A DNA stretch of 64,000 nucleotides from Algoriphagus sp. NG3 (GTDB lineage Bacteria; Bacteroidota; Bacteroidia; Cytophagales; Cyclobacteriaceae), in the NCBI RefSeq assembly GCF_034119865.1, contig NZ_CP139421.1, positions 1,922,001-1,986,000 of the forward strand, read 5' to 3'. Both the position numbers and the translations under genes were made by a program. Below the pieces are notes generated by a model that had not been told where the DNA came from, ran no database searches, and saw only the letters and a list, made by a program, of their open reading frames with translations. Below are positions 1-64,000 of the stretch, piece after piece (position 1 is the first letter of the stretch; each line of letters opens with the position of its first letter).

Positions 1-1105
1 GATCGGTATTTGGAACCAAGCCCTTCTGATAAACATGGGATCCTGAAATCCTGAAATTCCCGTTTTCAGTTCCACTGGTAATGTTAAAATTATTGGTAGA
101 GATTAATCCTTTTTGAAAGAAATTCTGGATATTATTCTCGCCTCTGGAAATAAACGGAATAGGGATACGCTCTCCTGTGGCTGGATCAACTGGGCTGTTG
201 TATTGAGGTAATTCCACAAACCCACTGGCCGTATTGGGGTCAGGTTGATTTAGTTTTGGCCCCCAAATCCAACCAAAACCCTCAGTGCCCCGGCCAGAAC
301 CATCGATATACCCATAGCGTCCATTGTCACCGTTTCCATAGACGGTTTGAACTTCCGGAACTACCAAATAACTTGGCTGGAATAGGGTACTGGAATTTAC
401 TTCCACTTTGGTTCCCATTCCTCCCCGTTTCGTCGTGATCATCAGTGCCCCATTCCTTCCGATTGCACCATATAATGCAGAAGCCGTGGCACCTTTCAAG
501 ACGTTGATCGATTCTACATCATCCGCATTTATTTTCCAATAATCATTGTCAGTGCTCGGAATCCCGTCAATAACAATCAAAGGTCTGGCACCGCGAAGTG
601 AAATTTGAGGATCCTGGAACAAAGCCGTGGAGTTGTTTACCTGTAGTCCCGCAATCTGTCCTGTCAGTGAATTAATCAGATTAGGTTCCCTGGCTTTCAT
701 AAGCCTGTCTCCATCTACCTCCTGCACCGCATAGCCCAGGGATTTGACATTTTTCTCCACCCCCAGTGCGGTCACGACCACCCCATTAAGATCAGTCACA
801 GAAGGAAAAAGCTTTACCTCTAAAGAAGACATTCCCTGTACTATTACCTCCTGACTTTGATAACCGATATAGGAAAAAACCAAAACAGCTCCCTGCTTAG
901 CATCAAGACTGAACTTGCCATCCAGATCAGTGACAGTACCTGTCAAGGTCCCCTTCAATAATATGCTAACACCAGGAACTGGTTCCGATTGCTCGTCCAG
1001 TACCACTCCACTGACCTGACCTTGTGCCCAAGCCGTCATGCTCAATGACAATGCTATAAAAAGCAAGCAAAAGCACTTGATGATAAAACAGTAACCATTT
1101 TTCAT
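1..1105 (-). CDS. SusC/RagA-family TonB-linked outer-membrane porin, N-terminal part (gene runs off the window)
   Basis: The minus strand is open from an ATG at 1105 to base 1, giving 368 codons; the C-terminal barrel lies outside the window. Residues 1-28 are a signal peptide ending in MTAWAQ. It is followed by a carboxypeptidase-regulatory-like beta-sandwich (about 30-105, with VSGVVLDEQSEPVPGVS and the SYIGYQSQEV signature) and then a TonB plug that starts near VVVTALGVEKNVKSLGYAV and contains DVESINVLKGATASALYG and NGALMITTKRG. There is no STN domain, unlike the second SusC here, so no direct sigma/anti-sigma signalling is expected. The family takes up oligosaccharides or peptides across the outer membrane with a SusD lipoprotein, which would lie beyond the window. 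A TetR gene is divergent, 177 bp away. Confidence 0.93.
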   Translation of the reverse strand, partial: MKNGYCFIIKCFCLLFIALSLSMTAWAQGQVSGVVLDEQSEPVPGVSILLKGTLTGTVTDLDGKFSLDAKQGAVLVFSYIGYQSQEVIVQGMSSLEVKLFPSVTDLNGVVVTALGVEKNVKSLGYAVQEVDGDRLMKAREPNLINSLTGQIAGLQVNNSTALFQDPQISLRGARPLIVIDGIPSTDNDYWKINADDVESINVLKGATASALYGAIGRNGALMITTKRGGMGTKVEVNSSTLFQPSYLVVPEVQTVYGNGDNGRYGYIDGSGRGTEGFGWIWGPKLNQPDPNTASGFVELPQYNSPVDPATGERIPIPFISRGENNIQNFFQKGLISTNNFNITSGTENGNFRISGSHVYQKGLVPNTD

Positions 1106-1229
1106 AAAGAAGAAATTTAGATTTGAGAATCCCCAAAATTCCTTTTCACTTGTGACTTAATGTCCCACTTTAAATTAACATTATGTGAATTTAATAGTCA
1201 AATAATTATTTAAATATTAATTCAATTTA

Positions 1230-1245
1230 TTGAACAATTATTCAA
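1230..1245. promoter_or_regulatory. Near-perfect 16-bp dyad, candidate TetR operator
   Basis: TTGAACAATTATTCAA matches its own reverse complement at 14 of 16 positions. It lies 37 bp before the TetR start and 124 bp before the divergent SusC-like gene. Assignment to the adjacent TetR protein is inference from position only. Confidence 0.35.
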
Positions 1246-1282
1246 CACCCAATTACTTATACTTGCACTTTTAAAAATACCC

Positions 1283-1882
1283 ATGGCACTAACCAGCATT
1301 ACTGAAATCCGAAGGCAGGAAATCCTCAAGGCATTTTACCAAACCGCTCAAGAAGAAGGACTTGAAAACACTTCCCTGGCGAAAATTGCCAAAATCCTGG
1401 ATGTCCAACCGAGCTTGATTGTACATTATTTCAAAAACAAAGAGGAATTGCTTTCGGCTTTAATCGATTACTGTCTGGAAAAGTACTCGCTCATTTTTGA
1501 GCAGGAATTCTCAAAACCAGGTGAACCGCGAAAGAAAATCAAGATCCTAATAGAGCGGTTGTTTTCAAAAGATTGGAATGAGCTATTTGATGATGGGGTA
1601 TTTTACAGTTGCTATGCGCTGATTTTCAGAAGTGTAGAAATCAGAGAAAAGTTTAAAATTCTCCATGAAGGATTAAGGTCTAACCTGACGAGCATCATCC
1701 AGCAATATCTGACTGAAGTAGGACAGGACGCTCAACTTGCAGAGACTATATCCCATCAGATTTTTATTTTGGTCGATGGGAGCTATTACTTTATCAATAT
1801 GATCCCTGACAAAAAAGAACAGGAATTTCATTTAAACACTGCAAAAAAACTGGCCCAAACTCTGTTGGGTTTAGAAAAGTAA
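1283..1882 (+). CDS. TetR/AcrR-family transcriptional regulator
   Basis: This 199-residue protein has the size and layout of a TetR repressor. The N-terminal helix-turn-helix spans about residues 8-55 and carries the family pattern TSLAKIAKILDVQPSLIVHYF followed by KNKEELLSALI. The remaining 140 residues are the helical ligand and dimerization domain, which I cannot assign to a ligand class. It is divergent from the SusC-like gene and convergent with the YfcC carrier, so either could be its target. The 16-bp dyad in the divergent spacer is a plausible binding site. The ATG at 1283 is the only sensible start. Confidence 0.88.
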   Translation: MALTSITEIRRQEILKAFYQTAQEEGLENTSLAKIAKILDVQPSLIVHYFKNKEELLSALIDYCLEKYSLIFEQEFSKPGEPRKKIKILIERLFSKDWNELFDDGVFYSCYALIFRSVEIREKFKILHEGLRSNLTSIIQQYLTEVGQDAQLAETISHQIFILVDGSYYFINMIPDKKEQEFHLNTAKKLAQTLLGLEK

Positions 1883-2037
1883 TTTAAATAGCTAATGCCA
1901 CCTCCTCTTATTAGTATAACTCAATAGACTAATAATAGATTGGTTCAAAGGGTGCGCTCCATCAAGAGAGCTTTCGGAATCCCCTGTGAGAGGCTTAAGG
2001 ATGGAAATCTCCTTTATCACTTCAACCAGCAGCATTT

Positions 2038-3369
2038 TTAAAACCCAATTTGTACCGCTATTAAAATTGCAATAGATGCAATTCCTAGGATTACGAGTGT
2101 AGGTTTTATTATAAGCCTTACCCAATTATTATACTTAATTCCTGCGAGGGCTAATACAGCCATTAATGCACCATTGGTAGGTACTATTACATCCATTATG
2201 ATCGCTCCATATTGATAGGCAAGTACGCATACCTGCCTCGAGAGTCCAATCAAATCAGCCAGTGGAGTTAAAATAGGCATGGTCAGGATAGCTTGACCTG
2301 AATAACTCGGAATAGGGAAATGTAGAACGGTTTGCGATATCATCATAAGAACCGCAGAAATGGAAGGGGGCACATCTTGCAAAGGGGAAAAAAGGCCGTA
2401 CACTATCGTGTCGACAATTAGCCCCTCACTCAAAATAATTGTAATACTGTTAGCAAGGCCAATGATTACACATGCAGAAATCATCTCTTTAAAACCGTCA
2501 ACATAAATTTCAGTTGTTTTATTAAGCCCAAAATTTGCAACTAAACCACAGAGAATAGCCAGTACAAAAAAGCAAACTGACATTTCATTGAAACCCCAGC
2601 TTTGAGCAATTAATCCATAAGTAACAATACCAAAGGTGAGCGCAAGTAAAGTCAAAATCACTTTATTCCTGGATGTTAATCCTTCTATATTAAGATCCAA
2701 CTTAGATTTTTCCACCCGATTTCTTCCTGCATAATGTACGATAAATAAGATCCAAACTACAGAGGCAATTAGCAGAAATATTAACCTGTACCCTGCACCT
2801 GATAATAATTCTACATCAGCTTCTTTCTGCGCAATCAACACTCCAAAAGGATTGAAAGGGCTGAAGGCAGCCCCTACGACCGCTGATCCATAGCTAGCGG
2901 TTACAATTGTTGATGGATTATAGCCAAGAGTCCGACCAAACAATAGTAAAATTGGGGTCATTGCAATAATCTCTTCTTGTAATGCTATGGTAAATCCAGC
3001 GGTTAAGAACAATAAGGTGATGATTGTTAAAGCGTAAATTTCCTCTCCTTTAAGAAGCGTGATTAGTTTATTTAAACCTTGATTAAGAGCTCCTGTTTTT
3101 TCAATTAAATAGAAGCATCCACCAAGCAGTAGAATTAATACAATTAAATCAGCTCGTCCGGCAATACCCTTGGGTATGGCGAGGAGCGCATTAAAAGCTG
3201 AGAGATTTGGTGCTTCTTTTTGTTCGTATGAATTGGGAACAACACTAGTTTGATTATTTACTATGTTATGTTCTCGCTGATAGTTTCCTTTAGGAATTAT
3301 AAAAGTCAATATCCATGCAAAAAGTATTGCATAAAATATGATCACAAATGCATTAGGAAATTTATTCAT
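2038..3369 (-). CDS. YfcC/DcuC-type membrane carrier (C4-dicarboxylate anaerobic carrier family)
   Basis: The 443-residue protein is almost wholly hydrophobic, with about eleven to twelve predicted membrane spans. It begins with the typical YfcC N-terminus (first helix ending FIIPKGNYQ) and has the conserved signatures ALQEEIIAMTPILLL, SYGSAVVGAAFSPFNPF and QTVLHFPIPSYSGQA. Relatives are called YfcC proteins, and their substrates are mostly unproven (basic amino acids or dicarboxylates have been proposed). The gene stands alone: it is convergent with the TetR gene (155 bp between stops) and has about 290 bp of unassigned sequence before it. A 77-residue frame over its 3' end is a shadow. Confidence 0.85.
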   Translation of the reverse strand: MNKFPNAFVIIFYAILFAWILTFIIPKGNYQREHNIVNNQTSVVPNSYEQKEAPNLSAFNALLAIPKGIAGRADLIVLILLLGGCFYLIEKTGALNQGLNKLITLLKGEEIYALTIITLLFLTAGFTIALQEEIIAMTPILLLFGRTLGYNPSTIVTASYGSAVVGAAFSPFNPFGVLIAQKEADVELLSGAGYRLIFLLIASVVWILFIVHYAGRNRVEKSKLDLNIEGLTSRNKVILTLLALTFGIVTYGLIAQSWGFNEMSVCFFVLAILCGLVANFGLNKTTEIYVDGFKEMISACVIIGLANSITIILSEGLIVDTIVYGLFSPLQDVPPSISAVLMMISQTVLHFPIPSYSGQAILTMPILTPLADLIGLSRQVCVLAYQYGAIIMDVIVPTNGALMAVLALAGIKYNNWVRLIIKPTLVILGIASIAILIAVQIGF

Positions 3370-3660
3370 TTCGTGAATATTGCTGATAATGTTCCCACTA
3401 TTGGCATTCGTGTCTGATTTCTGAGCAAAAATCTGGCAACCCAGCGCTACACCTCACTTGGAAAAGTGAACTTTAATTTACTACAGTAAACCCGGATGAC
3501 AAAGTATTTTGCCATCTGGTCATATTGTTGTCAACTATATATTTTTACCTGTTTCATATAATTACTGGAATCCCATCGCTTTTGTATACTTGTTTCTTTG
3601 GGAGTCAAGTAAGCTTTCTGTCCCAAGTAATATCTGAAGGCTCTAAGCTGTATATTACAT

Positions 3661-4749
3661 CTAGTTAAAACGCTCCAAGGTCTTCACCAATTCCCTGGCG
3701 GCAGCGGCTCCTGCTCTGTTAGCCCCAATAGTAGATGCAGAAGGACCATACCCTACCAAATGAATCCGGGGTTCTTTGGCCACTTCAGTTGCCAATCTTC
3801 CCGACATCCTAATTCCACCGCCTTCTTCTCGCGGAACGACTAAATCCAAATGCTTCATAGGCCATCTAAAGCCGGTATTCCAAAAGATTATATCTGCGTC
3901 AGCTTCAGTGCCATCCTCCCACTTAACACCCCTCTTGGTAATTTCACTAAACATGGGAAAACGCTGGAGCACCCCTCTCTTCTCCATAGCTTCGATTTCA
4001 GGGGTATAGGGCAATCCTGTGACAGAAACCACAGACTGTGGCAATAAACCTTTTCTTACGCGTTCATCTACCTTAGCCACTGCCATACTTCCTGCCACAT
4101 CATCAAAAGGGACTTTCCTGAATTCCGGTGGCCTGCGTGTAACCCATGTAGTTGCTGTCACTTTTGAAATCTGATCCAACAATTGAATCGCAGATATGCC
4201 GCCCCCTACGAGGACAACATGCTTACCTTCAAAACGGGAAACATCTTTAAAATCCCGGGTATGCAATTGCTCTCCTTCAAAGTATGCTGCACCTGGGTAT
4301 TCCGGAATGTAAGGACTTTCCCAGATGCCGGTTGCATTGATGATTCCCAACGCAGAAAAAGCAGTGGATGAGGTATCGATAAAAAAGCGGTTTCCGTGCA
4401 AAAACACTTGCTCCACTTTTACTGGACGATAGACCTGAAGACCATATTTCTTCTCGTACAAATCAAAGTAATGTGGAACCGCAGAATTCGCCTGCACTTC
4501 AGAGTCACCATTTTCCAACGTTTCCGCAAAGGACATGCCCGGTAAATCATGGATTCCGTTTACCGTCCTTAAGGTCAGCGAATCCCAACGCGATTGCCAT
4601 GCACCCCCTGCCTTTGCAGCTCCGTCTAGCATAATGAAATCCTTACCGACCTGCCATCCCATATTTTTGAGATGATACCCCGCAGAAAGCCCTGCCTGAC
4701 CTGCTCCTATGATGACTATTTTTGTTTTATAACGGATATTTACTGCCAT
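3661..4749 (-). CDS. FAD/NAD(P)-binding oxidoreductase of the flavin-monooxygenase type
   Basis: The 362-residue protein has two dinucleotide-binding motifs: FAD-binding GAGQAG at residues 15-20, and a second Rossmann motif VVLVGGGISAIQLL near residue 178 for NAD(P)H. The segment NATGIWESPYIPEYPGAAYF and the closing GYGPSASTIGANRAG fit the YUCCA/FMO-like Pyr_redox_3 family. Such enzymes hydroxylate or oxygenate small substrates, or act as ferredoxin/thioredoxin-type reductases. The substrate cannot be read from the sequence. It follows the luciferase-like monooxygenase gene by 12 bp, so the two are probably cotranscribed and may serve one oxidation route. Confidence 0.85.
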   Translation of the reverse strand: MAVNIRYKTKIVIIGAGQAGLSAGYHLKNMGWQVGKDFIMLDGAAKAGGAWQSRWDSLTLRTVNGIHDLPGMSFAETLENGDSEVQANSAVPHYFDLYEKKYGLQVYRPVKVEQVFLHGNRFFIDTSSTAFSALGIINATGIWESPYIPEYPGAAYFEGEQLHTRDFKDVSRFEGKHVVLVGGGISAIQLLDQISKVTATTWVTRRPPEFRKVPFDDVAGSMAVAKVDERVRKGLLPQSVVSVTGLPYTPEIEAMEKRGVLQRFPMFSEITKRGVKWEDGTEADADIIFWNTGFRWPMKHLDLVVPREEGGGIRMSGRLATEVAKEPRIHLVGYGPSASTIGANRAGAAAARELVKTLERFN

Positions 4750-4761
4750 TTAACTCCCCTG

Positions 4762-5784
4762 CTAGCGCCAACCCAATTCTGGTGCAACGTACTTTAAAAT
4801 GGATTCAAGTACGTGAACATTATAATCCACACCCAAGGTATTTGGAATGGTCAATAAAAGGGTATCTGCTTCCTGTATGGCCTCATCCTGGGCCAATTCT
4901 TTAATCAATTGTTCTGGTTCTGCGGCATAACTTCTTCCGAAAATAGCCTGCTTATCTGCTTCTATCATCCCAACCTTATCCCTCCTATTGGCTTCCCCTC
5001 CGAAATAATACTTATCCTGATCGTTTACCAAAGCAAAGATCGACCTACTCACGGAAACTCTTGGTTCGCGCTGATGACCGGCTTTTATCCAAGCCTCCCT
5101 GTAAGCCCTGATCTGTTCTGCTTGCTGGATATGAAATGGCTTTCCGCTCTCGTCATATTTCAAGGTAGAGCTTTGGAGGTTCATGCCAATTTCTGCTGCC
5201 CAGACTGCGGTAGCATCTGAAGCAGATCCCCACCAAATACGGTCACGCAGTCCCTCTGCATGCGGTTCTAATCTCAATAAGCCTGGTGGGTTAGGAAACA
5301 TGGGGTTGGGATTTGGCTTTGCAAAGCCTACCCCTTTTAGTTTTTCAAAAAACTCTAGTGCTTTCTTTCTTCCCATATCGGCATCATTATCTCCTTCTTC
5401 CAGACTATAGCCGAAATATTTCCATCCGTCAATTACCTGCTCTGGCGAACCTCTGCTTACTCCTAACTGCAATCTACCTTCTGAAATCAAGTCGGCAGCT
5501 CCTGCATTTTCTATCATATACAACGGATTTTCATATCGCATATCAATAACACCAGTACCGATTTCAATTTTTTGGGTTTTAGCTCCTATAGCAGCCAACA
5601 AGGGAAATGGTGAAGCCAGTTGCTGGGCAAAATGATGTACCCTAAAATATGCCCCATCAATTCCAATTTCTTCTGCTGCCACTGCCAGATCAATGGACTG
5701 AAGCAAGGTGTCACTTGCGGTATTTGCATCATAAGCAGGATGCTCTGCCCAATGACCAAATGATAAGAATCCTATTTTTTTCAT
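4762..5784 (-). CDS. LLM-class flavin-dependent oxidoreductase (bacterial luciferase-like)
   Basis: From the ATG at 5784 the protein has 340 residues and starts MKKIGFLSFGHWAEHP, the usual first beta strand of the luciferase-like TIM barrel. Other family marks are AYFRVHHFAQQLASPFPLLAAI, IGTGVIDMRYENPLYMIE, and GRLQLGVSRGSPEQVIDGW, which corresponds to the flavin-binding region. The reading frame stays open upstream to an ATG at 5841, adding 19 residues that begin MIINTARFHV. That extension coincides with the repeated leader element (5785-5877) and is probably leader rather than enzyme. FMNH2-dependent monooxygenation or reduction is expected; the substrate is unknown. The FMO-like gene follows 12 bp downstream. 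Confidence 0.88.
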   Translation of the reverse strand: MKKIGFLSFGHWAEHPAYDANTASDTLLQSIDLAVAAEEIGIDGAYFRVHHFAQQLASPFPLLAAIGAKTQKIEIGTGVIDMRYENPLYMIENAGAADLISEGRLQLGVSRGSPEQVIDGWKYFGYSLEEGDNDADMGRKKALEFFEKLKGVGFAKPNPNPMFPNPPGLLRLEPHAEGLRDRIWWGSASDATAVWAAEIGMNLQSSTLKYDESGKPFHIQQAEQIRAYREAWIKAGHQREPRVSVSRSIFALVNDQDKYYFGGEANRRDKVGMIEADKQAIFGRSYAAEPEQLIKELAQDEAIQEADTLLLTIPNTLGVDYNVHVLESILKYVAPELGWR

Positions 5785-5877
5785 GTGTTTATAATTGTTT
5801 TTTTTAATGGTCACATGGAATCTCGCAGTGTTTATAATCATTCCAGTATGTGTCGCTTACGACATGCTCGATTTCAT
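5785..5877 (-). repeat. Leader element copy A (repeated 5' leader with short open frame)
   Basis: This copy abuts the LLM oxidoreductase start codon. Over about 95 bp it is closely similar to copy B (42906-42997) and more distantly to copy C (63667-63757). Reading toward the gene, it has a 6-codon frame MKSSMS-stop (5857-5877). Then comes an ATG at 5841 opening MIINTARFHVTIKKNN, which here runs in frame into the enzyme. Where copy B reads ACGCAA, this copy reads TCGTAA, which creates the early stop. Confidence 0.75.
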
Positions 5878-6224
5878 ATGATTATCCTTGTTTTTCTATG
5901 GATACCTGCATGCGTGTAGGCAACCTCAATGGTGTGTTAATCTCTACAAAGATTACACTTTAATAGGTATTACACTAAAGAAATTACAGCAACACTATTA
6001 AAGACAGAACTCAATCCAATCCAGTAATATATCATTTAATCTCATCATAACTCAAGTGGCATAAGAATATTGACTGTCTATTCATCTATTACCATGCCAC
6101 AACAAGAATCATCTGCTTATCAGATAATTACAACTATTATAGAGAATAAGTGTTTTCTAACATATTTCATTTTTCTAATATTTAAGAAATATACTACCAC
6201 ATACTTAAATAACCATATGTAAAA
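5878..6224. other. Non-coding stretch upstream of the leader
   Basis: This is AT-rich DNA between leader copy A and the TolC remnant. I see no open frame that looks coding and no strong hairpin. The promoter of the LLM/FMO operon should lie here; CTACAAAGATTA (minus strand TAATCTTTG, near 5934-5944) is close to the TAnnTTTG consensus but has one extra spacer base. Confidence 0.4.
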
Positions 6225-6443
6225 TTAGCTTAGCTTCATAATGCGGTTTAGGACAGGTTGTGCCAGGCTTCCACCCACCATACCAAATACTGATCCTGGA
6301 ATGTTAAACCAATTTACAGCTTCAAAAGCACTGAGTCCGGTTGAGGCTGTGATTCTAAGGGAGGGGTACATCATTGCTTTGGCAACTCCCACTCTCCCAC
6401 TGGAAGCTTGGATAGCCAGTTCAGCTGCTTTGACATCAGGGCG
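6225..6443 (-). pseudogene. Fragment of an RND-efflux outer-membrane factor (TolC/OprM/NodT family)
   Basis: On the minus strand 72 codons read RPDVKAAELAIQASSGRVGV then KAMMYPSL, SAFEAVNWFNIPGS and GGSLAQPVLNR. This is the conserved RRPDVxAAE / AxxFPSL / GGLxQPLF region of RND outer-membrane lipoproteins. A TAG stop comes directly before the first R and a TAA ends it, so both the N-terminal two thirds and the C-terminus (about 400 residues in total) are missing. No RND pump genes lie nearby. It is a decayed remnant, not a functional gene. Confidence 0.75.
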
Positions 6444-6519
6444 CTAACTAAGTATAATTAGGGAGATGCATGTCCTGATTACACTATGTAATTTTACTTC
6501 TGTAAGCTAATAGCCAAGC

Positions 6520-7320
6520 TCATTCAACGAGCGAAGAAGGAGAATACCCAAAGTGCTTTTTAAAAGCGAAGGAAAAATGCGATAGGTTTTCAAACCCAAC
6601 TTCGTAACAGACATCAACGGGCCTTTTTTTCTTTTCAACAAAATAATAGTGGGCCAACTCCAGTCTTTTTCGGGTAAGCCAACGCTGTGGGGTTGTATAA
6701 AAAGCTTTGCCAAAATCCCGCTTAAACGTGGTTAGGCTACGTCCGGTGAGGTACCCAAATTTCTCCAAAGGCAGATTGAACATGAAATTCTTTTCCATAT
6801 AGGCAACCAAATCAATTTTTCCGGGCTCTTCGAAATTAGCCAATACATGATCTATTCCCTGATCAATGCTTCTCAGAATGCTGATGGCTTCAGTGATCTT
6901 CAATGAAGCAATTTCACCGGGTAGATCTTCCATCTCAAAATAAGGAAGAAGGGATGAGAGGCAACTTTTCAATAAGGGATGATTATTATACCGAAGAATC
7001 CGCTGCTGCGTAGTTCTGGGTTTTACATCCAGTTTGGCATAAAATTCCCATAATCTTTCGGTAGAAAGATGCATGACCACACTTTTGTGTGGCCTGCCAT
7101 CTTTTGGATAATTGATTATGGTAGCGAGCTGATTTCTGGGAATCAGGAAAATATCCCCTTCTTTAAACAGATAGGTGGCATCAGCCTGTACAATTTTAGT
7201 CTCTCCTGAAATAAACCATACAAGCATATGATGGTCAAACATGATGTCCGATTTAAAAAACTTATCCTCGTAGCAGGAAAGTTTGATGTCGTCCGTTATA
7301 TATTTTGCTTTAAATTCCAT
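6520..7320 (-). CDS. AraC-family transcriptional regulator
   Basis: The 266-residue protein has an N-terminal cupin-like sensing half (about 1-130, with FKEGDIFLIPRNQLA). It has a C-terminal AraC DNA-binding domain (about 165-266) with two helix-turn-helix units, LEKFGYLTGRSLTTFKRDF and VCYEVGFENLSHFSFAFKKHFG, ending in GYSPSSL. It lies 43 bp downstream of the SDR gene on the same strand, so it is probably cotranscribed with it and may act on that promoter. The ligand is unknown. Confidence 0.9.
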   Translation of the reverse strand: MEFKAKYITDDIKLSCYEDKFFKSDIMFDHHMLVWFISGETKIVQADATYLFKEGDIFLIPRNQLATIINYPKDGRPHKSVVMHLSTERLWEFYAKLDVKPRTTQQRILRYNNHPLLKSCLSSLLPYFEMEDLPGEIASLKITEAISILRSIDQGIDHVLANFEEPGKIDLVAYMEKNFMFNLPLEKFGYLTGRSLTTFKRDFGKAFYTTPQRWLTRKRLELAHYYFVEKKKRPVDVCYEVGFENLSHFSFAFKKHFGYSPSSLVE

Positions 7321-7363
7321 GACGGTTATTCTAAGCTTAAGGTATACTTTTTCAGCAATTTAG

Positions 7364-8383
7364 CTATACATTTCCCTGGGTATATGCCGATAAAAAGCGA
7401 AATTCTATACCTGTAATATCCTCACTCCACCCCCACAGCCTAGCGGCAGAAGTTTCATCCAATGAATAGGCTTTTACCCCTGCGGACGTACCTGAATCAT
7501 GGGACAATTCCGCAATGTCCCCATCTTCACAATATACTCCTCCAATATCATTGAGCTTTGGCGATGTGGCACACCACACCGTCGTGGCGGCACCTTGTGG
7601 GATGGTTTTCAAAGAAGCAGCTACCTCTGGCAGCACATTACCATCAGCATCAAAGAAACCCATTTGCTGAAACAACTCCACGGAAGCCTCTCTTCCAAGT
7701 TCAGTACCTGCAATAGAGCCCGGGTGAAGACTGTATGCACGAACATTAGAGAACCGTGCCCTGTTATCCAACTCGAGGGTAAAGAGATTGACCGCTGTTT
7801 TAGATTGCCCATAAGCCTGTAGCGTTTCGTATTCGCCAGTCAGAAAATTAGGATCCTCAAAATTGAACTGACCGAACTGATGCCCATGCGATGATAAGTT
7901 TACCACTCTGGCGCCGTTGGCTTTCTCAAGGGCCGGCCATAAGCTGGCGGTAAGCTGAAACATTGCCAAATAGTTGGTAGCTAATTGTGATTCAATCCCC
8001 CGGGAATCTCTTCGGAGTGGAACCCACATGATCCCCGCATTATTGATCAGTAGGTGCAGTGGTCTGCCAGATTGGATGAACTTTTGGGCAAAAGAATCAA
8101 TAGAACCGGGATCCATCAAATCCATGGGCTCCACTTCTACATTGGCAATGCCTTTGAGGTTCTGCAGTGCTTTTTCCATGTCCCTTGCGGGTACGATAAC
8201 TGTGGCACCTGCTCCCGCCAAGGTCTTGGTAGTTTCCAGGCCAATGCCCGTGTTACCTCCGGTCACTATGGCTATTTTCCCTGAGAGGTCTATACCTTTA
8301 ATGACCTCAGTAGTCGTTGATGCTGCGTCAAATCCAGAACCGATTGGTCTTTGCAACGCCCCTTGATAATTGTTTTGTCTCAT
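7364..8383 (-). CDS. Short-chain dehydrogenase/reductase (retinol-dehydrogenase-like SDR)
   Basis: The 339-residue protein has the SDR cofactor motif TGGNTGIG (about residues 42-49), the structural motif NNAG (LLINNAGIM) and the catalytic YGQSK (Tyr-x-x-x-Lys) with an upstream NLSSHGH serine. The N-terminal extension of about 30 residues and the length resemble the retinol-dehydrogenase/WW-oxidoreductase-like bacterial SDRs. The alcohol or ketone substrate is unknown. An AraC regulator follows in the same direction. On the minus strand a TACATTTG sequence (8407-8414) matches the -7 box and sits 24 bp before the start. Confidence 0.87.
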   Translation of the reverse strand: MRQNNYQGALQRPIGSGFDAASTTTEVIKGIDLSGKIAIVTGGNTGIGLETTKTLAGAGATVIVPARDMEKALQNLKGIANVEVEPMDLMDPGSIDSFAQKFIQSGRPLHLLINNAGIMWVPLRRDSRGIESQLATNYLAMFQLTASLWPALEKANGARVVNLSSHGHQFGQFNFEDPNFLTGEYETLQAYGQSKTAVNLFTLELDNRARFSNVRAYSLHPGSIAGTELGREASVELFQQMGFFDADGNVLPEVAASLKTIPQGAATTVWCATSPKLNDIGGVYCEDGDIAELSHDSGTSAGVKAYSLDETSAARLWGWSEDITGIEFRFLSAYTQGNV

Positions 8384-8406
8384 GATCGTATTGGATTTTG
8401 TTTAGA

Positions 8407-8414
8407 CAAATGTA
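8407..8414 (-). promoter_or_regulatory. Candidate -7 promoter box for the SDR/AraC pair
   Basis: On the minus strand it reads TACATTTG, an exact match to the Bacteroidota -7 consensus TAnnTTTG, 24 bp before the SDR start codon. No clear TTTG at -33 is visible with normal spacing. The upstream sequence holds a GTTTAAAC palindrome (8439-8446) that could be a regulator site. Confidence 0.35.
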
Positions 8415-8679
8415 GGGGTGGCAAAGATGAACGGATTTGTTTAAACGTCCGAATATACTTTGTTCAAAGGGCCATTAAAGCCTGCCTTATTGTAGGTGAT
8501 TATACAAACAGTCAATCTGATCTATGACACGTTTAGAAAGGATACGATTATCTGTAAGCTATGCAACAGCCATAAATTCTTTGCTAAACCGATCTATAAT
8601 CGAAATTCTAGCGTACAATGTCCCCTATCCTAGGAGAAATAGGATATACATCAAAAGGAATAAAACATTTACTACCTAC

Positions 8680-9867
8680 TCAATACTGAACAGGATCGAA
8701 AAAAATCGTCGCTATCAAAAACGAAAGGACCGAAATCACAAACCCAAACATAAAAATGTTGTAGCTCTTTCTGAGCAAATGATACTTTTTGGAAAGCACT
8801 TTCCCTAAAAAATAGATATCCGTAATCATACTGTCATATAAGTAGCTACCATCTTCCATTAAGGTGTGCATTCCTTCCTTATAATCGGAAAGTGACATCT
8901 CATGAAAATTCCCAAAATAAAGTAGATTGCCCTGCTTTTTGCTGACGTCCTCTTTTGTTACTACTCCAGTTGTAACTTTGGGACGGGTAGCTAAAATGGC
9001 AAATACCATTGCCGTGAGGCATGTGGCAATCAGCATAATTGTAGGTATCGTGTAAATGGGGAATTCTTCGAGTTTACGCACCAAAACAGTTACTACAATG
9101 GAAATAATGATCGAATTTACTGAGATCATTATATTGGCTTTATTATCTGCCAAAGCAGAAAGCTGCAAATGATTGGAGGATGTAATCCGGAACATCGTCT
9201 CCACTCCCCTTTCTGACTTCTTTTTCTCCTTCTTACTCTTTTTACCTTGGGAATTGGCTTCTTTATCTTTAAGTTCTTCTTCGATTTTCATTTCAATAAG
9301 TTTGAGATTCCTCTCTTTTCCTGGCTGAAGAAATTTCTTTGCATATTCTGTATGGTAATTATGTGAGCGCATAAATACCTGACTTCCTCTGAGCCATTCA
9401 ACTAGGGGCATTTTCTCATTTCCTGAATTTTCTTTCTCCTTTTTTAACAAAAGCGTTTGCTCATAAAACTTCTCCGAACTTAAGTGATATAAATCTGCAT
9501 CACATATAATTTCTTCCAGCAGATTACTGGGCTTTTGCGGAATTTTTGTAGCCAGAATCATTGATTTTATACGCTCGATTCTTTCCAGGTTAATTCCAAG
9601 TTCAACCAAGTACTGTTCAGCCATCTCTGCCCCCCTCGCCTCGTGGCCTTCCCCCTCACCATCCCAATACCCAACATCATGCATCCAGCTTGAAAAATAT
9701 AGATCTTCCAGGTCCTCTTTACCCAGTTTATAATACTCCCCTATTTCTTGGGATTTCTCCACAATCTGCAAAGTATGATCAATATTGTGATAGCAAAATT
9801 CTGATTTTTGCCGATATTCAAACATACTCCTGATCCAGGACTCGAATTTTTCCAATTGTTTATCCAC
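8680..9867 (-). CDS. HD-domain phosphohydrolase fused to a Pycsar-effector-like membrane domain (DUF5706/PycTM)
   Basis: The first 190 or so of 395 residues form an HD hydrolase: H27 and H31 in YHNIDH, the H63-D64 doublet in WMHDVGYWDG, and ICDADLYHL around D123/D125. A lysine-rich linker follows (about 200-225). Then comes a membrane module starting TMFRITSSNHLQLSALADNKANIM with two spans (about 243-262 and 273-295) and a last span near 367-388 (FMFGFVISVLSFLIATIFF). That C-terminal module matches the DUF5706 family, known as membrane effectors of Pycsar cyclic-CMP/UMP anti-phage systems. HD-DUF5706 fusions occur widely in Bacteroidota. No nucleotide cyclase lies beside it, so defence function is inference. 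It is divergent from the beta-propeller gene with a 59-bp spacer. Confidence 0.8.
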   Translation of the reverse strand: MDKQLEKFESWIRSMFEYRQKSEFCYHNIDHTLQIVEKSQEIGEYYKLGKEDLEDLYFSSWMHDVGYWDGEGEGHEARGAEMAEQYLVELGINLERIERIKSMILATKIPQKPSNLLEEIICDADLYHLSSEKFYEQTLLLKKEKENSGNEKMPLVEWLRGSQVFMRSHNYHTEYAKKFLQPGKERNLKLIEMKIEEELKDKEANSQGKKSKKEKKKSERGVETMFRITSSNHLQLSALADNKANIMISVNSIIISIVVTVLVRKLEEFPIYTIPTIMLIATCLTAMVFAILATRPKVTTGVVTKEDVSKKQGNLLYFGNFHEMSLSDYKEGMHTLMEDGSYLYDSMITDIYFLGKVLSKKYHLLRKSYNIFMFGFVISVLSFLIATIFFDPVQY

Positions 9868-9926
9868 TTCTATTCACGTATTTTGAGCATACCAAATTCA
9901 AGGTAATTAGTTCCAGCTGAATATCG

Positions 9927-10778
9927 ATGCAATACTTCAATATATTAGTCTTACTCCTGCTTCTCACCGGTAAATGTAGCCCGCATCTATCGGATATGGA
10001 AAACACTCCTTTTCCTGATGGGTATAAACTGGAAACATACCAGAAAATCATCCTACAAGATGAAATGGAAGAAATTTCCGGTTTGGAATGGGTGGAAAAA
10101 AATCAACTTTGGGCTATAGAAGATGAATCATCAATTATATACAATCTTGATACTAACACCGGGAAGATCCTAAAAAAAAGAAAGTTTGCCAAAAACAGAG
10201 ATATAGAAGATCTGGTAGTAGTGGATAAAGTGGCCTGGGTTCTTCAGAGTAATGGCACCCTATACGAAGTCTCTTCACCTCTAACAAAAGCATCTAAAAC
10301 TACCGAGCACAAATTCCCAATCAAGCAAAAGCGGGATATGGAGGCAATAATAGCCTCCAAAACTGAACCATACCTGTACGTTTTTTGTAAAGCATGTAAA
10401 TGGGACACTGGTCCTGAACAAGCTTCCATTTTTAAGTTTGACTTGACTACCAAAAGCTACGACCCTATTCCGTTTATTGTTTTGACAAGAGAAGATTTAC
10501 AACCCTTACTGCAAACCCGAAACACAGAACCGCTGAAAATTCAGCCTTCAGCTGCGGCTTTGCATCCGATAGAAAACCAGATTTACATACTTTCTTCCAC
10601 CGGGAAGTGGATATGTATCACTGATTTAGAGTTTGTGCCTAAAAAAATATATAGACTTAATCCCCGACTATTCAAACAGCCCGAGGGGATTACTTTCGAT
10701 ACTAAAGGCAATATGTATATTTCAAATGAAGCCCAAGACGGTGATGCCAACATTCTTAAATTCATTTATAACCCATGA
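9927..10778 (+). CDS. Exported SdiA-regulated-like beta-propeller protein
   Basis: The 283-residue protein opens with a signal sequence (MQYFNILVLLLLLTGKCS). The cysteine is not in a clean lipobox, so lipidation is uncertain. The repeats EEISGLEWVEKNQLWAIEDE, RDIEDLVVVDKVAWVLQSNG and PEGITFDTKGNMYISNEAQD are typical of SdiA-regulated/NHL-like propellers that chelate calcium. Its TGA overlaps the ATG of the metallophosphoesterase gene (ATGA at 10775-10778), so the two are translationally coupled and probably act together in the periplasm or at the outer membrane. No enzymatic activity can be inferred. Confidence 0.8.
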   Translation: MQYFNILVLLLLLTGKCSPHLSDMENTPFPDGYKLETYQKIILQDEMEEISGLEWVEKNQLWAIEDESSIIYNLDTNTGKILKKRKFAKNRDIEDLVVVDKVAWVLQSNGTLYEVSSPLTKASKTTEHKFPIKQKRDMEAIIASKTEPYLYVFCKACKWDTGPEQASIFKFDLTTKSYDPIPFIVLTREDLQPLLQTRNTEPLKIQPSAAALHPIENQIYILSSTGKWICITDLEFVPKKIYRLNPRLFKQPEGITFDTKGNMYISNEAQDGDANILKFIYNP

Positions 10779-13700
10779 AGAGAATAAGTTTGCTTCTGAT
10801 TTTCTGGTCCCTTTCCACTACGTTATGGGCACAGCAGGAAGCTAACCTTAAGTTCCGTATTTACCTGATTGGAGATGCCGGAGAAATGGAAAACGGACAT
10901 CATCCGGTTGTGGAAGATGTTAAGGAAAAACTTCTGAAAGACGAAACTATCCCAACACATATTATTTATCTAGGTGATGATATTTATCCCAAAGGGATGC
11001 CTGAATCTGAGTATAAAGAGAGGGACAGGGCAGAGTTGATATTGAAGACACAACTTGATCTCTACCAGTACCTCTCCGGTAAAATTTGGATGGTACCTGG
11101 AAACCACGATTGGGAACGGGGAAGATCCAAAGGCTGGGCAGCCGTGCTACGGGCCGAAGAATATGTACAGGAAAATTACCCGGAAGACAAGGTTAACTGG
11201 ATACCCACTGGTGGATGTCCAGGCCCTGATGTGATCGAGTTGGATCCTGGGACTTTATTGATCACTTTAGATAGCCAATGGTGGCTGCAACTAAAGAACA
11301 AACCCGGAGCTGATTCAGATTGTGAATATAAATCAGAGGAAGAAGTTCTTGATGCCTTAAGATATGTTTTCGAGGAAAATCAGGAAAAAACCATCTTGGT
11401 AGCCATGCATCATCCACTTCGATCCTATGGGCCACATAATGGTGCTTACAGCTGGAAAGATCATTTATTCCCACTTACTGCAGCTTCACAGAAACTGTAT
11501 GTCCCATTGCCTGGGATCGGATCAATTTACCCACTCTACAGAAGCTGGTTTGGGGATATCCAAGATCTCACCCATCCACAATACGAAGCCATGACCAGGG
11601 CCTTGGAAAGCATATTCAAGGAGCATCCAAACGTGATCAATGTCGCAGGACATGAACACGGCTTGGCATATACCCGGGAGGACAATGTACATTATGTCAT
11701 TAGTGGTGCTGGAGCCAAAAGTACTTATATCAAAAAAAACAATTCTGCGGATTTCACATATTCCCTACAAGGCTATGCAGCCTTGGATTTTTATGAAAAC
11801 CATGAGGTAAAGATCACTTTCTTTGACCCCCTCAAAGAAGAGCCCTTATATGAAGCACAATTGGTTAAACCATTTGCAAAGAACATAACAGAACTTGTAC
11901 TATTCGACCGTAAGATCCCTGAATATGTGACACGCCCTATCTCTACACAATACCTTCATGGAAATGGATATTACAGATTTTTGGGAAAAAACTACAGAGA
12001 CACTTGGGCAATTCCTGCCACTTTCGAATCCATAGATATCACTACGGCCAAAACTGGCCTTAAAATCATTAAAAAGGGTGGAGGCTTGCAGACCCACTCA
12101 TTAAGATTGGCCAATAAAGAAGGCAGGGAATATGTTTTGCGGTCAATAAATAAATATCCTGAAAAGGCACTGTCTCCAGAGCTCAGGAAGACCATAGCCA
12201 AACAGCTAGTTGAAGACCAAATATCTTCTTCCCATCCCTATGCCGCACTTGCGGTAGCCAGACTGGCGGATAAAGTTGGGGTAGTACACACCAACCCTAA
12301 GATCGTCTATTTACCCGATGACCCTTTGCTGGGTATTTACAGGAAAGACTTTGGGGATGATCTCTATCTTTTTGAGGAACGTGAAATAGCCGGAAAAGAC
12401 GCTCCTGAGGACATTAAGTTTTTCAGCACCGATAAAATGCTAAAAAAAATCCACGGTGATAATGACCATCAGGTAGTACAGAAAGAAGTTCTAAATGCGA
12501 GGATATTTGATTTTTGGATAGCTGATTGGGACCGGCATGATGACCAGTGGAGATGGATAGGTGAAAAAGGAAAAAAGGGATGGGAATTCACCCCTATGCC
12601 CCGGGATAGAGACCAGGCATTCTTCGTAAACCAGGGGATTTTCCCAAAAATTGCCAGCCGTAAATGGGCTGATCCCAGGTTTCAGGGATTTGATTATACC
12701 CCTCCCCGATTTGTATCTGGGTTCATGTTTAATCCCAGATATTTTGACCGAAGCTTTTTAAACGAGCTGGATAGAAAAGACTGGGAAAAATCACTGGATA
12801 AGATCATCCCGAAAATGACTGAACAAATCATATCCGATGCATTTATAGACTGGCCGGACTCTGTGGCTGCAAGCAGCGCCCCTGAGATCCAAGCCAAGCT
12901 TCGTCAGCGTAAAACCTGGCTGAAGGAGGAAATGCTCAAGCACTATGCATTTTTATCAAAAAATGTAGATGTGGTGGGATCGAATAAAAATGAGGACTTT
13001 GAAATAACCTACAGGGAAGATGGACGGGTTAAGGTAGAGGTAAGAAAAATAGATAAATCTGGAAATCTGGAGCAGAAGCTTTACCAGCGTACTTTCTTGC
13101 CCGAGGAAACCCAGGAGGTACGACTGTACGGACTTAAAGGTAAAGATATGTTTCGCACCAAGGGAGAAGGTCCTGGGAAAATCAAAATTAGGATAATACC
13201 CGGAACTGGTGACAAAACAGTAGAGGATGAAGGTACTACTCGAAAAAAGAATACGCTAATTTATCAGAACCCCGATGAAAATAGGCAAATAGAAGTTGGC
13301 GGCAGTTTCAAGACTAAGCAAGCCCCCTCACTATCTTATCTCAACTACGACAGGAAAGAGTTTAAATACGATAAACTAATGCCGCTTGCATCGGTAGCAG
13401 TTAACAGGGATGATGGTTTGTTTTTGGGTGCCGGAGTTCTTTGGGAAAAGCACGGATTTAAGAAAGAGCCCTACTCCATCAGGCAATCCATTGTCGGCAA
13501 TTATGCAATCAGTTCCTCTGCTTTCAATATCGAATACAAAGGTCATGCAGTTGACGTGATCCGGAATTTTGACTTGGTATGGAAAGCAGATGTACGTGCC
13601 CCGGATTTTGCATACAACTTCTTCGGAATAGGAAACGAGACCACCTATAACACAGAAGTTAATGGCATAGAATACTATAGGGCAAGGTTCAGCTGGTATG

Positions 13701-14422
13701 AACTTTCAGGAGGTTTACAGTCAAAACTAGGAGAAAGCGGGAGTTTTACAATTGGCCCACACTATCAGGTCTATAGATTTGATACCGATGAAAATTCAGG
13801 CAAGTTCATCACCTCTCCAGAAAGTGGCCTTGATCAGGTTCATCTGGACAAAGCCAAATTTTATACAGGACTCTCAGGCAAAGTGATCTTTGACCGAAGA
13901 GACCATAAAAACCTACCTACCAGAGGATTATATTTCGAGGGACAGGCAAAAAGAATGTGGGGGCTGAATGATTATTCCGGGGACTTTACCAGAGTGGATG
14001 GAGAGCTTGCACTCTATTGGTCATTCCGATATCCCTCCAGACTGGTATGGGCGACTAGATTTGGAGGTGGAAAAAACTGGGGTGGTTATGAGTATTTCCA
14101 GGGCCAGACGCTTGGTGGACTGGACAATCTGCGCAGTTACAGAAGATTCAGATTTAACGGTGACGCGGTGTTTTATAACAATACTGAAGTGAGAGTCCGA
14201 TTATTTAATTTAAATACATATCTACTTCCAGCCAGTGTAGGGATTTTGGCATACAATGATATAGGACGTGTCTGGGTCAAAAACGAGAAATCGGACAAGT
14301 GGCACAACTCTTTGGGAGGAGGCGTATGGTTGGCACCGTTGAATCAGTTTGTTGCTACTTTTTCGGTAGGCTTTAATGAAGAGGAATTCCTACCCTTTTT
14401 TACTTTGGGATATCAGTTTTGA
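10775..14422 (+). CDS. Metallophosphoesterase with central kinase-like region and C-terminal Omp85-type beta-barrel
   Basis: The 1215-residue protein starts with a signal peptide ending LWAQQ. Residues 25-330 are a calcineurin-like metallophosphoesterase: D34 in GDAGE, LGDDIYP, GNHDW (N110-D112), MHHPLRSYG and GHEHG. The central part (about 400-760) has a pattern DFWIADWDRHDDQWRW (D579-W594), followed by TPMPRDRDQAFF (D611, D613). This resembles the catalytic and metal-binding motifs of CotH/HipA/Fam20-like kinases; that likeness is inference. From about 850 the sequence is beta-rich, with LPTRGLYFEGQAKR, GGLDNLRSYRRFRF and a terminal phenylalanine (LGYQF), as in BamA/Omp85 surface barrels. 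It is coupled by overlap to the propeller gene and overlaps the convergent GAF gene by 33 bp. Confidence 0.85.
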   Translation: MKRISLLLIFWSLSTTLWAQQEANLKFRIYLIGDAGEMENGHHPVVEDVKEKLLKDETIPTHIIYLGDDIYPKGMPESEYKERDRAELILKTQLDLYQYLSGKIWMVPGNHDWERGRSKGWAAVLRAEEYVQENYPEDKVNWIPTGGCPGPDVIELDPGTLLITLDSQWWLQLKNKPGADSDCEYKSEEEVLDALRYVFEENQEKTILVAMHHPLRSYGPHNGAYSWKDHLFPLTAASQKLYVPLPGIGSIYPLYRSWFGDIQDLTHPQYEAMTRALESIFKEHPNVINVAGHEHGLAYTREDNVHYVISGAGAKSTYIKKNNSADFTYSLQGYAALDFYENHEVKITFFDPLKEEPLYEAQLVKPFAKNITELVLFDRKIPEYVTRPISTQYLHGNGYYRFLGKNYRDTWAIPATFESIDITTAKTGLKIIKKGGGLQTHSLRLANKEGREYVLRSINKYPEKALSPELRKTIAKQLVEDQISSSHPYAALAVARLADKVGVVHTNPKIVYLPDDPLLGIYRKDFGDDLYLFEEREIAGKDAPEDIKFFSTDKMLKKIHGDNDHQVVQKEVLNARIFDFWIADWDRHDDQWRWIGEKGKKGWEFTPMPRDRDQAFFVNQGIFPKIASRKWADPRFQGFDYTPPRFVSGFMFNPRYFDRSFLNELDRKDWEKSLDKIIPKMTEQIISDAFIDWPDSVAASSAPEIQAKLRQRKTWLKEEMLKHYAFLSKNVDVVGSNKNEDFEITYREDGRVKVEVRKIDKSGNLEQKLYQRTFLPEETQEVRLYGLKGKDMFRTKGEGPGKIKIRIIPGTGDKTVEDEGTTRKKNTLIYQNPDENRQIEVGGSFKTKQAPSLSYLNYDRKEFKYDKLMPLASVAVNRDDGLFLGAGVLWEKHGFKKEPYSIRQSIVGNYAISSSAFNIEYKGHAVDVIRNFDLVWKADVRAPDFAYNFFGIGNETTYNTEVNGIEYYRARFSWYELSGGLQSKLGESGSFTIGPHYQVYRFDTDENSGKFITSPESGLDQVHLDKAKFYTGLSGKVIFDRRDHKNLPTRGLYFEGQAKRMWGLNDYSGDFTRVDGELALYWSFRYPSRLVWATRFGGGKNWGGYEYFQGQTLGGLDNLRSYRRFRFNGDAVFYNNTEVRVRLFNLNTYLLPASVGILAYNDIGRVWVKNEKSDKWHNSLGGGVWLAPLNQFVATFSVGFNEEEFLPFFTLGYQF

Positions 14423-16759
14423 TGGATTTTCTGTTTCTCCAAGCATTTTCGCAGCTACAGTTACCCTTATGGCCTTAAGCCCATGGACACCTTGCATCTC
14501 TTCCAGATCAAACTCCTCAACCCGATCTTGAAGTTCACCTTTGTTCTGCAAAAACGTAATAAAGTCCAGGTATTCTTTTGCTTCCCGCTGCTGGGAGTAA
14601 ACAATGGCTATTTTACCCGGCTGTACCAGTCGCTCTTGAGTACCTGAAATCAACGCCTTATCAATTCGCTTTTTCATGATTTCATAGCGGATGTTATAAG
14701 CTCCTTCCACATCAAACTTCCGCTCATCCAACCTGAAACTGATTGAAATAGGTGTGCTGTGAGCAAGAATCAATTGGGTGATTTCCAGAGGATTTTCAAA
14801 TTTAACTCGCTTTTCTTCTATAAGATTCACGATTTTTACCAAGCTCTGAAGCTGCCATAGTCTAAGATTTTTGAGGTACATCAGATCAAACTTCTGATCT
14901 TTCACCAATGACTGGCCAATGTAGATGTTGTATTCAATGCCGTCAGTTTTAAACTTCTCGAAATAATGAGGATAAATTTTCTGGATCGTAGCTTCTTGCT
15001 CATCCAAGAACGTCCCTATCGTTTGGTTAATAAACTGAAGATTCCTTTCAAAGGCCTTCCTGTGGATGTTTATGATTTGTAGCTTAGGATCCAGCGCATC
15101 AAAATAGGATTTCACCTCTTCTTTCAAATCTGGGTAGGTCTCGCCTAAATGGACAAAAGTTGGTTCCAGTTCCCGAAGGAAAAACTCCGTAATCCTGACT
15201 TCTTCTTCACTGAGCAATATAAGATTGATCCTTCGCTTATATTCCTCTATCTGGTCGATCAGGCTATCAAGAAGTGGCAAATAGTGAAGGCTTCTGGCGA
15301 GCTCCAAAATCTCTTTACCCTTATTCAACTGAATCACAAAATCATCATGGATAGCCTTGTTCCGCTCAATGGATGAGTTTTTAACATCTACTGCGGCATA
15401 TAGAGGATACACATCTTTGAATAATATCGGCTGGATTTCAGGTTTCTTTCCTTCTTCCTCCTCGAGTACATAATCCAAGGCTATTTCATCAAATTTCCAT
15501 TCCACTACCGGATGGATAGCTGTAAAGTTCTTCCGGATTATAGCCTTGATCTTATGATCCAGATTCTCAGCCTGTCTGTGTAAGGCAAGAGAAAGTGACG
15601 GGGCCAGGTAGTTAAGGGTGTGGAGCATCAATGGATCAAAAATCCCTTTTTTTACCGAACAGATTTCCAAAACACCCACCAGCTTGCCATTGTGTCGAAG
15701 CGGATAAAGAATAATTTCCTGTAACCCTAAGTTGACCATCAGCTTCACCAGCTCGGAATCATCTGCTTGTTCCTGAATATCTTTTAAGAAAACAGGGTTA
15801 TCTACTTTTGAAAGAAACTCCACTATTGCGCGATAGGGGCCTTCACTCCCCGGCACCAAGAGTTCCCTGATAAGATAGCTATAGGCAAGCCGGCTCTCTG
15901 ACATAATGACCCTACCGGATATGTTCTGGAGAATGGCCACTCCTATCTTTAATTCTCCCCGATCAAGCAGGCTCTTCACAGCATCTTCTACGATGAGCAT
16001 AAACTCCCCGGCACTGACTTCATCCTGTTTCAAGACAGCGGCATTAAGAGTGGCCACGCTTTGGGCAACTGTCAAATCATTGGCTTCCATCATGACAAAC
16101 CCATGAAATTCAAACATCTCTAATGGGAGCAGGTTCTTTAACCGCTCAAGTTCAAATTCGTATGGTTGGTCTATTCTACAGAATTCTGATTGATCATGAA
16201 TTGGCGGAAGAGGAGCCTTCGGCACTACCCGTACAAACTGGGTGTTAAAATGAATTTGATAATGCCTGTTGACCCCGTTTGAGCCCCTGAATTTTAAGAC
16301 CATGGGAGGGAACTGGTTTATCTGAATTCCATATAACTGACTTAAAATCTTCGCATAGATCTGTATTTTCTTATTGAAGGAGATCTGCTCATAGTCCAGA
16401 TTATCGGGAAGTTTTATTGATTTATCATGCGTTAAAAACTGTTCTGAAAAAGCAGGGGTGGCATAAATTGGATTATAGTCAAAGGGTTTTGATATAGCCA
16501 AAATCTTCTTTTCATCCTGACCAGAAAGGGGGATTAAGGAACTTAGAATCACCCCAAACCCTAGCTTGTTTTCTTCATTGTTCAAGATCAGGGGATCAAT
16601 ATCTTCTTTTAACAACTCAGGGAACTTCAGAATCCTGTTTAAATAATCATGATAAAGACAAGTGCTGGGATGGATATAATCTGCAAGTTCCTTCCATCTT
16701 TCAATCAAAAGCTTAAAATCAAGAAAAGAGTGTATCCCGACTGTGTGTTCCAAATCCAT
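14390..16759 (-). CDS. Large GAF-domain protein of unknown role
   Basis: The 789-residue protein has no signal peptide or membrane span and looks cytoplasmic. A GAF-like module lies at about residues 290-400, with EIILYPLRHNGKLVGVLEICS and LNYLAPSLSLALHRQAE. The flanking N-terminal 250 residues and C-terminal 350 mostly helical residues are not recognised. Similar proteins are common in Bacteroidota and are annotated only as GAF-domain proteins. Its 3' end overlaps the convergent beta-barrel gene by 33 bp. No kinase, cyclase or output domain is visible, so signalling is only suggested. Confidence 0.75.
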   Translation of the reverse strand: MDLEHTVGIHSFLDFKLLIERWKELADYIHPSTCLYHDYLNRILKFPELLKEDIDPLILNNEENKLGFGVILSSLIPLSGQDEKKILAISKPFDYNPIYATPAFSEQFLTHDKSIKLPDNLDYEQISFNKKIQIYAKILSQLYGIQINQFPPMVLKFRGSNGVNRHYQIHFNTQFVRVVPKAPLPPIHDQSEFCRIDQPYEFELERLKNLLPLEMFEFHGFVMMEANDLTVAQSVATLNAAVLKQDEVSAGEFMLIVEDAVKSLLDRGELKIGVAILQNISGRVIMSESRLAYSYLIRELLVPGSEGPYRAIVEFLSKVDNPVFLKDIQEQADDSELVKLMVNLGLQEIILYPLRHNGKLVGVLEICSVKKGIFDPLMLHTLNYLAPSLSLALHRQAENLDHKIKAIIRKNFTAIHPVVEWKFDEIALDYVLEEEEGKKPEIQPILFKDVYPLYAAVDVKNSSIERNKAIHDDFVIQLNKGKEILELARSLHYLPLLDSLIDQIEEYKRRINLILLSEEEVRITEFFLRELEPTFVHLGETYPDLKEEVKSYFDALDPKLQIINIHRKAFERNLQFINQTIGTFLDEQEATIQKIYPHYFEKFKTDGIEYNIYIGQSLVKDQKFDLMYLKNLRLWQLQSLVKIVNLIEEKRVKFENPLEITQLILAHSTPISISFRLDERKFDVEGAYNIRYEIMKKRIDKALISGTQERLVQPGKIAIVYSQQREAKEYLDFITFLQNKGELQDRVEEFDLEEMQGVHGLKAIRVTVAAKMLGETENPSKLISQSKKG

Positions 16760-16865
16760 AGTAGTAAAAATCCAATTTATAAGTGTTTAAACCAATTACG
16801 TGGAATAAAAGTTGATTTTTGGATAAAACAATTAATGATAGCACAAATAATCTTGACTTTTATTT

Positions 16866-16879
16866 AGAATGTTCATTCC
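16866..16879. promoter_or_regulatory. TetR operator copy 1 (SDR promoter)
   Basis: AGAATGTTCATTCC fits the motif GGAAY-N4-RTTCC, with one deviation at the first base. It lies just upstream of the -7 box TACCTTTG (16888-16895). Its centre is 31 bp, about three helical turns, from copy 2. Confidence 0.65.
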
Positions 16880-16887
16880 GTTTAAAT

Positions 16888-16895
16888 TACCTTTG
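16888..16895 (+). promoter_or_regulatory. -7 promoter box of the SDR gene
   Basis: TACCTTTG matches TAnnTTTG. It is flanked by operator copies 1 and 2, so repressor bound there would block the promoter. It lies 38 bp before the SDR ATG. Confidence 0.6.
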
Positions 16896-16896
16896 T

Positions 16897-16910
16897 GGAA
16901 TGATTGTTCC
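16897..16910. promoter_or_regulatory. TetR operator copy 2 (SDR promoter)
   Basis: GGAATGATTGTTCC is an exact match to GGAAY-N4-RTTCC. It begins one base after the -7 box of the SDR promoter. Confidence 0.7.
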
Positions 16911-16932
16911 GTTAAATAAAACAGATAACAAA

Positions 16933-17688
16933 ATGAGTACATTAAAAGACAAAGTTGCCGTAATTACAGGCGGTAACGCAGGAATAGGACTGGCTACAGC
17001 CAAAGAATTTGTAGCACAAGGCGCACAGGTGATCATTACAGGCCGAAACCAGCAAACGATAGATGAAGCAGTGGGGATGCTAGGCAATAATACAGTGGGA
17101 ATCCAGGCTGATGTATCCCGGATTAAAGACATTGAAAATCTGGTAGCAAAAGTAGAATCGCAGTTTGGAAAAGTAGATGTATTATTGGTCAATGCGGGAG
17201 TTTCCCATCAAGAGCCAATAGGACAGCTTAGCGAGGAGATTTTCGATACGCTTTCGGATATAAATTTTAAGGGTGCGGTATTTACAACCGAGAAATTTAT
17301 TCCGATTCTCAATGAAGGAGCTTCAATTATTCACGTGACATCAGTAAGCGCTTATACTTATGCCACAGGAACCAGTATTTATTCTGCAAGTAAAGCAGCG
17401 TTGACAGCCTACAGCAAATCTGCTGCTGTAGAATTGGCAGGCAGAAAGATCAGGGTGAATACAGTAGCTCCTTCCATGACAGAAACAGATATGATTTACC
17501 GGGGAGAGCTCGGCACTGAGGAAGTCCATAATTTCCTAAAAGACAAATTCATGCCGTTCAAACGATTTGCCAAGCCTGAAGAAATCGCAAAACTCATCGG
17601 TTTTCTTGCTTCCGATGACGCCTCATTTATTTCCGGCGCTGAGTACACCATAGATAGCGGTGCTTCAGTCAATGCGGTACGTCTCTAA
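16933..17688 (+). CDS. Classical SDR-family oxidoreductase under TetR control
   Basis: The ATG at 16933 gives a 251-residue classical SDR. The open frame extends upstream to 16819, but that region holds the promoter and operators. Motifs are ITGGNAGIG (about 11-19), VNAGVSH, the serine in HVTSVSAY, and YSASKAALTAYSKS with the catalytic Tyr and Lys. The C-terminus has ISGAEYTIDSGAS, usual for NAD(P)-dependent alcohol or ketone reductases. The TetR gene follows 83 bp downstream. Both promoters carry the same 14-bp inverted repeat, so the TetR protein very likely represses this enzyme and itself, with a substrate-like inducer. Confidence 0.9.
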   Translation: MSTLKDKVAVITGGNAGIGLATAKEFVAQGAQVIITGRNQQTIDEAVGMLGNNTVGIQADVSRIKDIENLVAKVESQFGKVDVLLVNAGVSHQEPIGQLSEEIFDTLSDINFKGAVFTTEKFIPILNEGASIIHVTSVSAYTYATGTSIYSASKAALTAYSKSAAVELAGRKIRVNTVAPSMTETDMIYRGELGTEEVHNFLKDKFMPFKRFAKPEEIAKLIGFLASDDASFISGAEYTIDSGASVNAVRL

Positions 17689-17705
17689 TTTTTTTGCCAA
17701 TAATT

Positions 17706-17719
17706 GGAACATTCGTTCC
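17706..17719. promoter_or_regulatory. TetR operator copy 3 (TetR promoter)
   Basis: GGAACATTCGTTCC is a perfect 5-4-5 inverted repeat and matches the two operators before the SDR. It lies between a TTG (17704-17706) and the -7 box TATCTTTG (17729-17736), overlapping the -33 region. Confidence 0.72.
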
Positions 17720-17728
17720 TGAATTTCT

Positions 17729-17736
17729 TATCTTTG
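17729..17736 (+). promoter_or_regulatory. -7 promoter box of the TetR gene
   Basis: TATCTTTG matches TAnnTTTG. It is 22 bp after a TTG at 17704-17706 and 35 bp before the TetR ATG. Confidence 0.6.
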
Positions 17737-17771
17737 TAGAGTAGTTCGCTACTTTACAAAGATATTTTTAT

Positions 17772-18356
17772 ATGGCAAGGACTAAAGTATTTGATGAAAA
17801 CTTGGTACTCGACAGAGCAATGAAGCTCTTTTGGGAAAAAGGGTACAATGCTACTTCTGCCCAAGACTTGGTCAACGCACTGGGAATAAGCCGGTCAAGT
17901 CTCTATGACACCTATGGAGACAAGCATTCCCTCTTCGTGCGGGCTCTGAAGCGGTACCGGCAAGAACGTATTGATCCTGTATTGCAAGCAGTGGATACTA
18001 CGGAAGATGTAGAAGAATATGTGAAATTCTTCTTCGGTTTCATAAAAACTGAAGCACTGGGAGAAGACACTCCTCTGGGATGTTTTTTGGTAAATTCAGC
18101 AGTAGAAATGGCACCAGTTGATCCGGAAATAGCAGCTATCGCCAACGGGATCATGAAGGATACTGAAGATGCACTTTGTAAAGCAATCACCAAGGGTCAG
18201 GATTTGGGCATTTATTCGAGTCACTATGATGCCCGCAGCCTGGCAAAATTTGTTTTTAATTCAGTCAACGGACTTCGGGTTACGGTGAAATTTGATGTGG
18301 ATAAGAAGATGTATGAAGATATCGTCAATGTGACCCTCTCAGTCCTTAAGAAATAA
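17772..18356 (+). CDS. TetR/AcrR-family repressor, probable regulator of the adjacent SDR
   Basis: The 194-residue protein has an N-terminal HTH: FWEKGYNATSAQDLVNALG then SRSSLYDTYGDKHSLFVRAL. Its C-terminal half carries PLGCFLVNSAVEMAPVDPEI, typical of the AcrR-like group that senses small electrophiles or aromatics. The operator copy in its own promoter and two in the SDR promoter support autoregulation. A 620-bp unassigned stretch follows. Confidence 0.9.
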   Translation: MARTKVFDENLVLDRAMKLFWEKGYNATSAQDLVNALGISRSSLYDTYGDKHSLFVRALKRYRQERIDPVLQAVDTTEDVEEYVKFFFGFIKTEALGEDTPLGCFLVNSAVEMAPVDPEIAAIANGIMKDTEDALCKAITKGQDLGIYSSHYDARSLAKFVFNSVNGLRVTVKFDVDKKMYEDIVNVTLSVLKK

Positions 18357-18976
18357 GCGAATTAAAGGCTTTCCTTTTTTTAACACTGGTATCCCAAGGG
18401 GAATTTTCTTAAAAGATTGCAGCAATATTCAAACAAGAGGAAACAGGCTAGTTTAGCTAGCATCCCGCAGCTCAGTCGAATCGTCATAACAGCATATTTG
18501 GTACTTCATACACTTCAAATAGCAAGTTCTTGGCTTTTGGGAAAAAGCAAAACCGCTGTAGTAAAAATCAATTTCTTAGGCTTTGGACTCTAATCTTAAC
18601 ATGGCATTCCATCCACTGTGAACCTTAGCTATATAAGGAAAAATATTAGATCATTTATGCCCCATCTACTACCTGGATACTGTTGGGAATAAAAGCCTAG
18701 AGAGTTTCGGAATTCCATGAGGATAGCCTAATGCAGAAAACTGATTTCTCCGCTTTAACGGGATAAAAATTGCTTTCTAATTGGTCACTTTTTCAGAATA
18801 GCCCTAAGTATTCAATTCATTATTGCCGAGTAAATCCTAACCCCCTGCTACCCAGGATTCTTATAAAAAAAGCTCTTTAAACCCGATAAAAACAGTAGCA
18901 TTTTAAAAGACACTAACGTCTTAAATCCAGAATCCAGGAAGGCCTCCTGATCATTAAATTAAACCAACTATAAAAA
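18357..18976. other. Unassigned 620-bp intergenic stretch
   Basis: No coding-like frame is seen on either strand. There is only a weak inverted repeat (CAGGA-N5-TCCTG near 18935) and a 6-bp stem AATCCT/AGGATT around 18834-18861. It separates the TetR gene from the BNR lipoprotein, whose promoter should be in the last 100 bp. Confidence 0.4.
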
Positions 18977-20062
18977 ATGAAACACAACTCATTCCAAAAA
19001 ACGATTTTTGCGATTACCTCAATTATGTTACTATCGTGTAATTCCGATAATGATTTTGAACGCATTCAGTCTGGTCCATTCACATTAATATCACACTCCT
19101 TAGAGGGAATTACAGTTAATGAATTTGTCATAAAGGGGGATATGATATTTGCCGCCACGAGTGACGGAATATATTCCAGAAAGATAAATTCAACAGACGT
19201 CCGATTTACATCTATTGGACTAAAGGGAAAAAATATCCAGGATATACACGCATTTACTGTTGCAGAACTACTGGCTTCATCTGTAAATTTCGGCGAAGAA
19301 AAACCAGAAACCAAAATTTATAAAACGACAAACGAAGGAAAAAAATGGGAAGAATATGAAACCGATTTCGGAGGAGCAGAAGATTCATGGGAAGGTTTAG
19401 GAGATTTCGAATCTGTTCCTTCCCAACCACACCATTTGTATGCCACTGGGAGCCAGGTGGTGGCAAAATCTATTGACAAGGGTAAAACATGGGAACCGAT
19501 ATGGGGTGATTGGGGCATGATAGGCTCACCGGCTACCATGAAAATAAAAGTTAATCCTCTGATCCCTACTGAGATTTGGGGAGGAGGCCAAGGTGGTATA
19601 GAAAATGGATTTCTCTTCAAAACAAAAGAAACCGAACAACTTGACTATTGGGACAATTTGGTGCCCAATCCGACAGTGGTCAAAGAAATTGTTTTTGACC
19701 GTCAATCTCCTCAGAGCATTTATGTAGGTTGGGAAGGCGAACTTTCAAAAAGTATGGACAATGGAAACACCTGGACAACCTTAATTGACAGGCATGAGGA
19801 GGCTCATTTCTTTTTTGGAATTGGGATAAGCCCAAATAATCCAAATCTTGTTTTTGCAGGAAAATGGATAAAAGGCGGGCAGTCCCAACCTCTAGAAATA
19901 TTCTATAGTATGGACAAAGGAGAGACATGGGATTCCCATTCTTTTCAGCATATTTCAGAAGGGGGAATTTGGGATTTAAAGGTAGTCAAGCAGGGCAACA
20001 AAGACAGGATTTTCCTTGGATTGGATAAAGGGGGAATTACTGAAATAACTTTTAAGCAGTAA
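18977..20062 (+). CDS. BNR/Asp-box repeat lipoprotein (sialidase-like propeller)
   Basis: The 361-residue protein has a lipoprotein signal peptide ending LLSC at residues 18-21. At least four Asp-box motifs (S/T-x-D/N-x-G-x-T/K-W) are visible: TNEGKKW, SIDKGKTW, SMDNGNTW and SMDKGETW, spaced as in BNR/sortilin-type beta-propellers. No sialidase catalytic arginine triad or Tyr/Glu pair is recognisable, so enzyme activity is not claimed. It stands alone, upstream of the convergent TRAP genes. Confidence 0.8.
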   Translation: MKHNSFQKTIFAITSIMLLSCNSDNDFERIQSGPFTLISHSLEGITVNEFVIKGDMIFAATSDGIYSRKINSTDVRFTSIGLKGKNIQDIHAFTVAELLASSVNFGEEKPETKIYKTTNEGKKWEEYETDFGGAEDSWEGLGDFESVPSQPHHLYATGSQVVAKSIDKGKTWEPIWGDWGMIGSPATMKIKVNPLIPTEIWGGGQGGIENGFLFKTKETEQLDYWDNLVPNPTVVKEIVFDRQSPQSIYVGWEGELSKSMDNGNTWTTLIDRHEEAHFFFGIGISPNNPNLVFAGKWIKGGQSQPLEIFYSMDKGETWDSHSFQHISEGGIWDLKVVKQGNKDRIFLGLDKGGITEITFKQ

Positions 20063-20179
20063 CCATTGCAGTTGTTCCAAATCTTTAGATAACGATAATT
20101 CAATATTATTTGCACCTTAGAAACACTTCATGCTTTGCACGAAGATCAATATTGGGTTTATCGGATGGATACTTTTATT

Positions 20180-20213
20180 TATAAAAAATCCAGTCTGAAC
20201 ATCAAACTGGATT
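20180..20213 (-). terminator. Rho-independent terminator of the TRAP end of the PUL block
   Basis: Read on the minus strand, an 8-bp perfect stem AATCCAGT/ACTGGATT with an 11-base loop is followed by TTTTTT. It begins 77 bp after the DctM stop, which fits the end of the long minus-strand operon. Confidence 0.7.
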
Positions 20214-20289
20214 AATAATTAATAATAAACCCGATTGTCTTGTGCCGATGATAAGCCCCCTGTGTTGTATTTACTTTGAAAACCACCAA

Positions 20290-21630
20290 TCAGTCCATTA
20301 GAGAAGGAAGGAGTGTGGATATAGGTGGGTAATAGGTTATAATTAATTGTAAGACTAACATCACCATCAAAAACTTTAAAATATAAGGAGTGATTTTCGC
20401 TATGGAGGTCTTTCCCACGGCACTTGCGACAAAAAGTGTAGAACCTACTGGCGGAGTGACCAAACCTATAATCATATTGGAAACAACCAAAATCCCAAAA
20501 TGAACAGCATCAAGCCCTGTATCCATACCAATTGCGTGGCTGATCGGGATTACGACTGGGACAACTATCAACAAACCAGGCCCTGCATCGATGAACATTC
20601 CTAATAATAATAACGTGATGTTCAGAAAAACAAGGATCACTATTTTACGTGCTTTAAGTGCCGACTCAGGACTTAATTCAGAGCCAAATAGACCTACTAC
20701 CTGATCACTGAGCCCCAGCAGTCCATCTGTCAGTGCTTCGGGTACTTTGCCTATAGCCAGGGTCCATGCAAACAAACTTGCGCAGGCTATCAAAAAACTT
20801 AAAGCGGCAGTTGTTTTAGCTGATGACACCAGGATTTCCGGCAAGTCTTTTATCCGCAGTTTTCTGAAAACAAAGAAACCTACTACTCCGGCATATACCA
20901 CAGCTACAGCCGAAGCTTCGGTCGCTGTGAATACTCCTCCCATAATCCCGACAAATATTATAAGCACTAATAAGATCGGGAAGAAAGATCCAATTACACT
21001 TTTTCGGATCTCTTCAAAATCAGCCTTTTTCTCCTTCACTATGTCCATTTTCTTGGTCACAAGAACTGACATCAGTATCAGACCTAACCCCACCAGTATC
21101 CCGGGGATAATTCCTGCTATAAACAATTTCTCGATGGACACATTTGCCAGCGTACCATAGATCAGCAATAAAATACTGGGAGGAATCAATGCCCCTGTTG
21201 TTCCTGAGCAGGCCGTTAGCGCAGTCGCAAATGCCCTGGAATATCCATTCTTCTCCAATGTGGGGATCATAATTCCGCCAATAGCCGCCACTGTGGCTGC
21301 AGAGGCACCGGATACAGCACCAAACATCTGGGAAGATACAGTGGTAACTGCAGGCAAGCCTATTCGATAATGCCCAATAAAGGCTTTAACCAGTCTGATG
21401 AGCCGTTCGGACAGTCCTCCGAAATTCATCAGTTCACCTGCCAATATGAAAAATGGAACGGCCAAAAAAGAGTAAAAAGTAGATAAAGATCGGGTAGTTT
21501 CCAGTCCAACCATAATGGGATTTACCCCTTCAAAAAGCAGTGCTGCCAATGAAGAGATCAACATGGAAAAGGACACAGGCACATCTAGAAATATCAGAAT
21601 CAAAAAAACGATTATTAAAACTGTTCCCAT
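20290..21630 (-). CDS. dctM: TRAP transporter large permease (DctM/SiaM type)
   Basis: The 446-residue, twelve-span membrane protein has the DctM signatures FFILAGELMNFGGLSERLI, GAVSGASAATVAAIGGIMIP, ACSGTTGALIPPSILLLIYG and FIDAGPGLLIVVPVVIPI. It forms the ion-coupled translocation channel of a TRAP uptake system with DctQ and DctP. The preceding DctQ gene is 81 bp upstream. It is the last gene of the block before the terminator. The substrate is probably a sugar acid, inferred from the neighbouring AraD1, SDR and dehydratase genes. Confidence 0.95.
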   Translation of the reverse strand: MGTVLIIVFLILIFLDVPVSFSMLISSLAALLFEGVNPIMVGLETTRSLSTFYSFLAVPFFILAGELMNFGGLSERLIRLVKAFIGHYRIGLPAVTTVSSQMFGAVSGASAATVAAIGGIMIPTLEKNGYSRAFATALTACSGTTGALIPPSILLLIYGTLANVSIEKLFIAGIIPGILVGLGLILMSVLVTKKMDIVKEKKADFEEIRKSVIGSFFPILLVLIIFVGIMGGVFTATEASAVAVVYAGVVGFFVFRKLRIKDLPEILVSSAKTTAALSFLIACASLFAWTLAIGKVPEALTDGLLGLSDQVVGLFGSELSPESALKARKIVILVFLNITLLLLGMFIDAGPGLLIVVPVVIPISHAIGMDTGLDAVHFGILVVSNMIIGLVTPPVGSTLFVASAVGKTSIAKITPYILKFLMVMLVLQLIITYYPPISTLLPSLMD

Positions 21631-21711
21631 GGTTATGATTGTATGTGGTCTATATATTAAGATTGGCGTAATAATTCGATATGCGATTGGATAGAAATGA
21701 AATGAAGCCTT

Positions 21712-22185
21712 TCATGGGTTTTCATCTTCTGATCTCCCCTCTTTAAAATCTCTCAAGGTTATTTTAACTGCATAATAAAGCATCATCAAACAACCGATGG
21801 GACAGACCATATACACGAATGCCCGGGAAATCTCCGTAGCAGGCATCGTCCAATAACGCACGTCCCAGGTTACAATAGCGCTGAAATAGAGCAGGATTAA
21901 GATGGAAACTATTGAAATTAGTTGCTGCATTAACTTAAAGTACCTTTGCGCAGCACCACTAATTCTATCCGTCAAAAAATTAAGGACGTAGTGGGATTTG
22001 TCTTTCACTGCCAATGCTGCCCCAATGAAAGTCAGCCACACTAATAGAATCTGAGCCAATTCATCAGCCCAATACAATGAAAACTGGAGTGCAAACCTGC
22101 AGAACACATTAGCTGCGACTATAACAACCATGGCTGCAAGGATCAGTATTACAAGTTTCCGGACAAGTCTATCTAATAGAACCAT
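21712..22185 (-). CDS. dctQ: TRAP transporter small permease (DctQ type)
   Basis: The 157-residue protein has four membrane spans and the DctQ hallmarks RFALQFSLYWADELAQILLVW (family E/D-E-x-x-R/Q region), FIGAALAVKDKSHYVLNFL and a last helix near YMVCPIGCLMMLYYAV. It is 4 bp after the DctP stop and upstream of DctM, the usual P-Q-M order. Confidence 0.93.
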   Translation of the reverse strand: MVLLDRLVRKLVILILAAMVVIVAANVFCRFALQFSLYWADELAQILLVWLTFIGAALAVKDKSHYVLNFLTDRISGAAQRYFKLMQQLISIVSILILLYFSAIVTWDVRYWTMPATEISRAFVYMVCPIGCLMMLYYAVKITLRDFKEGRSEDENP

Positions 22186-22189
22186 ATCA

Positions 22190-23233
22190 TCAATAGTTTT
22201 TTATCGTTTCATAGAGAGAATAAGAGACTTCCGGGTAACTCTTGAAGAAGTGCTCATATACAGGCTCCACCGCTTTTAAAAAAGCATCTTTATTCTCCAC
22301 GCCATTGATGCGGACCCCTACCTCTTCGATCTGACTCAGCGCATTCAGCGTCGTCTCTTCCCAGATGGAATTGAATGCAGGAATAATATCTCGTGAGACC
22401 TCTTCTATTCTTCGTTTGTATTTAGGATCCAAGGATTGCAACCAATCCCTATTTGCTATCAAGACATGCTGATCTGTCGTGTGCTCGGTGAGTGTGAAGC
22501 AATTGATCCCGGCCTCGTGATATCTTGAGGAAATAAATACCTTGGCGCTGTTTTCCGCACCATCCACCACTCCTGTTTTTATTCCCTGATATAACTCTGA
22601 AAAGGGAAGAGGAGCTGCGCTTGCTCCCATGGCATTGATTGTACTGATCATAGTAGGACTTTCCATTACCCTGATTTTGAGTCCTTTCAGATCAGTAGGT
22701 GAGTTTGGACAGGGTGCGTCAGTGGAATACTTATAAAACATATTGCGAAAGCCCGCACTATAAAACCTCAGACCCTGAAGATTGTGCTTAGCCAACTTCA
22801 ATAAAATTTCCCTACCCGGTTCCCCATTTAATACACGCTGATGATGGGCCTCATCCTGAAATAAATACGGCAGATTGAGTATGCCGAATGCAGGTTCTAT
22901 AGCCGTGACGACAGCGGTGTTCACCTGCATCATTTCCACAACCCCAAAATATCCTGCTTCCAATAATTGTCTTTCTGATCCTATAGAACCCTGGTCATAA
23001 AATTCCACCTCTATCTCCCCTTCTTTAATATTATCTTTTGGACTTGCCTTCTCCAGTTCAGATTTAAACAAATTGGATACCTCCCATATTTTGGTATCCG
23101 CATTCAGTTCTAGACCTAGTCTAAATTTCAGCCGGACAGTATCATGGCCCGCTTCTATTTCCTTTGGGCTACAACCTCCACCCAAAATCGTCATCAGCAC
23201 AGCCAGATAAATTATTCTACACAAGGTTTTCAT
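22190..23233 (-). CDS. dctP: TRAP transporter solute-binding lipoprotein (DctP type)
   Basis: The 347-residue protein has a lipobox LGGGC (Cys about 21), so it is tethered to the membrane. Family motifs are VEFYDQGSIGSERQLLEAG, FGILNLPYLFQDEAHH, and LKGLKIRVMESPTMI with the conserved arginine that salt-bridges the carboxylate of the ligand, followed by LPFSELYQGIKTGVVDGAEN. The arginine supports a carboxylated substrate such as a sugar acid. It sits 164 bp after the AraD1 gene in the same direction. Confidence 0.94.
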   Translation of the reverse strand: MKTLCRIIYLAVLMTILGGGCSPKEIEAGHDTVRLKFRLGLELNADTKIWEVSNLFKSELEKASPKDNIKEGEIEVEFYDQGSIGSERQLLEAGYFGVVEMMQVNTAVVTAIEPAFGILNLPYLFQDEAHHQRVLNGEPGREILLKLAKHNLQGLRFYSAGFRNMFYKYSTDAPCPNSPTDLKGLKIRVMESPTMISTINAMGASAAPLPFSELYQGIKTGVVDGAENSAKVFISSRYHEAGINCFTLTEHTTDQHVLIANRDWLQSLDPKYKRRIEEVSRDIIPAFNSIWEETTLNALSQIEEVGVRINGVENKDAFLKAVEPVYEHFFKSYPEVSYSLYETIKNY

Positions 23234-23397
23234 GGTTTCCCGGAAAGAGATTCTTTTTTAACATATCCTTGATGGTTTAGACTTAGAATCATGGTGTTGT
23301 TATTGTTTTGGCTTTATTTCCATAGACTGTTAGTTTTTTTGATATTCAATGAGCTAGAGATTCTTGATAAAGACTCTTCGTACAAGCACTTCATTTG

Positions 23398-24411
23398 CTA
23401 CAAAGCGGAAATCTCCGGTGGCCCCTGTTTATCAGCATTTATAATTTCCACCGAATTTTGTAATGCCCTCCCAAGGCCATTCCAGTTAATCGACATCCTA
23501 TCACCATTTTCCAGTTTGATTTTATCGCCAAAGCTGAAGGCGTCCGCTCCGAAAAAGTGGACATGTGCCTGTAAAGGGATTCGATGTGAATCGTACTTGA
23601 AATGATGGAATTCAAGATTTGCGAGGTTATGGCACATATTCTTTTGTCCGGAGTTAATAGCCGAATTCCAGATAGACTGGCCATTTCGGGAAATAGAGAC
23701 TTCCCCGGAATAACTTTCAAAATCAGCATCAATCACCGCTTCAGGGCCAATAGAGCATTCTCTGATTTTAGAAGGTGCCAAGTAGAGGTAATTGGTTTTT
23801 TCCATCACATGATCCGAAAATTCATTTCCTGTACTGAAACCAATCCTCCATGGTTTGCCAGCTCTATCAATAATATAGAGCCCGGCAATTTCAGGCTCTT
23901 CTCCTCCATCATTGGCATAATACGGCACTGATAGGGTTTGGCCATGAGCTCTTAGCACAGACCCGTTTCCTTTATAAAACCATTCCGGCTGTACCCCGGT
24001 GTCACCCGGAGCAGGTGAACCACCCTTTACACCCATTTCGTACATCAGCAGGCTATCGGTAGGTTTTTCCTGTAAATCCCCGTGCATCATCTGTCGGTTC
24101 AGAGCGCTGTTGTGATGGGTCAGACCGGTGCCTGAAACCATACAGTTAAAAGGTGAATCGGGATGATCAAATGAAGGGAGAAGTTTCCAATCACTTTCTC
24201 CATGATATACTGAAGAATAATCAATGGACTCATTTGACAAGCTTTCAGAGATAAGCCCCTTTAAATTCTGCCCATTGTCTAAGGCGCTTAAGGCAAGTTC
24301 ATACACAGAATTATATCCTGTCAAAAACACCAATTCCGGCTCTTGAACCAATGTGATCCTACGACCATTTGAAGGGTGAATTACTTGTACAAGTCTTGTT
24401 TGGTTTTCCAT
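23398..24411 (-). CDS. AraD1/GguC-family protein (fumarylacetoacetate-hydrolase-like fold)
   Basis: The 337-residue protein matches the AraD1/GguC group, with SGTGLTHHNSALNRQMMHG, YEMGVKGGSPAPGDTGVQPEW, YYANDGGEEPEIAGLYIID, GFSTGNEFSDHVMEKTNYLY and HFFGADAFSF. Members share the FAH fold and act on 2-keto-3-deoxy sugar acids or their 2,4-diketo forms (dehydration or hydrolysis). Its placement after an SDR and an enolase-superfamily dehydratase suits the last cytoplasmic step, giving pyruvate plus a short acid or aldehyde. That exact reaction is inference. It starts 35 bp after the SDR. Confidence 0.85.
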   Translation of the reverse strand: MENQTRLVQVIHPSNGRRITLVQEPELVFLTGYNSVYELALSALDNGQNLKGLISESLSNESIDYSSVYHGESDWKLLPSFDHPDSPFNCMVSGTGLTHHNSALNRQMMHGDLQEKPTDSLLMYEMGVKGGSPAPGDTGVQPEWFYKGNGSVLRAHGQTLSVPYYANDGGEEPEIAGLYIIDRAGKPWRIGFSTGNEFSDHVMEKTNYLYLAPSKIRECSIGPEAVIDADFESYSGEVSISRNGQSIWNSAINSGQKNMCHNLANLEFHHFKYDSHRIPLQAHVHFFGADAFSFGDKIKLENGDRMSINWNGLGRALQNSVEIINADKQGPPEISAL

Positions 24412-24446
24412 AATTAGGATTTAGTTGAAAGTTAAGGCCTATGGTA

Positions 24447-25238
24447 CTATTGTGCTACCCATCCACCATCGATGGAAAATCCTGCGCCAGTAACATAACC
24501 GGAAGCGGGACTAGCCAAGTACAGAGCCATCCCTCCGATCTCATGGGGTTCTGCCCATCTGCCCATAGGTATTTTGGATATAAATGCATCGAACTTCTCT
24601 TTATCATTTACCAGTGGAAGGTTGAGTTCTGTGGCAAAAGGCCCGGGTAAAATGGCGTTGACTGTAATGGCCTCTTTGGCCAGTTCCATACCGAGTGATC
24701 TGGTCAATTGGAGTATGGCACCTTTGCTGGTAGCATAAGGAGTCCGCTCCGCAAAAGCAGTCAGAGAAAGCATAGATCCTATGTTGATGATGCGGCCATA
24801 GCCATGCTCCTTCATTATGGGAACTACGGCTCTACAAGCCAGCCAAACTCCTGAGACATTTACTTCCTGCACTTTATTAAAATCTTTCAGGGAAATCTCT
24901 TCTATAGGCCCCCGTATATTTATCCCGGCTGAATTAATCAGAATATCTATTTTACCAAATCTCTTAACAGTTTCCGATACCGCTTGTGCTACGCTTTCCT
25001 CCTCAGTGACATCACATTCCGCACTCATTGTCTCTACATTATATGCTTCCTGGATAGAAGCAGCCGCCGCTTCATTTTCCTTTATATCTCTTGCTGCCAC
25101 ACAGATAGAGGCACCTGCTTCCGCCAATGCATCAGCCATAGCCCTTCCCAGTCCACGGTTACCTCCAATGATGAGTGCGGTCTGTCCTGTTAGCTTAAAA
25201 AGCTCTAGTATACTTTTATTGGTTTTAGTTGTAGTCAT
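24447..25238 (-). CDS. SDR oxidoreductase of the sugar-acid dehydrogenase type (KduD/gluconate-5-dehydrogenase-like)
   Basis: The 263-residue classical SDR has LIIGGNRGLGRAM (about 18-29), LINSAGIN, GSMLSLTAFAERTPYATSKGA with the Ser-Tyr-Lys set, and a C-terminal GAGFSIDGGWVAQ. This subgroup includes 2-deoxy-gluconate and gluconate dehydrogenases and 2-keto-3-deoxy-L-fuconate/rhamnonate dehydrogenases. Between the dehydratase (2 bp away) and the AraD1 gene it is best explained as the enzyme that oxidises the 2-keto-3-deoxy acid at C4. The assignment rests on context. Confidence 0.85.
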   Translation of the reverse strand: MTTTKTNKSILELFKLTGQTALIIGGNRGLGRAMADALAEAGASICVAARDIKENEAAAASIQEAYNVETMSAECDVTEEESVAQAVSETVKRFGKIDILINSAGINIRGPIEEISLKDFNKVQEVNVSGVWLACRAVVPIMKEHGYGRIINIGSMLSLTAFAERTPYATSKGAILQLTRSLGMELAKEAITVNAILPGPFATELNLPLVNDKEKFDAFISKIPMGRWAEPHEIGGMALYLASPASGYVTGAGFSIDGGWVAQ

Positions 25239-25240
25239 GA

Positions 25241-26410
25241 TTATTCTGTGATTTCAAACTGGTCAATAAATTCTTCTTTAAGGGTGAGCCCCACACCTGG
25301 CAAGGAATCATCTAGCTGAAGGCAGCCATTCTCGGCAATGGCTTCTCCATCGAAAATGTACCAGAACATCTCATTCCCTACTTCGATTTCCGTCTGGGGA
25401 AAATACTCAGCCATAGGACTCGCAAACGAACTCATGACTACATGCAGATTATGCATCTGCCCTCCATGGGGAATAACTTCTATTCCGTGTGCATGGGCTA
25501 AGGTGCATATCTTTTGGGCTTCTGTGAATCCTCCCACCCTATTGGTATCAAACTGGAATATGTCCAGTGCTTCTGCCTGAATGAGGTCATGAAATCCATA
25601 GCGGGTGTATTCGTGCTCTCCACCGGAAAGTGGTATTTCGGTGTTTTTCCTCAGCTTTGAGAAATTATGGATCTCATCCGGAAGCAAAAGTTCTTCTGCC
25701 CATCTCAATCGATAAGGCTCCAAAGCTTTCAGAAATTGCCTGGCATAAGAATAATTAAATCCCATATAGGCTTCCAGCATTATTTCCACTTCATCACCTA
25801 CAGCTTCACGCACTACCTTCACCATTTCCACATTTTTCCGCATACCCGCGGCGCCTTCGGTAAGGGGATATCCGCATCTTAATTTCATACCCAAGAATCC
25901 TTCGGACTTGTAGTGAAGAGCTTCTTGTTGTAGGCTTTCAAGATCCCGGGTATATAGTCTGCTGTAGTAAGCGGGAATCACTTCTTTAGTCCTTCCTCCC
26001 AGCAGCATAAATACCGGCTGATTCATATGCTTTCCTTTGAAGTCCCAGAGTGCAATATCCAAAGCACTTATTGCAGCCAATGCAGCTCCCTTTCTTCCAT
26101 AAGCAACAGAAGACCTGTACATTTTTTCGAATAAGTATTCTGTATTAAGCGGATTTTCACCTATTAACAACTGCTTTAATTTGGAATCAATAATGAATTT
26201 GCAGACATCCGGACACAGTCCTGCATTTCCGTAGCCCACATGGCCTTCGTCAGTGTGTATTTCTACTACAAGCCAGCTGAAAAAGCGAAATGGTGCCTGT
26301 GAATCCTTTTGGAAGGGCAGCATGCTTAGGGGTGTTGCAAAAATGGTATCACTCGTTTTAACAGGCCCTTTCCATTGATACAGTTTGGATTTAATGAAAG
26401 TTATTTTCAT
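25241..26410 (-). CDS. Enolase-superfamily sugar-acid dehydratase (rhamnonate/fuconate dehydratase-like)
   Basis: The ATG at 26410 gives 389 residues starting MKITFIKSKLYQWKGP; the frame extends upstream to 26479 into the GH39 gene. The barrel has the mandelate-racemase layout: lysine in GMKLRCGYPL, metal ligands in IMLEAYMGF, RWAEELLLPDE and LSGGEHEYTRYGF, and a late histidine in EVIPHGGQMHN. The EHEYTRYGF and IPHGGQMHN blocks resemble L-rhamnonate dehydratase. The first ligand is Glu where relatives usually have Asp (LDxxM). It would dehydrate an aldonate to a 2-keto-3-deoxy acid. The SDR follows 2 bp downstream. Confidence 0.87.
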   Translation of the reverse strand: MKITFIKSKLYQWKGPVKTSDTIFATPLSMLPFQKDSQAPFRFFSWLVVEIHTDEGHVGYGNAGLCPDVCKFIIDSKLKQLLIGENPLNTEYLFEKMYRSSVAYGRKGAALAAISALDIALWDFKGKHMNQPVFMLLGGRTKEVIPAYYSRLYTRDLESLQQEALHYKSEGFLGMKLRCGYPLTEGAAGMRKNVEMVKVVREAVGDEVEIMLEAYMGFNYSYARQFLKALEPYRLRWAEELLLPDEIHNFSKLRKNTEIPLSGGEHEYTRYGFHDLIQAEALDIFQFDTNRVGGFTEAQKICTLAHAHGIEVIPHGGQMHNLHVVMSSFASPMAEYFPQTEIEVGNEMFWYIFDGEAIAENGCLQLDDSLPGVGLTLKEEFIDQFEITE

Positions 26411-26468
26411 GTTCTTTAGGTATAGGTGTTTAGTATGGATTAATAATGAGCTGAGGGGAAGGAGAAAC

Positions 26469-28169
26469 TCACCAGTCAATTTTTATCAATGAGACGCCCT
26501 GAAGGGGAAGGGTGAATTCTGCGTTGATTTCACCTCCATCTATTGTCATGGACTGAGGATCACCCATTGTCTCCAGCTTGCCTGACTTTTCGAGTTCAGC
26601 TACCTGGGCCTGTGATGGATTCTGGGGCGAGCCCATTTCTTTCCATACCTGATAGGAATTGCTGTTTTCATCATCGATTCTATAATGTGTAAAAGTCACC
26701 TTGTCCGAGGGTACACCATTGACCTTTAGGTTTATCGAAGCAATATCTCCCTTGGTGTCTACATCATGGTAATTCCATATCATTACCGCTGCAGTGTTGG
26801 CGGCTTTGGATGCCAGAGCTCCTACATCTTCTTGATTTCGAATACTGGAATTCACCACCGAGTCCAATCCGTACATTTGATCGGAATCTACCAGTACACG
26901 CTTACCTTCCATCATGGCAAACATTCGAAAAACATTTAGAACCGGTTTATCGACCCCATTGGTAGCCAAATCACGAAAACCATGAAACCAAGGCTGGTCT
27001 TCAAACTCGAATGACCAGGTCACAGCTCCTTTGTAATTGACGCCGTACTTATCTGCCAATTCATATTTTCTGGCAAAAGATGCTGCGGTATAGCTTGAAT
27101 ACATCGTGCCATTCCTGTAGGCATTGGAGGGGTTGGTAGTTTCTCCACAAGCCGCACAGCCTTCCGGGTCAGACTCCCCAATGATGATAGGCAGGTCTTT
27201 AAACTTGGGATAAGAAGCAACAATTTTAAACCCCTCATCCAGATTGCGGAGATGCCGGCCCATATCCATTTGAACCACATCTCCTTCAATAAGTCTTGGT
27301 GCCCCCTTTGCATGGAAAAGAATTGCATCCAGTGGAGATCCTATCTCGCCTGTCACAAAGTTGGTCCCGGTGAGGCAATGCTGTAAGAAAGCATATAAGA
27401 ACCTCGCTCCTCTGGCACTTCCTGGCCCTGTGTCATTTGCCCCACCAATTATAGCGGTGGGAAGGGCGCGCTTGACCGCATCGGCTGTATAATCATATAA
27501 TTTTAAAAATTCGTCTATCGTCCCACCCCAATAAGGAGCATCCGGCTCATTCCATAGCTGCCAATACCAGCTTTCCACTTCTTCCTGACCATACCTGTCT
27601 ACACTATGTTTCACCCATTGGAAGATAAGCTCCGCCCACTTGTCATAATCATTTGGTGGATATCTCCATCCTGTATGGATGTCACCATAGGGATCTCCCG
27701 GCTTCCAAAAATGTTCATATGGCTCGGGCAGGGTGGAGAGCGCTTTGGGCATAAATCCAATTTCAACCAATGGCTTTGCCCCATTCTGGATATAAGTATC
27801 AAAAATCTTATCGATGATGGTCCAATCGTACACCGGATTACCATTCTCATCTTCCGTGTAAGCATTGGTAGAACCCCATTTAAATCTAGCGGTGCCATCT
27901 CCTGTCGTCAGAAGATTGTGCGCACGATAGTACACGGGCACAGGACTGAACTCACCTATCTCAGCGATCAACTTTTTCCCATCTTTCATATAGGTGTAAT
28001 TGGGTTCGTCGTATCCGAAAAAGGACCAAACAGGCTCCATCTCCCCTACCTCCTTGTCGAGATCCACGGAAATAGCCACCGCTCGCTCATCTTGTGCCCA
28101 GACAGCACTTGATGCGAGAGCACATACTATAGAAAGTGCGATTGTTAAAACTTTATTTTCAATTACCAT
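26469..28169 (-). CDS. GH39-like glycoside hydrolase, exported (paralog 1)
   Basis: The ATG at 28169 begins a signal peptide (MVIENKVLTIALSI to SSAVWAQ); the longer frame to 28244 has no better start. The mature 540-residue protein has a GH39-type TIM barrel with the acid/base glutamate in WYWQLWNEPDAPYWGG and the probable nucleophile in LPIIIGESDPEGCAAC, followed by a C-terminal beta domain. GH39 covers beta-xylosidases, iduronidases and arabino-oligosaccharide exo-enzymes, so the exact linkage is unknown. It is closely related to the next gene upstream (28275-30023). It lies between SusD/DUF3823 and the sugar-acid catabolic genes. Confidence 0.85.
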   Translation of the reverse strand: MVIENKVLTIALSIVCALASSAVWAQDERAVAISVDLDKEVGEMEPVWSFFGYDEPNYTYMKDGKKLIAEIGEFSPVPVYYRAHNLLTTGDGTARFKWGSTNAYTEDENGNPVYDWTIIDKIFDTYIQNGAKPLVEIGFMPKALSTLPEPYEHFWKPGDPYGDIHTGWRYPPNDYDKWAELIFQWVKHSVDRYGQEEVESWYWQLWNEPDAPYWGGTIDEFLKLYDYTADAVKRALPTAIIGGANDTGPGSARGARFLYAFLQHCLTGTNFVTGEIGSPLDAILFHAKGAPRLIEGDVVQMDMGRHLRNLDEGFKIVASYPKFKDLPIIIGESDPEGCAACGETTNPSNAYRNGTMYSSYTAASFARKYELADKYGVNYKGAVTWSFEFEDQPWFHGFRDLATNGVDKPVLNVFRMFAMMEGKRVLVDSDQMYGLDSVVNSSIRNQEDVGALASKAANTAAVMIWNYHDVDTKGDIASINLKVNGVPSDKVTFTHYRIDDENSNSYQVWKEMGSPQNPSQAQVAELEKSGKLETMGDPQSMTIDGGEINAEFTLPLQGVSLIKIDW

Positions 28170-28274
28170 TTTATAATTCTCTAAGTATTTTTTTATTGAA
28201 AGCAGCATGCCGATTTTCAGTACGTGTAACACATTGATAAACAACTGACTTTCCCTGATCAGTGCTAGAAAAGA

Positions 28275-30023
28275 TCACCATGTCAATCTAACTAAAGAGA
28301 CTCCCTGGCTAGGCAACTCAAATTCAATTTGAGCTTCCCCATTCTCTATCTTAATCCATTTGGGTGAAGTGAAAAGCTGAAGTTGTCCTGCCTCCTCCAG
28401 TTGCTTAATCTGCTCCTGGGTCGGATTTTGGGGCGAGCCCATGTCCTGCCATGCCTGATAGGAATTGCTGTGGTTTTTATCTATCCGGTAATGGTGCATC
28501 AAAACCTTGTCAGCCGGTATGCTTTCAAACCTTAGTGTAACGGGAGCCGCAGCTACTTCCTTATCGTCATCATGGTAGTTCCAGACCATGGCCGCCGCAG
28601 TGTTATTATCTATCGAGGCAAAAGCATTGATATCCTGTGCATCTCCGCGAACACTTGATTGGAGGATATTGTCCAGGTCGTAGGCTAACGCTCCATTTGT
28701 TCCGCCGGAAACTGACACCCGCTGTCCCCCCATCATGCCAAACATTCTGAACACGTTGAGTACTGGCTTATCTACACCATTGGTAGCCATATCGCGAAAA
28801 CCAGCAAACCATTTTTGGTCTTCAAATTCAAAGCCCCAGGTTACGGCACCTAAAAAATTGACCCCGTGACGATCGGCAAGCTCATATTTTCTGGCAAAGG
28901 AAGCCGCGGTATAACTTGAATACACGGTGCCATTTCTATAAGCATAATGCGGATAATCTTCCTCCGAGCAGGCAGCACATCCCTCTGGATCAGATTCTCC
29001 GATCACTATTGGCAAGTGCTTCAGTTCTGGATAGGAAGCTACTATTTCAAACCCTTTATTTATATCATTCAGCTGACTTCTAATACCCATCTGTACAATG
29101 CCATCAGCCAGTTTAGGGCTTCCTTTGGCATGGAAGGTGATAAAGTCGAGCGGAGAACCTGTTTTACCTGTCACATAATTTTTCCCTTTCGTAACATGAT
29201 CCAAAAACGTGGTCAAAAACTTCGCTGCTTTGTCCCAGCCTGGACCGGTAGATTCAGGCCCTCCTATCCTCGCAGTAGGTAAAGCTCTTTTTACAGCATC
29301 TGCTGTATAGTCGTACAGCTTGATATACTCTTCGGTAGTACCTCTCCAATAGCCGATATTCGGTTCATTCCATAGCTCCCAATACCATGATTCCACTTCT
29401 TCCTTTCCATATCTCTCCACACTGTGCGTGACCCACTGGAACACCAACTCAGCCCACTTATCGTAATCATTTGGAGGATATGACCAACCCGTATATATAT
29501 CATTATAATCGGCTCCAGGCTTCCAATAATGCCTGTAAGGTTCCGGCTGTGACGACAGCGCTTTCGGCATAAATCCAATCTGTGCAAAAGGCTTCATACC
29601 CCGATCGATGTAGGTATCGAATATTTGGTCAATTACTGTCCAATCATAGATAGGATTTCCCTCACTGTCTTCTGTGTAGGCGTTGGTAGAACCCCATTTT
29701 AAGGCTGCCCGTGGCCCTTCATCTGTGACAAGCAAGCTGTGCGCTCTCACGTACACAGGAACAGGGCTTAGATCTGCGATTTCTGAAAGAAGTTTCTTGC
29801 CATCCTTCATGTAGGTGTAATTTGGCTCATCATAGCCCCACCAAGCCCATGCAGGTTGCAATGGGCCTTTTTCCTCAGATAAGTCAATTTTTATATGTAC
29901 ATTTTCTTTACTCTCTTTAAGACTATCCTGTCCTAAAGAGGTGCCTATAAAAGCTAGGCTAAGACCTAGTGAAAGTGTGCAGCTCCGCATACTCATTAGT
30001 AATGGATTAGTTAACTTGTTCAT
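28275..30023 (-). CDS. GH39-like glycoside hydrolase, exported (paralog 2)
   Basis: The 582-residue protein has a signal peptide (to about residue 31, SLGQ). It has the same domain plan as its neighbour: shared blocks YDEPNYTYMKDGKKL, FKWGSTNAYTED (here LKWGS), WYWELWNEPNIGYW with the acid/base Glu, and IVIGESDPEGCAAC. Differences are spread over the whole length, which indicates an old tandem duplication rather than a recent copy. Sequences just upstream of both starts also share an A/T-rich TATTTTTTTATTG block. The two may cleave related but different side-chain linkages of the same glycan. Confidence 0.86.
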   Translation of the reverse strand: MNKLTNPLLMSMRSCTLSLGLSLAFIGTSLGQDSLKESKENVHIKIDLSEEKGPLQPAWAWWGYDEPNYTYMKDGKKLLSEIADLSPVPVYVRAHSLLVTDEGPRAALKWGSTNAYTEDSEGNPIYDWTVIDQIFDTYIDRGMKPFAQIGFMPKALSSQPEPYRHYWKPGADYNDIYTGWSYPPNDYDKWAELVFQWVTHSVERYGKEEVESWYWELWNEPNIGYWRGTTEEYIKLYDYTADAVKRALPTARIGGPESTGPGWDKAAKFLTTFLDHVTKGKNYVTGKTGSPLDFITFHAKGSPKLADGIVQMGIRSQLNDINKGFEIVASYPELKHLPIVIGESDPEGCAACSEEDYPHYAYRNGTVYSSYTAASFARKYELADRHGVNFLGAVTWGFEFEDQKWFAGFRDMATNGVDKPVLNVFRMFGMMGGQRVSVSGGTNGALAYDLDNILQSSVRGDAQDINAFASIDNNTAAAMVWNYHDDDKEVAAAPVTLRFESIPADKVLMHHYRIDKNHSNSYQAWQDMGSPQNPTQEQIKQLEEAGQLQLFTSPKWIKIENGEAQIEFELPSQGVSLVRLTW

Positions 30024-30163
30024 TGGTAAATATTTTTTTTATTGGAAATAGTAATAATGAAGCCGTGCTTGGATACTACAAAGCATAACCTTCCACCCCT
30101 CTTGTTTTATAAAGAGGTTCTATAAAATCAATTCGAAAAGATTGGTTAAATACTCAGAAGTGC

Positions 30164-30844
30164 TTAGTCAAGCATTATCTTTTGAGGAGATGAATAGAGC
30201 AATTCAGGAACATCACGGACTTTAAGCCCTAATCGTGCGAATACGTAGTTTCTTCCGTCCAAGGATGCAGGTATAGTCACTCCCATCGAAAATGGGCCAG
30301 ATACATCATCAATATCCGCTGCGTTCAAAGTGGCATTTGCTATATTGATATTCTGGTCCAATATGGTCGTTCTTCCAAGGTAAACCCTGACGAATTCCAG
30401 ATTTTCCTGATCAGTCACTTGTCGTAAATTAAAATCTGCTGTGATTTCAGAAGCCCCTTGTCTAGAAAAACCAACGTTTTCAAAGATGTAATAAGGGCTC
30501 ACTTGCACATCTACCTCAGCATTTCCCCTAACAGAAACATTGATTGTATCTGAGGTATATACCCAGGGAGCTCCACGAAGCATAGTGAGTTTATAATCTC
30601 CATCAAAAACCTTAGTAGAAAATGTACCATCCTGATTCACATAGACAGGAATTTTGGTAAAGAGGTCAAATCCCGGCTGCCATAATTCCAATTCTACTCC
30701 ATTAGACCTGACATTGATGGGAAGATCTTCGAAAATCACCTGACCGGTTAAAGTCGATTTTGGCTCTTCATAGTTATCTAGCTCACAACCACTAAGAAGA
30801 ACAAGTAAGCTAAGTGACAAAAACAAATATAGTTTAGAGTTCAT
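30164..30844 (-). CDS. DUF3823 lipoprotein of the SusCD locus
   Basis: The 226-residue protein has a lipobox LLSGC (Cys about 20) and the DUF3823 pattern: LTGQVIFEDLPINVRSNGVELELWQPGF, then VNQDGTFSTKVFDGDYKLT in the first beta-sandwich, and a second Ig-like domain ending VPELLYSSPQKI. These proteins are regularly encoded just after SusD and probably bind glycan or stabilise the surface complex. It lies 17 bp after the SusD stop. Confidence 0.88.
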   Translation of the reverse strand: MNSKLYLFLSLSLLVLLSGCELDNYEEPKSTLTGQVIFEDLPINVRSNGVELELWQPGFDLFTKIPVYVNQDGTFSTKVFDGDYKLTMLRGAPWVYTSDTINVSVRGNAEVDVQVSPYYIFENVGFSRQGASEITADFNLRQVTDQENLEFVRVYLGRTTILDQNINIANATLNAADIDDVSGPFSMGVTIPASLDGRNYVFARLGLKVRDVPELLYSSPQKIMLD

Positions 30845-30861
30845 TATTTCTTGGGTTAAAG

Positions 30862-32781
30862 TTAATGGAATGGATTTCTAACTATTTCAGGATTGTTGTT
30901 CAGTACATCCTGAGGGATTTGGGAGTAGTAATTACCTAGCCTAAAAAAGCGGGGTGCAATCTGTCTGGGAGCGGGAAATTTATCATAAACATATTTCCCA
31001 TGGTTTGGGTGGCCTGGACGGACAATCCTATAGCCAAACAACGCATAGTTCATGGCTTCTTTGCTTTCGGTATTACCATCCCAATACTCATGGGCAATTC
31101 TCCACCGCTTCAAATCCCATACCCTGTGATCCTCAAAAGCTAATTCCACTCTCCGCTCATTTCGGACACGATCCAACGTTAGTGAGGCAACTGTGAGAGT
31201 TTCTGGACTAAAACCGGCTCTCTCTCTTAGCGCATTGTAAAAGGAAACTGCCTCCGAACTTAAACCCAATTCAAATGCTGCTTCTCCTGCATTGAGATAA
31301 ACCTCAGCCAGTCTAAACCAGACCCACCATACATCACTTTGAATAGAACTGGTTGCGCCACTCGGAGATGAGTCGATGTATTTTCTGAGGTAAAAACCTG
31401 TTGCGGAAACATAATTTTCATTTCTCATTGGCCCATCAGCTCCTACCAGAGTGCCGTCATCCGAATAGGTGGAATTCAGAGTTCCTTCCACCCTGTCATA
31501 TTTATCTGCACCTTCATTCCACACATAGACCCCTGCCTGAAGATTGATAGGCTGACCAGCGAATGTAGCCCCAGGATAGATAATTGTTCCGTATAGCCTC
31601 GGATCCTTATTCTCAAAAATATCTTCTGGTTGATCGTAAAATATCCAGTTTTGCTGGCCAGCAGCCGTGTTACTTCCAGTTCCGGTTCCTCTAAGGCTAC
31701 CTTCAGTTCCATCTAAGTATTCGTAATCCTCTACTAAGTTCAGTGATGGGGATATTGCGGAGGAACCTGATACATTTGCGACATCCAGTCGTAAAGATCT
31801 GGGAATATTGTTTAAAGTAAAGGGATGTCTCAGCCCTTGGGAAGCACTATAATCAATGACCAGAATAGCCTCATTATTATTGGACTTTTGCGTGACTGCC
31901 TCATAGAAATTCTCCCCCAAATCCGGATTATTCTGATATAAACTGTAAACATTGCTATCTATGATCTCCTTTGCAGCTTCCAGTGAGCTTGCATAGTAAT
32001 CCACCGCCCTGCTGGACGGTATCCCTACTTCTCCACCTGGCAATGAAATCGGGTTTAAGGAATTGTATTTTGCCAATGAACCTGCATAAAGCATTGCCCT
32101 GCTCTTGAGTGCAAGTGCGGTGAAGCTATTGGCTCTCGTCTGGCTTCCTTCATTGCCCAGCTTATCCTTAATATCATCCAATTCGTCTCTGATAAAATCA
32201 TAAACAGCCTCTTCCGAATCTCTCGGTTGGCGAAGAGGAGACGGATCGCCACTAAAATCATAAATCAACTGTGTAGTAATGAGAGGAACCCCTCCCATTC
32301 GCTTCACTAATTCAAAATAATTCAAAGCTCTTAGAAACCTCAATTCTGCTATAAATTGCTCTTTTTGGGTAGTGCTAACTTTTGCCGACTCAGTTTTGCC
32401 TATGTTTTCAATGGCAAGGTTTATATCCCTGATCAGCGTATAGTTCCATAGGCTCCACCTGAGAAATGGATAGTTTATGATGTTGTTCCTGACTTCATAA
32501 TCGAAATTACTTACACCAGACCAGATCGCTTCGTCATAGGCAGCATAGTCCTTCCAGCCACAATAAACATCCGTTGCTCCGCAATTGCCCGTTTCCGTGA
32601 AATCAGTATGCTTTGGCAATCTGCTATACACATCAGAAATAACACTTGTAATCAATTCCGGGTCACTCCAAACCTGCTCATCAGTCAATATAGTCTGAGG
32701 TTCTCGTTCCAACCAGTCATCGCACGAGGCCAGTCCGACAACAGCAATTATCAATAAAATGTAATTGTATATACTTTTCAT
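30862..32781 (-). CDS. SusD/RagB-family surface glycan-binding lipoprotein
   Basis: The ATG at 32781 (MKSIYNYILL) is preferred over 32793, because it places a clean lipoprotein signal with lipobox LASC at residues 18-21. The 639-residue protein has the SusD plan: DDWLEREPQTILTDEQVW at the mature N-terminus, the TPR-like core ELRFLRALNYFELVKRMGG, and the C-terminal VRNERRVELAFEDHRVWDLKRW. It forms the lid of the SusC porin encoded 18 bp upstream. Confidence 0.95.
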   Translation of the reverse strand: MKSIYNYILLIIAVVGLASCDDWLEREPQTILTDEQVWSDPELITSVISDVYSRLPKHTDFTETGNCGATDVYCGWKDYAAYDEAIWSGVSNFDYEVRNNIINYPFLRWSLWNYTLIRDINLAIENIGKTESAKVSTTQKEQFIAELRFLRALNYFELVKRMGGVPLITTQLIYDFSGDPSPLRQPRDSEEAVYDFIRDELDDIKDKLGNEGSQTRANSFTALALKSRAMLYAGSLAKYNSLNPISLPGGEVGIPSSRAVDYYASSLEAAKEIIDSNVYSLYQNNPDLGENFYEAVTQKSNNNEAILVIDYSASQGLRHPFTLNNIPRSLRLDVANVSGSSAISPSLNLVEDYEYLDGTEGSLRGTGTGSNTAAGQQNWIFYDQPEDIFENKDPRLYGTIIYPGATFAGQPINLQAGVYVWNEGADKYDRVEGTLNSTYSDDGTLVGADGPMRNENYVSATGFYLRKYIDSSPSGATSSIQSDVWWVWFRLAEVYLNAGEAAFELGLSSEAVSFYNALRERAGFSPETLTVASLTLDRVRNERRVELAFEDHRVWDLKRWRIAHEYWDGNTESKEAMNYALFGYRIVRPGHPNHGKYVYDKFPAPRQIAPRFFRLGNYYSQIPQDVLNNNPEIVRNPFH

Positions 32782-32799
32782 TTTTGTAGTCATTTTGGG

Positions 32800-35700
32800 T
32801 TAAAGTGTAATATCAAAGCCAACTGAAATCACCCGTTGTGTAGGGTATCGCAAACCAGAATCTATTGCCAATTCTGGGTCGAGATTAATGTCTTTCATAT
32901 TATCGATACTGAAGAGATTGGATCCGTTCACATACAACCGTGCTGCATTTATCCCGATGGATGTAAGAATAGTCGGCGGTATAGAGTATCCCAGTTCCAC
33001 CCTTTTAAGTCTTAGGTAATTGACATTCCTTCTCCAAAAATCACTTTGTCTATAATTAGCATGTCCTGAATTCTGACGATGAACAGGATATTTCCCAGGT
33101 ACCCATTCACTGGTTGGGTCATACAAATCCTCCCTATGCCAGCGGTCATTTAATAACCACTCAGGGGAATTGTGCCCTCCCTGGAAAGGAAATTTAAGCT
33201 CCAGATTTTGGCTGAAAGAATAGAAACTACCTCCTGAAAAACCGAAGGAAAAATCAAATCCTTTGTATTCCATGGAACCATTAATTCCATAAGAGAGAAT
33301 AGGGTTGTCATAGAGATTATAGCCTATGGGACGCATATCCATTTGATTAATTATCCCATCACCATTTACATCATTGTAAATAAAATCCCCAGGTAATAGT
33401 GTTGAATTCCCCTGCGAGTCATTGTTGATCACATAGTTGTCAATTTCCTCCTGGGTCTGAAACCTGCCTATTACCTCATAACCGAATGAAACTCCAGCCC
33501 ATCTGTCCTGGGTGCCGTTGCGGTATTCATCCCATGAATTTCCGAATCTTGGCAGGTAAGGATCCAATATTCTGCGTCGTGCTAAGGTGGCATTTACGCC
33601 GAAAGAATATGTCACAGGCCCCTTATCTTCTCTAAAAGCAAGCATGCCTTCTACGCCTCTAAGAGCTTCAGATTCCAAATTCTCCAAAGGAAGAGTATAA
33701 CCTACCTCACTAGGCAAAAGCACATCATATTTGGCCGCAGGAAGCCCAGTCAAACGTCTTTCGAAAAGATCAAATTCTCCTGAAAGTTTGTTTTCAAATA
33801 GGGCAAAATCCAATCCTATATTGGTTGTAGTACTCTTAGCCCAACTAAGATTTGTAACAGGAATTCCCCTCGGTCTGGCTCCTGTCACCACATTTCCGTC
33901 TAAAAGATACTGGCTGGTTCTAAAATCCGCGCCAGCAAGATAACCCCATGGTGTGATGTTGACTTCTTGGCCTGCCTGTCCCCAGGATCCTCTTAGCTTA
34001 AGTTCAGTAAGAAAACCTAATTTCCCTTCCATAAACTCTTCTGCTATCACTCTCCACCCCACGGATACTCCGGGGAACAATCCCCAACGCTTATCCGGGT
34101 CGTAGAGGTAAGAGCCATCATACCTACCCAGCAGATCCAGTAGATACTTCTTTTTGTAATCGTATGAAAACTTGCCTACATAAGAGGTTCGGGCAGAGGT
34201 AGCCCAGGTATTGCTAAAATCATTAAGTTCAATAAAATTGATCAGGGGTGTGTAGTTATTTGAAGGTACAGCATCTATTCCAACATAATCGTTCTCTGTA
34301 TCAGCCATTTCAAAGGCTAATACACCGGCTATACTATGATTGGTAAAATCTCTTGAATACGATAACTGAATCTGCGAAAACCGCTCCACTAGAATGGTTC
34401 TGTTTTTAGTTCTTAATGGGCTTGCAAATCCATCAGTCACTATATATTCATCGGTTTCTGGATCATAGAGGTAAGCATCGTAACTAAATCTCTGCCTTTC
34501 GAAAGTGTTCAGTTTTCTGGAATAGGAATAAGTGGCTCTGGCAGTCAACCCAAAATCAAATTCATATTCAGCAAAGAAATTACCTGTAAAATTAGACCAT
34601 TGATCTTCTTGGAAACCTGCAATTTCCCTTGTGAATGTGGAAGGTAAGCGTGTAAGAAATCTTACATCACCATTGACATAGTCTGGGTTTCCATTTGCGT
34701 AGATATTCTCCATGGGCCAGGAACTGTTTGTTCCCAAAAGTGCATTCCAGATCGGATCATCTCTTCCCGGAATGGCTACATTGTCCCTGTTTTCAATTCT
34801 TGCACTGAGCTGGGTTCCAACTGATAATCCTTTATGAAGTCTTGCTCGTAGATTTGACTGTATATTAGTCCTATCAAACGTATGCCCTTTCATTAAATAA
34901 TCCTGTTTTACATGTCCGGCAGAAAAGAAATAAGTAATATCATCCGAACCTCCTGAGGCACTGGCATTAAGAGAATATTGGGCAGCATTCGGGTTGTTAA
35001 AAACATTGTTGTAATGATTATAGGATTCATACCCAGGCTCGGTGCCTAGCCTCCATTTTTCCAACTCCTCAGGAGATATGGTTGGAGTCTGTCCTCTATT
35101 TTGTTCGATTTCGGCTTGGGATCGCTTGAACATATAGGCATTAGCAGGCGGATCGAATGGAAAACGGGTATTATTTTGAATCCCATAATAGCCATTGAGC
35201 CTTATCACTGGTGGCTGGTTGGCCTTACCCCGCTTAGTGGTTACCAGTACTACCCCGTTTGCGGCCCGTATACCATAGATTGCTGCTGAAGCATCTTTAA
35301 GAATAGAAATTTTATCAATATCATTGATGTTCAAGTTATTGAATTGACCAGCAGATTGGGGGATCCCATCAATTACATAGAGGGGATTTCCCATATTCCG
35401 TATTTGTAATTGGGTATTTGACCCAGGTCTGGAATCCCCTTCATAGGAATTGGTCGTTCGCGCTGTCAAACCAGGTATTCTTCCTACCAAAGCTTCCGCT
35501 GAAGTGGTGGCGGTAGTCTTCTCAATATCCTTAGAGGTAACAGCACTAATAGCTCCTGTCATCTGAATCTTCTGCTGAGTACCATATCCAGTCACTACCA
35601 CCTCATCCAGCGTCTCATCATCATATTCTAATACTATCTCCAAATTGGTCTGGTTTCCCACCAAAATCTCTTGGGTAAGAAAGCCGATAAAAGAAAACCT

Positions 35701-36243
35701 TAGAACACCATTTTCAGGGACATTTATACTGAAAGATCCATCTACATCTGTTGCTGTTCCCTGTGTAGTACCTTTAACCAATACACTCACACCCGGCAAT
35801 GGTTCCCCTTCTGGGTCTATCACTACCCCTTTTATTAATTCTCTTGCAGAGGCTCTGGTTATTAATGTTCGATTAGTATGATCAGACTTTTTTACGTGTA
35901 TATTTTGATCGACTTGTTTAAAATTCAGCTTGTATTCCTTAGCTATTTCAAGCAGAAGGTTATAAAGACTTTCACCGTCACTGGTGAAGGAAATAGGAGG
36001 TAGATCTTTAATTTCCCTGGTCGCAAAAACAAAATTAAAGTCGGTGCTTTCTCCCAGGATCTGAAAAGCTTCTACAGCTGTTTTGCTCTTTACCGATAGA
36101 TGTACCTGAACCTCATCTATGCTTTTAACCTGAGCATTACCGTTCCAAGCCAAAAGCAGGCTCATGGTGAGGCATTGGAAGACAAAGGCAATGAAGAATA
36201 ATTTAGTCATGTATAGCACATGCTTTAATAGACATTTTTTCAT
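32800..36243 (-). CDS. SusC/RagA-family TonB-dependent transducer with STN domain
   Basis: The 1147-residue protein has a signal peptide, then an STN signalling domain (about 50-125, AVEAFQILGESTDFNFVFATRE and LLLEIAKEYKLNF). A carboxypeptidase-like domain follows (IKGVVIDPEGEPLPGVSVLV), then the plug with the TonB-box region DEVVVTGYGTQQK and NGVVLVTTKRGK. The beta-barrel ends RYPTQRVISVGFDITL. The STN domain means substrate arrival is reported to the FecR anti-sigma factor encoded just upstream, which releases the ECF sigma factor. It is paired with SusD. Confidence 0.96.
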   Translation of the reverse strand: MKKCLLKHVLYMTKLFFIAFVFQCLTMSLLLAWNGNAQVKSIDEVQVHLSVKSKTAVEAFQILGESTDFNFVFATREIKDLPPISFTSDGESLYNLLLEIAKEYKLNFKQVDQNIHVKKSDHTNRTLITRASARELIKGVVIDPEGEPLPGVSVLVKGTTQGTATDVDGSFSINVPENGVLRFSFIGFLTQEILVGNQTNLEIVLEYDDETLDEVVVTGYGTQQKIQMTGAISAVTSKDIEKTTATTSAEALVGRIPGLTARTTNSYEGDSRPGSNTQLQIRNMGNPLYVIDGIPQSAGQFNNLNINDIDKISILKDASAAIYGIRAANGVVLVTTKRGKANQPPVIRLNGYYGIQNNTRFPFDPPANAYMFKRSQAEIEQNRGQTPTISPEELEKWRLGTEPGYESYNHYNNVFNNPNAAQYSLNASASGGSDDITYFFSAGHVKQDYLMKGHTFDRTNIQSNLRARLHKGLSVGTQLSARIENRDNVAIPGRDDPIWNALLGTNSSWPMENIYANGNPDYVNGDVRFLTRLPSTFTREIAGFQEDQWSNFTGNFFAEYEFDFGLTARATYSYSRKLNTFERQRFSYDAYLYDPETDEYIVTDGFASPLRTKNRTILVERFSQIQLSYSRDFTNHSIAGVLAFEMADTENDYVGIDAVPSNNYTPLINFIELNDFSNTWATSARTSYVGKFSYDYKKKYLLDLLGRYDGSYLYDPDKRWGLFPGVSVGWRVIAEEFMEGKLGFLTELKLRGSWGQAGQEVNITPWGYLAGADFRTSQYLLDGNVVTGARPRGIPVTNLSWAKSTTTNIGLDFALFENKLSGEFDLFERRLTGLPAAKYDVLLPSEVGYTLPLENLESEALRGVEGMLAFREDKGPVTYSFGVNATLARRRILDPYLPRFGNSWDEYRNGTQDRWAGVSFGYEVIGRFQTQEEIDNYVINNDSQGNSTLLPGDFIYNDVNGDGIINQMDMRPIGYNLYDNPILSYGINGSMEYKGFDFSFGFSGGSFYSFSQNLELKFPFQGGHNSPEWLLNDRWHREDLYDPTSEWVPGKYPVHRQNSGHANYRQSDFWRRNVNYLRLKRVELGYSIPPTILTSIGINAARLYVNGSNLFSIDNMKDINLDPELAIDSGLRYPTQRVISVGFDITL

Positions 36244-36332
36244 ATCTTTAGGATCGTTTATTTAGGCTATTGTTATTGAATAAATGAACTAGGAATGGAG
36301 TTATTTTACAGAATCAGCTCCAATCCATATTA

Positions 36333-36364
36333 ATGGTCATAGGTGTTACAGCACCTGTGGCCAT
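36333..36364. other. Hairpin between FecR and SusC genes
   Basis: A 13-bp imperfect stem (ATGGTCATAGGTG with CACCTGTGGCCAT) and a 6-base loop fill part of the 151-bp spacer. On the plus strand the two non-canonical pairs are G-U and the stem is followed by TTTTTTC. On the minus (gene) strand they become C-A mismatches. It could limit read-through from the regulator into SusC or act as a plus-strand terminator. Its function is unproven. Confidence 0.4.
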
Positions 36365-36394
36365 TTTTTCAAAGTCAGTTTCCCATAGGCAAGT

Positions 36395-37501
36395 TTATTT
36401 AAAGTATATTTTTACCTGATCTTTATTAATTTCAAAATCAAACCTTGCTGAATAGCTCAAACCTTCCAGCACATTATTCAAGCTTTGGTCAATAAATGCG
36501 CCCGAGACCTGTATGTCTTTATCGCTTTCGTTATAAAGATGAATTTCTACACCATACCAATTTTCCAGTACCCGTTTAATTTCGGAAAAAGGGGTTTCCC
36601 GGAAATAAATCGTCTTTTTGGTCCAGGCAATTACCTGCTCTTCATTAAAAGATCTTTTATGTGAACTTTGAGTTTCGGTATTTATATTTACTGCATCTCC
36701 GGGGCTCAGATTGATAGTGGATCTTTCCTCAAAATTGACTTCTACTTCCACCTCACCTGATGTAAGCGATACATCTATCGGCAAACCGCTATAAGCTTTT
36801 ATATTAAAAGAGGTTCCTATGGCTGTGGTTACCACAGGCCCGGTTTTTACACGAAATGGACGAGATGCATCTTTTGCCACTTCAAAGAATGCCTCCCCTA
36901 CGAGTTCAACTACTCGCTGGTCAGATTCAAAATTTTTGACGTAGCTTAAGCTGCTGGCTGAATTAAGAATCACTTTAGACCCATCGCTCAATGTCAGATT
37001 TGACTTTACTCCAGGAGGAGAATGATAATCCTCTACTACATACTGAACTTCATCTGGTACTTTCCCATCATTAATAGCAACACTTCCCAAATAGGCGAGA
37101 ATCCCTCCCAAAACAAGAACAGCGGCTATCTTAATGAATTGGTTGATCTTTAAGAAGCGGTTGTATTCTGGCTCAAAGTTCTTAATGGTGCTTTCTGCGT
37201 TTAATGGAACCATATTATCCTGCTCATCCTCTAGGTGCTGAAGAACTGTTGCATCCAATATGTTGTCCCAAGTAGATGCCAGACGCTCTGGGCTTACCAC
37301 TTGGGATTTTCTTGATAGGTTTAATACAATTTTTTTTGCCTTGATTATATCAGGGTATTTTGAGGGGTTTTGCTTAAGATATTTAGTCCAGAACTTCTTA
37401 TTTGAATTTTCAGGAAATAGTATCCAATTCCGAAAATCAGAATCCAAAACAAAATCTTCAACTTTAAAATCCTCCTTATTCCTCATATTATATCTATTCA
37501 T
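36395..37501 (-). CDS. FecR-family anti-sigma factor
   Basis: From the ATG at 37501 (MNRYNMRNKEDFKVEDFV) the protein has 368 residues; an ATG at 37519 adds six. The N-terminal cytoplasmic part (about 1-110) should hold the sigma factor. One membrane span follows (IKIAAVLVLGGILAYLGSVA). The periplasmic part has the FecR signature SNLTLSDGSKVILNSASSLSY, VELVGEAFFEVAKDASRPFRV and FNIKAY, and a DUF4974 C-terminal domain (FSEIKRVLENWYGVEIHL) that contacts the STN domain of SusC. Its sigma partner is 617 bp away, unusually far, because of inserted DNA. Confidence 0.94.
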   Translation of the reverse strand: MNRYNMRNKEDFKVEDFVLDSDFRNWILFPENSNKKFWTKYLKQNPSKYPDIIKAKKIVLNLSRKSQVVSPERLASTWDNILDATVLQHLEDEQDNMVPLNAESTIKNFEPEYNRFLKINQFIKIAAVLVLGGILAYLGSVAINDGKVPDEVQYVVEDYHSPPGVKSNLTLSDGSKVILNSASSLSYVKNFESDQRVVELVGEAFFEVAKDASRPFRVKTGPVVTTAIGTSFNIKAYSGLPIDVSLTSGEVEVEVNFEERSTINLSPGDAVNINTETQSSHKRSFNEEQVIAWTKKTIYFRETPFSEIKRVLENWYGVEIHLYNESDKDIQVSGAFIDQSLNNVLEGLSYSARFDFEINKDQVKIYFK

Positions 37502-37519
37502 ATAAAGGAGACAATACAA

Positions 37520-37802
37520 AGAGAATACTATCCTCCCTAACTCAATTTTTTTTTGTTTTTTTTAGTTGTACCATTTTCTGCTATTCGAGAGGCGGAAAGC
37601 CCTCTATTCTCTGTTGAGTTTCTGAAAAGGTTTTCCAAACCAAGTGGACTTAAAAGTTATTGATCGCCAAAATTTTAAAATTCAGAAAAAACGTAGCTTC
37701 ACTAAACGCCAATGATGGATCTCAGTGATTGCAGCTTCTTTATTTCAGGTCTTTCAATAGCAACTTGCCGAAATGGACTTATGATGTCAGACTATGATAT
37801 TT
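37520..37802. other. Unassigned spacer upstream of FecR
   Basis: No coding-like frame is seen. The first 50 bp hold T-rich tracts. The promoter for FecR may lie here, but I find no clear TAnnTTTG on the minus strand. Confidence 0.35.
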
Positions 37803-38115
37803 TAATCTTCTGAAAAGGATGTTTAAAAAAACAATTAGGATATGAGGAAATCGCCATCACTAGATTAGGAGCCATTCTTGTAAATGATTATCCCAATTTT
37901 CATACGAGCGATTTTATGCAGGCATCGGTTTTTTGACGCCAATAGCTCTACATAAATAAACCAGAAAATCTCAAAACCAAGACAAACTAGCCCCGTCCAT
38001 ACCATCTTAGGCATTGGCCTGATCGGAGATATAAGCAGCGTTCTTCACTCAGCCATATCGAACCTGCCTTACCGACATGCAGTTCGGGCATACAGAAGAT
38101 TTTTTCAGCAAGCCC
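37803..38115 (+). mobile_element. Decayed MITE-like element, copy 2 (left boundary uncertain)
   Basis: Its right end TTTTTCAGCAAGCCC (38101-38115) is identical to that of the intact element at 49467-49711. Internal blocks are shared, for example AATGaTTAtCCC and GATTTTAtGCA (copy 1: AATGcTTAaCCC, GATTTTAaGCA), as is the TTGGCCT-AT-GAG-TATAAG region. The left end is degraded (CTTCTGAAAAGG near 37806). There is an extra insertion of about 18 bp after CATCACT. The right end stops 3 bp before the sigma-factor stop codon, separating sigma from FecR. Confidence 0.55.
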
Positions 38116-38118
38116 AAA

Positions 38119-38712
38119 TTACATCAATAGGCCAAGCCATAGCACAATGACGATCTTCTTCAGGGAGTTAATTGCCTTCCATGCTAGCGTATAGGCTGAA
38201 CTAAGGTTAATCCCCATTATACTGGATACTTCCTCATAAGTTAGCTTTTCGAAGAAAAGAAAATGAATCACTTCCTTCTGCCTATCTGGGAGGTTATCGA
38301 GTGAATTGGCTAATTTTTCTTTCAACACATCATCTGTATAGGCATCAATAATCTGTGTCTCTATGGATTCGATATAAAAATTTTCCTCCAATACAGATTC
38401 TATTTCTTCGGTTAAGAAACGCTTTTCCCGTTTACTTTCCCTAAACATTTTATGGGTCAAAGATTTAAATAGGTAAACTTTTACATTATCTGCCTTCTGC
38501 AGGCTCTTGTGATACTTCCACAGGTCTATAAAAACTTCCTGAATACAATCTTGGACAAAATCAATTTCATATCCCCTGGCGCAACCGTACCTAAACAAGT
38601 CCTCAGAATAGCATCTATACAATCCTTCCAAACCATTCTTTTCCCCATTTCTTAACATTCTCCAGAAAGCGTCCGGCTCTCCGGAGGAAAAACTGTTAGG
38701 TTGGATCTTCAC
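38119..38712 (-). CDS. ECF (sigma-70-family) RNA polymerase sigma factor
   Basis: The 197-residue protein has region 2 (FRYGCARGYEIDFVQDCIQE then VFIDLWKYHK) and region 4 (LPDRQKEVIHFLFFEKLTYE then EVSSIMGINLSSAY and AINSLKK). It belongs to the SusC/FecR-linked ECF sigma group and should direct transcription of the downstream SusC-SusD block when released by FecR. It is the first PUL-specific gene after the two-component pair. Its 3' end abuts a MITE-like element. A 7-bp hairpin lies just before its start. Confidence 0.93.
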   Translation of the reverse strand: MKIQPNSFSSGEPDAFWRMLRNGEKNGLEGLYRCYSEDLFRYGCARGYEIDFVQDCIQEVFIDLWKYHKSLQKADNVKVYLFKSLTHKMFRESKREKRFLTEEIESVLEENFYIESIETQIIDAYTDDVLKEKLANSLDNLPDRQKEVIHFLFFEKLTYEEVSSIMGINLSSAYTLAWKAINSLKKIVIVLWLGLLM

Positions 38713-38720
38713 GATTTATT

Positions 38721-38746
38721 TTGGGGTTTATTATTAATCACCCCAA
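38721..38746. promoter_or_regulatory. Inverted repeat in the 5' region of the ECF sigma gene
   Basis: TTGGGGT and ACCCCAA form a perfect 7-bp stem with a 12-base AT-rich loop. It ends 8 bp before the sigma start codon, so it could occlude translation initiation or be an operator. No protein can be assigned. Confidence 0.4.
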
Positions 38747-38919
38747 CTTAAGGCAATTAGAAACCAAATACAAGAATCATCTACTACAATCCATATATTT
38801 AACAGCATTTAAAACCAACAATAATATTTTTAACCATATAAAATTTTACAGAAATTACCTATTAGACAATCCTTCCCTAATTGCATTTTTTTGAAAAACC
38901 TAATCCGTTAGTCCAAAAA

Positions 38920-39546
38920 TCAGATGTATTTGAGCTCTGTGGCTTTATGTATAAGAGAAGCTACATTTACCACCTTAAATTTTTGCAATAGATTCCGGCG
39001 ATGACTTTCCACAGTCAGCGGGCTAATAAAAATCTTCTCGCCAATTTCTACTGAATTAAGGCCTTGGGCAATAAGAGACAGAATCTCTTTCTCTCTACGG
39101 GTAACTGCCGGGAAATCTCCTTTTTCATGAGAACTTAAAATATCCAGAATACTTTTGCTCATTCCGATATTTCCATCCATCACATTGATGATACAAGAGA
39201 TGACTTCTTCTTTGGAAGCATTTTTAAGCAAGTATCCGGATGCGCCACTTGACATCATACGTTGTATAATACTGTATTCATTGATGTTACTTATTCCCAC
39301 TACATGGATTTCAGGATATTTCTTTTTGATGTCCTGGCAAGCTTCAATGCCATTCTGACCGGTAAGATTAATATCCATTAATACTATATCCGCTTGATTT
39401 GCATGGAGATATTCCTTAGCAGTTTCCGCATTAGGAAAAGTTGCATGAAGCCGTATCTCTTCATTGTCTTTGAACATATAGATAAACCCCTGTAAAACAA
39501 TGGGGTGATCATCCACAAGTATGAGCTTGATTACATTTTCAGGCAT
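38920..39546 (-). CDS. LuxR/NarL-type response regulator
   Basis: The 208-residue protein has a receiver domain (LVDDHPIVLQGF, phospho-acceptor Asp in IVLMDINLTGQNG, LLKNAS lysine) and a C-terminal LuxR HTH (TRREKEILSLIAQGLNSVEI then TVESHRRNLLQKF). It overlaps the histidine kinase gene by 8 bp and is surely its partner. It lies directly upstream of the ECF sigma gene in the same direction and may control the PUL or respond to the same sugar. Confidence 0.94.
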   Translation of the reverse strand: MPENVIKLILVDDHPIVLQGFIYMFKDNEEIRLHATFPNAETAKEYLHANQADIVLMDINLTGQNGIEACQDIKKKYPEIHVVGISNINEYSIIQRMMSSGASGYLLKNASKEEVISCIINVMDGNIGMSKSILDILSSHEKGDFPAVTRREKEILSLIAQGLNSVEIGEKIFISPLTVESHRRNLLQKFKVVNVASLIHKATELKYI

Positions 39547-41590
39547 AGCTTATTGGAATTTGAAGATTAATAGTGGCCCCCTCCTTTTTGGAAGACAAAA
39601 TTTCCACTGTCCCACGCAGTAATGCAACACGGTTTTTGACATTCTGAATTCCAATGCCATTGTATGAAATATTTTCACGAAACCCGAGACCATTGTCTTC
39701 CACAGTAATAAACAGCATGCCTTCCATTTGACTACATTGAACAATGATCTCACTGGCACGGGAATGTTTCAGTGCATTTGTAATAAGCTCTTGGACAATA
39801 CGGTAGCAATTAATCAATATTGATCTGGAATACGTAGCACTAATATCGAAAGATTGAAACTTGATCTCAGTGCTTTCATTACTCATATACTTGCACAAAT
39901 CTGCCAAAGCAGGTGTCAACCCCATTAACAGTAACGACTCCGGCATCATATTACGGGAAATCCTCCTAAGTTCATCGACTGAGTAATCGAGTTGGTCAAC
40001 TACATCTTCAATCGCTTTTTGCTCATTTCTACCCTCTTTTTGTTGGTTGTCCAGGATCGCAGACAGCTTTAATTTACTGCCTGCAAGCAAACCGCCCAGG
40101 CCATCATGGAGATCGCGTGCTATCCGGTTCCTCTCTTGCTCCTGCCCCTGCATAATCGCATCATAGTTGGCTAAGCGCTGTTCTTGTTCGAGCGTTTTAA
40201 TTTCTTCCTGATGAAGTCTCTCTTGCTGGGAAAGCAGCTTTAGGTTTTTCTGGGATAGCTTCCATATAAAATAGCTAGTAGCCAGAACGAAAACTATACC
40301 TGCGAAAAGAAGATATATTAACCATCTATTGCGAAGCAGTCTGTTTTCATTAAGGGTATTCACTTCTTCCAACCTTAGAATTTGATTTTCTTTTTCTACC
40401 GTTTTGTATTTTTTCTCCAGCTCTAGAATTTTTAAAGCCATATTGTTTTCATGAAAGGTATCCTTGGCCAGAGCGTAGGCTTCCATTTGCTTAAACGCAT
40501 CCTCCGACTTGCCAAGGGCATTTAAAATATTGGCCATTTCTTTCAGATACAGTAATCTATTTTGAGTTGTAGGGTTTGAATCTAGTTCAATAGCCGAATC
40601 AAGGTATTTTTTGGCTTTTGAGAATTCCTTAAAATCCCTATAAGTGGCGTACACCTCGAAATAGATATCCCTTACTGCGTAATCGTCTTCAAAATTAATA
40701 GCTAGCGCAAGCGAATTATCCAGATTAGCAATTGATTCAGCCATCATTCCAATATGGCGGTAGTAAGTGCCTTTCACCCTATAAAATGAGGAGATTAGAT
40801 CCGGATAAGTTACATTCTTTTGTATCAGTTCAGCATCTCTCAAATAAGTATTAGCCAAGTTAAATTGTTTAGCGTACAGTGCATTTTTAGCTCTGTTTAT
40901 TAAAATTTCAAATTTGGAATCATTCGCTGTAGACTGTATCGAAATTGTATTCAATGCTTGTTCATAGTAGCCGTCAGCCATCTCATGACTCTGAATATTC
41001 ATCAGCAAAAGTCCAATATTGAGCAGATAAGAGGCCACTAATGTACTATCCCCACTTTTTCTCGCAAATGGAAGGCTTTTTTCCACCAGCAAATCCATAA
41101 ACTGACTTGAACTATCCTGTTGCTGGAGTAAGGATCCGTAGTTATTCCAGGCTTTTGCCCTATAATTATATGCGGATGGATTCTCATAATTGGACAAGTA
41201 GCTGTCTGCTCTCCGATAATAGTGCTTTGCATTCTCCATATCGTGTGCAAAAATTATATTTGCCCGATGATGAGCGGCTAACCCCAAATTGTAGTTGCTA
41301 GGTGCAGCCCCCATGTAGGATTCTGCCTGCCGGAGGTAATCAAACGCCATAGCTGTATCAATGTCACTCCAGAATCGACTCAGATTAAACAAATATGAAA
41401 TTCGAATGCTATCAGATTTTGCTTGTTGAACCAGACTTACAAGACTGTCATCATAGGCTTTGACAAGATCGGGATCCTGTGCAAAGAGTTGAGGCTGCAT
41501 AGCCGTAAAAAATATGATAAGTAAATAAGCTCTGAAAAACCTAGTAAGTATCAGAAGTCTTAAAGTTTCACTTTTTAGTTGATTGCCCAA
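39539..41590 (-). CDS. TPR-containing sensor histidine kinase (HisKA_3 type)
   Basis: The 683-residue protein has an N-terminal signal/anchor (AYLLIIFFTAMQPQLFAQ), a periplasmic TPR array (about 45-400) and a membrane span near 420-442 (WLIYLLFAGIVFVLATSYFIW). A short coiled coil follows, then the HisKA_3 dimerization box ERNRIARDLHDGLGGLLAGS with the phospho-accepting His. The ATPase domain has ITVEDNGLGF and GIGIQNVKNRVALL. It is coupled by overlap to the LuxR regulator. The TPR sensor is common in Bacteroidota; its signal is unknown. Confidence 0.93.
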   Translation of the reverse strand: MGNQLKSETLRLLILTRFFRAYLLIIFFTAMQPQLFAQDPDLVKAYDDSLVSLVQQAKSDSIRISYLFNLSRFWSDIDTAMAFDYLRQAESYMGAAPSNYNLGLAAHHRANIIFAHDMENAKHYYRRADSYLSNYENPSAYNYRAKAWNNYGSLLQQQDSSSQFMDLLVEKSLPFARKSGDSTLVASYLLNIGLLLMNIQSHEMADGYYEQALNTISIQSTANDSKFEILINRAKNALYAKQFNLANTYLRDAELIQKNVTYPDLISSFYRVKGTYYRHIGMMAESIANLDNSLALAINFEDDYAVRDIYFEVYATYRDFKEFSKAKKYLDSAIELDSNPTTQNRLLYLKEMANILNALGKSEDAFKQMEAYALAKDTFHENNMALKILELEKKYKTVEKENQILRLEEVNTLNENRLLRNRWLIYLLFAGIVFVLATSYFIWKLSQKNLKLLSQQERLHQEEIKTLEQEQRLANYDAIMQGQEQERNRIARDLHDGLGGLLAGSKLKLSAILDNQQKEGRNEQKAIEDVVDQLDYSVDELRRISRNMMPESLLLMGLTPALADLCKYMSNESTEIKFQSFDISATYSRSILINCYRIVQELITNALKHSRASEIIVQCSQMEGMLFITVEDNGLGFRENISYNGIGIQNVKNRVALLRGTVEILSSKKEGATINLQIPISYA

Positions 41591-41948
41591 TAGCGTTCGA
41601 TGAAGGTGAAAATGTCCAGATAGTTATTTGGATACTTACTTTAGCTGATTTAGACCAGTTTTCACAAGATTATACTTTCTTAATTTCAAACCAACTCAAA
41701 TTTTATGGAATCAAAAACTGAGTACTTCAGTATAAATCAAAGTAAAATTGCCATTGATAAAACTACCAAGGCAAAGCACCTTAAACTGCCTTCTGCTGTA
41801 GAAAACATACTATGTCTCTTAGCCAGCTTGAAGTGAGCGGCTACACGAACTACAATTCTATCTCCCCAGTGAATGATTTTTTGTAGCTAGAAGCTTTCCC
41901 AGTAAAAATTGGTAAAGGCCACCAAGAACCACAATACAATGTCAATGT
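41591..41948. other. Spacer with one small candidate frame
   Basis: The 358-bp spacer contains the promoter of the histidine kinase operon on the minus strand and a plus-strand frame of 43 codons (41705-41836, listed separately). Nothing else is visible. Confidence 0.4.
41705..41836 (+). CDS. Small unrecognised ORF, 43 residues
   Basis: The frame starts MESKTEYFSINQSKIAIDKT and ends LCLLASLK. Its residue mix is coding-like, but I do not recognise it. It is too short for confidence and has no obvious ribosome-binding site, and no neighbour supports a role. It may be a remnant. Confidence 0.25.
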   Translation: MESKTEYFSINQSKIAIDKTTKAKHLKLPSAVENILCLLASLK

Positions 41949-42905
41949 TTAACGCCAATATAAAGCTCCGCTCGCAGGCTGAACCGAATTCTCTCCATTG
42001 GAAATTACAGGGACAACCCCTTCGCTGTTTGGATAAATAGGATCAACATTATAAACTTTTCCATCAGCCGGAATAATCTTCAGATACCAGATAGCACCAA
42101 ATGCTCCAGTTCTGGTATAATCCGTGCCTACCAGCAAGTGCTGACCATCCGGAGAAAATACGGGTTGTACTTCCTGATCATTACTATCTGTAACCTGTAC
42201 AAAATCGCTTCCATCCATATTCATGAGATAGATGTGGTTATTGACTCTTACTGCTATTTTCTGTCCAGCTGGATCCACAGCAGGATCTCCCCAGCTTTCA
42301 TAATTCAGCTCTTTAACCAATGAGCCATTCTGATAAGGGGGATCTACTTTGATTAGAAAGTTTTTGTGAGTGATTAGTAGGGAATTTCCGGGCATCCATA
42401 TCACTTGTTCATGCAATTCAATTTTCTCTCCATCGATATCATAAATATGTGCTATTAGTTCACCGGAGGTATCCAGTATTACCACTCCCTCTTCATAGGT
42501 AGGTGAAATCACTACCAATGAATTATCCGGAGATAGATCGCCGGATTTGAATTTTGATCCTCCCTTCAGCGGCATATAGCTGAATTCCTTGATGATTTCT
42601 CCATCTTTTACATCTGTCATGGTAAAAGAGATTTTGTCTGAAAATACTTCTGGATTTTTGGATGTTAATAGAATTTGACCGTCGGGAGAAAGGCTCCAGC
42701 CATTTCTTTTTGAATCGCTGGGCAAAAACTCGCTCCTCACGCCAGTCTGGGTATTGATAGTCAGCGCTCCCTCTGTCGCCCAGTCAAAGTATATACTTCC
42801 AGAAAGATTTGTACCAACCGGCAAAATAGGTGATTCATCCTCCTTAGAACAGCTTGTTAAAAGTACTAGTAGTAGAGCGCTGAATATTTGAAGTATGTTT
42901 TTCAT
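41949..42905 (-). CDS. PD40/TolB-like beta-propeller lipoprotein
   Basis: The 318-residue protein has a lipobox LTSC (Cys about 19). It has propeller repeats of the WD40-like PD40 type: GWSLSPDGQILLTSKNPE, SGDLSPDNSLVVISP, IYLMNMDGSDFVQVTDS and VQPVFSPDGQHLLVG. It is likely anchored in the periplasm or on the surface; binding or scaffolding is the usual guess. The start ATG (42905) overlaps the stop of the leader frame in copy B of the repeated element, so its translation may be coupled to that peptide. Confidence 0.82.
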   Translation of the reverse strand: MKNILQIFSALLLVLLTSCSKEDESPILPVGTNLSGSIYFDWATEGALTINTQTGVRSEFLPSDSKRNGWSLSPDGQILLTSKNPEVFSDKISFTMTDVKDGEIIKEFSYMPLKGGSKFKSGDLSPDNSLVVISPTYEEGVVILDTSGELIAHIYDIDGEKIELHEQVIWMPGNSLLITHKNFLIKVDPPYQNGSLVKELNYESWGDPAVDPAGQKIAVRVNNHIYLMNMDGSDFVQVTDSNDQEVQPVFSPDGQHLLVGTDYTRTGAFGAIWYLKIIPADGKVYNVDPIYPNSEGVVPVISNGENSVQPASGALYWR

Positions 42906-42997
42906 CTGTTTATAATTTGATTTTTAACGGTCAGATGGAATCTCGCCAGGCGAATAATCATCCCTCTGTGTGTCGCTTGCGTCATGCTCGATTTCAT
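42902..42997 (-). CDS. Leader-peptide frame in copy B of the repeated element, 31 residues
   Basis: The frame starts MKSSMTQATHRG and continues MIIRLARFHLTVKNQIINR. Its TGA (42902-42904) overlaps the ATG of the lipoprotein gene, an arrangement typical of translational coupling. An internal ATG at 42961 begins the MII-ARFH core, which is also present in copies A and C. Translation is not proven. Confidence 0.45.
   Translation of the reverse strand: MKSSMTQATHRGMIIRLARFHLTVKNQIINR
42906..42997 (-). repeat. Leader element copy B
   Basis: This is the longest open version of the repeated leader. It is nearly collinear with copy A: both contain ATGAAATCGAGCATG, then GCGACACA, ATGATTAT, GCGAGATTCCAT and TGACC before an A/T-rich tail that ends at the start codon. 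A small hairpin AGATTCCATCT and a CGCCTGGCG stem lie in the middle; neither is fully conserved in copies A or C. Confidence 0.75.
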
Positions 42998-43448
42998 GTG
43001 TGTTTTTTTATTCCCAACTTCACGATCAAAAGTCAGGTTAGATTTTACCAATAATCCAATCATAACTCTTTGGCCCACGTGAGGCCAGCTTCTTCAAGTC
43101 TTTTGGTAGGCTGAATATGTGTTGTCAACTGCCATATCCTGCCGAGACACATAAAGAGGATTAACATCAGTTGATTTGATCCAAAATTAGGGTCTAGCAA
43201 GGAGGCGGTCAATCCACGAAAACAAGGATATTTACTATCATAATTTAAAAAAAACAATCTCAGGTTTCTTCTGTTTTCATCAAAGGGGAAAGCTATTAAA
43301 ATTGAATTTGGGGGTCATATCAAACACTCTATCCAAGTGAATCATTGTCATGCTACCTGCCTCCATGTTAAAAGCCCCAACGAGAATGATTGGCTCAACC
43401 TCACTTTTGAAATATTCAGTAATTGCCCGAAAAGTTCATAAAACGAAA
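42998..43448. other. Unassigned stretch, possibly holding decayed coding sequence
   Basis: A 65-codon frame on the minus strand (43060-43257) ends RLEEAGLTWAKEL, and another frame over the same DNA reads TDVNPLYVSRQDMAVDNTYS. The mix of coding-like pieces in different frames suggests a frameshifted remnant, but I recognise no family. The promoter of the PD40 lipoprotein should lie at its left end. Confidence 0.3.
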
Positions 43449-43482
43449 AACCCAATAAGACTTTTGACAAGCTTACTGGGTT
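43449..43482 (-). terminator. Rho-independent terminator after the glycosyltransferase
   Basis: An 11-bp stem with one mismatch (AACCCAATAAG / CTTACTGGGTT) and a 12-base loop is followed on the minus strand by TTTTTCGTTTT. It is about 130 bp after the glycosyltransferase stop. Confidence 0.7.
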
Positions 43483-43496
43483 TTAACTGTGAGAAC

Positions 43497-43577
43497 TCAC
43501 CATGGTGAAACAACAGCATCGAATCCCACTAAAATTCCTAAAAAGACCATCTTTATCAATTCTGCCAAGGTCTCCAT
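43497..43577 (-). CDS. Candidate 26-residue membrane peptide
   Basis: Between the glycosyltransferase stop and its terminator there is a frame METLAELIKMVFLGILVG continuing to VVSPW, which is one hydrophobic helix. It would be on the same transcript, 36 bp after the upstream stop. No homolog is recalled; it could be chance. Confidence 0.25.
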   Translation of the reverse strand: METLAELIKMVFLGILVGFDAVVSPW

Positions 43578-43613
43578 GAATTTTTTCAAACAGCAGATGC
43601 AATAGTGTTTTGA

Positions 43614-44957
43614 TCAGTACGATCGAACTGTAGAGGTTGTACTTTGCACCCCCAAAAGCTCAGAAATGTAGCCTGTACACAGCTCATAAGCATTATACTC
43701 TGCCATCTCTGCATTAAGTCTAGCTATATTTTTTTTGTATAAACCGTTATTCAATACTTCTTTCACGGCATTACGTATAGCCTCGATATCCGGAGTTTCT
43801 GTACCAAGATTTACGCCGTAGTTGAAATAACCTATGCGGCTGCAGATTTCAATTTTACCCTCATGTACGCCTGCAGCTACCATCGGCACCTGGTTATAGA
43901 TACTTAACAAAGTCCCACCGTAGCCGCCGTTGGTAACGAATACGTGCACAAAGGGCATCACATCATTAAAAGGAATGAAATTTTCAATAATAATATTTTC
44001 CGACGCATATTTTTCCCTGAGTTCTTTTGTCCCGTTGCCTGCGGTTGCGACGATCACCAATACATCGGTATCCTGAAATGCCTGAAGGGTCGGTTCTGTC
44101 AGTTTCGTAAAATCCTTTTCAAAAGTACCCTGCGTTACGAGGATAATTTTCTTATATCGTTTAATTCGTTCATCAAACCATGGTTTACGATCTTTATTTT
44201 CTGATAAATAAGGAAGCAGCGCACCGATAAATCGAATATTATCCCTTAGATCAATACGATTAAATTCAAAGCCTGGTGTACCAATCTGCAGACATAAGGT
44301 AGCTTCCCTACACAACAAGTTTGGCAGCATCGATCTTTCGAGGTGGATGTCATAAGACTTAAGAATTTCGTCAAATGTGTCTACTGCCTGTTTGAACATT
44401 ACGTTTACAGCCTGGTCGCGAATTGTGGCATATTCTGCACGTTCCATATCATTCTTTGCAGGTAATAACCCCATACCAAATGGTGCCAGATCAACAGAAT
44501 CAGCTACAAGTGGAACAACACCGATAGTAACAACCGGCTTACTCATTTTAATTTTTACAAATGGTATTGCGCTAAAAAAACTATCTGCAATTAATATGTC
44601 AAAGGGAAAAGTTTCATTGATACGCAAAATATCTTCATAATATTCCGGACCACGCTTAGCGAACATATGTATAAAATCAAAATTCAACTTTTCCAGAGGA
44701 TCCGTTATTTCAGACCGTCCACCGTACGTTTCAATAGTATCGAGCGTAACAGCCACGGCCTTTTCATATCTATAGTGTGAGAAATTCAAATTCCTTATTT
44801 TTTCATCATAAATGTCCGGCATGTACCAGCGTACATCGCACCCCAGTTCCTGTAAATGTTTGGCGAGGCCTGTCATTGGATTAAAATGCCCATCTACCGG
44901 CACTGAGGCGAATAATATTTTTCTTCCGCCTAGCTGTTTTTTCAAGCTGTTTTCCAT
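43614..44957 (-). CDS. GT1-family glycosyltransferase (MGT/UGT-like)
   Basis: The 447-residue protein has the two-domain GT-B fold of UDP-sugar-dependent glycosyltransferases. The N-terminal half carries FASVPVDGHFNPMTGLAKHL. The C-terminal donor-binding half carries KIILVTQGTFEKDF, IIENFIPFNDVMPFVHVFVT and NGGYGGTLLSIYNQVPMVAAG, the bacterial version of the UGT signature. It should transfer a sugar to a small lipophilic acceptor such as a carotenoid, flexirubin-type or polyketide compound; the acceptor is not known. The thioesterase gene lies upstream on the same strand, 324 bp away. Confidence 0.88.
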   Translation of the reverse strand: MENSLKKQLGGRKILFASVPVDGHFNPMTGLAKHLQELGCDVRWYMPDIYDEKIRNLNFSHYRYEKAVAVTLDTIETYGGRSEITDPLEKLNFDFIHMFAKRGPEYYEDILRINETFPFDILIADSFFSAIPFVKIKMSKPVVTIGVVPLVADSVDLAPFGMGLLPAKNDMERAEYATIRDQAVNVMFKQAVDTFDEILKSYDIHLERSMLPNLLCREATLCLQIGTPGFEFNRIDLRDNIRFIGALLPYLSENKDRKPWFDERIKRYKKIILVTQGTFEKDFTKLTEPTLQAFQDTDVLVIVATAGNGTKELREKYASENIIIENFIPFNDVMPFVHVFVTNGGYGGTLLSIYNQVPMVAAGVHEGKIEICSRIGYFNYGVNLGTETPDIEAIRNAVKEVLNNGLYKKNIARLNAEMAEYNAYELCTGYISELLGVQSTTSTVRSY

Positions 44958-45281
44958 ATATAATTTTGTTATTCAATTATTATGGCGCAAAATTGTGGAG
45001 TTAGGATAGGTTTCTCTATAACCAATATTGGGGCTACCATCCCCACTATCGGTGATCTATTGTCTGATTCAGGGAAAAGGATTTAAGCTGTGCGTTTGAT
45101 TTGGCCTCTAGTTGAGCCCCTTAACACAGAAATATTGAATAAGAATCAGAGAGTGCCTCCGGCTAAATATGAAGGCTTAAGCAGAAAGCCTTTGAAAGAG
45201 TGGATTGGCCACAAAACCGAGACAAATTTCAAGGCACCTGAAGTAGGATGAGTAGTGAAGGCATGTATGGGAAAATTCACG
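44958..45281. other. Spacer with an unidentified open fragment
   Basis: On the plus strand a start-less stretch (45087-45251) reads VRLIWPLVEPLNTEILNKN then VPPAKYEGLSRKPLKEWIGH before a stop. It looks coding by composition but has no start codon and a stop directly upstream, so it may be the tail of a lost gene. I do not recognise the family. No other feature is seen. Confidence 0.3.
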
Positions 45282-45710
45282 TTAGACGACATGCTCAACA
45301 CGAAGCTCCGGTGCATCCTCCAGATTTTGAAGAACAGATGCCGGAAGATAGGGTCTTCCCCCGCAGGCGGGGATACACGTGCCTGAAAACACTGCCTTGG
45401 TCATAGGTTTGTTATTGAGCAGGATGGACTGACGAAAATGCAATTTGGGCAAACCGCTTTTATCCTTATACACCGCACACGTGACAGTAAACACATCGCC
45501 CTTTTTCAAAGATCTTATAAAATGTAAACTGTAGTTCGACAAAACCATATAAATGCCGTTTTTTGCTTCGATCTCAAAGTCAAAACCCAAAACCTCTTTT
45601 ATAAAATCATGCCTACACCACTCTATATAAAACGGATAATATAAACCGTCCATAATTCCCTGAACATCAATGTGCTCTTCTTTTACCTGATAAGTCTTTG
45701 AATATTCCAT
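45282..45710 (-). CDS. Hotdog-fold acyl-CoA thioesterase (4HBT family)
   Basis: The ATG at 45710 (MEYSKTYQVKEEHIDVQG) gives 142 residues, the normal length for a YbgC/4HBT thioesterase. The frame runs on upstream to 45863 without coding character. The active-site segment is HIDVQGIMDGLYYPFYIEWC, in which Asp and Gly match the family D-x-x-G-h-x-x-x-x-Y pattern. Later strands include FIRSLKKGDVFTVTCAVY. It hydrolyses acyl-CoA or aryl-CoA thioesters, substrate unknown. Confidence 0.82.
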   Translation of the reverse strand: MEYSKTYQVKEEHIDVQGIMDGLYYPFYIEWCRHDFIKEVLGFDFEIEAKNGIYMVLSNYSLHFIRSLKKGDVFTVTCAVYKDKSGLPKLHFRQSILLNNKPMTKAVFSGTCIPACGGRPYLPASVLQNLEDAPELRVEHVV

Positions 45711-46020
45711 AACATTAAATTGATAGTTCTGCAAAACTAATTTAAAGTCTACTATCAAAAAATAACCTAAATCGGGGATATGATATGATGAGCTCACAAT
45801 CCAACGTTTTAAATGTCTACTTAGATGCAGCGACACATGCCTAGGGAAAAATCTGCATGACATACAGCCATTTATCCCTTTCCGGGCAGCGCATTTCTGC
45901 TCACCTTTGTAAAAAAGAATTCGGCATAAAAATTTAACCGTTCAATAAAATATTTGTCGTCCTATGATAGCCTTTGGAGAGGAAAAATTCTATCTATTAA
46001 AACCGATAGGCAGGTAAACG

Positions 46021-46077
46021 ATGAAATTTTATGAAGCACATGAAAATTTTCAGAAACAACAACAACACAAGTTATGA
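46021..46077 (+). CDS. Candidate 18-residue upstream ORF overlapping the response regulator start
   Basis: The frame MKFYEAHENFQKQQQHKL ends in a TGA at 46075-46077 that overlaps the regulator ATG at 46074 (ATGA). A run of three Gln then His precedes the stop. It could couple translation of the regulator to upstream initiation. Short and unproven. Confidence 0.3.
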   Translation: MKFYEAHENFQKQQQHKL

Positions 46078-46721
46078 GTATTCGAATAGCTCTGTTTGAT
46101 GACAATAAGAATATCCGGAGCAACATCAGATTGTTATTAAATACTGATCCATCCTTTGAGGTTGTAGGCGTTTTCAGTGACGCTCAACATTGTATCGAAA
46201 AGGTATTAAGCGTAAGGCCTGATGTGGTTTTAATGGATATTGAGATGGTGGGAATCAATGGGATTGATGCCGTCAAAATGCTGACTAAAGAATTCCCACA
46301 CATTCAAATCCTGATACAGACTGTATTGGAAGATGACGAGCGTGTATTCGAAGCAATATGTGCAGGGGCTTCGGGATACATCCTAAAAAACCAACTTAAT
46401 AGCACATTGATTTGTGCAATTAACCAAATGCAAAACGGTGGGTCACCTATGAGTCCCTCCATTGCACGAAGGGTACTGGGATTACTGAGGAATGGGTACC
46501 GGGAGAAGAAATCAGCCGTCAATGAAGAATATAATCTTACTCCCCGCGAGAAAGAGGTTCTCACAGCTTTGGTGAACGGCTTAAGCTACAAAATGATTGC
46601 CTTCGAGTTAGAAATCAGCTATGAAACCGTTCGCAGTCATATGAAAAAAATATACGAAAAGCTGCACGTAGCATCATTAACTGAAGTAGTAGCAAAGGCT
46701 ATCAATAAAAAAATTGTCTGA
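46074..46721 (+). CDS. LuxR/NarL-type response regulator (orphan)
   Basis: The 215-residue protein has a receiver (LFDDNKNIRSNIRLLL, Asp in VVLMDIEMVGINGIDAV, YILKNQL) and a LuxR HTH (TPREKEVLTALVNGLSYKMI then ETVRSHMKKIYEKLHV). No histidine kinase is adjacent; the nearest are at 39539-41590 and 49833-52457. The start codon overlaps a short upstream frame. Confidence 0.92.
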   Translation: MSIRIALFDDNKNIRSNIRLLLNTDPSFEVVGVFSDAQHCIEKVLSVRPDVVLMDIEMVGINGIDAVKMLTKEFPHIQILIQTVLEDDERVFEAICAGASGYILKNQLNSTLICAINQMQNGGSPMSPSIARRVLGLLRNGYREKKSAVNEEYNLTPREKEVLTALVNGLSYKMIAFELEISYETVRSHMKKIYEKLHVASLTEVVAKAINKKIV

Positions 46722-47247
46722 CTTCTTTAGACATCACATCTAGTCAAACATCCAAAAGGTTCACGTGCCTGTCACTTCATCAGCCCGAGACAATCTTCAT
46801 CGTTCCAGCTTAACTAAGTAATCCAGACCGGTATAGAGACCATATTGATCCAAAAAAAGTAAGTTTTCTCAGATAAACATCCCTTCAGGATCCACGCAGC
46901 TCATCTCTGACGATATTTTTTTGACAGACGGGAAAAATGTACAATAAATCTATCCTTTTGTCCGTGTTTTAAAACAGTAAAATACGTGACCTTTGTGAGG
47001 TAATGAATAGGCTCAGATTGTAAAATCTCCCAATCAAGAGAACTAAAAAAATCTTCCGGTTCTCTTATCGACATAGAAAAAGAAATTACATGCCCCTACC
47101 CGAAGTGAATGTAATAGCTATAAATACGGGCCCATACTGATTTCATTTTATAATTGGAGATTTCAGCAGGAATCTGGAGCGTTTTGTAAGAAATTAAATC
47201 ACTTAAATCCTAAAATTAAACCCGTCCTACAATATTAATATTCATCA
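46722..47247. other. Intergenic stretch containing a 57-residue small frame
   Basis: Apart from the minus-strand small frame listed below (46901-47074), I see only a 12-bp palindrome AATATTAATATT shortly before the AraC gene. That gene's promoter should be here. Confidence 0.35.
46901..47074 (-). CDS. Small unrecognised ORF, 57 residues
   Basis: The frame starts MSIREPEDFFSSLDWEILQS, continues PIHYLTKVTYFTVLKHGQKD and ends FSRLSKKYRQR. The amino-acid mix (aromatic and charged alternation, no long low-complexity tract) looks coding, and the frame is not antisense to any gene. I know no family for it. It may be a small protein or a gene remnant. Confidence 0.42.
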   Translation of the reverse strand: MSIREPEDFFSSLDWEILQSEPIHYLTKVTYFTVLKHGQKDRFIVHFSRLSKKYRQR

Positions 47248-48105
47248 ATGGAACAGCAGCATTTATTTCAGAAAAGTTTAAAAAAGCTTGGATTGAAATC
47301 TGTAAACTCAGAAAACACCCAAATCATCAATAGTGAGGCTTTCAAAGAATATATAAAAATACTTTATCTGCCAAGTGGCTATACCGTGACTGTTGATTTC
47401 ACTGTACACAGGACTGTTGCTCCCTCTTTGCTATTTGTTTCGCCAAATCAGTTTATGAAAATTGAGGAAGTGGGCTTAGCACCGGGTTACCTGATCTTCT
47501 ATAACAGGGACTTTTATTGTATCCAAATTCACGATGCAGAAGTAGCATGCGATGGACTATTATTCAACAACATCCAAAATATGCCATTAGTGTCTTTGCC
47601 AGATGGAGAGGCTGAATTTACCAACTATCTTTTTATGCAAATTACCGGTGAATTAGCACTAAATGACTCCTCTCTTGAAGAGATGGTACGCACCTACCTC
47701 AAACAGCTACTCATCAAATCTACCAGAGTATGGAAACAGCAACATTTGGAAAAAGTGGTCTCAGAGCAGCCGGCCGACTTGGATTTCTTCCGGAATTTCA
47801 CGCTGCTGGTAGATGCTCATTTTAAAGAAAAGCACAGTGTAGCTGACTATGCGAGCCTTCTTTCAATCGCTCCAAAGACCATAACCCACAAATTCAAAAG
47901 ACTCAATCTTCCTCAACCCAACGATGTCATAAAAAACCGGCTCATTCTTGAGGCGAAAAGGTTACTGGTTCATACAGGTATGACCGCAAAGGAAATTGCC
48001 TATGAATTGGGCTATGAAGATCCTGCGTACTTCAGCAGACTCTTTCAGCTGAAAACAGGAGAATCTCCTTCAGGTTTCCGTGTAAAATATCACGGTCAAA
48101 CGTAA
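47248..48105 (+). CDS. AraC-family transcriptional regulator
   Basis: The 285-residue protein has a cupin-like N-terminal half (FVSPNQFMKIEEVGLAPGYL) and a C-terminal AraC domain (about 185-283) with VADYASLLSIAPKTITHKFK and AKEIAYELGYEDPAYFSRLF then KTGESPSGFR. No operon partner is adjacent; the next gene is convergent (HxlR). Target and ligand are unknown. Confidence 0.9.
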   Translation: MEQQHLFQKSLKKLGLKSVNSENTQIINSEAFKEYIKILYLPSGYTVTVDFTVHRTVAPSLLFVSPNQFMKIEEVGLAPGYLIFYNRDFYCIQIHDAEVACDGLLFNNIQNMPLVSLPDGEAEFTNYLFMQITGELALNDSSLEEMVRTYLKQLLIKSTRVWKQQHLEKVVSEQPADLDFFRNFTLLVDAHFKEKHSVADYASLLSIAPKTITHKFKRLNLPQPNDVIKNRLILEAKRLLVHTGMTAKEIAYELGYEDPAYFSRLFQLKTGESPSGFRVKYHGQT

Positions 48106-48231
48106 ATTATAAAATGCCGACCCCACAGACTCTTCTTCACGAACAACACTTTCCATGCTTTCTGTAAAAAAACAATTAAACTTCTAAATCATTCTGATCA
48201 CTTCAAGCCGCTCTCTACGTTTTCCTGCCAA

Positions 48232-48576
48232 TCACTCTGCTGAAAAAATTTTATTCCGGTGCTCCTGCCCCCATTTTTCCATAGCAGAGAGCACCTCTGT
48301 CAGGGTATCGCTATAGGCTGTCAACTCATATTGGACAGTGACGGGTTTGGTATTGCAGACTGTTCGGGTCACAAGATTATTCATTTCCATATCATGCAAC
48401 TCCTTTGATAGAATACGTGGAGAAATTCCAGCCTCCCGTGACAGCTCATTGAAGCCTTTCTTGCCGCTTCTTAAAACCGATATCAGAACCAACTTCCATT
48501 TTCCACCTACTACATCCAAGGTGTCCCGTATTGCCATTTTTGATTTTGCGCAACTCTCCACTGTGTGTTCATTCAT
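48232..48576 (-). CDS. HxlR-family transcriptional regulator
   Basis: The 114-residue winged-helix protein has the HxlR core IRDTLDVVGGKWKLVLISVL and ELSREAGISPRILSKELHDM, with TAYSDTLTEVLSAMEKWG at the end. Cys9 (ESCAKS), close to the DNA-binding domain, is placed as in the YodB/HypR-type thiol sensors, which repress azoreductases until oxidised by quinones. The azoreductase gene is divergent, 98 bp away, which makes the same circuit likely here. Confidence 0.9.
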   Translation of the reverse strand: MNEHTVESCAKSKMAIRDTLDVVGGKWKLVLISVLRSGKKGFNELSREAGISPRILSKELHDMEMNNLVTRTVCNTKPVTVQYELTAYSDTLTEVLSAMEKWGQEHRNKIFSAE

Positions 48577-48577
48577 A

Positions 48578-48603
48578 TACTATTCTTTTTGTAAGTACTA
48601 TCC
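48578..48603. promoter_or_regulatory. Direct repeats in the HxlR-azoreductase divergent region
   Basis: TACTATTC (48578-48585) and TACTATCC (48596-48603) repeat at an 18-bp period between the two divergent genes. The second overlaps the palindrome AGTACT. They are candidate HxlR binding sites; this is inference from position and repetition. Confidence 0.4.
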
Positions 48604-48674
48604 TTTAGGTAACAGATAACAAATGTATAGCTAAAACCCCGAATTTTGAAGCTGTTATCAAAAACTATCACAAA

Positions 48675-49280
48675 ATGAAAATCCTGCATTTAATAACCAG
48701 CACACGAGGCGATGATTCAGTCAGTAACCGATTGGGAAATGCCATAATTGAAAAGCTAAAGGATCAATTTCCGGTTGCGGAAGTAAAGAAAAAAAATCTC
48801 GCTAAATCCCCTTTACCCCATCTTGGAGAGGTTCATCTCACTTCTTTTTTTACCCCTGAAAAGGACCGCACGCCACAATTGGCTCAGGCAGTTCTACATT
48901 CTGATGAGGCTATTTCCGAATTGAATGAAGCTGACCTGGTGGTTATTGATGTACCTATGTACAATTTTTCAATTCCTTCCACACTTAAATCCTGGATTGA
49001 TCACATTGCCCGGGCAGGCATCACATTTAGGTATACAGAGAGCGGAGTGGAAGGGCTGGTGAAGAATAAAAAAGTGTACCTCGCAATCGCATCAGGAGGG
49101 ATCTATTCAGAAGGTTCCATGAAAGAATTCGATTTTACTGAAAGTTATTTACGGAATATCCTTGGGTTCATTGGGATCAATGACGTCACCGTGTTTCGTG
49201 CTGAGGGATTGGCTATTCCCGAAATCAAGGAAATGGCTATTCCAAAGGCTCTAAGATTGGTTGAAGATTTTGCTTTTTAA
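48675..49280 (+). CDS. azoR: FMN-dependent NADH-azoreductase (AzoR family)
   Basis: The 201-residue flavodoxin-fold protein matches AzoR: phosphate loop region STRGDDSVSNRLGNAI, DLVVIDVPMYNFSIPSTLKSWIDH at the flavin site, GITFRYTESGVEGLVKNKKV and ASGGIYSEGSM. These enzymes reduce quinones and azo compounds with NAD(P)H. The divergent HxlR gene suggests induction by quinone or thiol stress. Confidence 0.93.
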   Translation: MKILHLITSTRGDDSVSNRLGNAIIEKLKDQFPVAEVKKKNLAKSPLPHLGEVHLTSFFTPEKDRTPQLAQAVLHSDEAISELNEADLVVIDVPMYNFSIPSTLKSWIDHIARAGITFRYTESGVEGLVKNKKVYLAIASGGIYSEGSMKEFDFTESYLRNILGFIGINDVTVFRAEGLAIPEIKEMAIPKALRLVEDFAF

Positions 49281-49334
49281 TGTCCCCGCAATTCCAACCC
49301 AAGGGCTGATCATTATAATTTGATCTACCCAACA

Positions 49335-49382
49335 AGCCCGGAAAACACTGAAAATTTTACTGGCTTTTATGTTTTCCGGGCT
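49335..49382 (+). terminator. Hairpin after the azoreductase gene
   Basis: A perfect 13-bp stem AGCCCGGAAAACA / TGTTTTCCGGGCT with a 22-base loop begins 54 bp after the azoreductase stop. It lacks a long U tract (ATTCATAGG follows), so termination strength is uncertain. Confidence 0.5.
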
Positions 49383-49460
49383 ATTCATAGGATCATGGGA
49401 ATTCCCCATACCCCCCTGACAATTCCATACTGCTTATTTATACACAAGCCGACACCTGCC

Positions 49461-49717
49461 TATTTAGGGCCTGTTGAAAAGTGCCAGTAATAGGTCAAAT
49501 GCTATCACTTTGAATGCTTAACCCGTTTTTCATGTGTAGGGATTTTAAGCAAGTGCAAGCTAATTGAGAAGAATAGGCCTTTATCCATGCATCAGAAAAT
49601 CAGGTAGTCTCAGCCATGCCATCTTCTATGTTGGCCTCATTCGAGGTATAAGAATACATCTTTACTCGGCCGGCTTGAAACTAGCATACCTGAGACTTTT
49701 TCAGCAAGCCCTATTTA
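49461..49717 (+). mobile_element. MITE with terminal inverted repeats and 6-bp target duplication
   Basis: The 245-bp element (49467-49711) starts GGGCCTGTTGAAAAGTG and ends with the reverse complement of GGGCTTGCTGAAAAAGT; 12 of the first 14 bases match. It is flanked by identical TATTTA sequences (49461-49466 and 49712-49717), a target-site duplication. It contains no transposase frame, so it would need a transposase acting in trans. A decayed relative lies at about 37803-38115. Confidence 0.72.
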
Positions 49718-49832
49718 CACTTGAAAAGTAGCCTACCTTCCAACTTGTAGAAAAGTGACCTTATATTGAGATTTTTGTTCGTTTTAATTTAGAACATCCG
49801 GAATCAAACTCTTCAAAGTCAACCTGTCAATA

Positions 49833-52457
49833 TTAAGAGATCGACATATTTCTGGTACTTCCTCCGTTGTTATAGAAAGTGATCTTGATGCAGGTACCGT
49901 GATTGTTTTCGATACTAAGATTACCTCCGATGTCATCGGTAAGCCCCTTTAGCAATTCCATGCCCATAGATGCTCCCAGTTTTTTCCGGAAATTTCGTGG
50001 TAGTCCGGATCCATTGTCCTGAACCATCAGCAAGATCTGTGAATCCGGAGCATACCCCAATGAAATGGCTATATTTCCGTTTTCTGTCTTTGTAAAAGCA
50101 TATTTGAGTGCATTAGTAATAGCCTCATTTAGAATTAAGCCCAATGTGATTGCGACTGCATGATCCAATGCAATATTTTCTATTTCCAGCGAGAATCCGA
50201 TTTCTTTTCTGACAGCGTAACTATCCCTTAGGTAATCGACCAATTCATAAATGTATTCAGGCATATGAATAATGGACAATGAGTCGGACTGGTAGAGTTT
50301 CTGATGAATGATTGACATGGAATGGATTCTGCGCTGGCTATCTTTTATGGCGGATAACGCTACTTTGTTTTTGAGATAGCTCGACTGGATCTCCAAGAGA
50401 CTTGCCACCACATGAAAATTATTTTTCACTCTATGATGTATCTCCCTGAGCAACCAGCCTTTTTCTGTCAAAAGTTGATCTTTGTCCTTTAGCAGATTGT
50501 CTTTCTGAACCAGAACGGCATCTTTCTCGGTAATCAACTCAGCTAAGTGTTTGTTTTTTTGCCCAATCTGCTTTTGCTGTAATTGAAGTATTTGCTGCTG
50601 AGCCTGCAATTGTCTGTTTGCCCGCTGTTTCAAGCGGTATCGGTTGAAGCCGAGTGCCAGTATGACAAGCAGAAGTCCTGTCCCCAGGAATAAAGCATTC
50701 CTGTGATTTTGTTGCAGTTTATTTTGTTCTTTAAGCAGTTCGATATTTTTCTCTTTGATTTGGATATCCTGCTCTTTCTTAGCGGTTTCGTATTCAATAC
50801 TCAACTGCGCTATTTGTCTGTTTTTTGTTTCGTTGTAAATAGAATCCTGAAGAGCCTTATATAACTGATAATGACGAATAGCTGCAGGGTAATTTTGCCG
50901 GGCAGAATCCACTTTGAATCTCATCAGATGAACTTCAATGAGATAATTTGGCAGTAACTGCTGAGTAGAAGCGTTCTCCAAAAAGGTAAGATAAGGTTCT
51001 GCTTTGGAGTATTGGGCATTTGTCACATAAAATTGGGCAATTCCCCTATAGGCCAAATACTTGAAGAACAAGGGGGATTGTTTGGTCCAAGCAATGCTTT
51101 CCAGGTAATATTTCTCAGCCAAGCTATATTTTTTAAGCGCGTTGTAGCAGGCTCCAAGGCTCTGGGCGATGTACATTTTATCTTCATGGGTACATAACAG
51201 TTTTCTATCCACCGCATCCTGCATTATCAATAAAGCATCTCCGGCCTTTCCTTGGTCAACTAAGGCGGCGGTCATCCGCCGGATGAGGCCTATGGAAATA
51301 AATTCGCCTTTTTGACGGCTTATCGCTGCTGATTGCTTATGGTATTCCAAACTTCTATCGTATTGACCCAGCTCCCAATAGGCATTTCCTAATCGAAAAA
51401 ATGTGTAATCCAGCTCGTCATGAAGCCCACTTTTCTCTACATCATCGACCACCTTGAGAATGTAAAAGAGCTTTTGGTTCAAATCTCCGTTATTCTGCCC
51501 TATGTCTGAAAGCAAATAGTAAGCACTGGACAGATAAGCATAGTCCATGGGCGAATTGTAAACACTTTGCGCTGAAAAGATCTTGTAGGTTCGACAGATC
51601 TCCGCAAAGCCAACTTTCTCCTGAAGGCTCAGTGCCTTTAAAGCCTCTTCCTCCGCTTGCTCTGTGTTTCCGCTGCTTAGATATTTATACCCAAGTTGTA
51701 TCCGGATTACCGCTTCCAATGATTGATCTTCGATTTCTTCTGAAAGTCTAAGTGCATGCTTCAGCGCTTCAATATTCTCCCCGCAACTGTCACAAATGAC
51801 TGTAGTTGCCAAGCTTAGCAGTGCATTGATTTCTCCGGCTTTATCACCGGCCTGCCGGCGTGCTTCGACCACCTGCATGAAATAAGACTTCCCCCGCTCC
51901 CAATTGCCATGGATAAGATGAACTACTCCAAGCATACTTAGACTTTCCTCTTTCAACTCCCGGCTGCCGATTTTTTCGCTTATCCTTTCAGCTTCATGGA
52001 AAGTCTCTAGGGCTCTGTCCTGGTCACTTCGTTGCGTATATGGAGTACGAAGCATGTTTTTCCCAAGTTCCAGCAGCAGTCTTGCCTGATTTGCGTTATT
52101 TCCATTCAGGGACTTTTGCTGCACTTTGACGGTATCCGAGAGATTGATCCGTACTTTGTCTTTTAAAAATCGCTGTTTCCCCAACCCACTACCAGATTTC
52201 GGCTGGCTCGAAAGGTTTATGATTTGTCCCGAAGGTATCCGTATACTATCCCCACCACCGGCTGAGGTAGGAGATTGATTTAGATACAGCATGCCAATTC
52301 TCATCGGTAATCTTTTGGATGAATCTGATTGGTGGTAAACTGGTTGCTTTAAAACCAGATTGACCTCACATAATTTCTCCTGCTGCACTAATGGGGCCAG
52401 CAACAGAAAAATCCCGAAAAGAACTACCAGCAGCTGAATCATGGAGAGATTTGACAT
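49833..52457 (-). CDS. TPR-containing sensor histidine kinase (HisKA_2 type)
   Basis: The 874-residue protein has an N-terminal membrane anchor (MIQLLVVLFGIFLLLAPLV) and a TPR array (about 115-560). A membrane span near 605-625 (ALFLGTGLLLVILALGF) and a Gln/Lys-rich coiled coil (about 625-685) follow. HisKA_2 has LLREIHHRVKNNFHVVASLL with the phospho-His. The ATPase domain has LILNEAITNALKYAF and MVQDNGSGLP. It follows the sigma-54 activator gene by 108 bp on the same strand and is its likely partner, although NtrC-type regulators usually pair with HisKA rather than HisKA_2 kinases. Confidence 0.92.
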   Translation of the reverse strand: MSNLSMIQLLVVLFGIFLLLAPLVQQEKLCEVNLVLKQPVYHQSDSSKRLPMRIGMLYLNQSPTSAGGGDSIRIPSGQIINLSSQPKSGSGLGKQRFLKDKVRINLSDTVKVQQKSLNGNNANQARLLLELGKNMLRTPYTQRSDQDRALETFHEAERISEKIGSRELKEESLSMLGVVHLIHGNWERGKSYFMQVVEARRQAGDKAGEINALLSLATTVICDSCGENIEALKHALRLSEEIEDQSLEAVIRIQLGYKYLSSGNTEQAEEEALKALSLQEKVGFAEICRTYKIFSAQSVYNSPMDYAYLSSAYYLLSDIGQNNGDLNQKLFYILKVVDDVEKSGLHDELDYTFFRLGNAYWELGQYDRSLEYHKQSAAISRQKGEFISIGLIRRMTAALVDQGKAGDALLIMQDAVDRKLLCTHEDKMYIAQSLGACYNALKKYSLAEKYYLESIAWTKQSPLFFKYLAYRGIAQFYVTNAQYSKAEPYLTFLENASTQQLLPNYLIEVHLMRFKVDSARQNYPAAIRHYQLYKALQDSIYNETKNRQIAQLSIEYETAKKEQDIQIKEKNIELLKEQNKLQQNHRNALFLGTGLLLVILALGFNRYRLKQRANRQLQAQQQILQLQQKQIGQKNKHLAELITEKDAVLVQKDNLLKDKDQLLTEKGWLLREIHHRVKNNFHVVASLLEIQSSYLKNKVALSAIKDSQRRIHSMSIIHQKLYQSDSLSIIHMPEYIYELVDYLRDSYAVRKEIGFSLEIENIALDHAVAITLGLILNEAITNALKYAFTKTENGNIAISLGYAPDSQILLMVQDNGSGLPRNFRKKLGASMGMELLKGLTDDIGGNLSIENNHGTCIKITFYNNGGSTRNMSIS

Positions 52458-52565
52458 AACACATCCTTAATTTAATTTTCAAGCATTGAATTTAAGGTAG
52501 CCGGATTAGTCCCCCTCCTAGTTCGAATGGGTAAAGCAAAAATATCATTCTGCAAGATTGTCCTT

Positions 52566-53936
52566 TTACTTCCTTTCAATACCGAGCTTTTTCATTCTGG
52601 AGTTTAGGGTATTTACATTGATATTCAGAATTTCCGCAGCTCCTCCTTTACCGGAAACTTTCCAGTTAGAACTTTCCAATACCGACAAAATATGGTCCCG
52701 CTCCATTTCAATCAGTGTTTTGAATTTTTTTGTGCTGTTAGTTGCTCCTACAATTTTCTTTGAAGTCACTATATTCAACGATTCAATGACCGGTCCTCTG
52801 GCAAGGATGACATTCCGTTGCATGGTATTCTCCAATTCCCGGATGTTGCCAGGCCAAGGATAATCCAGAAGTTTTTGTACTTCCTCCTCAGGCAGCGTGG
52901 GAATTGCTCTTCCTTCACGTGAACTATACTTCTTCAAAAAATGATCTGCCAGCAACGGGATGTCTGAAGGACGCTCTCGCAAAGAAGGCATGACTAGGGG
53001 AAACACATTCAATCTGTAATACAAATCAATCCGAAAACGTCCTTCAGCTACCTCTTCCTCAAGATCCTTGTTTGTTGCGGCCAATACCCTAACGTCGATC
53101 TTTTTAGGTCTTCCTCCGACCGGCTCAATCTCCTTCTCCTGCAGTACCCGAAGAAACTTCACCTGCAACTCCATGGGCAATTCTCCGATTTCATCCAGAA
53201 AAACTGTCCCTCCATCCGCAAGCTCAAATTTCCCTATCCGTTTGACTATTGCGCTGGTGAAGGCCCCCTTTTCATGACCAAACAATTCCGATTCGATCAA
53301 GTTTACCGGAAGTGCTCCACAATTTACTGCAATGAAAGGTTTGTCGCGCCTAGGCGAACTTTTATGGATAGCATGGGCGATCATTTCTTTACCCGTACCG
53401 CTTTCACCCAAAATCAGCACAGAGACATCTGATTGGCTAATCCTATTGGCCTGCTCCAAGATTGCGAGGAAATTCGGACTTCTCCCAATCAGATTATTGA
53501 ATTCCAGGGATATTTCGCCTGTCGACGGGGTGTGATGAGTAAATGATCCGTTTGTCTCTACGGGTCTGTGTTGATGAAGATAGAAAGCAACCTCAAGCAT
53601 GATCAGCACGTCGTTTGACCGGAATGGTTTTACCATAAATCCGTAAGGTTTGGTCATTTTCGCCTCGTTCAATATTTTTCTGTCAGAGTTCGCCGACAAA
53701 TAGACAAATGGCAAGTTTCTCTCATGCAGTGATTTCCCCAAATCAATGCCTGTCCCCTCCCCTTGAAGAAATATATCCACTAGTACAAGATCCGGCATCT
53801 CTTTATCTATTATCGTCAGGGCTGACGCTACCGACCTCGCAATGGTGCAAACTAAATACCCTGCACTGGTAAGAATCACATGGAGGCTCTTGGCTTCAAT
53901 GAATTGATCTTCGACGATAAGAATCTTAATTTTCAC
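52566..53936 (-). CDS. Sigma-54-dependent response regulator (NtrC family)
   Basis: The 456-residue protein has a receiver domain (about 1-120, LIVEDQFIEAKSLH, Asp in PDLVLVDIFLQGEGTG), the AAA+ core with Walker A GESGTGKE, the sigma-54 contact loop GAFTSA (variant of GAFTGA), Walker B GGTVFLDEIGEL and PWPGNIRELENTMQR. A Fis-type HTH is at the C-terminus (GKGGAAEILNINVNTLNSRM). It activates sigma-54 promoters. Cotranscription with the downstream TPR kinase is likely. Confidence 0.95.
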   Translation of the reverse strand: MKIKILIVEDQFIEAKSLHVILTSAGYLVCTIARSVASALTIIDKEMPDLVLVDIFLQGEGTGIDLGKSLHERNLPFVYLSANSDRKILNEAKMTKPYGFMVKPFRSNDVLIMLEVAFYLHQHRPVETNGSFTHHTPSTGEISLEFNNLIGRSPNFLAILEQANRISQSDVSVLILGESGTGKEMIAHAIHKSSPRRDKPFIAVNCGALPVNLIESELFGHEKGAFTSAIVKRIGKFELADGGTVFLDEIGELPMELQVKFLRVLQEKEIEPVGGRPKKIDVRVLAATNKDLEEEVAEGRFRIDLYYRLNVFPLVMPSLRERPSDIPLLADHFLKKYSSREGRAIPTLPEEEVQKLLDYPWPGNIRELENTMQRNVILARGPVIESLNIVTSKKIVGATNSTKKFKTLIEMERDHILSVLESSNWKVSGKGGAAEILNINVNTLNSRMKKLGIERK

Positions 53937-54364
53937 GGGGTCAGCTACCTATTTATACCAAAACACATTAAAATTAAGAGATTATAAATAAAATCACTTC
54001 TCCAAGCAGTGATTTTTTTTAGTGCAATTCCCACTTATGATATTATTCAATAATTATTGATATATCAATAATTATTGACAATGAAAAAAAATCACAACAA
54101 TCTGTTTATCAATAGATTATAATGTTTGGCACTTTTTTTAGTCCACTTCATGGCAATAGTAAAAATATAAAATTAATAGTTGGAATATCATGACTCTTAA
54201 TTTATATAAAGAATACAATGCTGTTTGGATTTCAAGAATATATCAAAGATAAATACCATAGGGAAAATAGTACAATTTAATGCGAAAAGTATCCATTGAA
54301 GACACAGCATATCCATCCCAACTTTGCATCATAAATTATTATTCACAATTTAATTAAAAGACAA
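53937..54364. other. AT-rich divergent regulatory region
   Basis: The 428-bp spacer separates the sigma-54 activator from the alpha/beta hydrolase gene. It holds the 32-bp palindrome (54047-54078) and a TTGGCAC followed by a T-tract (54125-54131) that resembles a sigma-54 -24 element, but it has TTAG where TTGC is expected at -12. No coding frame is seen. Confidence 0.4.
54047..54078. repeat. Perfect 32-bp AT-rich palindrome
   Basis: The half-site TCAATAATTATTGATA is followed by its exact reverse complement. Within it CAATAATTATTG, itself a perfect 12-bp palindrome, occurs twice separated by ATATAT. It may be a double operator (two dimer sites 18 bp apart centre to centre) or a cruciform-forming site. 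Confidence 0.8.
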
Positions 54365-55186
54365 ATGAACAAGCTAACAGTTACCGACGGAACAGAAATT
54401 TACTTCAAAGATTTAGGTACAGGACAACCTATTTTCTTTCACCATGGCTGGCCATTATCCTCAGATGATTGGGATGCCCAAATGATGTTTTTTCTAGAAA
54501 AGGGGTTCAGAGTAATCGCTCACGATAGACGTGGTCATGGACGCTCTACGCAGACTTTCAAGGGTAATGATATGGATACCTATGCTGCGGATGTAGCAGA
54601 ACTCTCCGAATTTTTGGATCTAAAAAACGTCATTCACGTAGGGCACTCGACAGGAGGCGGCGAGGCCATACGATATGCAGCCAAATACGGCAAAGACCGG
54701 GTAGAAAAGGTGGTATTAATCAGTGCAATCACACCTTATATGATTGCCGACGAGAATAATCCGGAGGGTGTGCCCTTGGCTGTTTTTGATAACATGCGCC
54801 ACAATACCAGGCACAATAGACAAGAATTCTACCAAGAGCTGACAGTACCTTTCTATGGTTACAACAGGGAAAACGCCACTGTAAAAAAAGGGATACAGGA
54901 CAACTGGTGGCGTCAGGGAATGATGGGTGGTATAAAAGCCCAATACGACTGTATCAAAGTATTTTCCGAAACAGATTTCACCGAAGATCTCAAAAGTGTG
55001 GAAAAACCCGTATTGGTCCTTCATGGTGATGATGACCAGATAGTGCCTTACGCTACCACTGCCGAAAAAGCAGCCGGGTTGTTGAAAAATGGCAAGTTGA
55101 TTATTTATCCTGGGTTGTCCCACGGCATGCCGACCATAGATGCAGAGATCATCAATAATGACATATTGAAGTTTATCAGAGAGTAG
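54365..55186 (+). CDS. Alpha/beta hydrolase of the cofactor-free haloperoxidase/perhydrolase type
   Basis: The 273-residue protein has the catalytic triad of this family: Ser in HVGHSTGGGEAIRYA, Asp in LVLHGDDDQIVPY and His in PGLSHGMPT. The oxyanion region FFHHGWPLSSDDWDAQM and AHDRRGHGRS are typical of non-haem chloroperoxidase/esterase enzymes. The role may be ester hydrolysis or peracid formation. A second, exported hydrolase follows 89 bp downstream. Confidence 0.9.
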   Translation: MNKLTVTDGTEIYFKDLGTGQPIFFHHGWPLSSDDWDAQMMFFLEKGFRVIAHDRRGHGRSTQTFKGNDMDTYAADVAELSEFLDLKNVIHVGHSTGGGEAIRYAAKYGKDRVEKVVLISAITPYMIADENNPEGVPLAVFDNMRHNTRHNRQEFYQELTVPFYGYNRENATVKKGIQDNWWRQGMMGGIKAQYDCIKVFSETDFTEDLKSVEKPVLVLHGDDDQIVPYATTAEKAAGLLKNGKLIIYPGLSHGMPTIDAEIINNDILKFIRE

Positions 55187-55275
55187 GGATAGGCAAATTT
55201 CAAAACCTACAAAGAAAAGTATCCCTTGTTTGCCCAAAGGATAGCTAGTATCAATTCAATCTTAAATCTACAAAA

Positions 55276-56181
55276 ATGAAAAACATATCATTAGCAATCG
55301 CTTCTTTGGTTTTACTACTTGCCCACACCACGTGGGCGCAGAACAAAAGAGTGCCTGCCTCCCTGGGTCGGGCTGAATATATTGAAGTTGAAGAAAACGT
55401 CAAACTACATGTGACGGATATTGGAGAAGGCCGACCTATCGTACTTATCCATGGGTGGCCTCTAAGCGATGCCATGTATGAGTACCAGTATCAACACCTT
55501 GGACGAAAAGGGTTTAGGGTGATCGGCATTACACTTAGGGGATTTGGAAAATCCGACAAACCTTATGGCCGATATGATTTCGATGTCTTCTCAGATGATA
55601 TCAAAGCAGTATTGGAGAAATTAGAGATCGAGGATGCAGTATTGGGGGGCTTTTCCATGGGCGGGGCAGTGGTCATACACTATGTGACTAAGTACAATTC
55701 CGCTCACATAAGCAAGTTGGCCCTGTTTGGCGCTGCTGCCCCTTCCTGGGTTCAGAGAGATGGCTTTCCCCATGGTGTGCCGTTGGCTGACGCTGAAGGT
55801 CTTATTCAGAGTATAAAAACAAATCGACCGGATGTAATCGAAAGTTTTGGAGCGGGATTTCCTGCCAAAGAAGGAAATATTTCAAACAACATGATAAAAT
55901 GGCTGGAGGACATCAACTTAGAAGCTTCACCCTATGCCATCACTGAATCCATCACAGCGCTTCGTGATCTGGATCTTCGTCCGGAGCTGTCAAAGATCAC
56001 TGTTCCCGTAGCCATATTCCATGGCATATACGACAAAAACTGCTCCTTTGCCTTGGCTGAGGAATTGCATAAAGGCATCAAAGACTCCTACATCATCAGG
56101 TTTGAAAAAAGCGGCCATACACTCTTCATCGAAGAGATGGAAAAGTTCAATACTGAGCTGGAAAAATTCGCCTCAAAATAA
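55276..56181 (+). CDS. Exported alpha/beta hydrolase
   Basis: The 301-residue protein has a signal peptide (MKNISLAIASLVLLLAHTTW, cleaved after AQ). It has a hydrolase core with VLIHGWPLSDAMYEYQ, nucleophile Ser in LGGFSMGGAVVIHY, Asp in AIFHGIYDKNCS and His in KSGHTLFIEE. It is related to the cytoplasmic hydrolase just upstream, so the pair may process the same compound class on both sides of the membrane. It ends at a strong terminator. Confidence 0.88.
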   Translation: MKNISLAIASLVLLLAHTTWAQNKRVPASLGRAEYIEVEENVKLHVTDIGEGRPIVLIHGWPLSDAMYEYQYQHLGRKGFRVIGITLRGFGKSDKPYGRYDFDVFSDDIKAVLEKLEIEDAVLGGFSMGGAVVIHYVTKYNSAHISKLALFGAAAPSWVQRDGFPHGVPLADAEGLIQSIKTNRPDVIESFGAGFPAKEGNISNNMIKWLEDINLEASPYAITESITALRDLDLRPELSKITVPVAIFHGIYDKNCSFALAEELHKGIKDSYIIRFEKSGHTLFIEEMEKFNTELEKFASK

Positions 56182-56191
56182 TAAAACTCCT

Positions 56192-56227
56192 AAGCCAATG
56201 CCACTCCCCAGTGCATTGGCTTTTTTT
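56192..56227 (+). terminator. Rho-independent terminator of the two-hydrolase unit
   Basis: A 13-bp stem with one bulged C (AAGCCAATGCCACT / AGTGCATTGGCTT) and a CCCC loop is followed by TTTTTTT, starting 11 bp after the hydrolase stop. Confidence 0.85.
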
Positions 56228-56358
56228 AATCCCTAATTCGACACACTTAGCCTCTTGGTATTAAAGCAGTCCCCTAAGACATCGGTTGCAGCATATTAAG
56301 TTTCTGAGATGAAATCGACACGAACCAAGTTAGAGACAAAAAGATAAATTAAAAACAG

Positions 56359-57126
56359 ATGAAAATACATCACTTACGAAATGCCACTTTGATCATCGAA
56401 GTAGGAGACCAAGTCATTTTGGTTGACCCTATGCTTGGCAAAAAAGGGGAATCAAGTCCATCTTTCACATTCTTTCGATTTAAACCACAGCGGAATCCCA
56501 TAGTGAATCTGCCTGATAATGCTGCAGCGCTATTGAGTAAGGTAACACATTGCCTCATTACTCATTTGCACCCGGATCATATCGACCAATCCGGAGTAGA
56601 ATTTTTGAAGGCTAACCAAACTCCGGTAACCTGTAGTGCGAAAGATGAAACCAAGCTGAAAAGCAAAGGAATAAAGATTGCCCAAACAGTAAATTATTGG
56701 GAAGAAATTGATTTTCTGGGTGGCAGGATACAAGGTATACCTGCGGTTCATGGGTATGGATTTGCCGCTAAGCTTATGGGTGATGTAATGGGATTTTTCA
56801 TAAGCTTTCCAAACGAAAAATCTATTTACTTAAGTTCTGACACCATTTATACAGAGGCAGTACACAAGGTATTGACAGAATTTAAGCCGGATATATCGGT
56901 CGTGGCTTGTGGTACAGCCCAATTAGACCTTTTTCAGCCCTTATTGATGAGAACAGAAGATATACTGAAATTTGCACATAATGCACCTGGAAAAGTAATA
57001 GCCAATCATATGGAAGCTGTAAACCACTGCCCTACTTCGCGTCATCAGCTATCTGAACTATTACATAAATCCAATTTGCTAAGCAAAGTTCACATTCCCG
57101 AAGACGGGGAAGAAAAAGTTTATTAA
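56359..57126 (+). CDS. MBL-fold metal-dependent hydrolase (UlaG/YtnP-like)
   Basis: The 255-residue protein has the metallo-beta-lactamase metal motif THLHPDHID (about 71-79), a preceding VDPMLG strand, an inner His (IPAVHGYG), the bridging Asp in LSSDTIY and a final His in IANHMEAVNHC. The compact size without extra domains fits the L-ascorbate-6-phosphate lactonase-like/uncharacterised MBL group. The substrate is unknown. It stands apart, after a terminator. Confidence 0.87.
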   Translation: MKIHHLRNATLIIEVGDQVILVDPMLGKKGESSPSFTFFRFKPQRNPIVNLPDNAAALLSKVTHCLITHLHPDHIDQSGVEFLKANQTPVTCSAKDETKLKSKGIKIAQTVNYWEEIDFLGGRIQGIPAVHGYGFAAKLMGDVMGFFISFPNEKSIYLSSDTIYTEAVHKVLTEFKPDISVVACGTAQLDLFQPLLMRTEDILKFAHNAPGKVIANHMEAVNHCPTSRHQLSELLHKSNLLSKVHIPEDGEEKVY

Positions 57127-57298
57127 GCAGTCAATATATTGCCAAACTATTTAGCTCAAAAATTTGATGCGGTTGTATTGCCATCACAGTAATATAGCTA
57201 TTTCACATGTGGATAGTAACCATATTTCTTTCAATGACAGTCATGGTAAAACAGCTATGATTGAAACAAATGTTTCTCTTAGTCAAAAATTATTAAAT

Positions 57299-57808
57299 AT
57301 GTACTATTATAAACTAAGTCTCATATTAGCCTTTCTCCTTTATTCCTTTCACAGTTTAAGTCAAACTATTGATCAGCGGCTGAAGGAGCTGGAATTAACT
57401 CTACCAGAAGTAGAGACTCCTGTCGCGACATATCTGAAATGGAAACAGGTGGATAACCTGCTTTACATATCTGGAACCGGCAGTGACATTTTTGGTAAAG
57501 TTGGTTCAGATCTGACAGTAGACGAAGGCTATCAAGCAGCCAGGAGTGCTGGATTACAAATTATAGCAGTGCTTCAAGCCTCCACTGGTGATCTAACTAA
57601 AATTAATCAGTTTGTAAAAGTTCTCGGAATGGTAAATTCTGATCCAGGCTTTTCCGAACAGTCCATGGTAATCAATGGGTTTTCAGATTTGATTGTAGAA
57701 GTATTCGGAGATAAAGGAAAGCATACACGCTCAGCAATCGGTGTTGCAGCTTTACCCAACAATATAGCAGTAGAGATCGAAGTAATTGTAGAACTAAAAA
57801 AACAATAA
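57299..57808 (+). CDS. Secreted RidA/YjgF-family protein
   Basis: The ATG at 57299 begins a clear signal peptide (MYYYKLSLILAFLLYSFHSL, SQ). The frame extends back to 57164 but that part is not coding-like. The 169-residue protein has the RidA/YjgF core YISGTGSDIF, LTVDEGYQAARSAGLQIIAV and TRSAIGVAALPNNIAVEIEV. The catalytic Arg common to imine deaminases appears as TRSAIG. An exported location is unusual for RidA, which normally deaminates enamines in the cytoplasm. Confidence 0.82.
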   Translation: MYYYKLSLILAFLLYSFHSLSQTIDQRLKELELTLPEVETPVATYLKWKQVDNLLYISGTGSDIFGKVGSDLTVDEGYQAARSAGLQIIAVLQASTGDLTKINQFVKVLGMVNSDPGFSEQSMVINGFSDLIVEVFGDKGKHTRSAIGVAALPNNIAVEIEVIVELKKQ

Positions 57809-57821
57809 AATAAGACCAGGT

Positions 57822-58148
57822 TTATATGATTTTCCCGAAACTCTCCATATCATATCCTTGCAGCACTACATCCAACTTTTCCTTCCTTCTCTTATTGGCT
57901 TCAGCTTCTTCCATGATTAAGATCAGCTTCAGCAGCTTCATTCTTAACCCCCTGTCTCTTAGGTCCAATCCATTTTGGCTGAGTGATTCTTCTATGAAAT
58001 CCTTAGCATTGAAAGGGTGGACAGCTTCACCTCTAAAGGCAGCATCAGCAGGATGAACCACCTCATTATACATATTCATCAATACAACACCATTGTCAGC
58101 CTTCTTCAGCATATCCAGAGCATTCTCTATTACTTTCTTCAGTTTCAT
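57822..58148 (-). CDS. Small hypothetical protein, 108 residues
   Basis: I do not recognise this protein. It is highly charged and helical (KLKKVIENALDMLKKADNG; LKLILIMEEAEANKRRKEKL) with a central segment VVHPADAAFRGEAVHPFNAK. It has no signal peptide or membrane span. It is convergent with the RidA gene (13 bp between stops). Confidence 0.6.
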   Translation of the reverse strand: MKLKKVIENALDMLKKADNGVVLMNMYNEVVHPADAAFRGEAVHPFNAKDFIEESLSQNGLDLRDRGLRMKLLKLILIMEEAEANKRRKEKLDVVLQGYDMESFGKII

Positions 58149-58370
58149 AAAAAGGGGTAATTTAACCTCAAAATTGACAAATATTAATACACGAAAACAT
58201 CATGATTCTATACCGGGAAAGGCACATTAAATAATAATCAAAAATGACACCCAAAATGAAACAAATTTAACCAATGCCCCAAGATTGAAATCAGCACCAA
58301 AACGAGAGAAGGGAACTATAGACTTCCTTATTTCTTCATAAGAAGGCATATTCCAATAACTTGAGAAAGG

Positions 58371-59294
58371 TCATGAAAAATGTGGTAATATATTTTCTCC
58401 AATTTCTTCTATCACTTCCTCCGCTGGTCTTGAACCATATTTTAAATTTAAGATTACGTGATTAACACCATATGATTCTAACAATCTCAAATGCGTATAT
58501 AAATATTCCGTCCCCGATTTTATCCCCAAATGGATTGGGGTTGGTCTTGCCTTAGGATCTTTCGTTAAATCAACGTACAACGATTGCATAAATGGTTTCC
58601 AATCTGAATTAATCCCTTTTAATGCATCTCGCCATTGTTGCATTACAATAGGAAGTGTTTTGAAATCTCTTGGATAATACAACCAACCATCTGAATGTTC
58701 AGCAATCCATTCCAAGGATTGTCCAGAATGCCCAGTTATTAACATTGGCGTTTTTTTGTAATACTTCGGCACGAGATCTATGGCTCCATTGGTTTTGCCA
58801 TAATATTTTGAAGAGTAGGCTGGGAAATCACCTTGCAATGCTTTGATATAAAAATAGCTATCTCTGAAAAGTTCGGACTTATCCGCTAAATTTTGATTGA
58901 ATGCAGGATATTCTATGGGCCGATCACCTGAAGCTACACCTAAAACCAATCGTTCATTTGATAGGATTTGAAGGCTATTAATTGATTTTGCAGTATGAAC
59001 TGGATGACGTAACGGTAAAATTATACTTGCCGAGCCTAAAGCAATCTTACTTGTATGGTTCATAATATGTGTCATATAAATCCAAGGGTCATACAATTGC
59101 CCAGCATCACCAAATGATGGGTCATTGAACGGAACATCTCTAAACCAAAGTGCTTTAAAACCTAATTCCTCTACTCGTTTGGCAAGTTTTTCTTGGTTTT
59201 CCATTTTCGCAACTGAACCACTGTATGCCTCAATAGGAAATATAAGACCTAATGTCAACTTACCTTTGTTTGCTATCTTCTTAAGAGTGCTCAT
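58371..59294 (-). CDS. LLM-class flavin-dependent oxidoreductase (BA3436-type luciferase-like)
   Basis: The 307-residue protein has the luciferase-like barrel: LTLGLIFPIEAYSG, FKALWFRDVPFNDP, IALGSASIILPLRHPVHTAK, ERLVLGVASGDRPIEYPAFN and HSDGWLYYPRD. The DVPF and GDRP(I/E)EYPAF blocks mark the TIGR03571-like subgroup, which is distinct from the LLM enzyme at 4762-5784. FMN-dependent oxidation is expected, substrate unknown. It is monocistronic. Confidence 0.88.
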   Translation of the reverse strand: MSTLKKIANKGKLTLGLIFPIEAYSGSVAKMENQEKLAKRVEELGFKALWFRDVPFNDPSFGDAGQLYDPWIYMTHIMNHTSKIALGSASIILPLRHPVHTAKSINSLQILSNERLVLGVASGDRPIEYPAFNQNLADKSELFRDSYFYIKALQGDFPAYSSKYYGKTNGAIDLVPKYYKKTPMLITGHSGQSLEWIAEHSDGWLYYPRDFKTLPIVMQQWRDALKGINSDWKPFMQSLYVDLTKDPKARPTPIHLGIKSGTEYLYTHLRLLESYGVNHVILNLKYGSRPAEEVIEEIGENILPHFS

Positions 59295-59542
59295 TATCTG
59301 TTTATTTTTTTGTCTCAGAAATTATTTTTAAAATTTCACCATTGTTATATTCGACATTCTGGGCATTAGGAGAAGCATCTTTATCGATGTTTAATACTTT
59401 CCGTTGCTACCTTCATACTTTTCTGGAATAGTTAAATAGTATGAAAAATCAGCGAGTAACAAACTTTTCATTTTCAAGCCCTATTGACTGGAACAACAAA
59501 ATAAACTTTTCAACAAACAAGTAGAAAATCCTGCAAAAGAGG

Positions 59543-59580
59543 CAATCAAGTCAATCTTTGATTAAAAATTGACTTGATTG
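59543..59580 (-). terminator. Hairpin terminator of the synthase/dehydrogenase/lipase operon
   Basis: CAATCAAGTCAAT and ATTGACTTGATTG form a perfect 13-bp stem with a 12-base loop, starting 14 bp after the last gene's stop. On the minus strand it is followed by GCCTCTTTTGC, and on the plus strand by CTTTTTG, so it may act in both directions. Confidence 0.65.
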
Positions 59581-59593
59581 CTTTTTGAAATAG

Positions 59594-60568
59594 TCAATTC
59601 GTTATATCTGGATTCATATAGTTTCGGTCAAGCCAGCTAACTATCTCCATCCAGCTTTCACGGGGAATTACTGAATGTGTAGTATTTTCCATGACCAAAA
59701 ACTCCTTTTTGTCACCGGGTATCAAGTCATATAATTCTTTTACTTTTTCTACCGTAAATAACTCGTCCTTGTCCCCTACTCCAACCAAAACCGGGATATT
59801 CATATCTTTGGGTAGCCTAAGCTTATCTTCGTCAACCATCATGAGGAACCTTGGAGTATAACTCATTGTAAATAGGCTATCTTGGGTCACTGTCATTCCC
59901 TCTCTATAGTAATCAACAGATTGATGAGATGGGCGAAACACCGCATTTGCCAAAAATTTTACTTTGTCCATGAAGGAAGGTGGCTTTGATAATCCTTCCC
60001 TGCCTTCGTAGGCACCGGAAAGTAACACTACCCCCGACATCTCTTCAGGAATTTCATTTGCCAAATAAAAGGTAGCTGCAACCCCCATGCTGTGCCCCAG
60101 GACAACTACTTCAGAAAACCCCAACTCTTTTATATAGGCAACCGTCTCTGCCATGTCAGTAATCCATCTCCCCATTCCAGGTGAATCTCCTCTGTTCCCA
60201 CCTGACAATCCATGACCTCTATAATCCAAACCAAAAGTGGTATATCCGCTTTCGGAGAATGGTTTTCCTGCCATTTCATATGCACCGCTATGTGCTGTAA
60301 TACCATGAAGAATCAGTATTGCTATTTCCTTTTTGTCTGAAAACAAACTGTCTGGATTCCATCGTCGCAGAAATAATGTTTCTCCATCATTGGTCTGAAT
60401 CAAATGGTGTGGTTCTTTAAAATTATTCCTTAAAACAGTTGCCCTTTCTTCGGATATACCTACATGCTGGGCACGGGAAGGAACTGGATAATACACTAAA
60501 ATTAGTGCTATCCCTACGAAGGCAACTACTACGCTAAACAGAAATCTTAAGATTTTTATAATTTTCAT
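59594..60568 (-). CDS. Membrane-anchored alpha/beta hydrolase (monoacylglycerol-lipase-like)
   Basis: The 324-residue protein has an N-terminal anchor (KILRFLFSVVVAFVGIALIL) and a Hydrolase_4 fold: ILILHGITAHSGAYE, TFGLDYRGHGLSGG, nucleophile Ser in VVVLGHSMGVAATF, Asp in VLVGVGDKDELFT and His in MENTTHSVIP. It has a good Shine-Dalgarno (AAGGAGG) about 13 bp before the ATG, rare in this window. It is the last gene of the operon, 66 bp after the aldehyde dehydrogenase. Confidence 0.87.
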   Translation of the reverse strand: MKIIKILRFLFSVVVAFVGIALILVYYPVPSRAQHVGISEERATVLRNNFKEPHHLIQTNDGETLFLRRWNPDSLFSDKKEIAILILHGITAHSGAYEMAGKPFSESGYTTFGLDYRGHGLSGGNRGDSPGMGRWITDMAETVAYIKELGFSEVVVLGHSMGVAATFYLANEIPEEMSGVVLLSGAYEGREGLSKPPSFMDKVKFLANAVFRPSHQSVDYYREGMTVTQDSLFTMSYTPRFLMMVDEDKLRLPKDMNIPVLVGVGDKDELFTVEKVKELYDLIPGDKKEFLVMENTTHSVIPRESWMEIVSWLDRNYMNPDITN

Positions 60569-60634
60569 TTTTATGTTTTGTTTCCTCCTTAAAAGATGTA
60601 ATCCTTAAGCAGGAGCTTTTCCGATAAGATTTTT

Positions 60635-62008
60635 TTAATCTATCCAAAGAGATTTAATGTTGACGAATTCGCGGATCCCATACCCGGAAAGTTCCCTTCC
60701 ATACCCGCTATTCTTAATTCCACCGAAGGGCAACCTAGGATCTGAAGTCACCAATTTATTTACAAAGCAACTCCCGGCTTCAAGCTGCAACGCCACTTTT
60801 TCACCGCGTTCCCTATCTGATGTGATCACTCCCGATCCTAAACCAAATTGAGAATTATTGGCAAGTGCAATGGCTTCATCTTCATCGGTTGCCCGGATTA
60901 AAGAGGCTACCGAACCAAAAAGTTCGTTGTCAAAAGCTTCCATTCCAGGTTTCACATCTACTAAGATGGTAGCGGGGTAGTAAGCTCCCCTTCCTTCGGG
61001 GATTTTCCCTCCAAGTATAAGGCGGCCACCTTGCGCTATGGTTTTTGTGACTTGTTCGTGAATTTCATCGCGCAAATCTAACCTTGCCATAGGACCATAA
61101 TAGGTAGATTCGTCCATAGGATCCCCCATTTTTGCTTGGCGCATCTTTTTGACAAAGCGTTCAAGGAAACTATCATAAATAGCATCGAGGACTACAAAAC
61201 GTTTGGCCGCAATACAGGTTTGCCCGTTGTTCTGTAATCTTCCGAATGTAGCCAGATCGGTCGCTTCTTCGAGGTCCGCATCATCCAAAACAATATAGGC
61301 ATCGCTCCCACCAAGTTCTAAAACGGTTTTCTTCAAATTGGCTCCGGCAACAGTTGCAACCGAGCGTCCTGCAGGATCGCTTCCTGTAAGCGTAACCGCT
61401 ACGATATTCTTATCTTCTATGACATCTTTTACATTGCCTGCATTTATATTCAGATTGGTAAATATGCCTTCGGGAAATCCCGCTTTCCTGAAAGCATCTT
61501 CCAGAGCAAATGCACTTCCCTGCACATTGGAGGCATGTTTTAACACTCCAGTATTTCCTGCCATTAAAGCAGGTGCAGCAAAACGAACCACTTGGTAAAA
61601 CGGGAAATTCCACGGCATTACAGCCAGAATGACTCCCATGGGTTGAAAAGTAACATAACTCTTGTGCGCTTCGGTGTCCACTATCTCCTTTCCAAGTAAA
61701 CTTTCCGAATTATCCGCATAGAACCGGCATACCCAGGCACATTTTTCTATTTCCTTTCTAGCCTGTCCAATCGTTTTACCCATTTCTGTAGTAGTCAATT
61801 GGGCGTATTCCTCTTTGCCTGAATCGAACAAGTCGGCAAGCGCATACATTAGCTTAGAACGTTCCGCAAAGCTGGTTTCCTTCCAGGAAATATAAGCTTC
61901 CTTAGCCAAAGCGATCTTTTCTTTAGCTTTGGAAATAGCTATCCTTTCGTATTCGGCCACAGTTTCCCCGTTTACAGGGTTAATCGTCATTGCTTTACTC
62001 ATGATCAT
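60635..62008 (-). CDS. NAD(P)-dependent aldehyde dehydrogenase (succinate-semialdehyde dehydrogenase-like)
   Basis: The 457-residue protein has the ALDH signatures VILAVMPWNFPFYQVVRFAA, LTGSDPAGRSVA, the general-base Glu in TVLELGGSDAYIVLDDADLE and the catalytic Cys in LQNNGQTCIAAKRFVV. The short length and the NPVNGETVAEYERI start match the YneI/GabD2 group. Its ATG overlaps the TGA region of the upstream synthase by 4 bp (62005-62008), so the two are coupled. Confidence 0.93.
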   Translation of the reverse strand: MIMSKAMTINPVNGETVAEYERIAISKAKEKIALAKEAYISWKETSFAERSKLMYALADLFDSGKEEYAQLTTTEMGKTIGQARKEIEKCAWVCRFYADNSESLLGKEIVDTEAHKSYVTFQPMGVILAVMPWNFPFYQVVRFAAPALMAGNTGVLKHASNVQGSAFALEDAFRKAGFPEGIFTNLNINAGNVKDVIEDKNIVAVTLTGSDPAGRSVATVAGANLKKTVLELGGSDAYIVLDDADLEEATDLATFGRLQNNGQTCIAAKRFVVLDAIYDSFLERFVKKMRQAKMGDPMDESTYYGPMARLDLRDEIHEQVTKTIAQGGRLILGGKIPEGRGAYYPATILVDVKPGMEAFDNELFGSVASLIRATDEDEAIALANNSQFGLGSGVITSDRERGEKVALQLEAGSCFVNKLVTSDPRLPFGGIKNSGYGRELSGYGIREFVNIKSLWID

Positions 62009-63666
62009 GTTTTTTTAGGTTCACTGGAATATTCCTTAATCAATACATTTAAAATTTCATGGTTAAGAGAGTAATCGACAGCTAAATCGATAAGCTGTAC
62101 CCCTTTGGCACTCAAAGCATGTTTCAGTACTTGTCGAAACTCATCTACTGATTCCGGCCGATATCCTTTTGCCCCGAAACTTTCGGCATATTTTACAAAG
62201 TCCGGATTGCCGTAATCCAAACCATAATTTACAAATCCGAGATCCTGTTGCTTCCATTGTATCATTCCATAGGCATTGTCATTTAGGATAATGACTACCA
62301 AATCTAGTTGCAGGCGTATAGCGGTTTCCAATTCCTGAGAATTCATCATAAAACCTCCATCTCCGTTAACGGATATTACTTTTTTATCAGGATCCAACAT
62401 TTTTGCCATCATCGCTGAGGGAAGGCCTGCCCCCATCGTAGCCAATGCATTATCGAGTAGCAAGCTGTTTTGTACATAGGCTGGATAGTTACGTGCAAAC
62501 CATATCTTGTACATTCCATTATCTAAAGTTATAATCCCGTCGTCAGGGAGAGTATTTCTGACAATATTCACCACACGCTGGGGTAAAACCGGAAAACGAT
62601 TGTCGTTTCCGTACTTTGCCAAGTGCGTCATAACGTTTTCTTTTATTTTCAGAAAAAAATCGGTGTTCCAGCTATTGGCATTGGGCTTTAAAGCTTCGGT
62701 CAATTCCAAAACACTGTTTGCAATATCTCCGATAACATTCAATTGGGGAAAATAGACTTCGTCTATCTCGGCAGGAAAAAAATTGAGATGGATAACCTTA
62801 CGTTTGTCCTCTTTCCGCATGAAAAAAGGTGGCTTTTCAATAGTATCGTGGCCTACGTTGATTATCAGGTCAGATTCGTTAATCGCATCATGCAAAAAGT
62901 CGTAATTGGACAATGCAGCTGTTCCCAAGTATAATTGATGGCGTTCATCTATGATCCCTTTTCCCATTTGTGTGTTGAAAAAAGGAATACCTATAGAATC
63001 AACAAAAGCTGACAATGCCATACTGGCTCTTTTCCTATTGGCTCCTGCCCCTATGAGCAAGAGAGGTTTGCTGGCTTCTTTGATCAGTTCTGCTGCCTGT
63101 TCAATTGCATCTTTCCCTGCATATGGAATTTTCCAATCTACCACATCAAATATCCTCGGATTATCCACCTCTTCGGCAGCTATATCCTCTGGCAGTTCGA
63201 TATGTGTCGCTCCCGGCCTTTCTTCCTGTGCCAGCCGAAATGCCTCTCTGACTATAGAAGGGATATGTGAGCTATGGGTGACCTGTTTGGTGTACTTGGT
63301 AAGCGAGTGCATCATTTTGACCACATCGATGATCTGAAATTTCCCCTGTTTACTCTTTTTGATTGGCTTCTGCCCTGTAATAATAACAAGTGGCATAGCA
63401 CCTAATTGAGCATAAGCTGCCGGGGTCACCAGATTGGTTGCCCCCGGCCCTAGGGTAGAGAGACAAACTCCCGCTTTGCCTGTTAACCTACCGTAAGTCG
63501 AAGCCATGAATCCCGCTCCCTGCTCATGCCGGTTAAGAATCAACTCTATTTTCTCTGATTTCCTGATAGATTCAAGCAAATCAAGGTTTTCTTCACCAGG
63601 CAGTCCAAAAACATACTCCACACCTTCATTCTCTAAGGCCTTAATAAATAAATCTGATGCTTTCAT
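62005..63666 (-). CDS. Thiamine-diphosphate enzyme, acetolactate-synthase large-subunit-like
   Basis: The 553-residue protein has all three TPP-enzyme domains: the catalytic Glu region VFGLPGEENLDLLESI with RHEQGAGFMASTYGRLTGK, the central FAD/ADP-like domain (LLIGAGANRKRAS), and the C-terminal TPP motif VNGDGGFMMNSQE to LNDNAYGMIQWKQ. No regulatory ACT small subunit is adjacent and no other ilv gene is seen, so a catabolic or aldehyde-forming role with the coupled aldehyde dehydrogenase is more likely than branched-chain synthesis. Leader element copy C abuts its start codon. Confidence 0.9.
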   Translation of the reverse strand: MKASDLFIKALENEGVEYVFGLPGEENLDLLESIRKSEKIELILNRHEQGAGFMASTYGRLTGKAGVCLSTLGPGATNLVTPAAYAQLGAMPLVIITGQKPIKKSKQGKFQIIDVVKMMHSLTKYTKQVTHSSHIPSIVREAFRLAQEERPGATHIELPEDIAAEEVDNPRIFDVVDWKIPYAGKDAIEQAAELIKEASKPLLLIGAGANRKRASMALSAFVDSIGIPFFNTQMGKGIIDERHQLYLGTAALSNYDFLHDAINESDLIINVGHDTIEKPPFFMRKEDKRKVIHLNFFPAEIDEVYFPQLNVIGDIANSVLELTEALKPNANSWNTDFFLKIKENVMTHLAKYGNDNRFPVLPQRVVNIVRNTLPDDGIITLDNGMYKIWFARNYPAYVQNSLLLDNALATMGAGLPSAMMAKMLDPDKKVISVNGDGGFMMNSQELETAIRLQLDLVVIILNDNAYGMIQWKQQDLGFVNYGLDYGNPDFVKYAESFGAKGYRPESVDEFRQVLKHALSAKGVQLIDLAVDYSLNHEILNVLIKEYSSEPKKT

Positions 63667-63757
63667 CTTTTTATGTTTTGTTTTTTATTGCCAATGGATT
63701 CTAGCAAATACTATAATCATCCCTGTGTGTGGCTTCTGACACGTTGAAATTTATATG
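63667..63757 (-). repeat. Leader element copy C
   Basis: This is the most diverged copy. It keeps the order of conserved blocks seen in A and B (CACACA, GGGATGATTAT, GCTAGAATCCAT, A/T-rich tail ending at the start codon). It encodes MIIVFARIHWQ-stop (63685-63720), which shares the M-I-I-x-x-A-R-[FI]-H core. The upstream MKSSM part is lost. Confidence 0.6.
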
Positions 63758-63892
63758 TTTATAATAGTTCTTCGAGGTCAAATCCCTTATCACATAGTGG
63801 CTTCTTTCTATTTAAAACATGGATTGAAATTCATAAGCCATTAAAAGAAAAAGCTATTGCATAAATTTCCAACGCATATTATTTAGAAACAT

Positions 63893-64000
63893 TCAATGTT
63901 CAATTTCTATTGCTATTTTTCCATAGAAGTTATCATCACCAGCTTTTGTTTCCAAAAGTTTATGTGCTTCGCCAATATCTGACAAGGAAAACACTTTGGT
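63893..64000 (-). CDS. Zinc-type alcohol dehydrogenase/quinone oxidoreductase, C-terminal end (partial)
   Basis: The last 35 codons of a gene that begins beyond the window read TKVFSLSDIGEAHKLLETKA and end YGKIAIEIEH. The pattern [F/Y]-x-L-x-x-[IA]-x-E-AH-x-L-x-E and G-K-[IV] is the C-terminus of MDR-family NADPH:quinone reductases. Promoter and N-terminus are outside, so substrate cannot be judged. Confidence 0.7.
   Translation of the reverse strand, partial: TKVFSLSDIGEAHKLLETKAGDDNFYGKIAIEIEH

Follow-up and report, generated by a model that had tools for sequence, protein, structure and literature searches.

The IS200/IS605 elements and the REP/RAYT palindromes work through a folded single strand whose internal sequence is complementary to a flank and to an end, and their action is strand-specific. 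There are also short inserts in coding sequence, namely the byps of Magnusiomyces mitochondria and the insert of T4 gene 60, which are flanked by repeated codons and are made harmless at translation. Riboswitches that control translation form alternative helices that could hide or free a start codon, and the Bacteroidota, in which the present element is found, mostly lack Shine-Dalgarno signals. Bacterial MITEs, such as that of Porphyromonas gingivalis (PMC4596501) and MITEAba12 (PMC6382973), are described as small, non-autonomous and present in many copies. The Flavo-1 RNA motif of the Flavobacteriaceae is reported to have matches in sense or antisense orientation, and many of these lie outside transcribed regions (PMC9723704).

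The element described here was recognised in a window of 64,000 nucleotides, by which we mean the whole stretch of DNA that was analysed (positions 1922001-1986000 of a 5.89-Mb genome in one contig). The best explanation overall, to which we assign a probability of roughly 0.74, is that it is a non-autonomous, mobile element of ~88 bp (5'-ATCGAGC ... CANA-3') with a conserved single-strand fold. An earlier note had pointed to three copies of a leader at 5785-5877, 42906-42997 and about 63667-63757, and sequence comparison finds these copies to be real and alignable. All three lie on the minus strand, and each precedes the ATG (5784, 42905 and 63666) of a minus-strand ORF. The genes behind them are unrelated, as had been claimed: the first product matches Pfam Bac_luciferase, the second has no Pfam match and the third is a three-domain TPP enzyme. 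The note was also right that the dispersed leader adjoining start codons, rather than the gene, is the conserved unit, and that a reading frame M-I-I-x-x-A-R-[FI]-H is present in all three copies. Its statement that the leader ends at an ATG holds in that the repeat abuts the start codon, but the ATG itself belongs to the repeat, and the conserved unit runs from a left NTGAA through the right ATG(AA). Like the note, which could match the leader to no known class, we obtained no Rfam match above the gathering thresholds in the window, and an Rfam scan of 10 loci at E<=1 gave one weak match located away from the element.

Copies were collected with a sequence-only covariance model, R1, which was built from 29 copies (alignment A3). 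The three window copies were in this training alignment, and thus their E values of 1.9e-30, 4e-24 and 1.5e-15 do not constitute an independent test. Copy 1 (ATCGAGC...CACA) occupies 5784..5872 on the minus strand (R1 match 5779-5871, E 4e-24). Its flanking TGAA sequences are at 5873-5876 on the left and 5780-5783 on the right, with boundaries set by analogy with the empty sites of other copies. By the same analogy and from the sequence, the left ATG at 5875..5877 (minus), followed by the TGAA target, is presumed to be the former start of the gene. The right ATGAA at 5780..5784 (minus) provides the new start codon of the LLM (Bac_luciferase) gene at 4762-5784, for which no empty site was found among the relatives compared. 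There is a weak right-end-like remnant just upstream of copy 1 (5872..5906, minus; R1 E 0.0089) that is possibly an older tandem neighbour. The window contains another Bac_luciferase (LLM) gene at 58371-59294, and only the gene at 4762-5784 carries the element.

Copy 2 (ATCGAGC...CAGA) occupies 42905..42992 on the minus strand (R1 match 42900-43001, E 1.9e-30; in the training set) and is flanked by TGAA at 42993-42996 on the left and 42901-42904 on the right. The left arm of helix P1 (ATGAAATCGAGCA, 42985..42997, minus) includes the left start codon and pairs with 42935-42947. Hairpin P2 (42971..42984, minus) has one mismatch in copy 2 itself and exhibits A-U/U-A and G-C/U-A covariation in the family. 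A shared pairing segment (GGCGAGATTCCATCTG, 42932..42947, minus) forms both the right arm of P1 and the left arm of P3. The right arm of P3, CAGATG (42903..42908, minus), pairs with CATCTG and holds the new start codon; covariation at the position pair 70-98 supports this pairing. A short upstream ORF (uORF; MKSSMTQATHRGMIIRLARFHLTVKNQIINR, 42902..42997, minus) ends in a TGA that overlaps the new ATG, and this reading frame is without detectable coding constraint in the family. The host gene (41949..42905, minus), which the note took for a PD40 lipoprotein, has no Pfam match and gave no match in 10 relatives.

Copy 3 (63666..63754, minus; R1 match 63661-63745, E 1.5e-15, in the training set) is degenerate, its left start having decayed to ATA and its left boundary being approximate. 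It precedes a gene for a TPP-dependent enzyme at 62005..63666 (minus). A very weak right-end-like stretch upstream of it (63750-63793, minus; R1 E 0.17) could be an older tandem neighbour or a chance match.

The three copies belong to a large family. A plain blastn search with copy 2 against its own genome returned 53 matches at E<=10; apart from copy 2 itself, the best of them had E values of 1e-40 and 1.8e-33. With R1 there are 161 matches in this genome at E<=10, and the 129 at E<=1.6e-5 were used for the anatomy, the ORF-start counts and the first orthologue comparison given below. With the own genome included throughout, matches are present in 32 of 58 genomes of relatives; in the taxonomic family they extend to 99 of 196 genomes, which represent 48 of 84 genera, and across the phylum to 16 of 395 genomes. 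The last figure comprises 7 genomes of the same family and 9 of other families, where best E values range from 4e-10 to 8e-5 and several genomes have single near-threshold matches. Copy numbers per genome in these three surveys, in which up to 68, 20 and 10 candidates per genome were scored, respectively, are to be read as 'at least'. The genome of the window is taken to belong to the Cyclobacteriaceae, close to Algoriphagus. Named hosts recovered with an exact pattern are Algoriphagus, Lunatibacter and Pleomorphovibrio, and one exact pattern searched against IMG/VR for viral carriage gave 0 matches. The search of the genome and its relatives that the note had proposed returns neither matches that are mostly within genes nor only the three original copies. 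At 836452, 836744 and 837204 of the own genome, three nearby copies precede similar short ORFs starting MKPSFKQVM, which looks as if gene start and element were duplicated as a unit.

Comparison of orthologous genes reveals that the element moves: 42 of 56 sites are empty, where 'empty' is defined as no element in the 150 nt before the start. A first comparison of 6 genes in 5 genomes gave 4 filled and 26 empty sites, with truA of G029, whose start is poorly placed (5 of 10 residues), counted as empty. A second comparison, with 15 query genes in 2 genomes, provided 23 usable comparisons, of which 7 were filled and 16 empty; it excludes two rows for gene 409060 (non-orthologous placement), the three weakest matches (L265-L267) and gene 3897624, which has no usable orthologue. 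For the LLM and TPP genes of the window, all 3 available comparisons were filled and 0 were empty, other TPP matches (34-41% identity) being taken as paralogues and left out. Family searches identified seven host genes: those for succinate-CoA ligase, an LptG-like protein, QueA, AroQ, CoaD, TruA and aspartate kinase. NCBIfam cut-offs are exceeded for sucC, queA, aroQ, coaD and truA, and that of a subfamily model for aspartate kinase, and the LptG-like protein matches LptG below the cut-off. The remaining host genes were judged from their N-termini only.

The junctions are precise. The empty site of sucC reads ...aatttccagaga-ATGAATATTCAC and its filled counterpart reads ...aatttccaagagg-ATGAAATCGAGC...ACACAC-ATGAATATTCAC, such that nothing is lost and the native 5' region stays intact. 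Clean junctions are also found at the lptG-like gene, queA, aroQ, 1571477, 5048149, 5284139, 5560795 and 459750, and at coaD and some others the upstream sequence is too diverged for a junction to show. The gene aroQ natively starts with TTGAAA, and in its filled form (G000, the own genome, and G018) the left codon is TTG and the right one is ATG. In truA, the insertion point is a GTGAAA slightly within the native start of the gene, with GTG now to the left of the copy and ATG to its right. At clean sites, then, the element inserts at the NTGAA start of a gene, leaving the native start behind and supplying a new ATG at its right end. Pairing with position 70 is seen for the base preceding the right ATG in 93 of 119 copies and for its counterpart at the left ATG in 37 of 71, as would fit a right CANA that is part of the element and a left flank that is part of the host. 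The note's suggestion of spread by recombination was sound insofar as the unit has moved, and a more accurate description would be precise insertion at start codons.

At several genes, the copies located at one and the same start are visibly different from species to species (36650, 3162213, 3501780, 4185974 and the LLM and TPP genes, by eye). In G019 and G014, the LLM gene carries at this start codon a copy unlike that of the window, and the G019 orthologue of the window TPP gene has other element classes at the same start. Thus, there is repeated docking or replacement at individual starts. Copies also occur in arrays, with 16 of the 129 matches followed by another copy and 113 array-terminal. 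Only 2 of 15 adjacent pairs exceed 90% identity, which argues against tandem duplication as the source of the arrays, and 13 are at <=82%, one of them probably being a split single copy. Since most adjacent pairs are dissimilar, the arrays appear to have arisen mostly from separate insertions.

The order of features along the gene is NTGAA, ATCGAGC, hairpin P2, ACACA..GGRATGATTAT and a variable loop, followed by GCGAGATTCCATNTG RCC, an A-rich stretch, ATTATAAACAN and then ATGAA. Measured between its TGAA repeats, the insert has a length of 87 or 88 nt in most simple copies (32 of 47). Terminal inverted repeats are absent, in that the terminal 14 nt of the 47 simple copies have a mean best identity of 0.40 to the reverse complement of the other end, compared with 0.42 after shuffling. 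Both start codons are recognised in 76 copies, and 29 of these are longer. Among the matches listed, many of the longer copies contain further palindromes, of GCCTGCCTACCGGACAGGCAGGC and TCCCGAATCAAGTTCGGGACAGGC types, that are nested within the element at a small number of places and look like separate REP-like families (for example, G000:C1:409060-409180, 2337345-2337480 and 138099-138241). The left codon was read in 76 of the 129 copies as ATG (69), TTG (4), GTG (2) or CTG (1), although by construction only NTG was admitted and the right codon was fixed as ATGA. Among the matches listed there is a class B, in which both P1 arms are replaced (ATGAAATGCCC / GGGCATTCC), and a class C with another pair. 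Distant members swap their P1 arms as well: AAACGCCC/GGGCGTT in G537, AAACATCC/GGATGTT in G440 and AAATACCC/GGGTATT in G019.

Alignments for the evaluation of structure were built with the sequence-only model, and therefore they do not lean toward any fold. The own-genome alignment (A4) has 126 matches from 100 of 107 loci (L172, L173 and L175-L179 were left out), and that of the relatives (A5) has 76 matches from 85 sources. For P1 and P2 together, 87.4% of cells are paired in own copies versus 82.3% after shuffling, and 89.7% versus 84.5% in relatives; double-changed cells number 76 versus 40 and 42 versus 18. For P3, the corresponding values are 92.9% versus 86.8% in own copies and 94.9% versus 88.6% in relatives, with 51 versus 20 and 22 versus 6 double-changed cells. 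None of 500 shuffles reaches the observed cell percentages, double-changed cells or covariation score, and slid versions of the helices score lower; neither the number of pairs nor that of pair types with double changes clearly exceeds the shuffled values. The compensatory base-pair check that the note had called for thus comes out in support of the fold. Position pair 70-98 is a standard pair in 93 of 119 own copies and in 60 of 72 copies from relatives, with GC, AU and CG all frequent. Kinship can inflate covariation, but without a fold it is difficult to account for the double changes at 70-98 and for the exchange of both P1 arms.

The segment GATTCCATNTG has two alternative partners, namely the left end, in P1, and CANATG at the new start codon, in P3. 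An A-C mismatch and a tandem GA persist in P1, and in P3 the same C again faces an A. There is a third helix, P4 (GGGAT/ATTCC), that was counted without controls. Because P1, P3 and P4 share one segment, they are mutually exclusive. When the 3' segment is folded in isolation, with the competing 5' part omitted, the AUG has a mean pairing probability of 0.91 (49 start-codon copies with intact TTCCATNTG). A further helix, P5, was rejected, being weak at the variable pair 38-70 (standard in 49 of 118 and 23 of 68). Minimum free energy folding of single window copies is little informative (z of -2.10, -0.47 and -0.23).

Insertion is nearly always in the sense orientation, at an NTGAA, and mostly at the start codon of a gene. 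Among the 113 array-terminal copies, 90 are at the start of an ORF, 79 of which begin with ATGAAA, and 23 are not; an ORF start was scored where an ORF of >=70 aa runs from an ATG near the end of the copy, a criterion with at least one doubtful case (773442). By greedy ORF calling, the background in the window consists of ATGAA at 18 gene starts and at 43 intergenic positions. The enrichment of 90 of 113 over 18 of 61 sites (~30%, the expectation from random survival) has a p of 4e-28, and for ATGAAA only it is 79 of 113 versus 18 of 36 (18 starts, 18 intergenic), with a p of 1.4e-5. An exact pattern that requires ATGAAA, and not a gene, has 22 matches in named genomes: 16 are at ORFs of >=100 aa or open to the end of the locus, 4 are followed by another copy and 2 fall in neither group. 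Therefore, 16 of the 18 non-tandem matches are at ORFs.

This bias could come from purging rather than from targeting. Perhaps an ordinary small transposon-derived repeat enters at any NTGAA, and both the start-codon and the sense bias arise purely from the loss of harmful insertions. The truA copy that entered just inside its gene is consistent with such a process, as are the 23 terminal copies off ORF starts, one of which (1716878) has both neighbours antisense, and a copy in G009 that opposes a gene with a Y1 transposase domain (Y1_Tnp). However, intergenic ATGAA sites in the window outnumber those at starts by 43 to 18 and insertion there should be mostly harmless, yet four-fifths of terminal copies are at starts. 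In addition, the nearest upstream gene of the 23 off-start copies is called in the sense orientation for 18 (a count made without control for operon structure), antisense for 3 (359009, 1179854 and 1716878) and not at all for 2. We consider purging as the sole cause to be doubtful, although it deserves serious attention.

The preferred reading, that of a mobile element that docks at start codons, includes a putative guide: the internal TTCCAT is complementary to the ATG-x-AA at both element ends, although with a near-constant C-A mismatch against the target, and it may serve to recognise ATG-x-AA at the insertion site. The mobilising enzyme would act in trans. A more specific extension of this reading is that a class of such elements, spread through the Bacteroidota, evolved to use start codons as safe harbours, finding them by the TTCCAT guide and becoming nearly invisible because the ribosome is handed from the old start to the new one. 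The guide could perhaps act on the messenger or on DNA that becomes single-stranded where initiation takes place, and this would account for nearly all copies being in the sense orientation. We put this extended scenario forward as tentative and, on balance, improbable in its entirety.

The architecture also suggests how an insertion might be tolerated. Translation would begin at the old start under the native 5' region, and the ribosome would run through an upstream ORF of ~30 codons, usually stopping within about 30 nt of the new ATG. It would thereby open the P3 hairpin, which otherwise would block independent starts, and restart at the new ATG, such that expression stays under native control. 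Of the 47 simple copies, 36 have a uORF stop between -30 and +9 relative to the new ATG, as do 17 of the 29 longer ones, and the stop comes early in 21 of 76. The commonest stops in simple copies are at +1 (TGA inside ATGA, 16) and -7 (TAA, 11). Because frame openness equals the shuffled expectation and the codons are unconstrained, this relay is put forward as a plausible consequence of a sequence whose uORF carries no detectable selection, and not as a demonstrated selected function.

A different possibility, akin to the cis-regulatory leader considered in the note, is a dispersed cis-regulatory RNA, riboswitch-like or protein-bound, that exposes or hides the start codons of a large regulon and spreads because its host benefits from co-regulation. 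The covarying alternative helices P1 and P3 around the start codon, the pairing of the AUG in the isolated 3' segment, the occupation of the LLM gene in three species and the uniformly filled sites of the two window genes would all be compatible with this role. However, three-quarters of orthologous sites are empty, the host genes have no common theme, visibly different copies are found at the same start in different species and there is no Rfam match. As a regulon signal, the leader is thus unlikely, and this part of the note's interpretation is not sustained.

Still less probable is that the element is a passenger of the IS200/IS605 (Y1, HUH) type, which would move as a folded single strand, with the left TGAA belonging to the target and the right TGAA to the element. 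The absence of terminal inverted repeats, the ability of both ends to pair with one internal segment and the sense-strand bias are features that such a passenger would share. Evidence against it comes from a gene that we take to be trpF from a reading of its N-terminus. In G019, its target TGCA is found on both sides, including the C, and the right copy is therefore native; in G000, the left copy reads ATGGAA (TGGA). From trpF alone, in one genome, a 4-bp target duplication is suggested, which speaks against insertion without duplication, and TGAA sites are ambiguous in this respect.

Candidate mobilising enzymes likewise do not follow the element. Y1_Tnp is present in 21 of 22 genomes of the genus without tracking copy number, being absent from the copy-rich G014 (at least 74 matches) and present in the copy-poor G018, G021 and G025, and the Y1 transposase was thus set aside as mobiliser. 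A reverse transcriptase was set aside on the same grounds: RVT_1 occurs in 18 of 24 genomes irrespective of copy number, is absent from the copy-rich G022 and G230 and also from the copy-poor G021 and G025, and is present in G106, which has no element match. G106, a genome of the same family, carries six reverse transcriptase genes with identical scores and a seventh, probably a multi-copy intron. No gene-bearing (gene-length) version is found among the own-genome matches listed. A near-consensus copy in G009 (L215, 1933-2032, minus) lies antisense at the 3' end of the Y1 gene, whose ORF now runs into the copy, and with this placement it was rejected as a parent element.

Finally, a leader-peptide attenuator, in which a translated M-I-I-x-x-A-R-F-H peptide regulates the gene behind it, is very improbable: among indel-free copies the frame is open in 30 of 35 from the own genome and in 31 of 33 from relatives, its stops cluster at +1 and -7 in simple copies and its synonymous share is above that of the third frame (52/154 versus 17/190), but this openness equals the column-shuffled mean (30.0 own; 29.7 relatives), synonymous to nonsynonymous changes are 52/154 versus 57/134 in the next frame, mean entropies of the codon positions are 0.69, 0.55 and 0.63 with greater variation elsewhere than at the third position, and the frame is shifted by nested palindromes as well as by 1-nt indels (distances modulo 3 of 31, 27 and 18 among 76 copies), so that the codon-like substitution check proposed in the note goes against its own suggestion.

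If the preferred reading of a mobile element at start codons is true, the start codon itself serves a mobile element as its niche. The element precedes central genes, such as those for succinate-CoA ligase, CoaD and aspartate kinase, that presumably still work, and it would raise the question of how an insertion machinery finds translation starts. Its filled sites would allow reinitiation in Bacteroidota to be studied in a natural setting. At element sites, gene callers could set start codons wrongly or predict short ORFs that are spurious, and comparative studies of 5' UTRs could mistake the repeat for a regulon signal.

We found no description of the element among the open-licence papers searched, and one may have been printed elsewhere. 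MITEs share with it small size, non-autonomy, many copies and perhaps a short direct duplication. It differs from them by its absence of terminal inverted repeats, its location at start codons, a fold that pairs the interior with both ends and the lack of a parent transposon among the matches listed. The folded single strand, the internal complementarity to a flank or an end and the strand specificity are reminiscent of IS200/IS605 and REP/RAYT, whereas the target appears duplicated at trpF and there is no link to Y1 genes. Byps and T4 gene 60 interrupt coding sequence; in contrast, our element is located at the start codon, where a restart at the supplied ATG would suffice and no hop would be needed. 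The alternative helices recall riboswitches, but the sites turn over between species and the host genes are without theme. Flavo-1 is similar in being a widespread structured motif of Bacteroidota without clear function, and different in that our element abuts start codons and matched no Rfam family (PMC9723704). The element could be assigned neither to the MITEs nor to IS200/IS605 passengers, Rfam families, riboswitch regulons, leader peptides or elements driven by a reverse transcriptase. If every small non-autonomous repeat were counted as one kind, it would be a variant of that kind. Judged against the individual systems, it is a large mobile family, matched to no known one, that docks at start codons, carries a covarying fold and may employ a guide and a translational relay.
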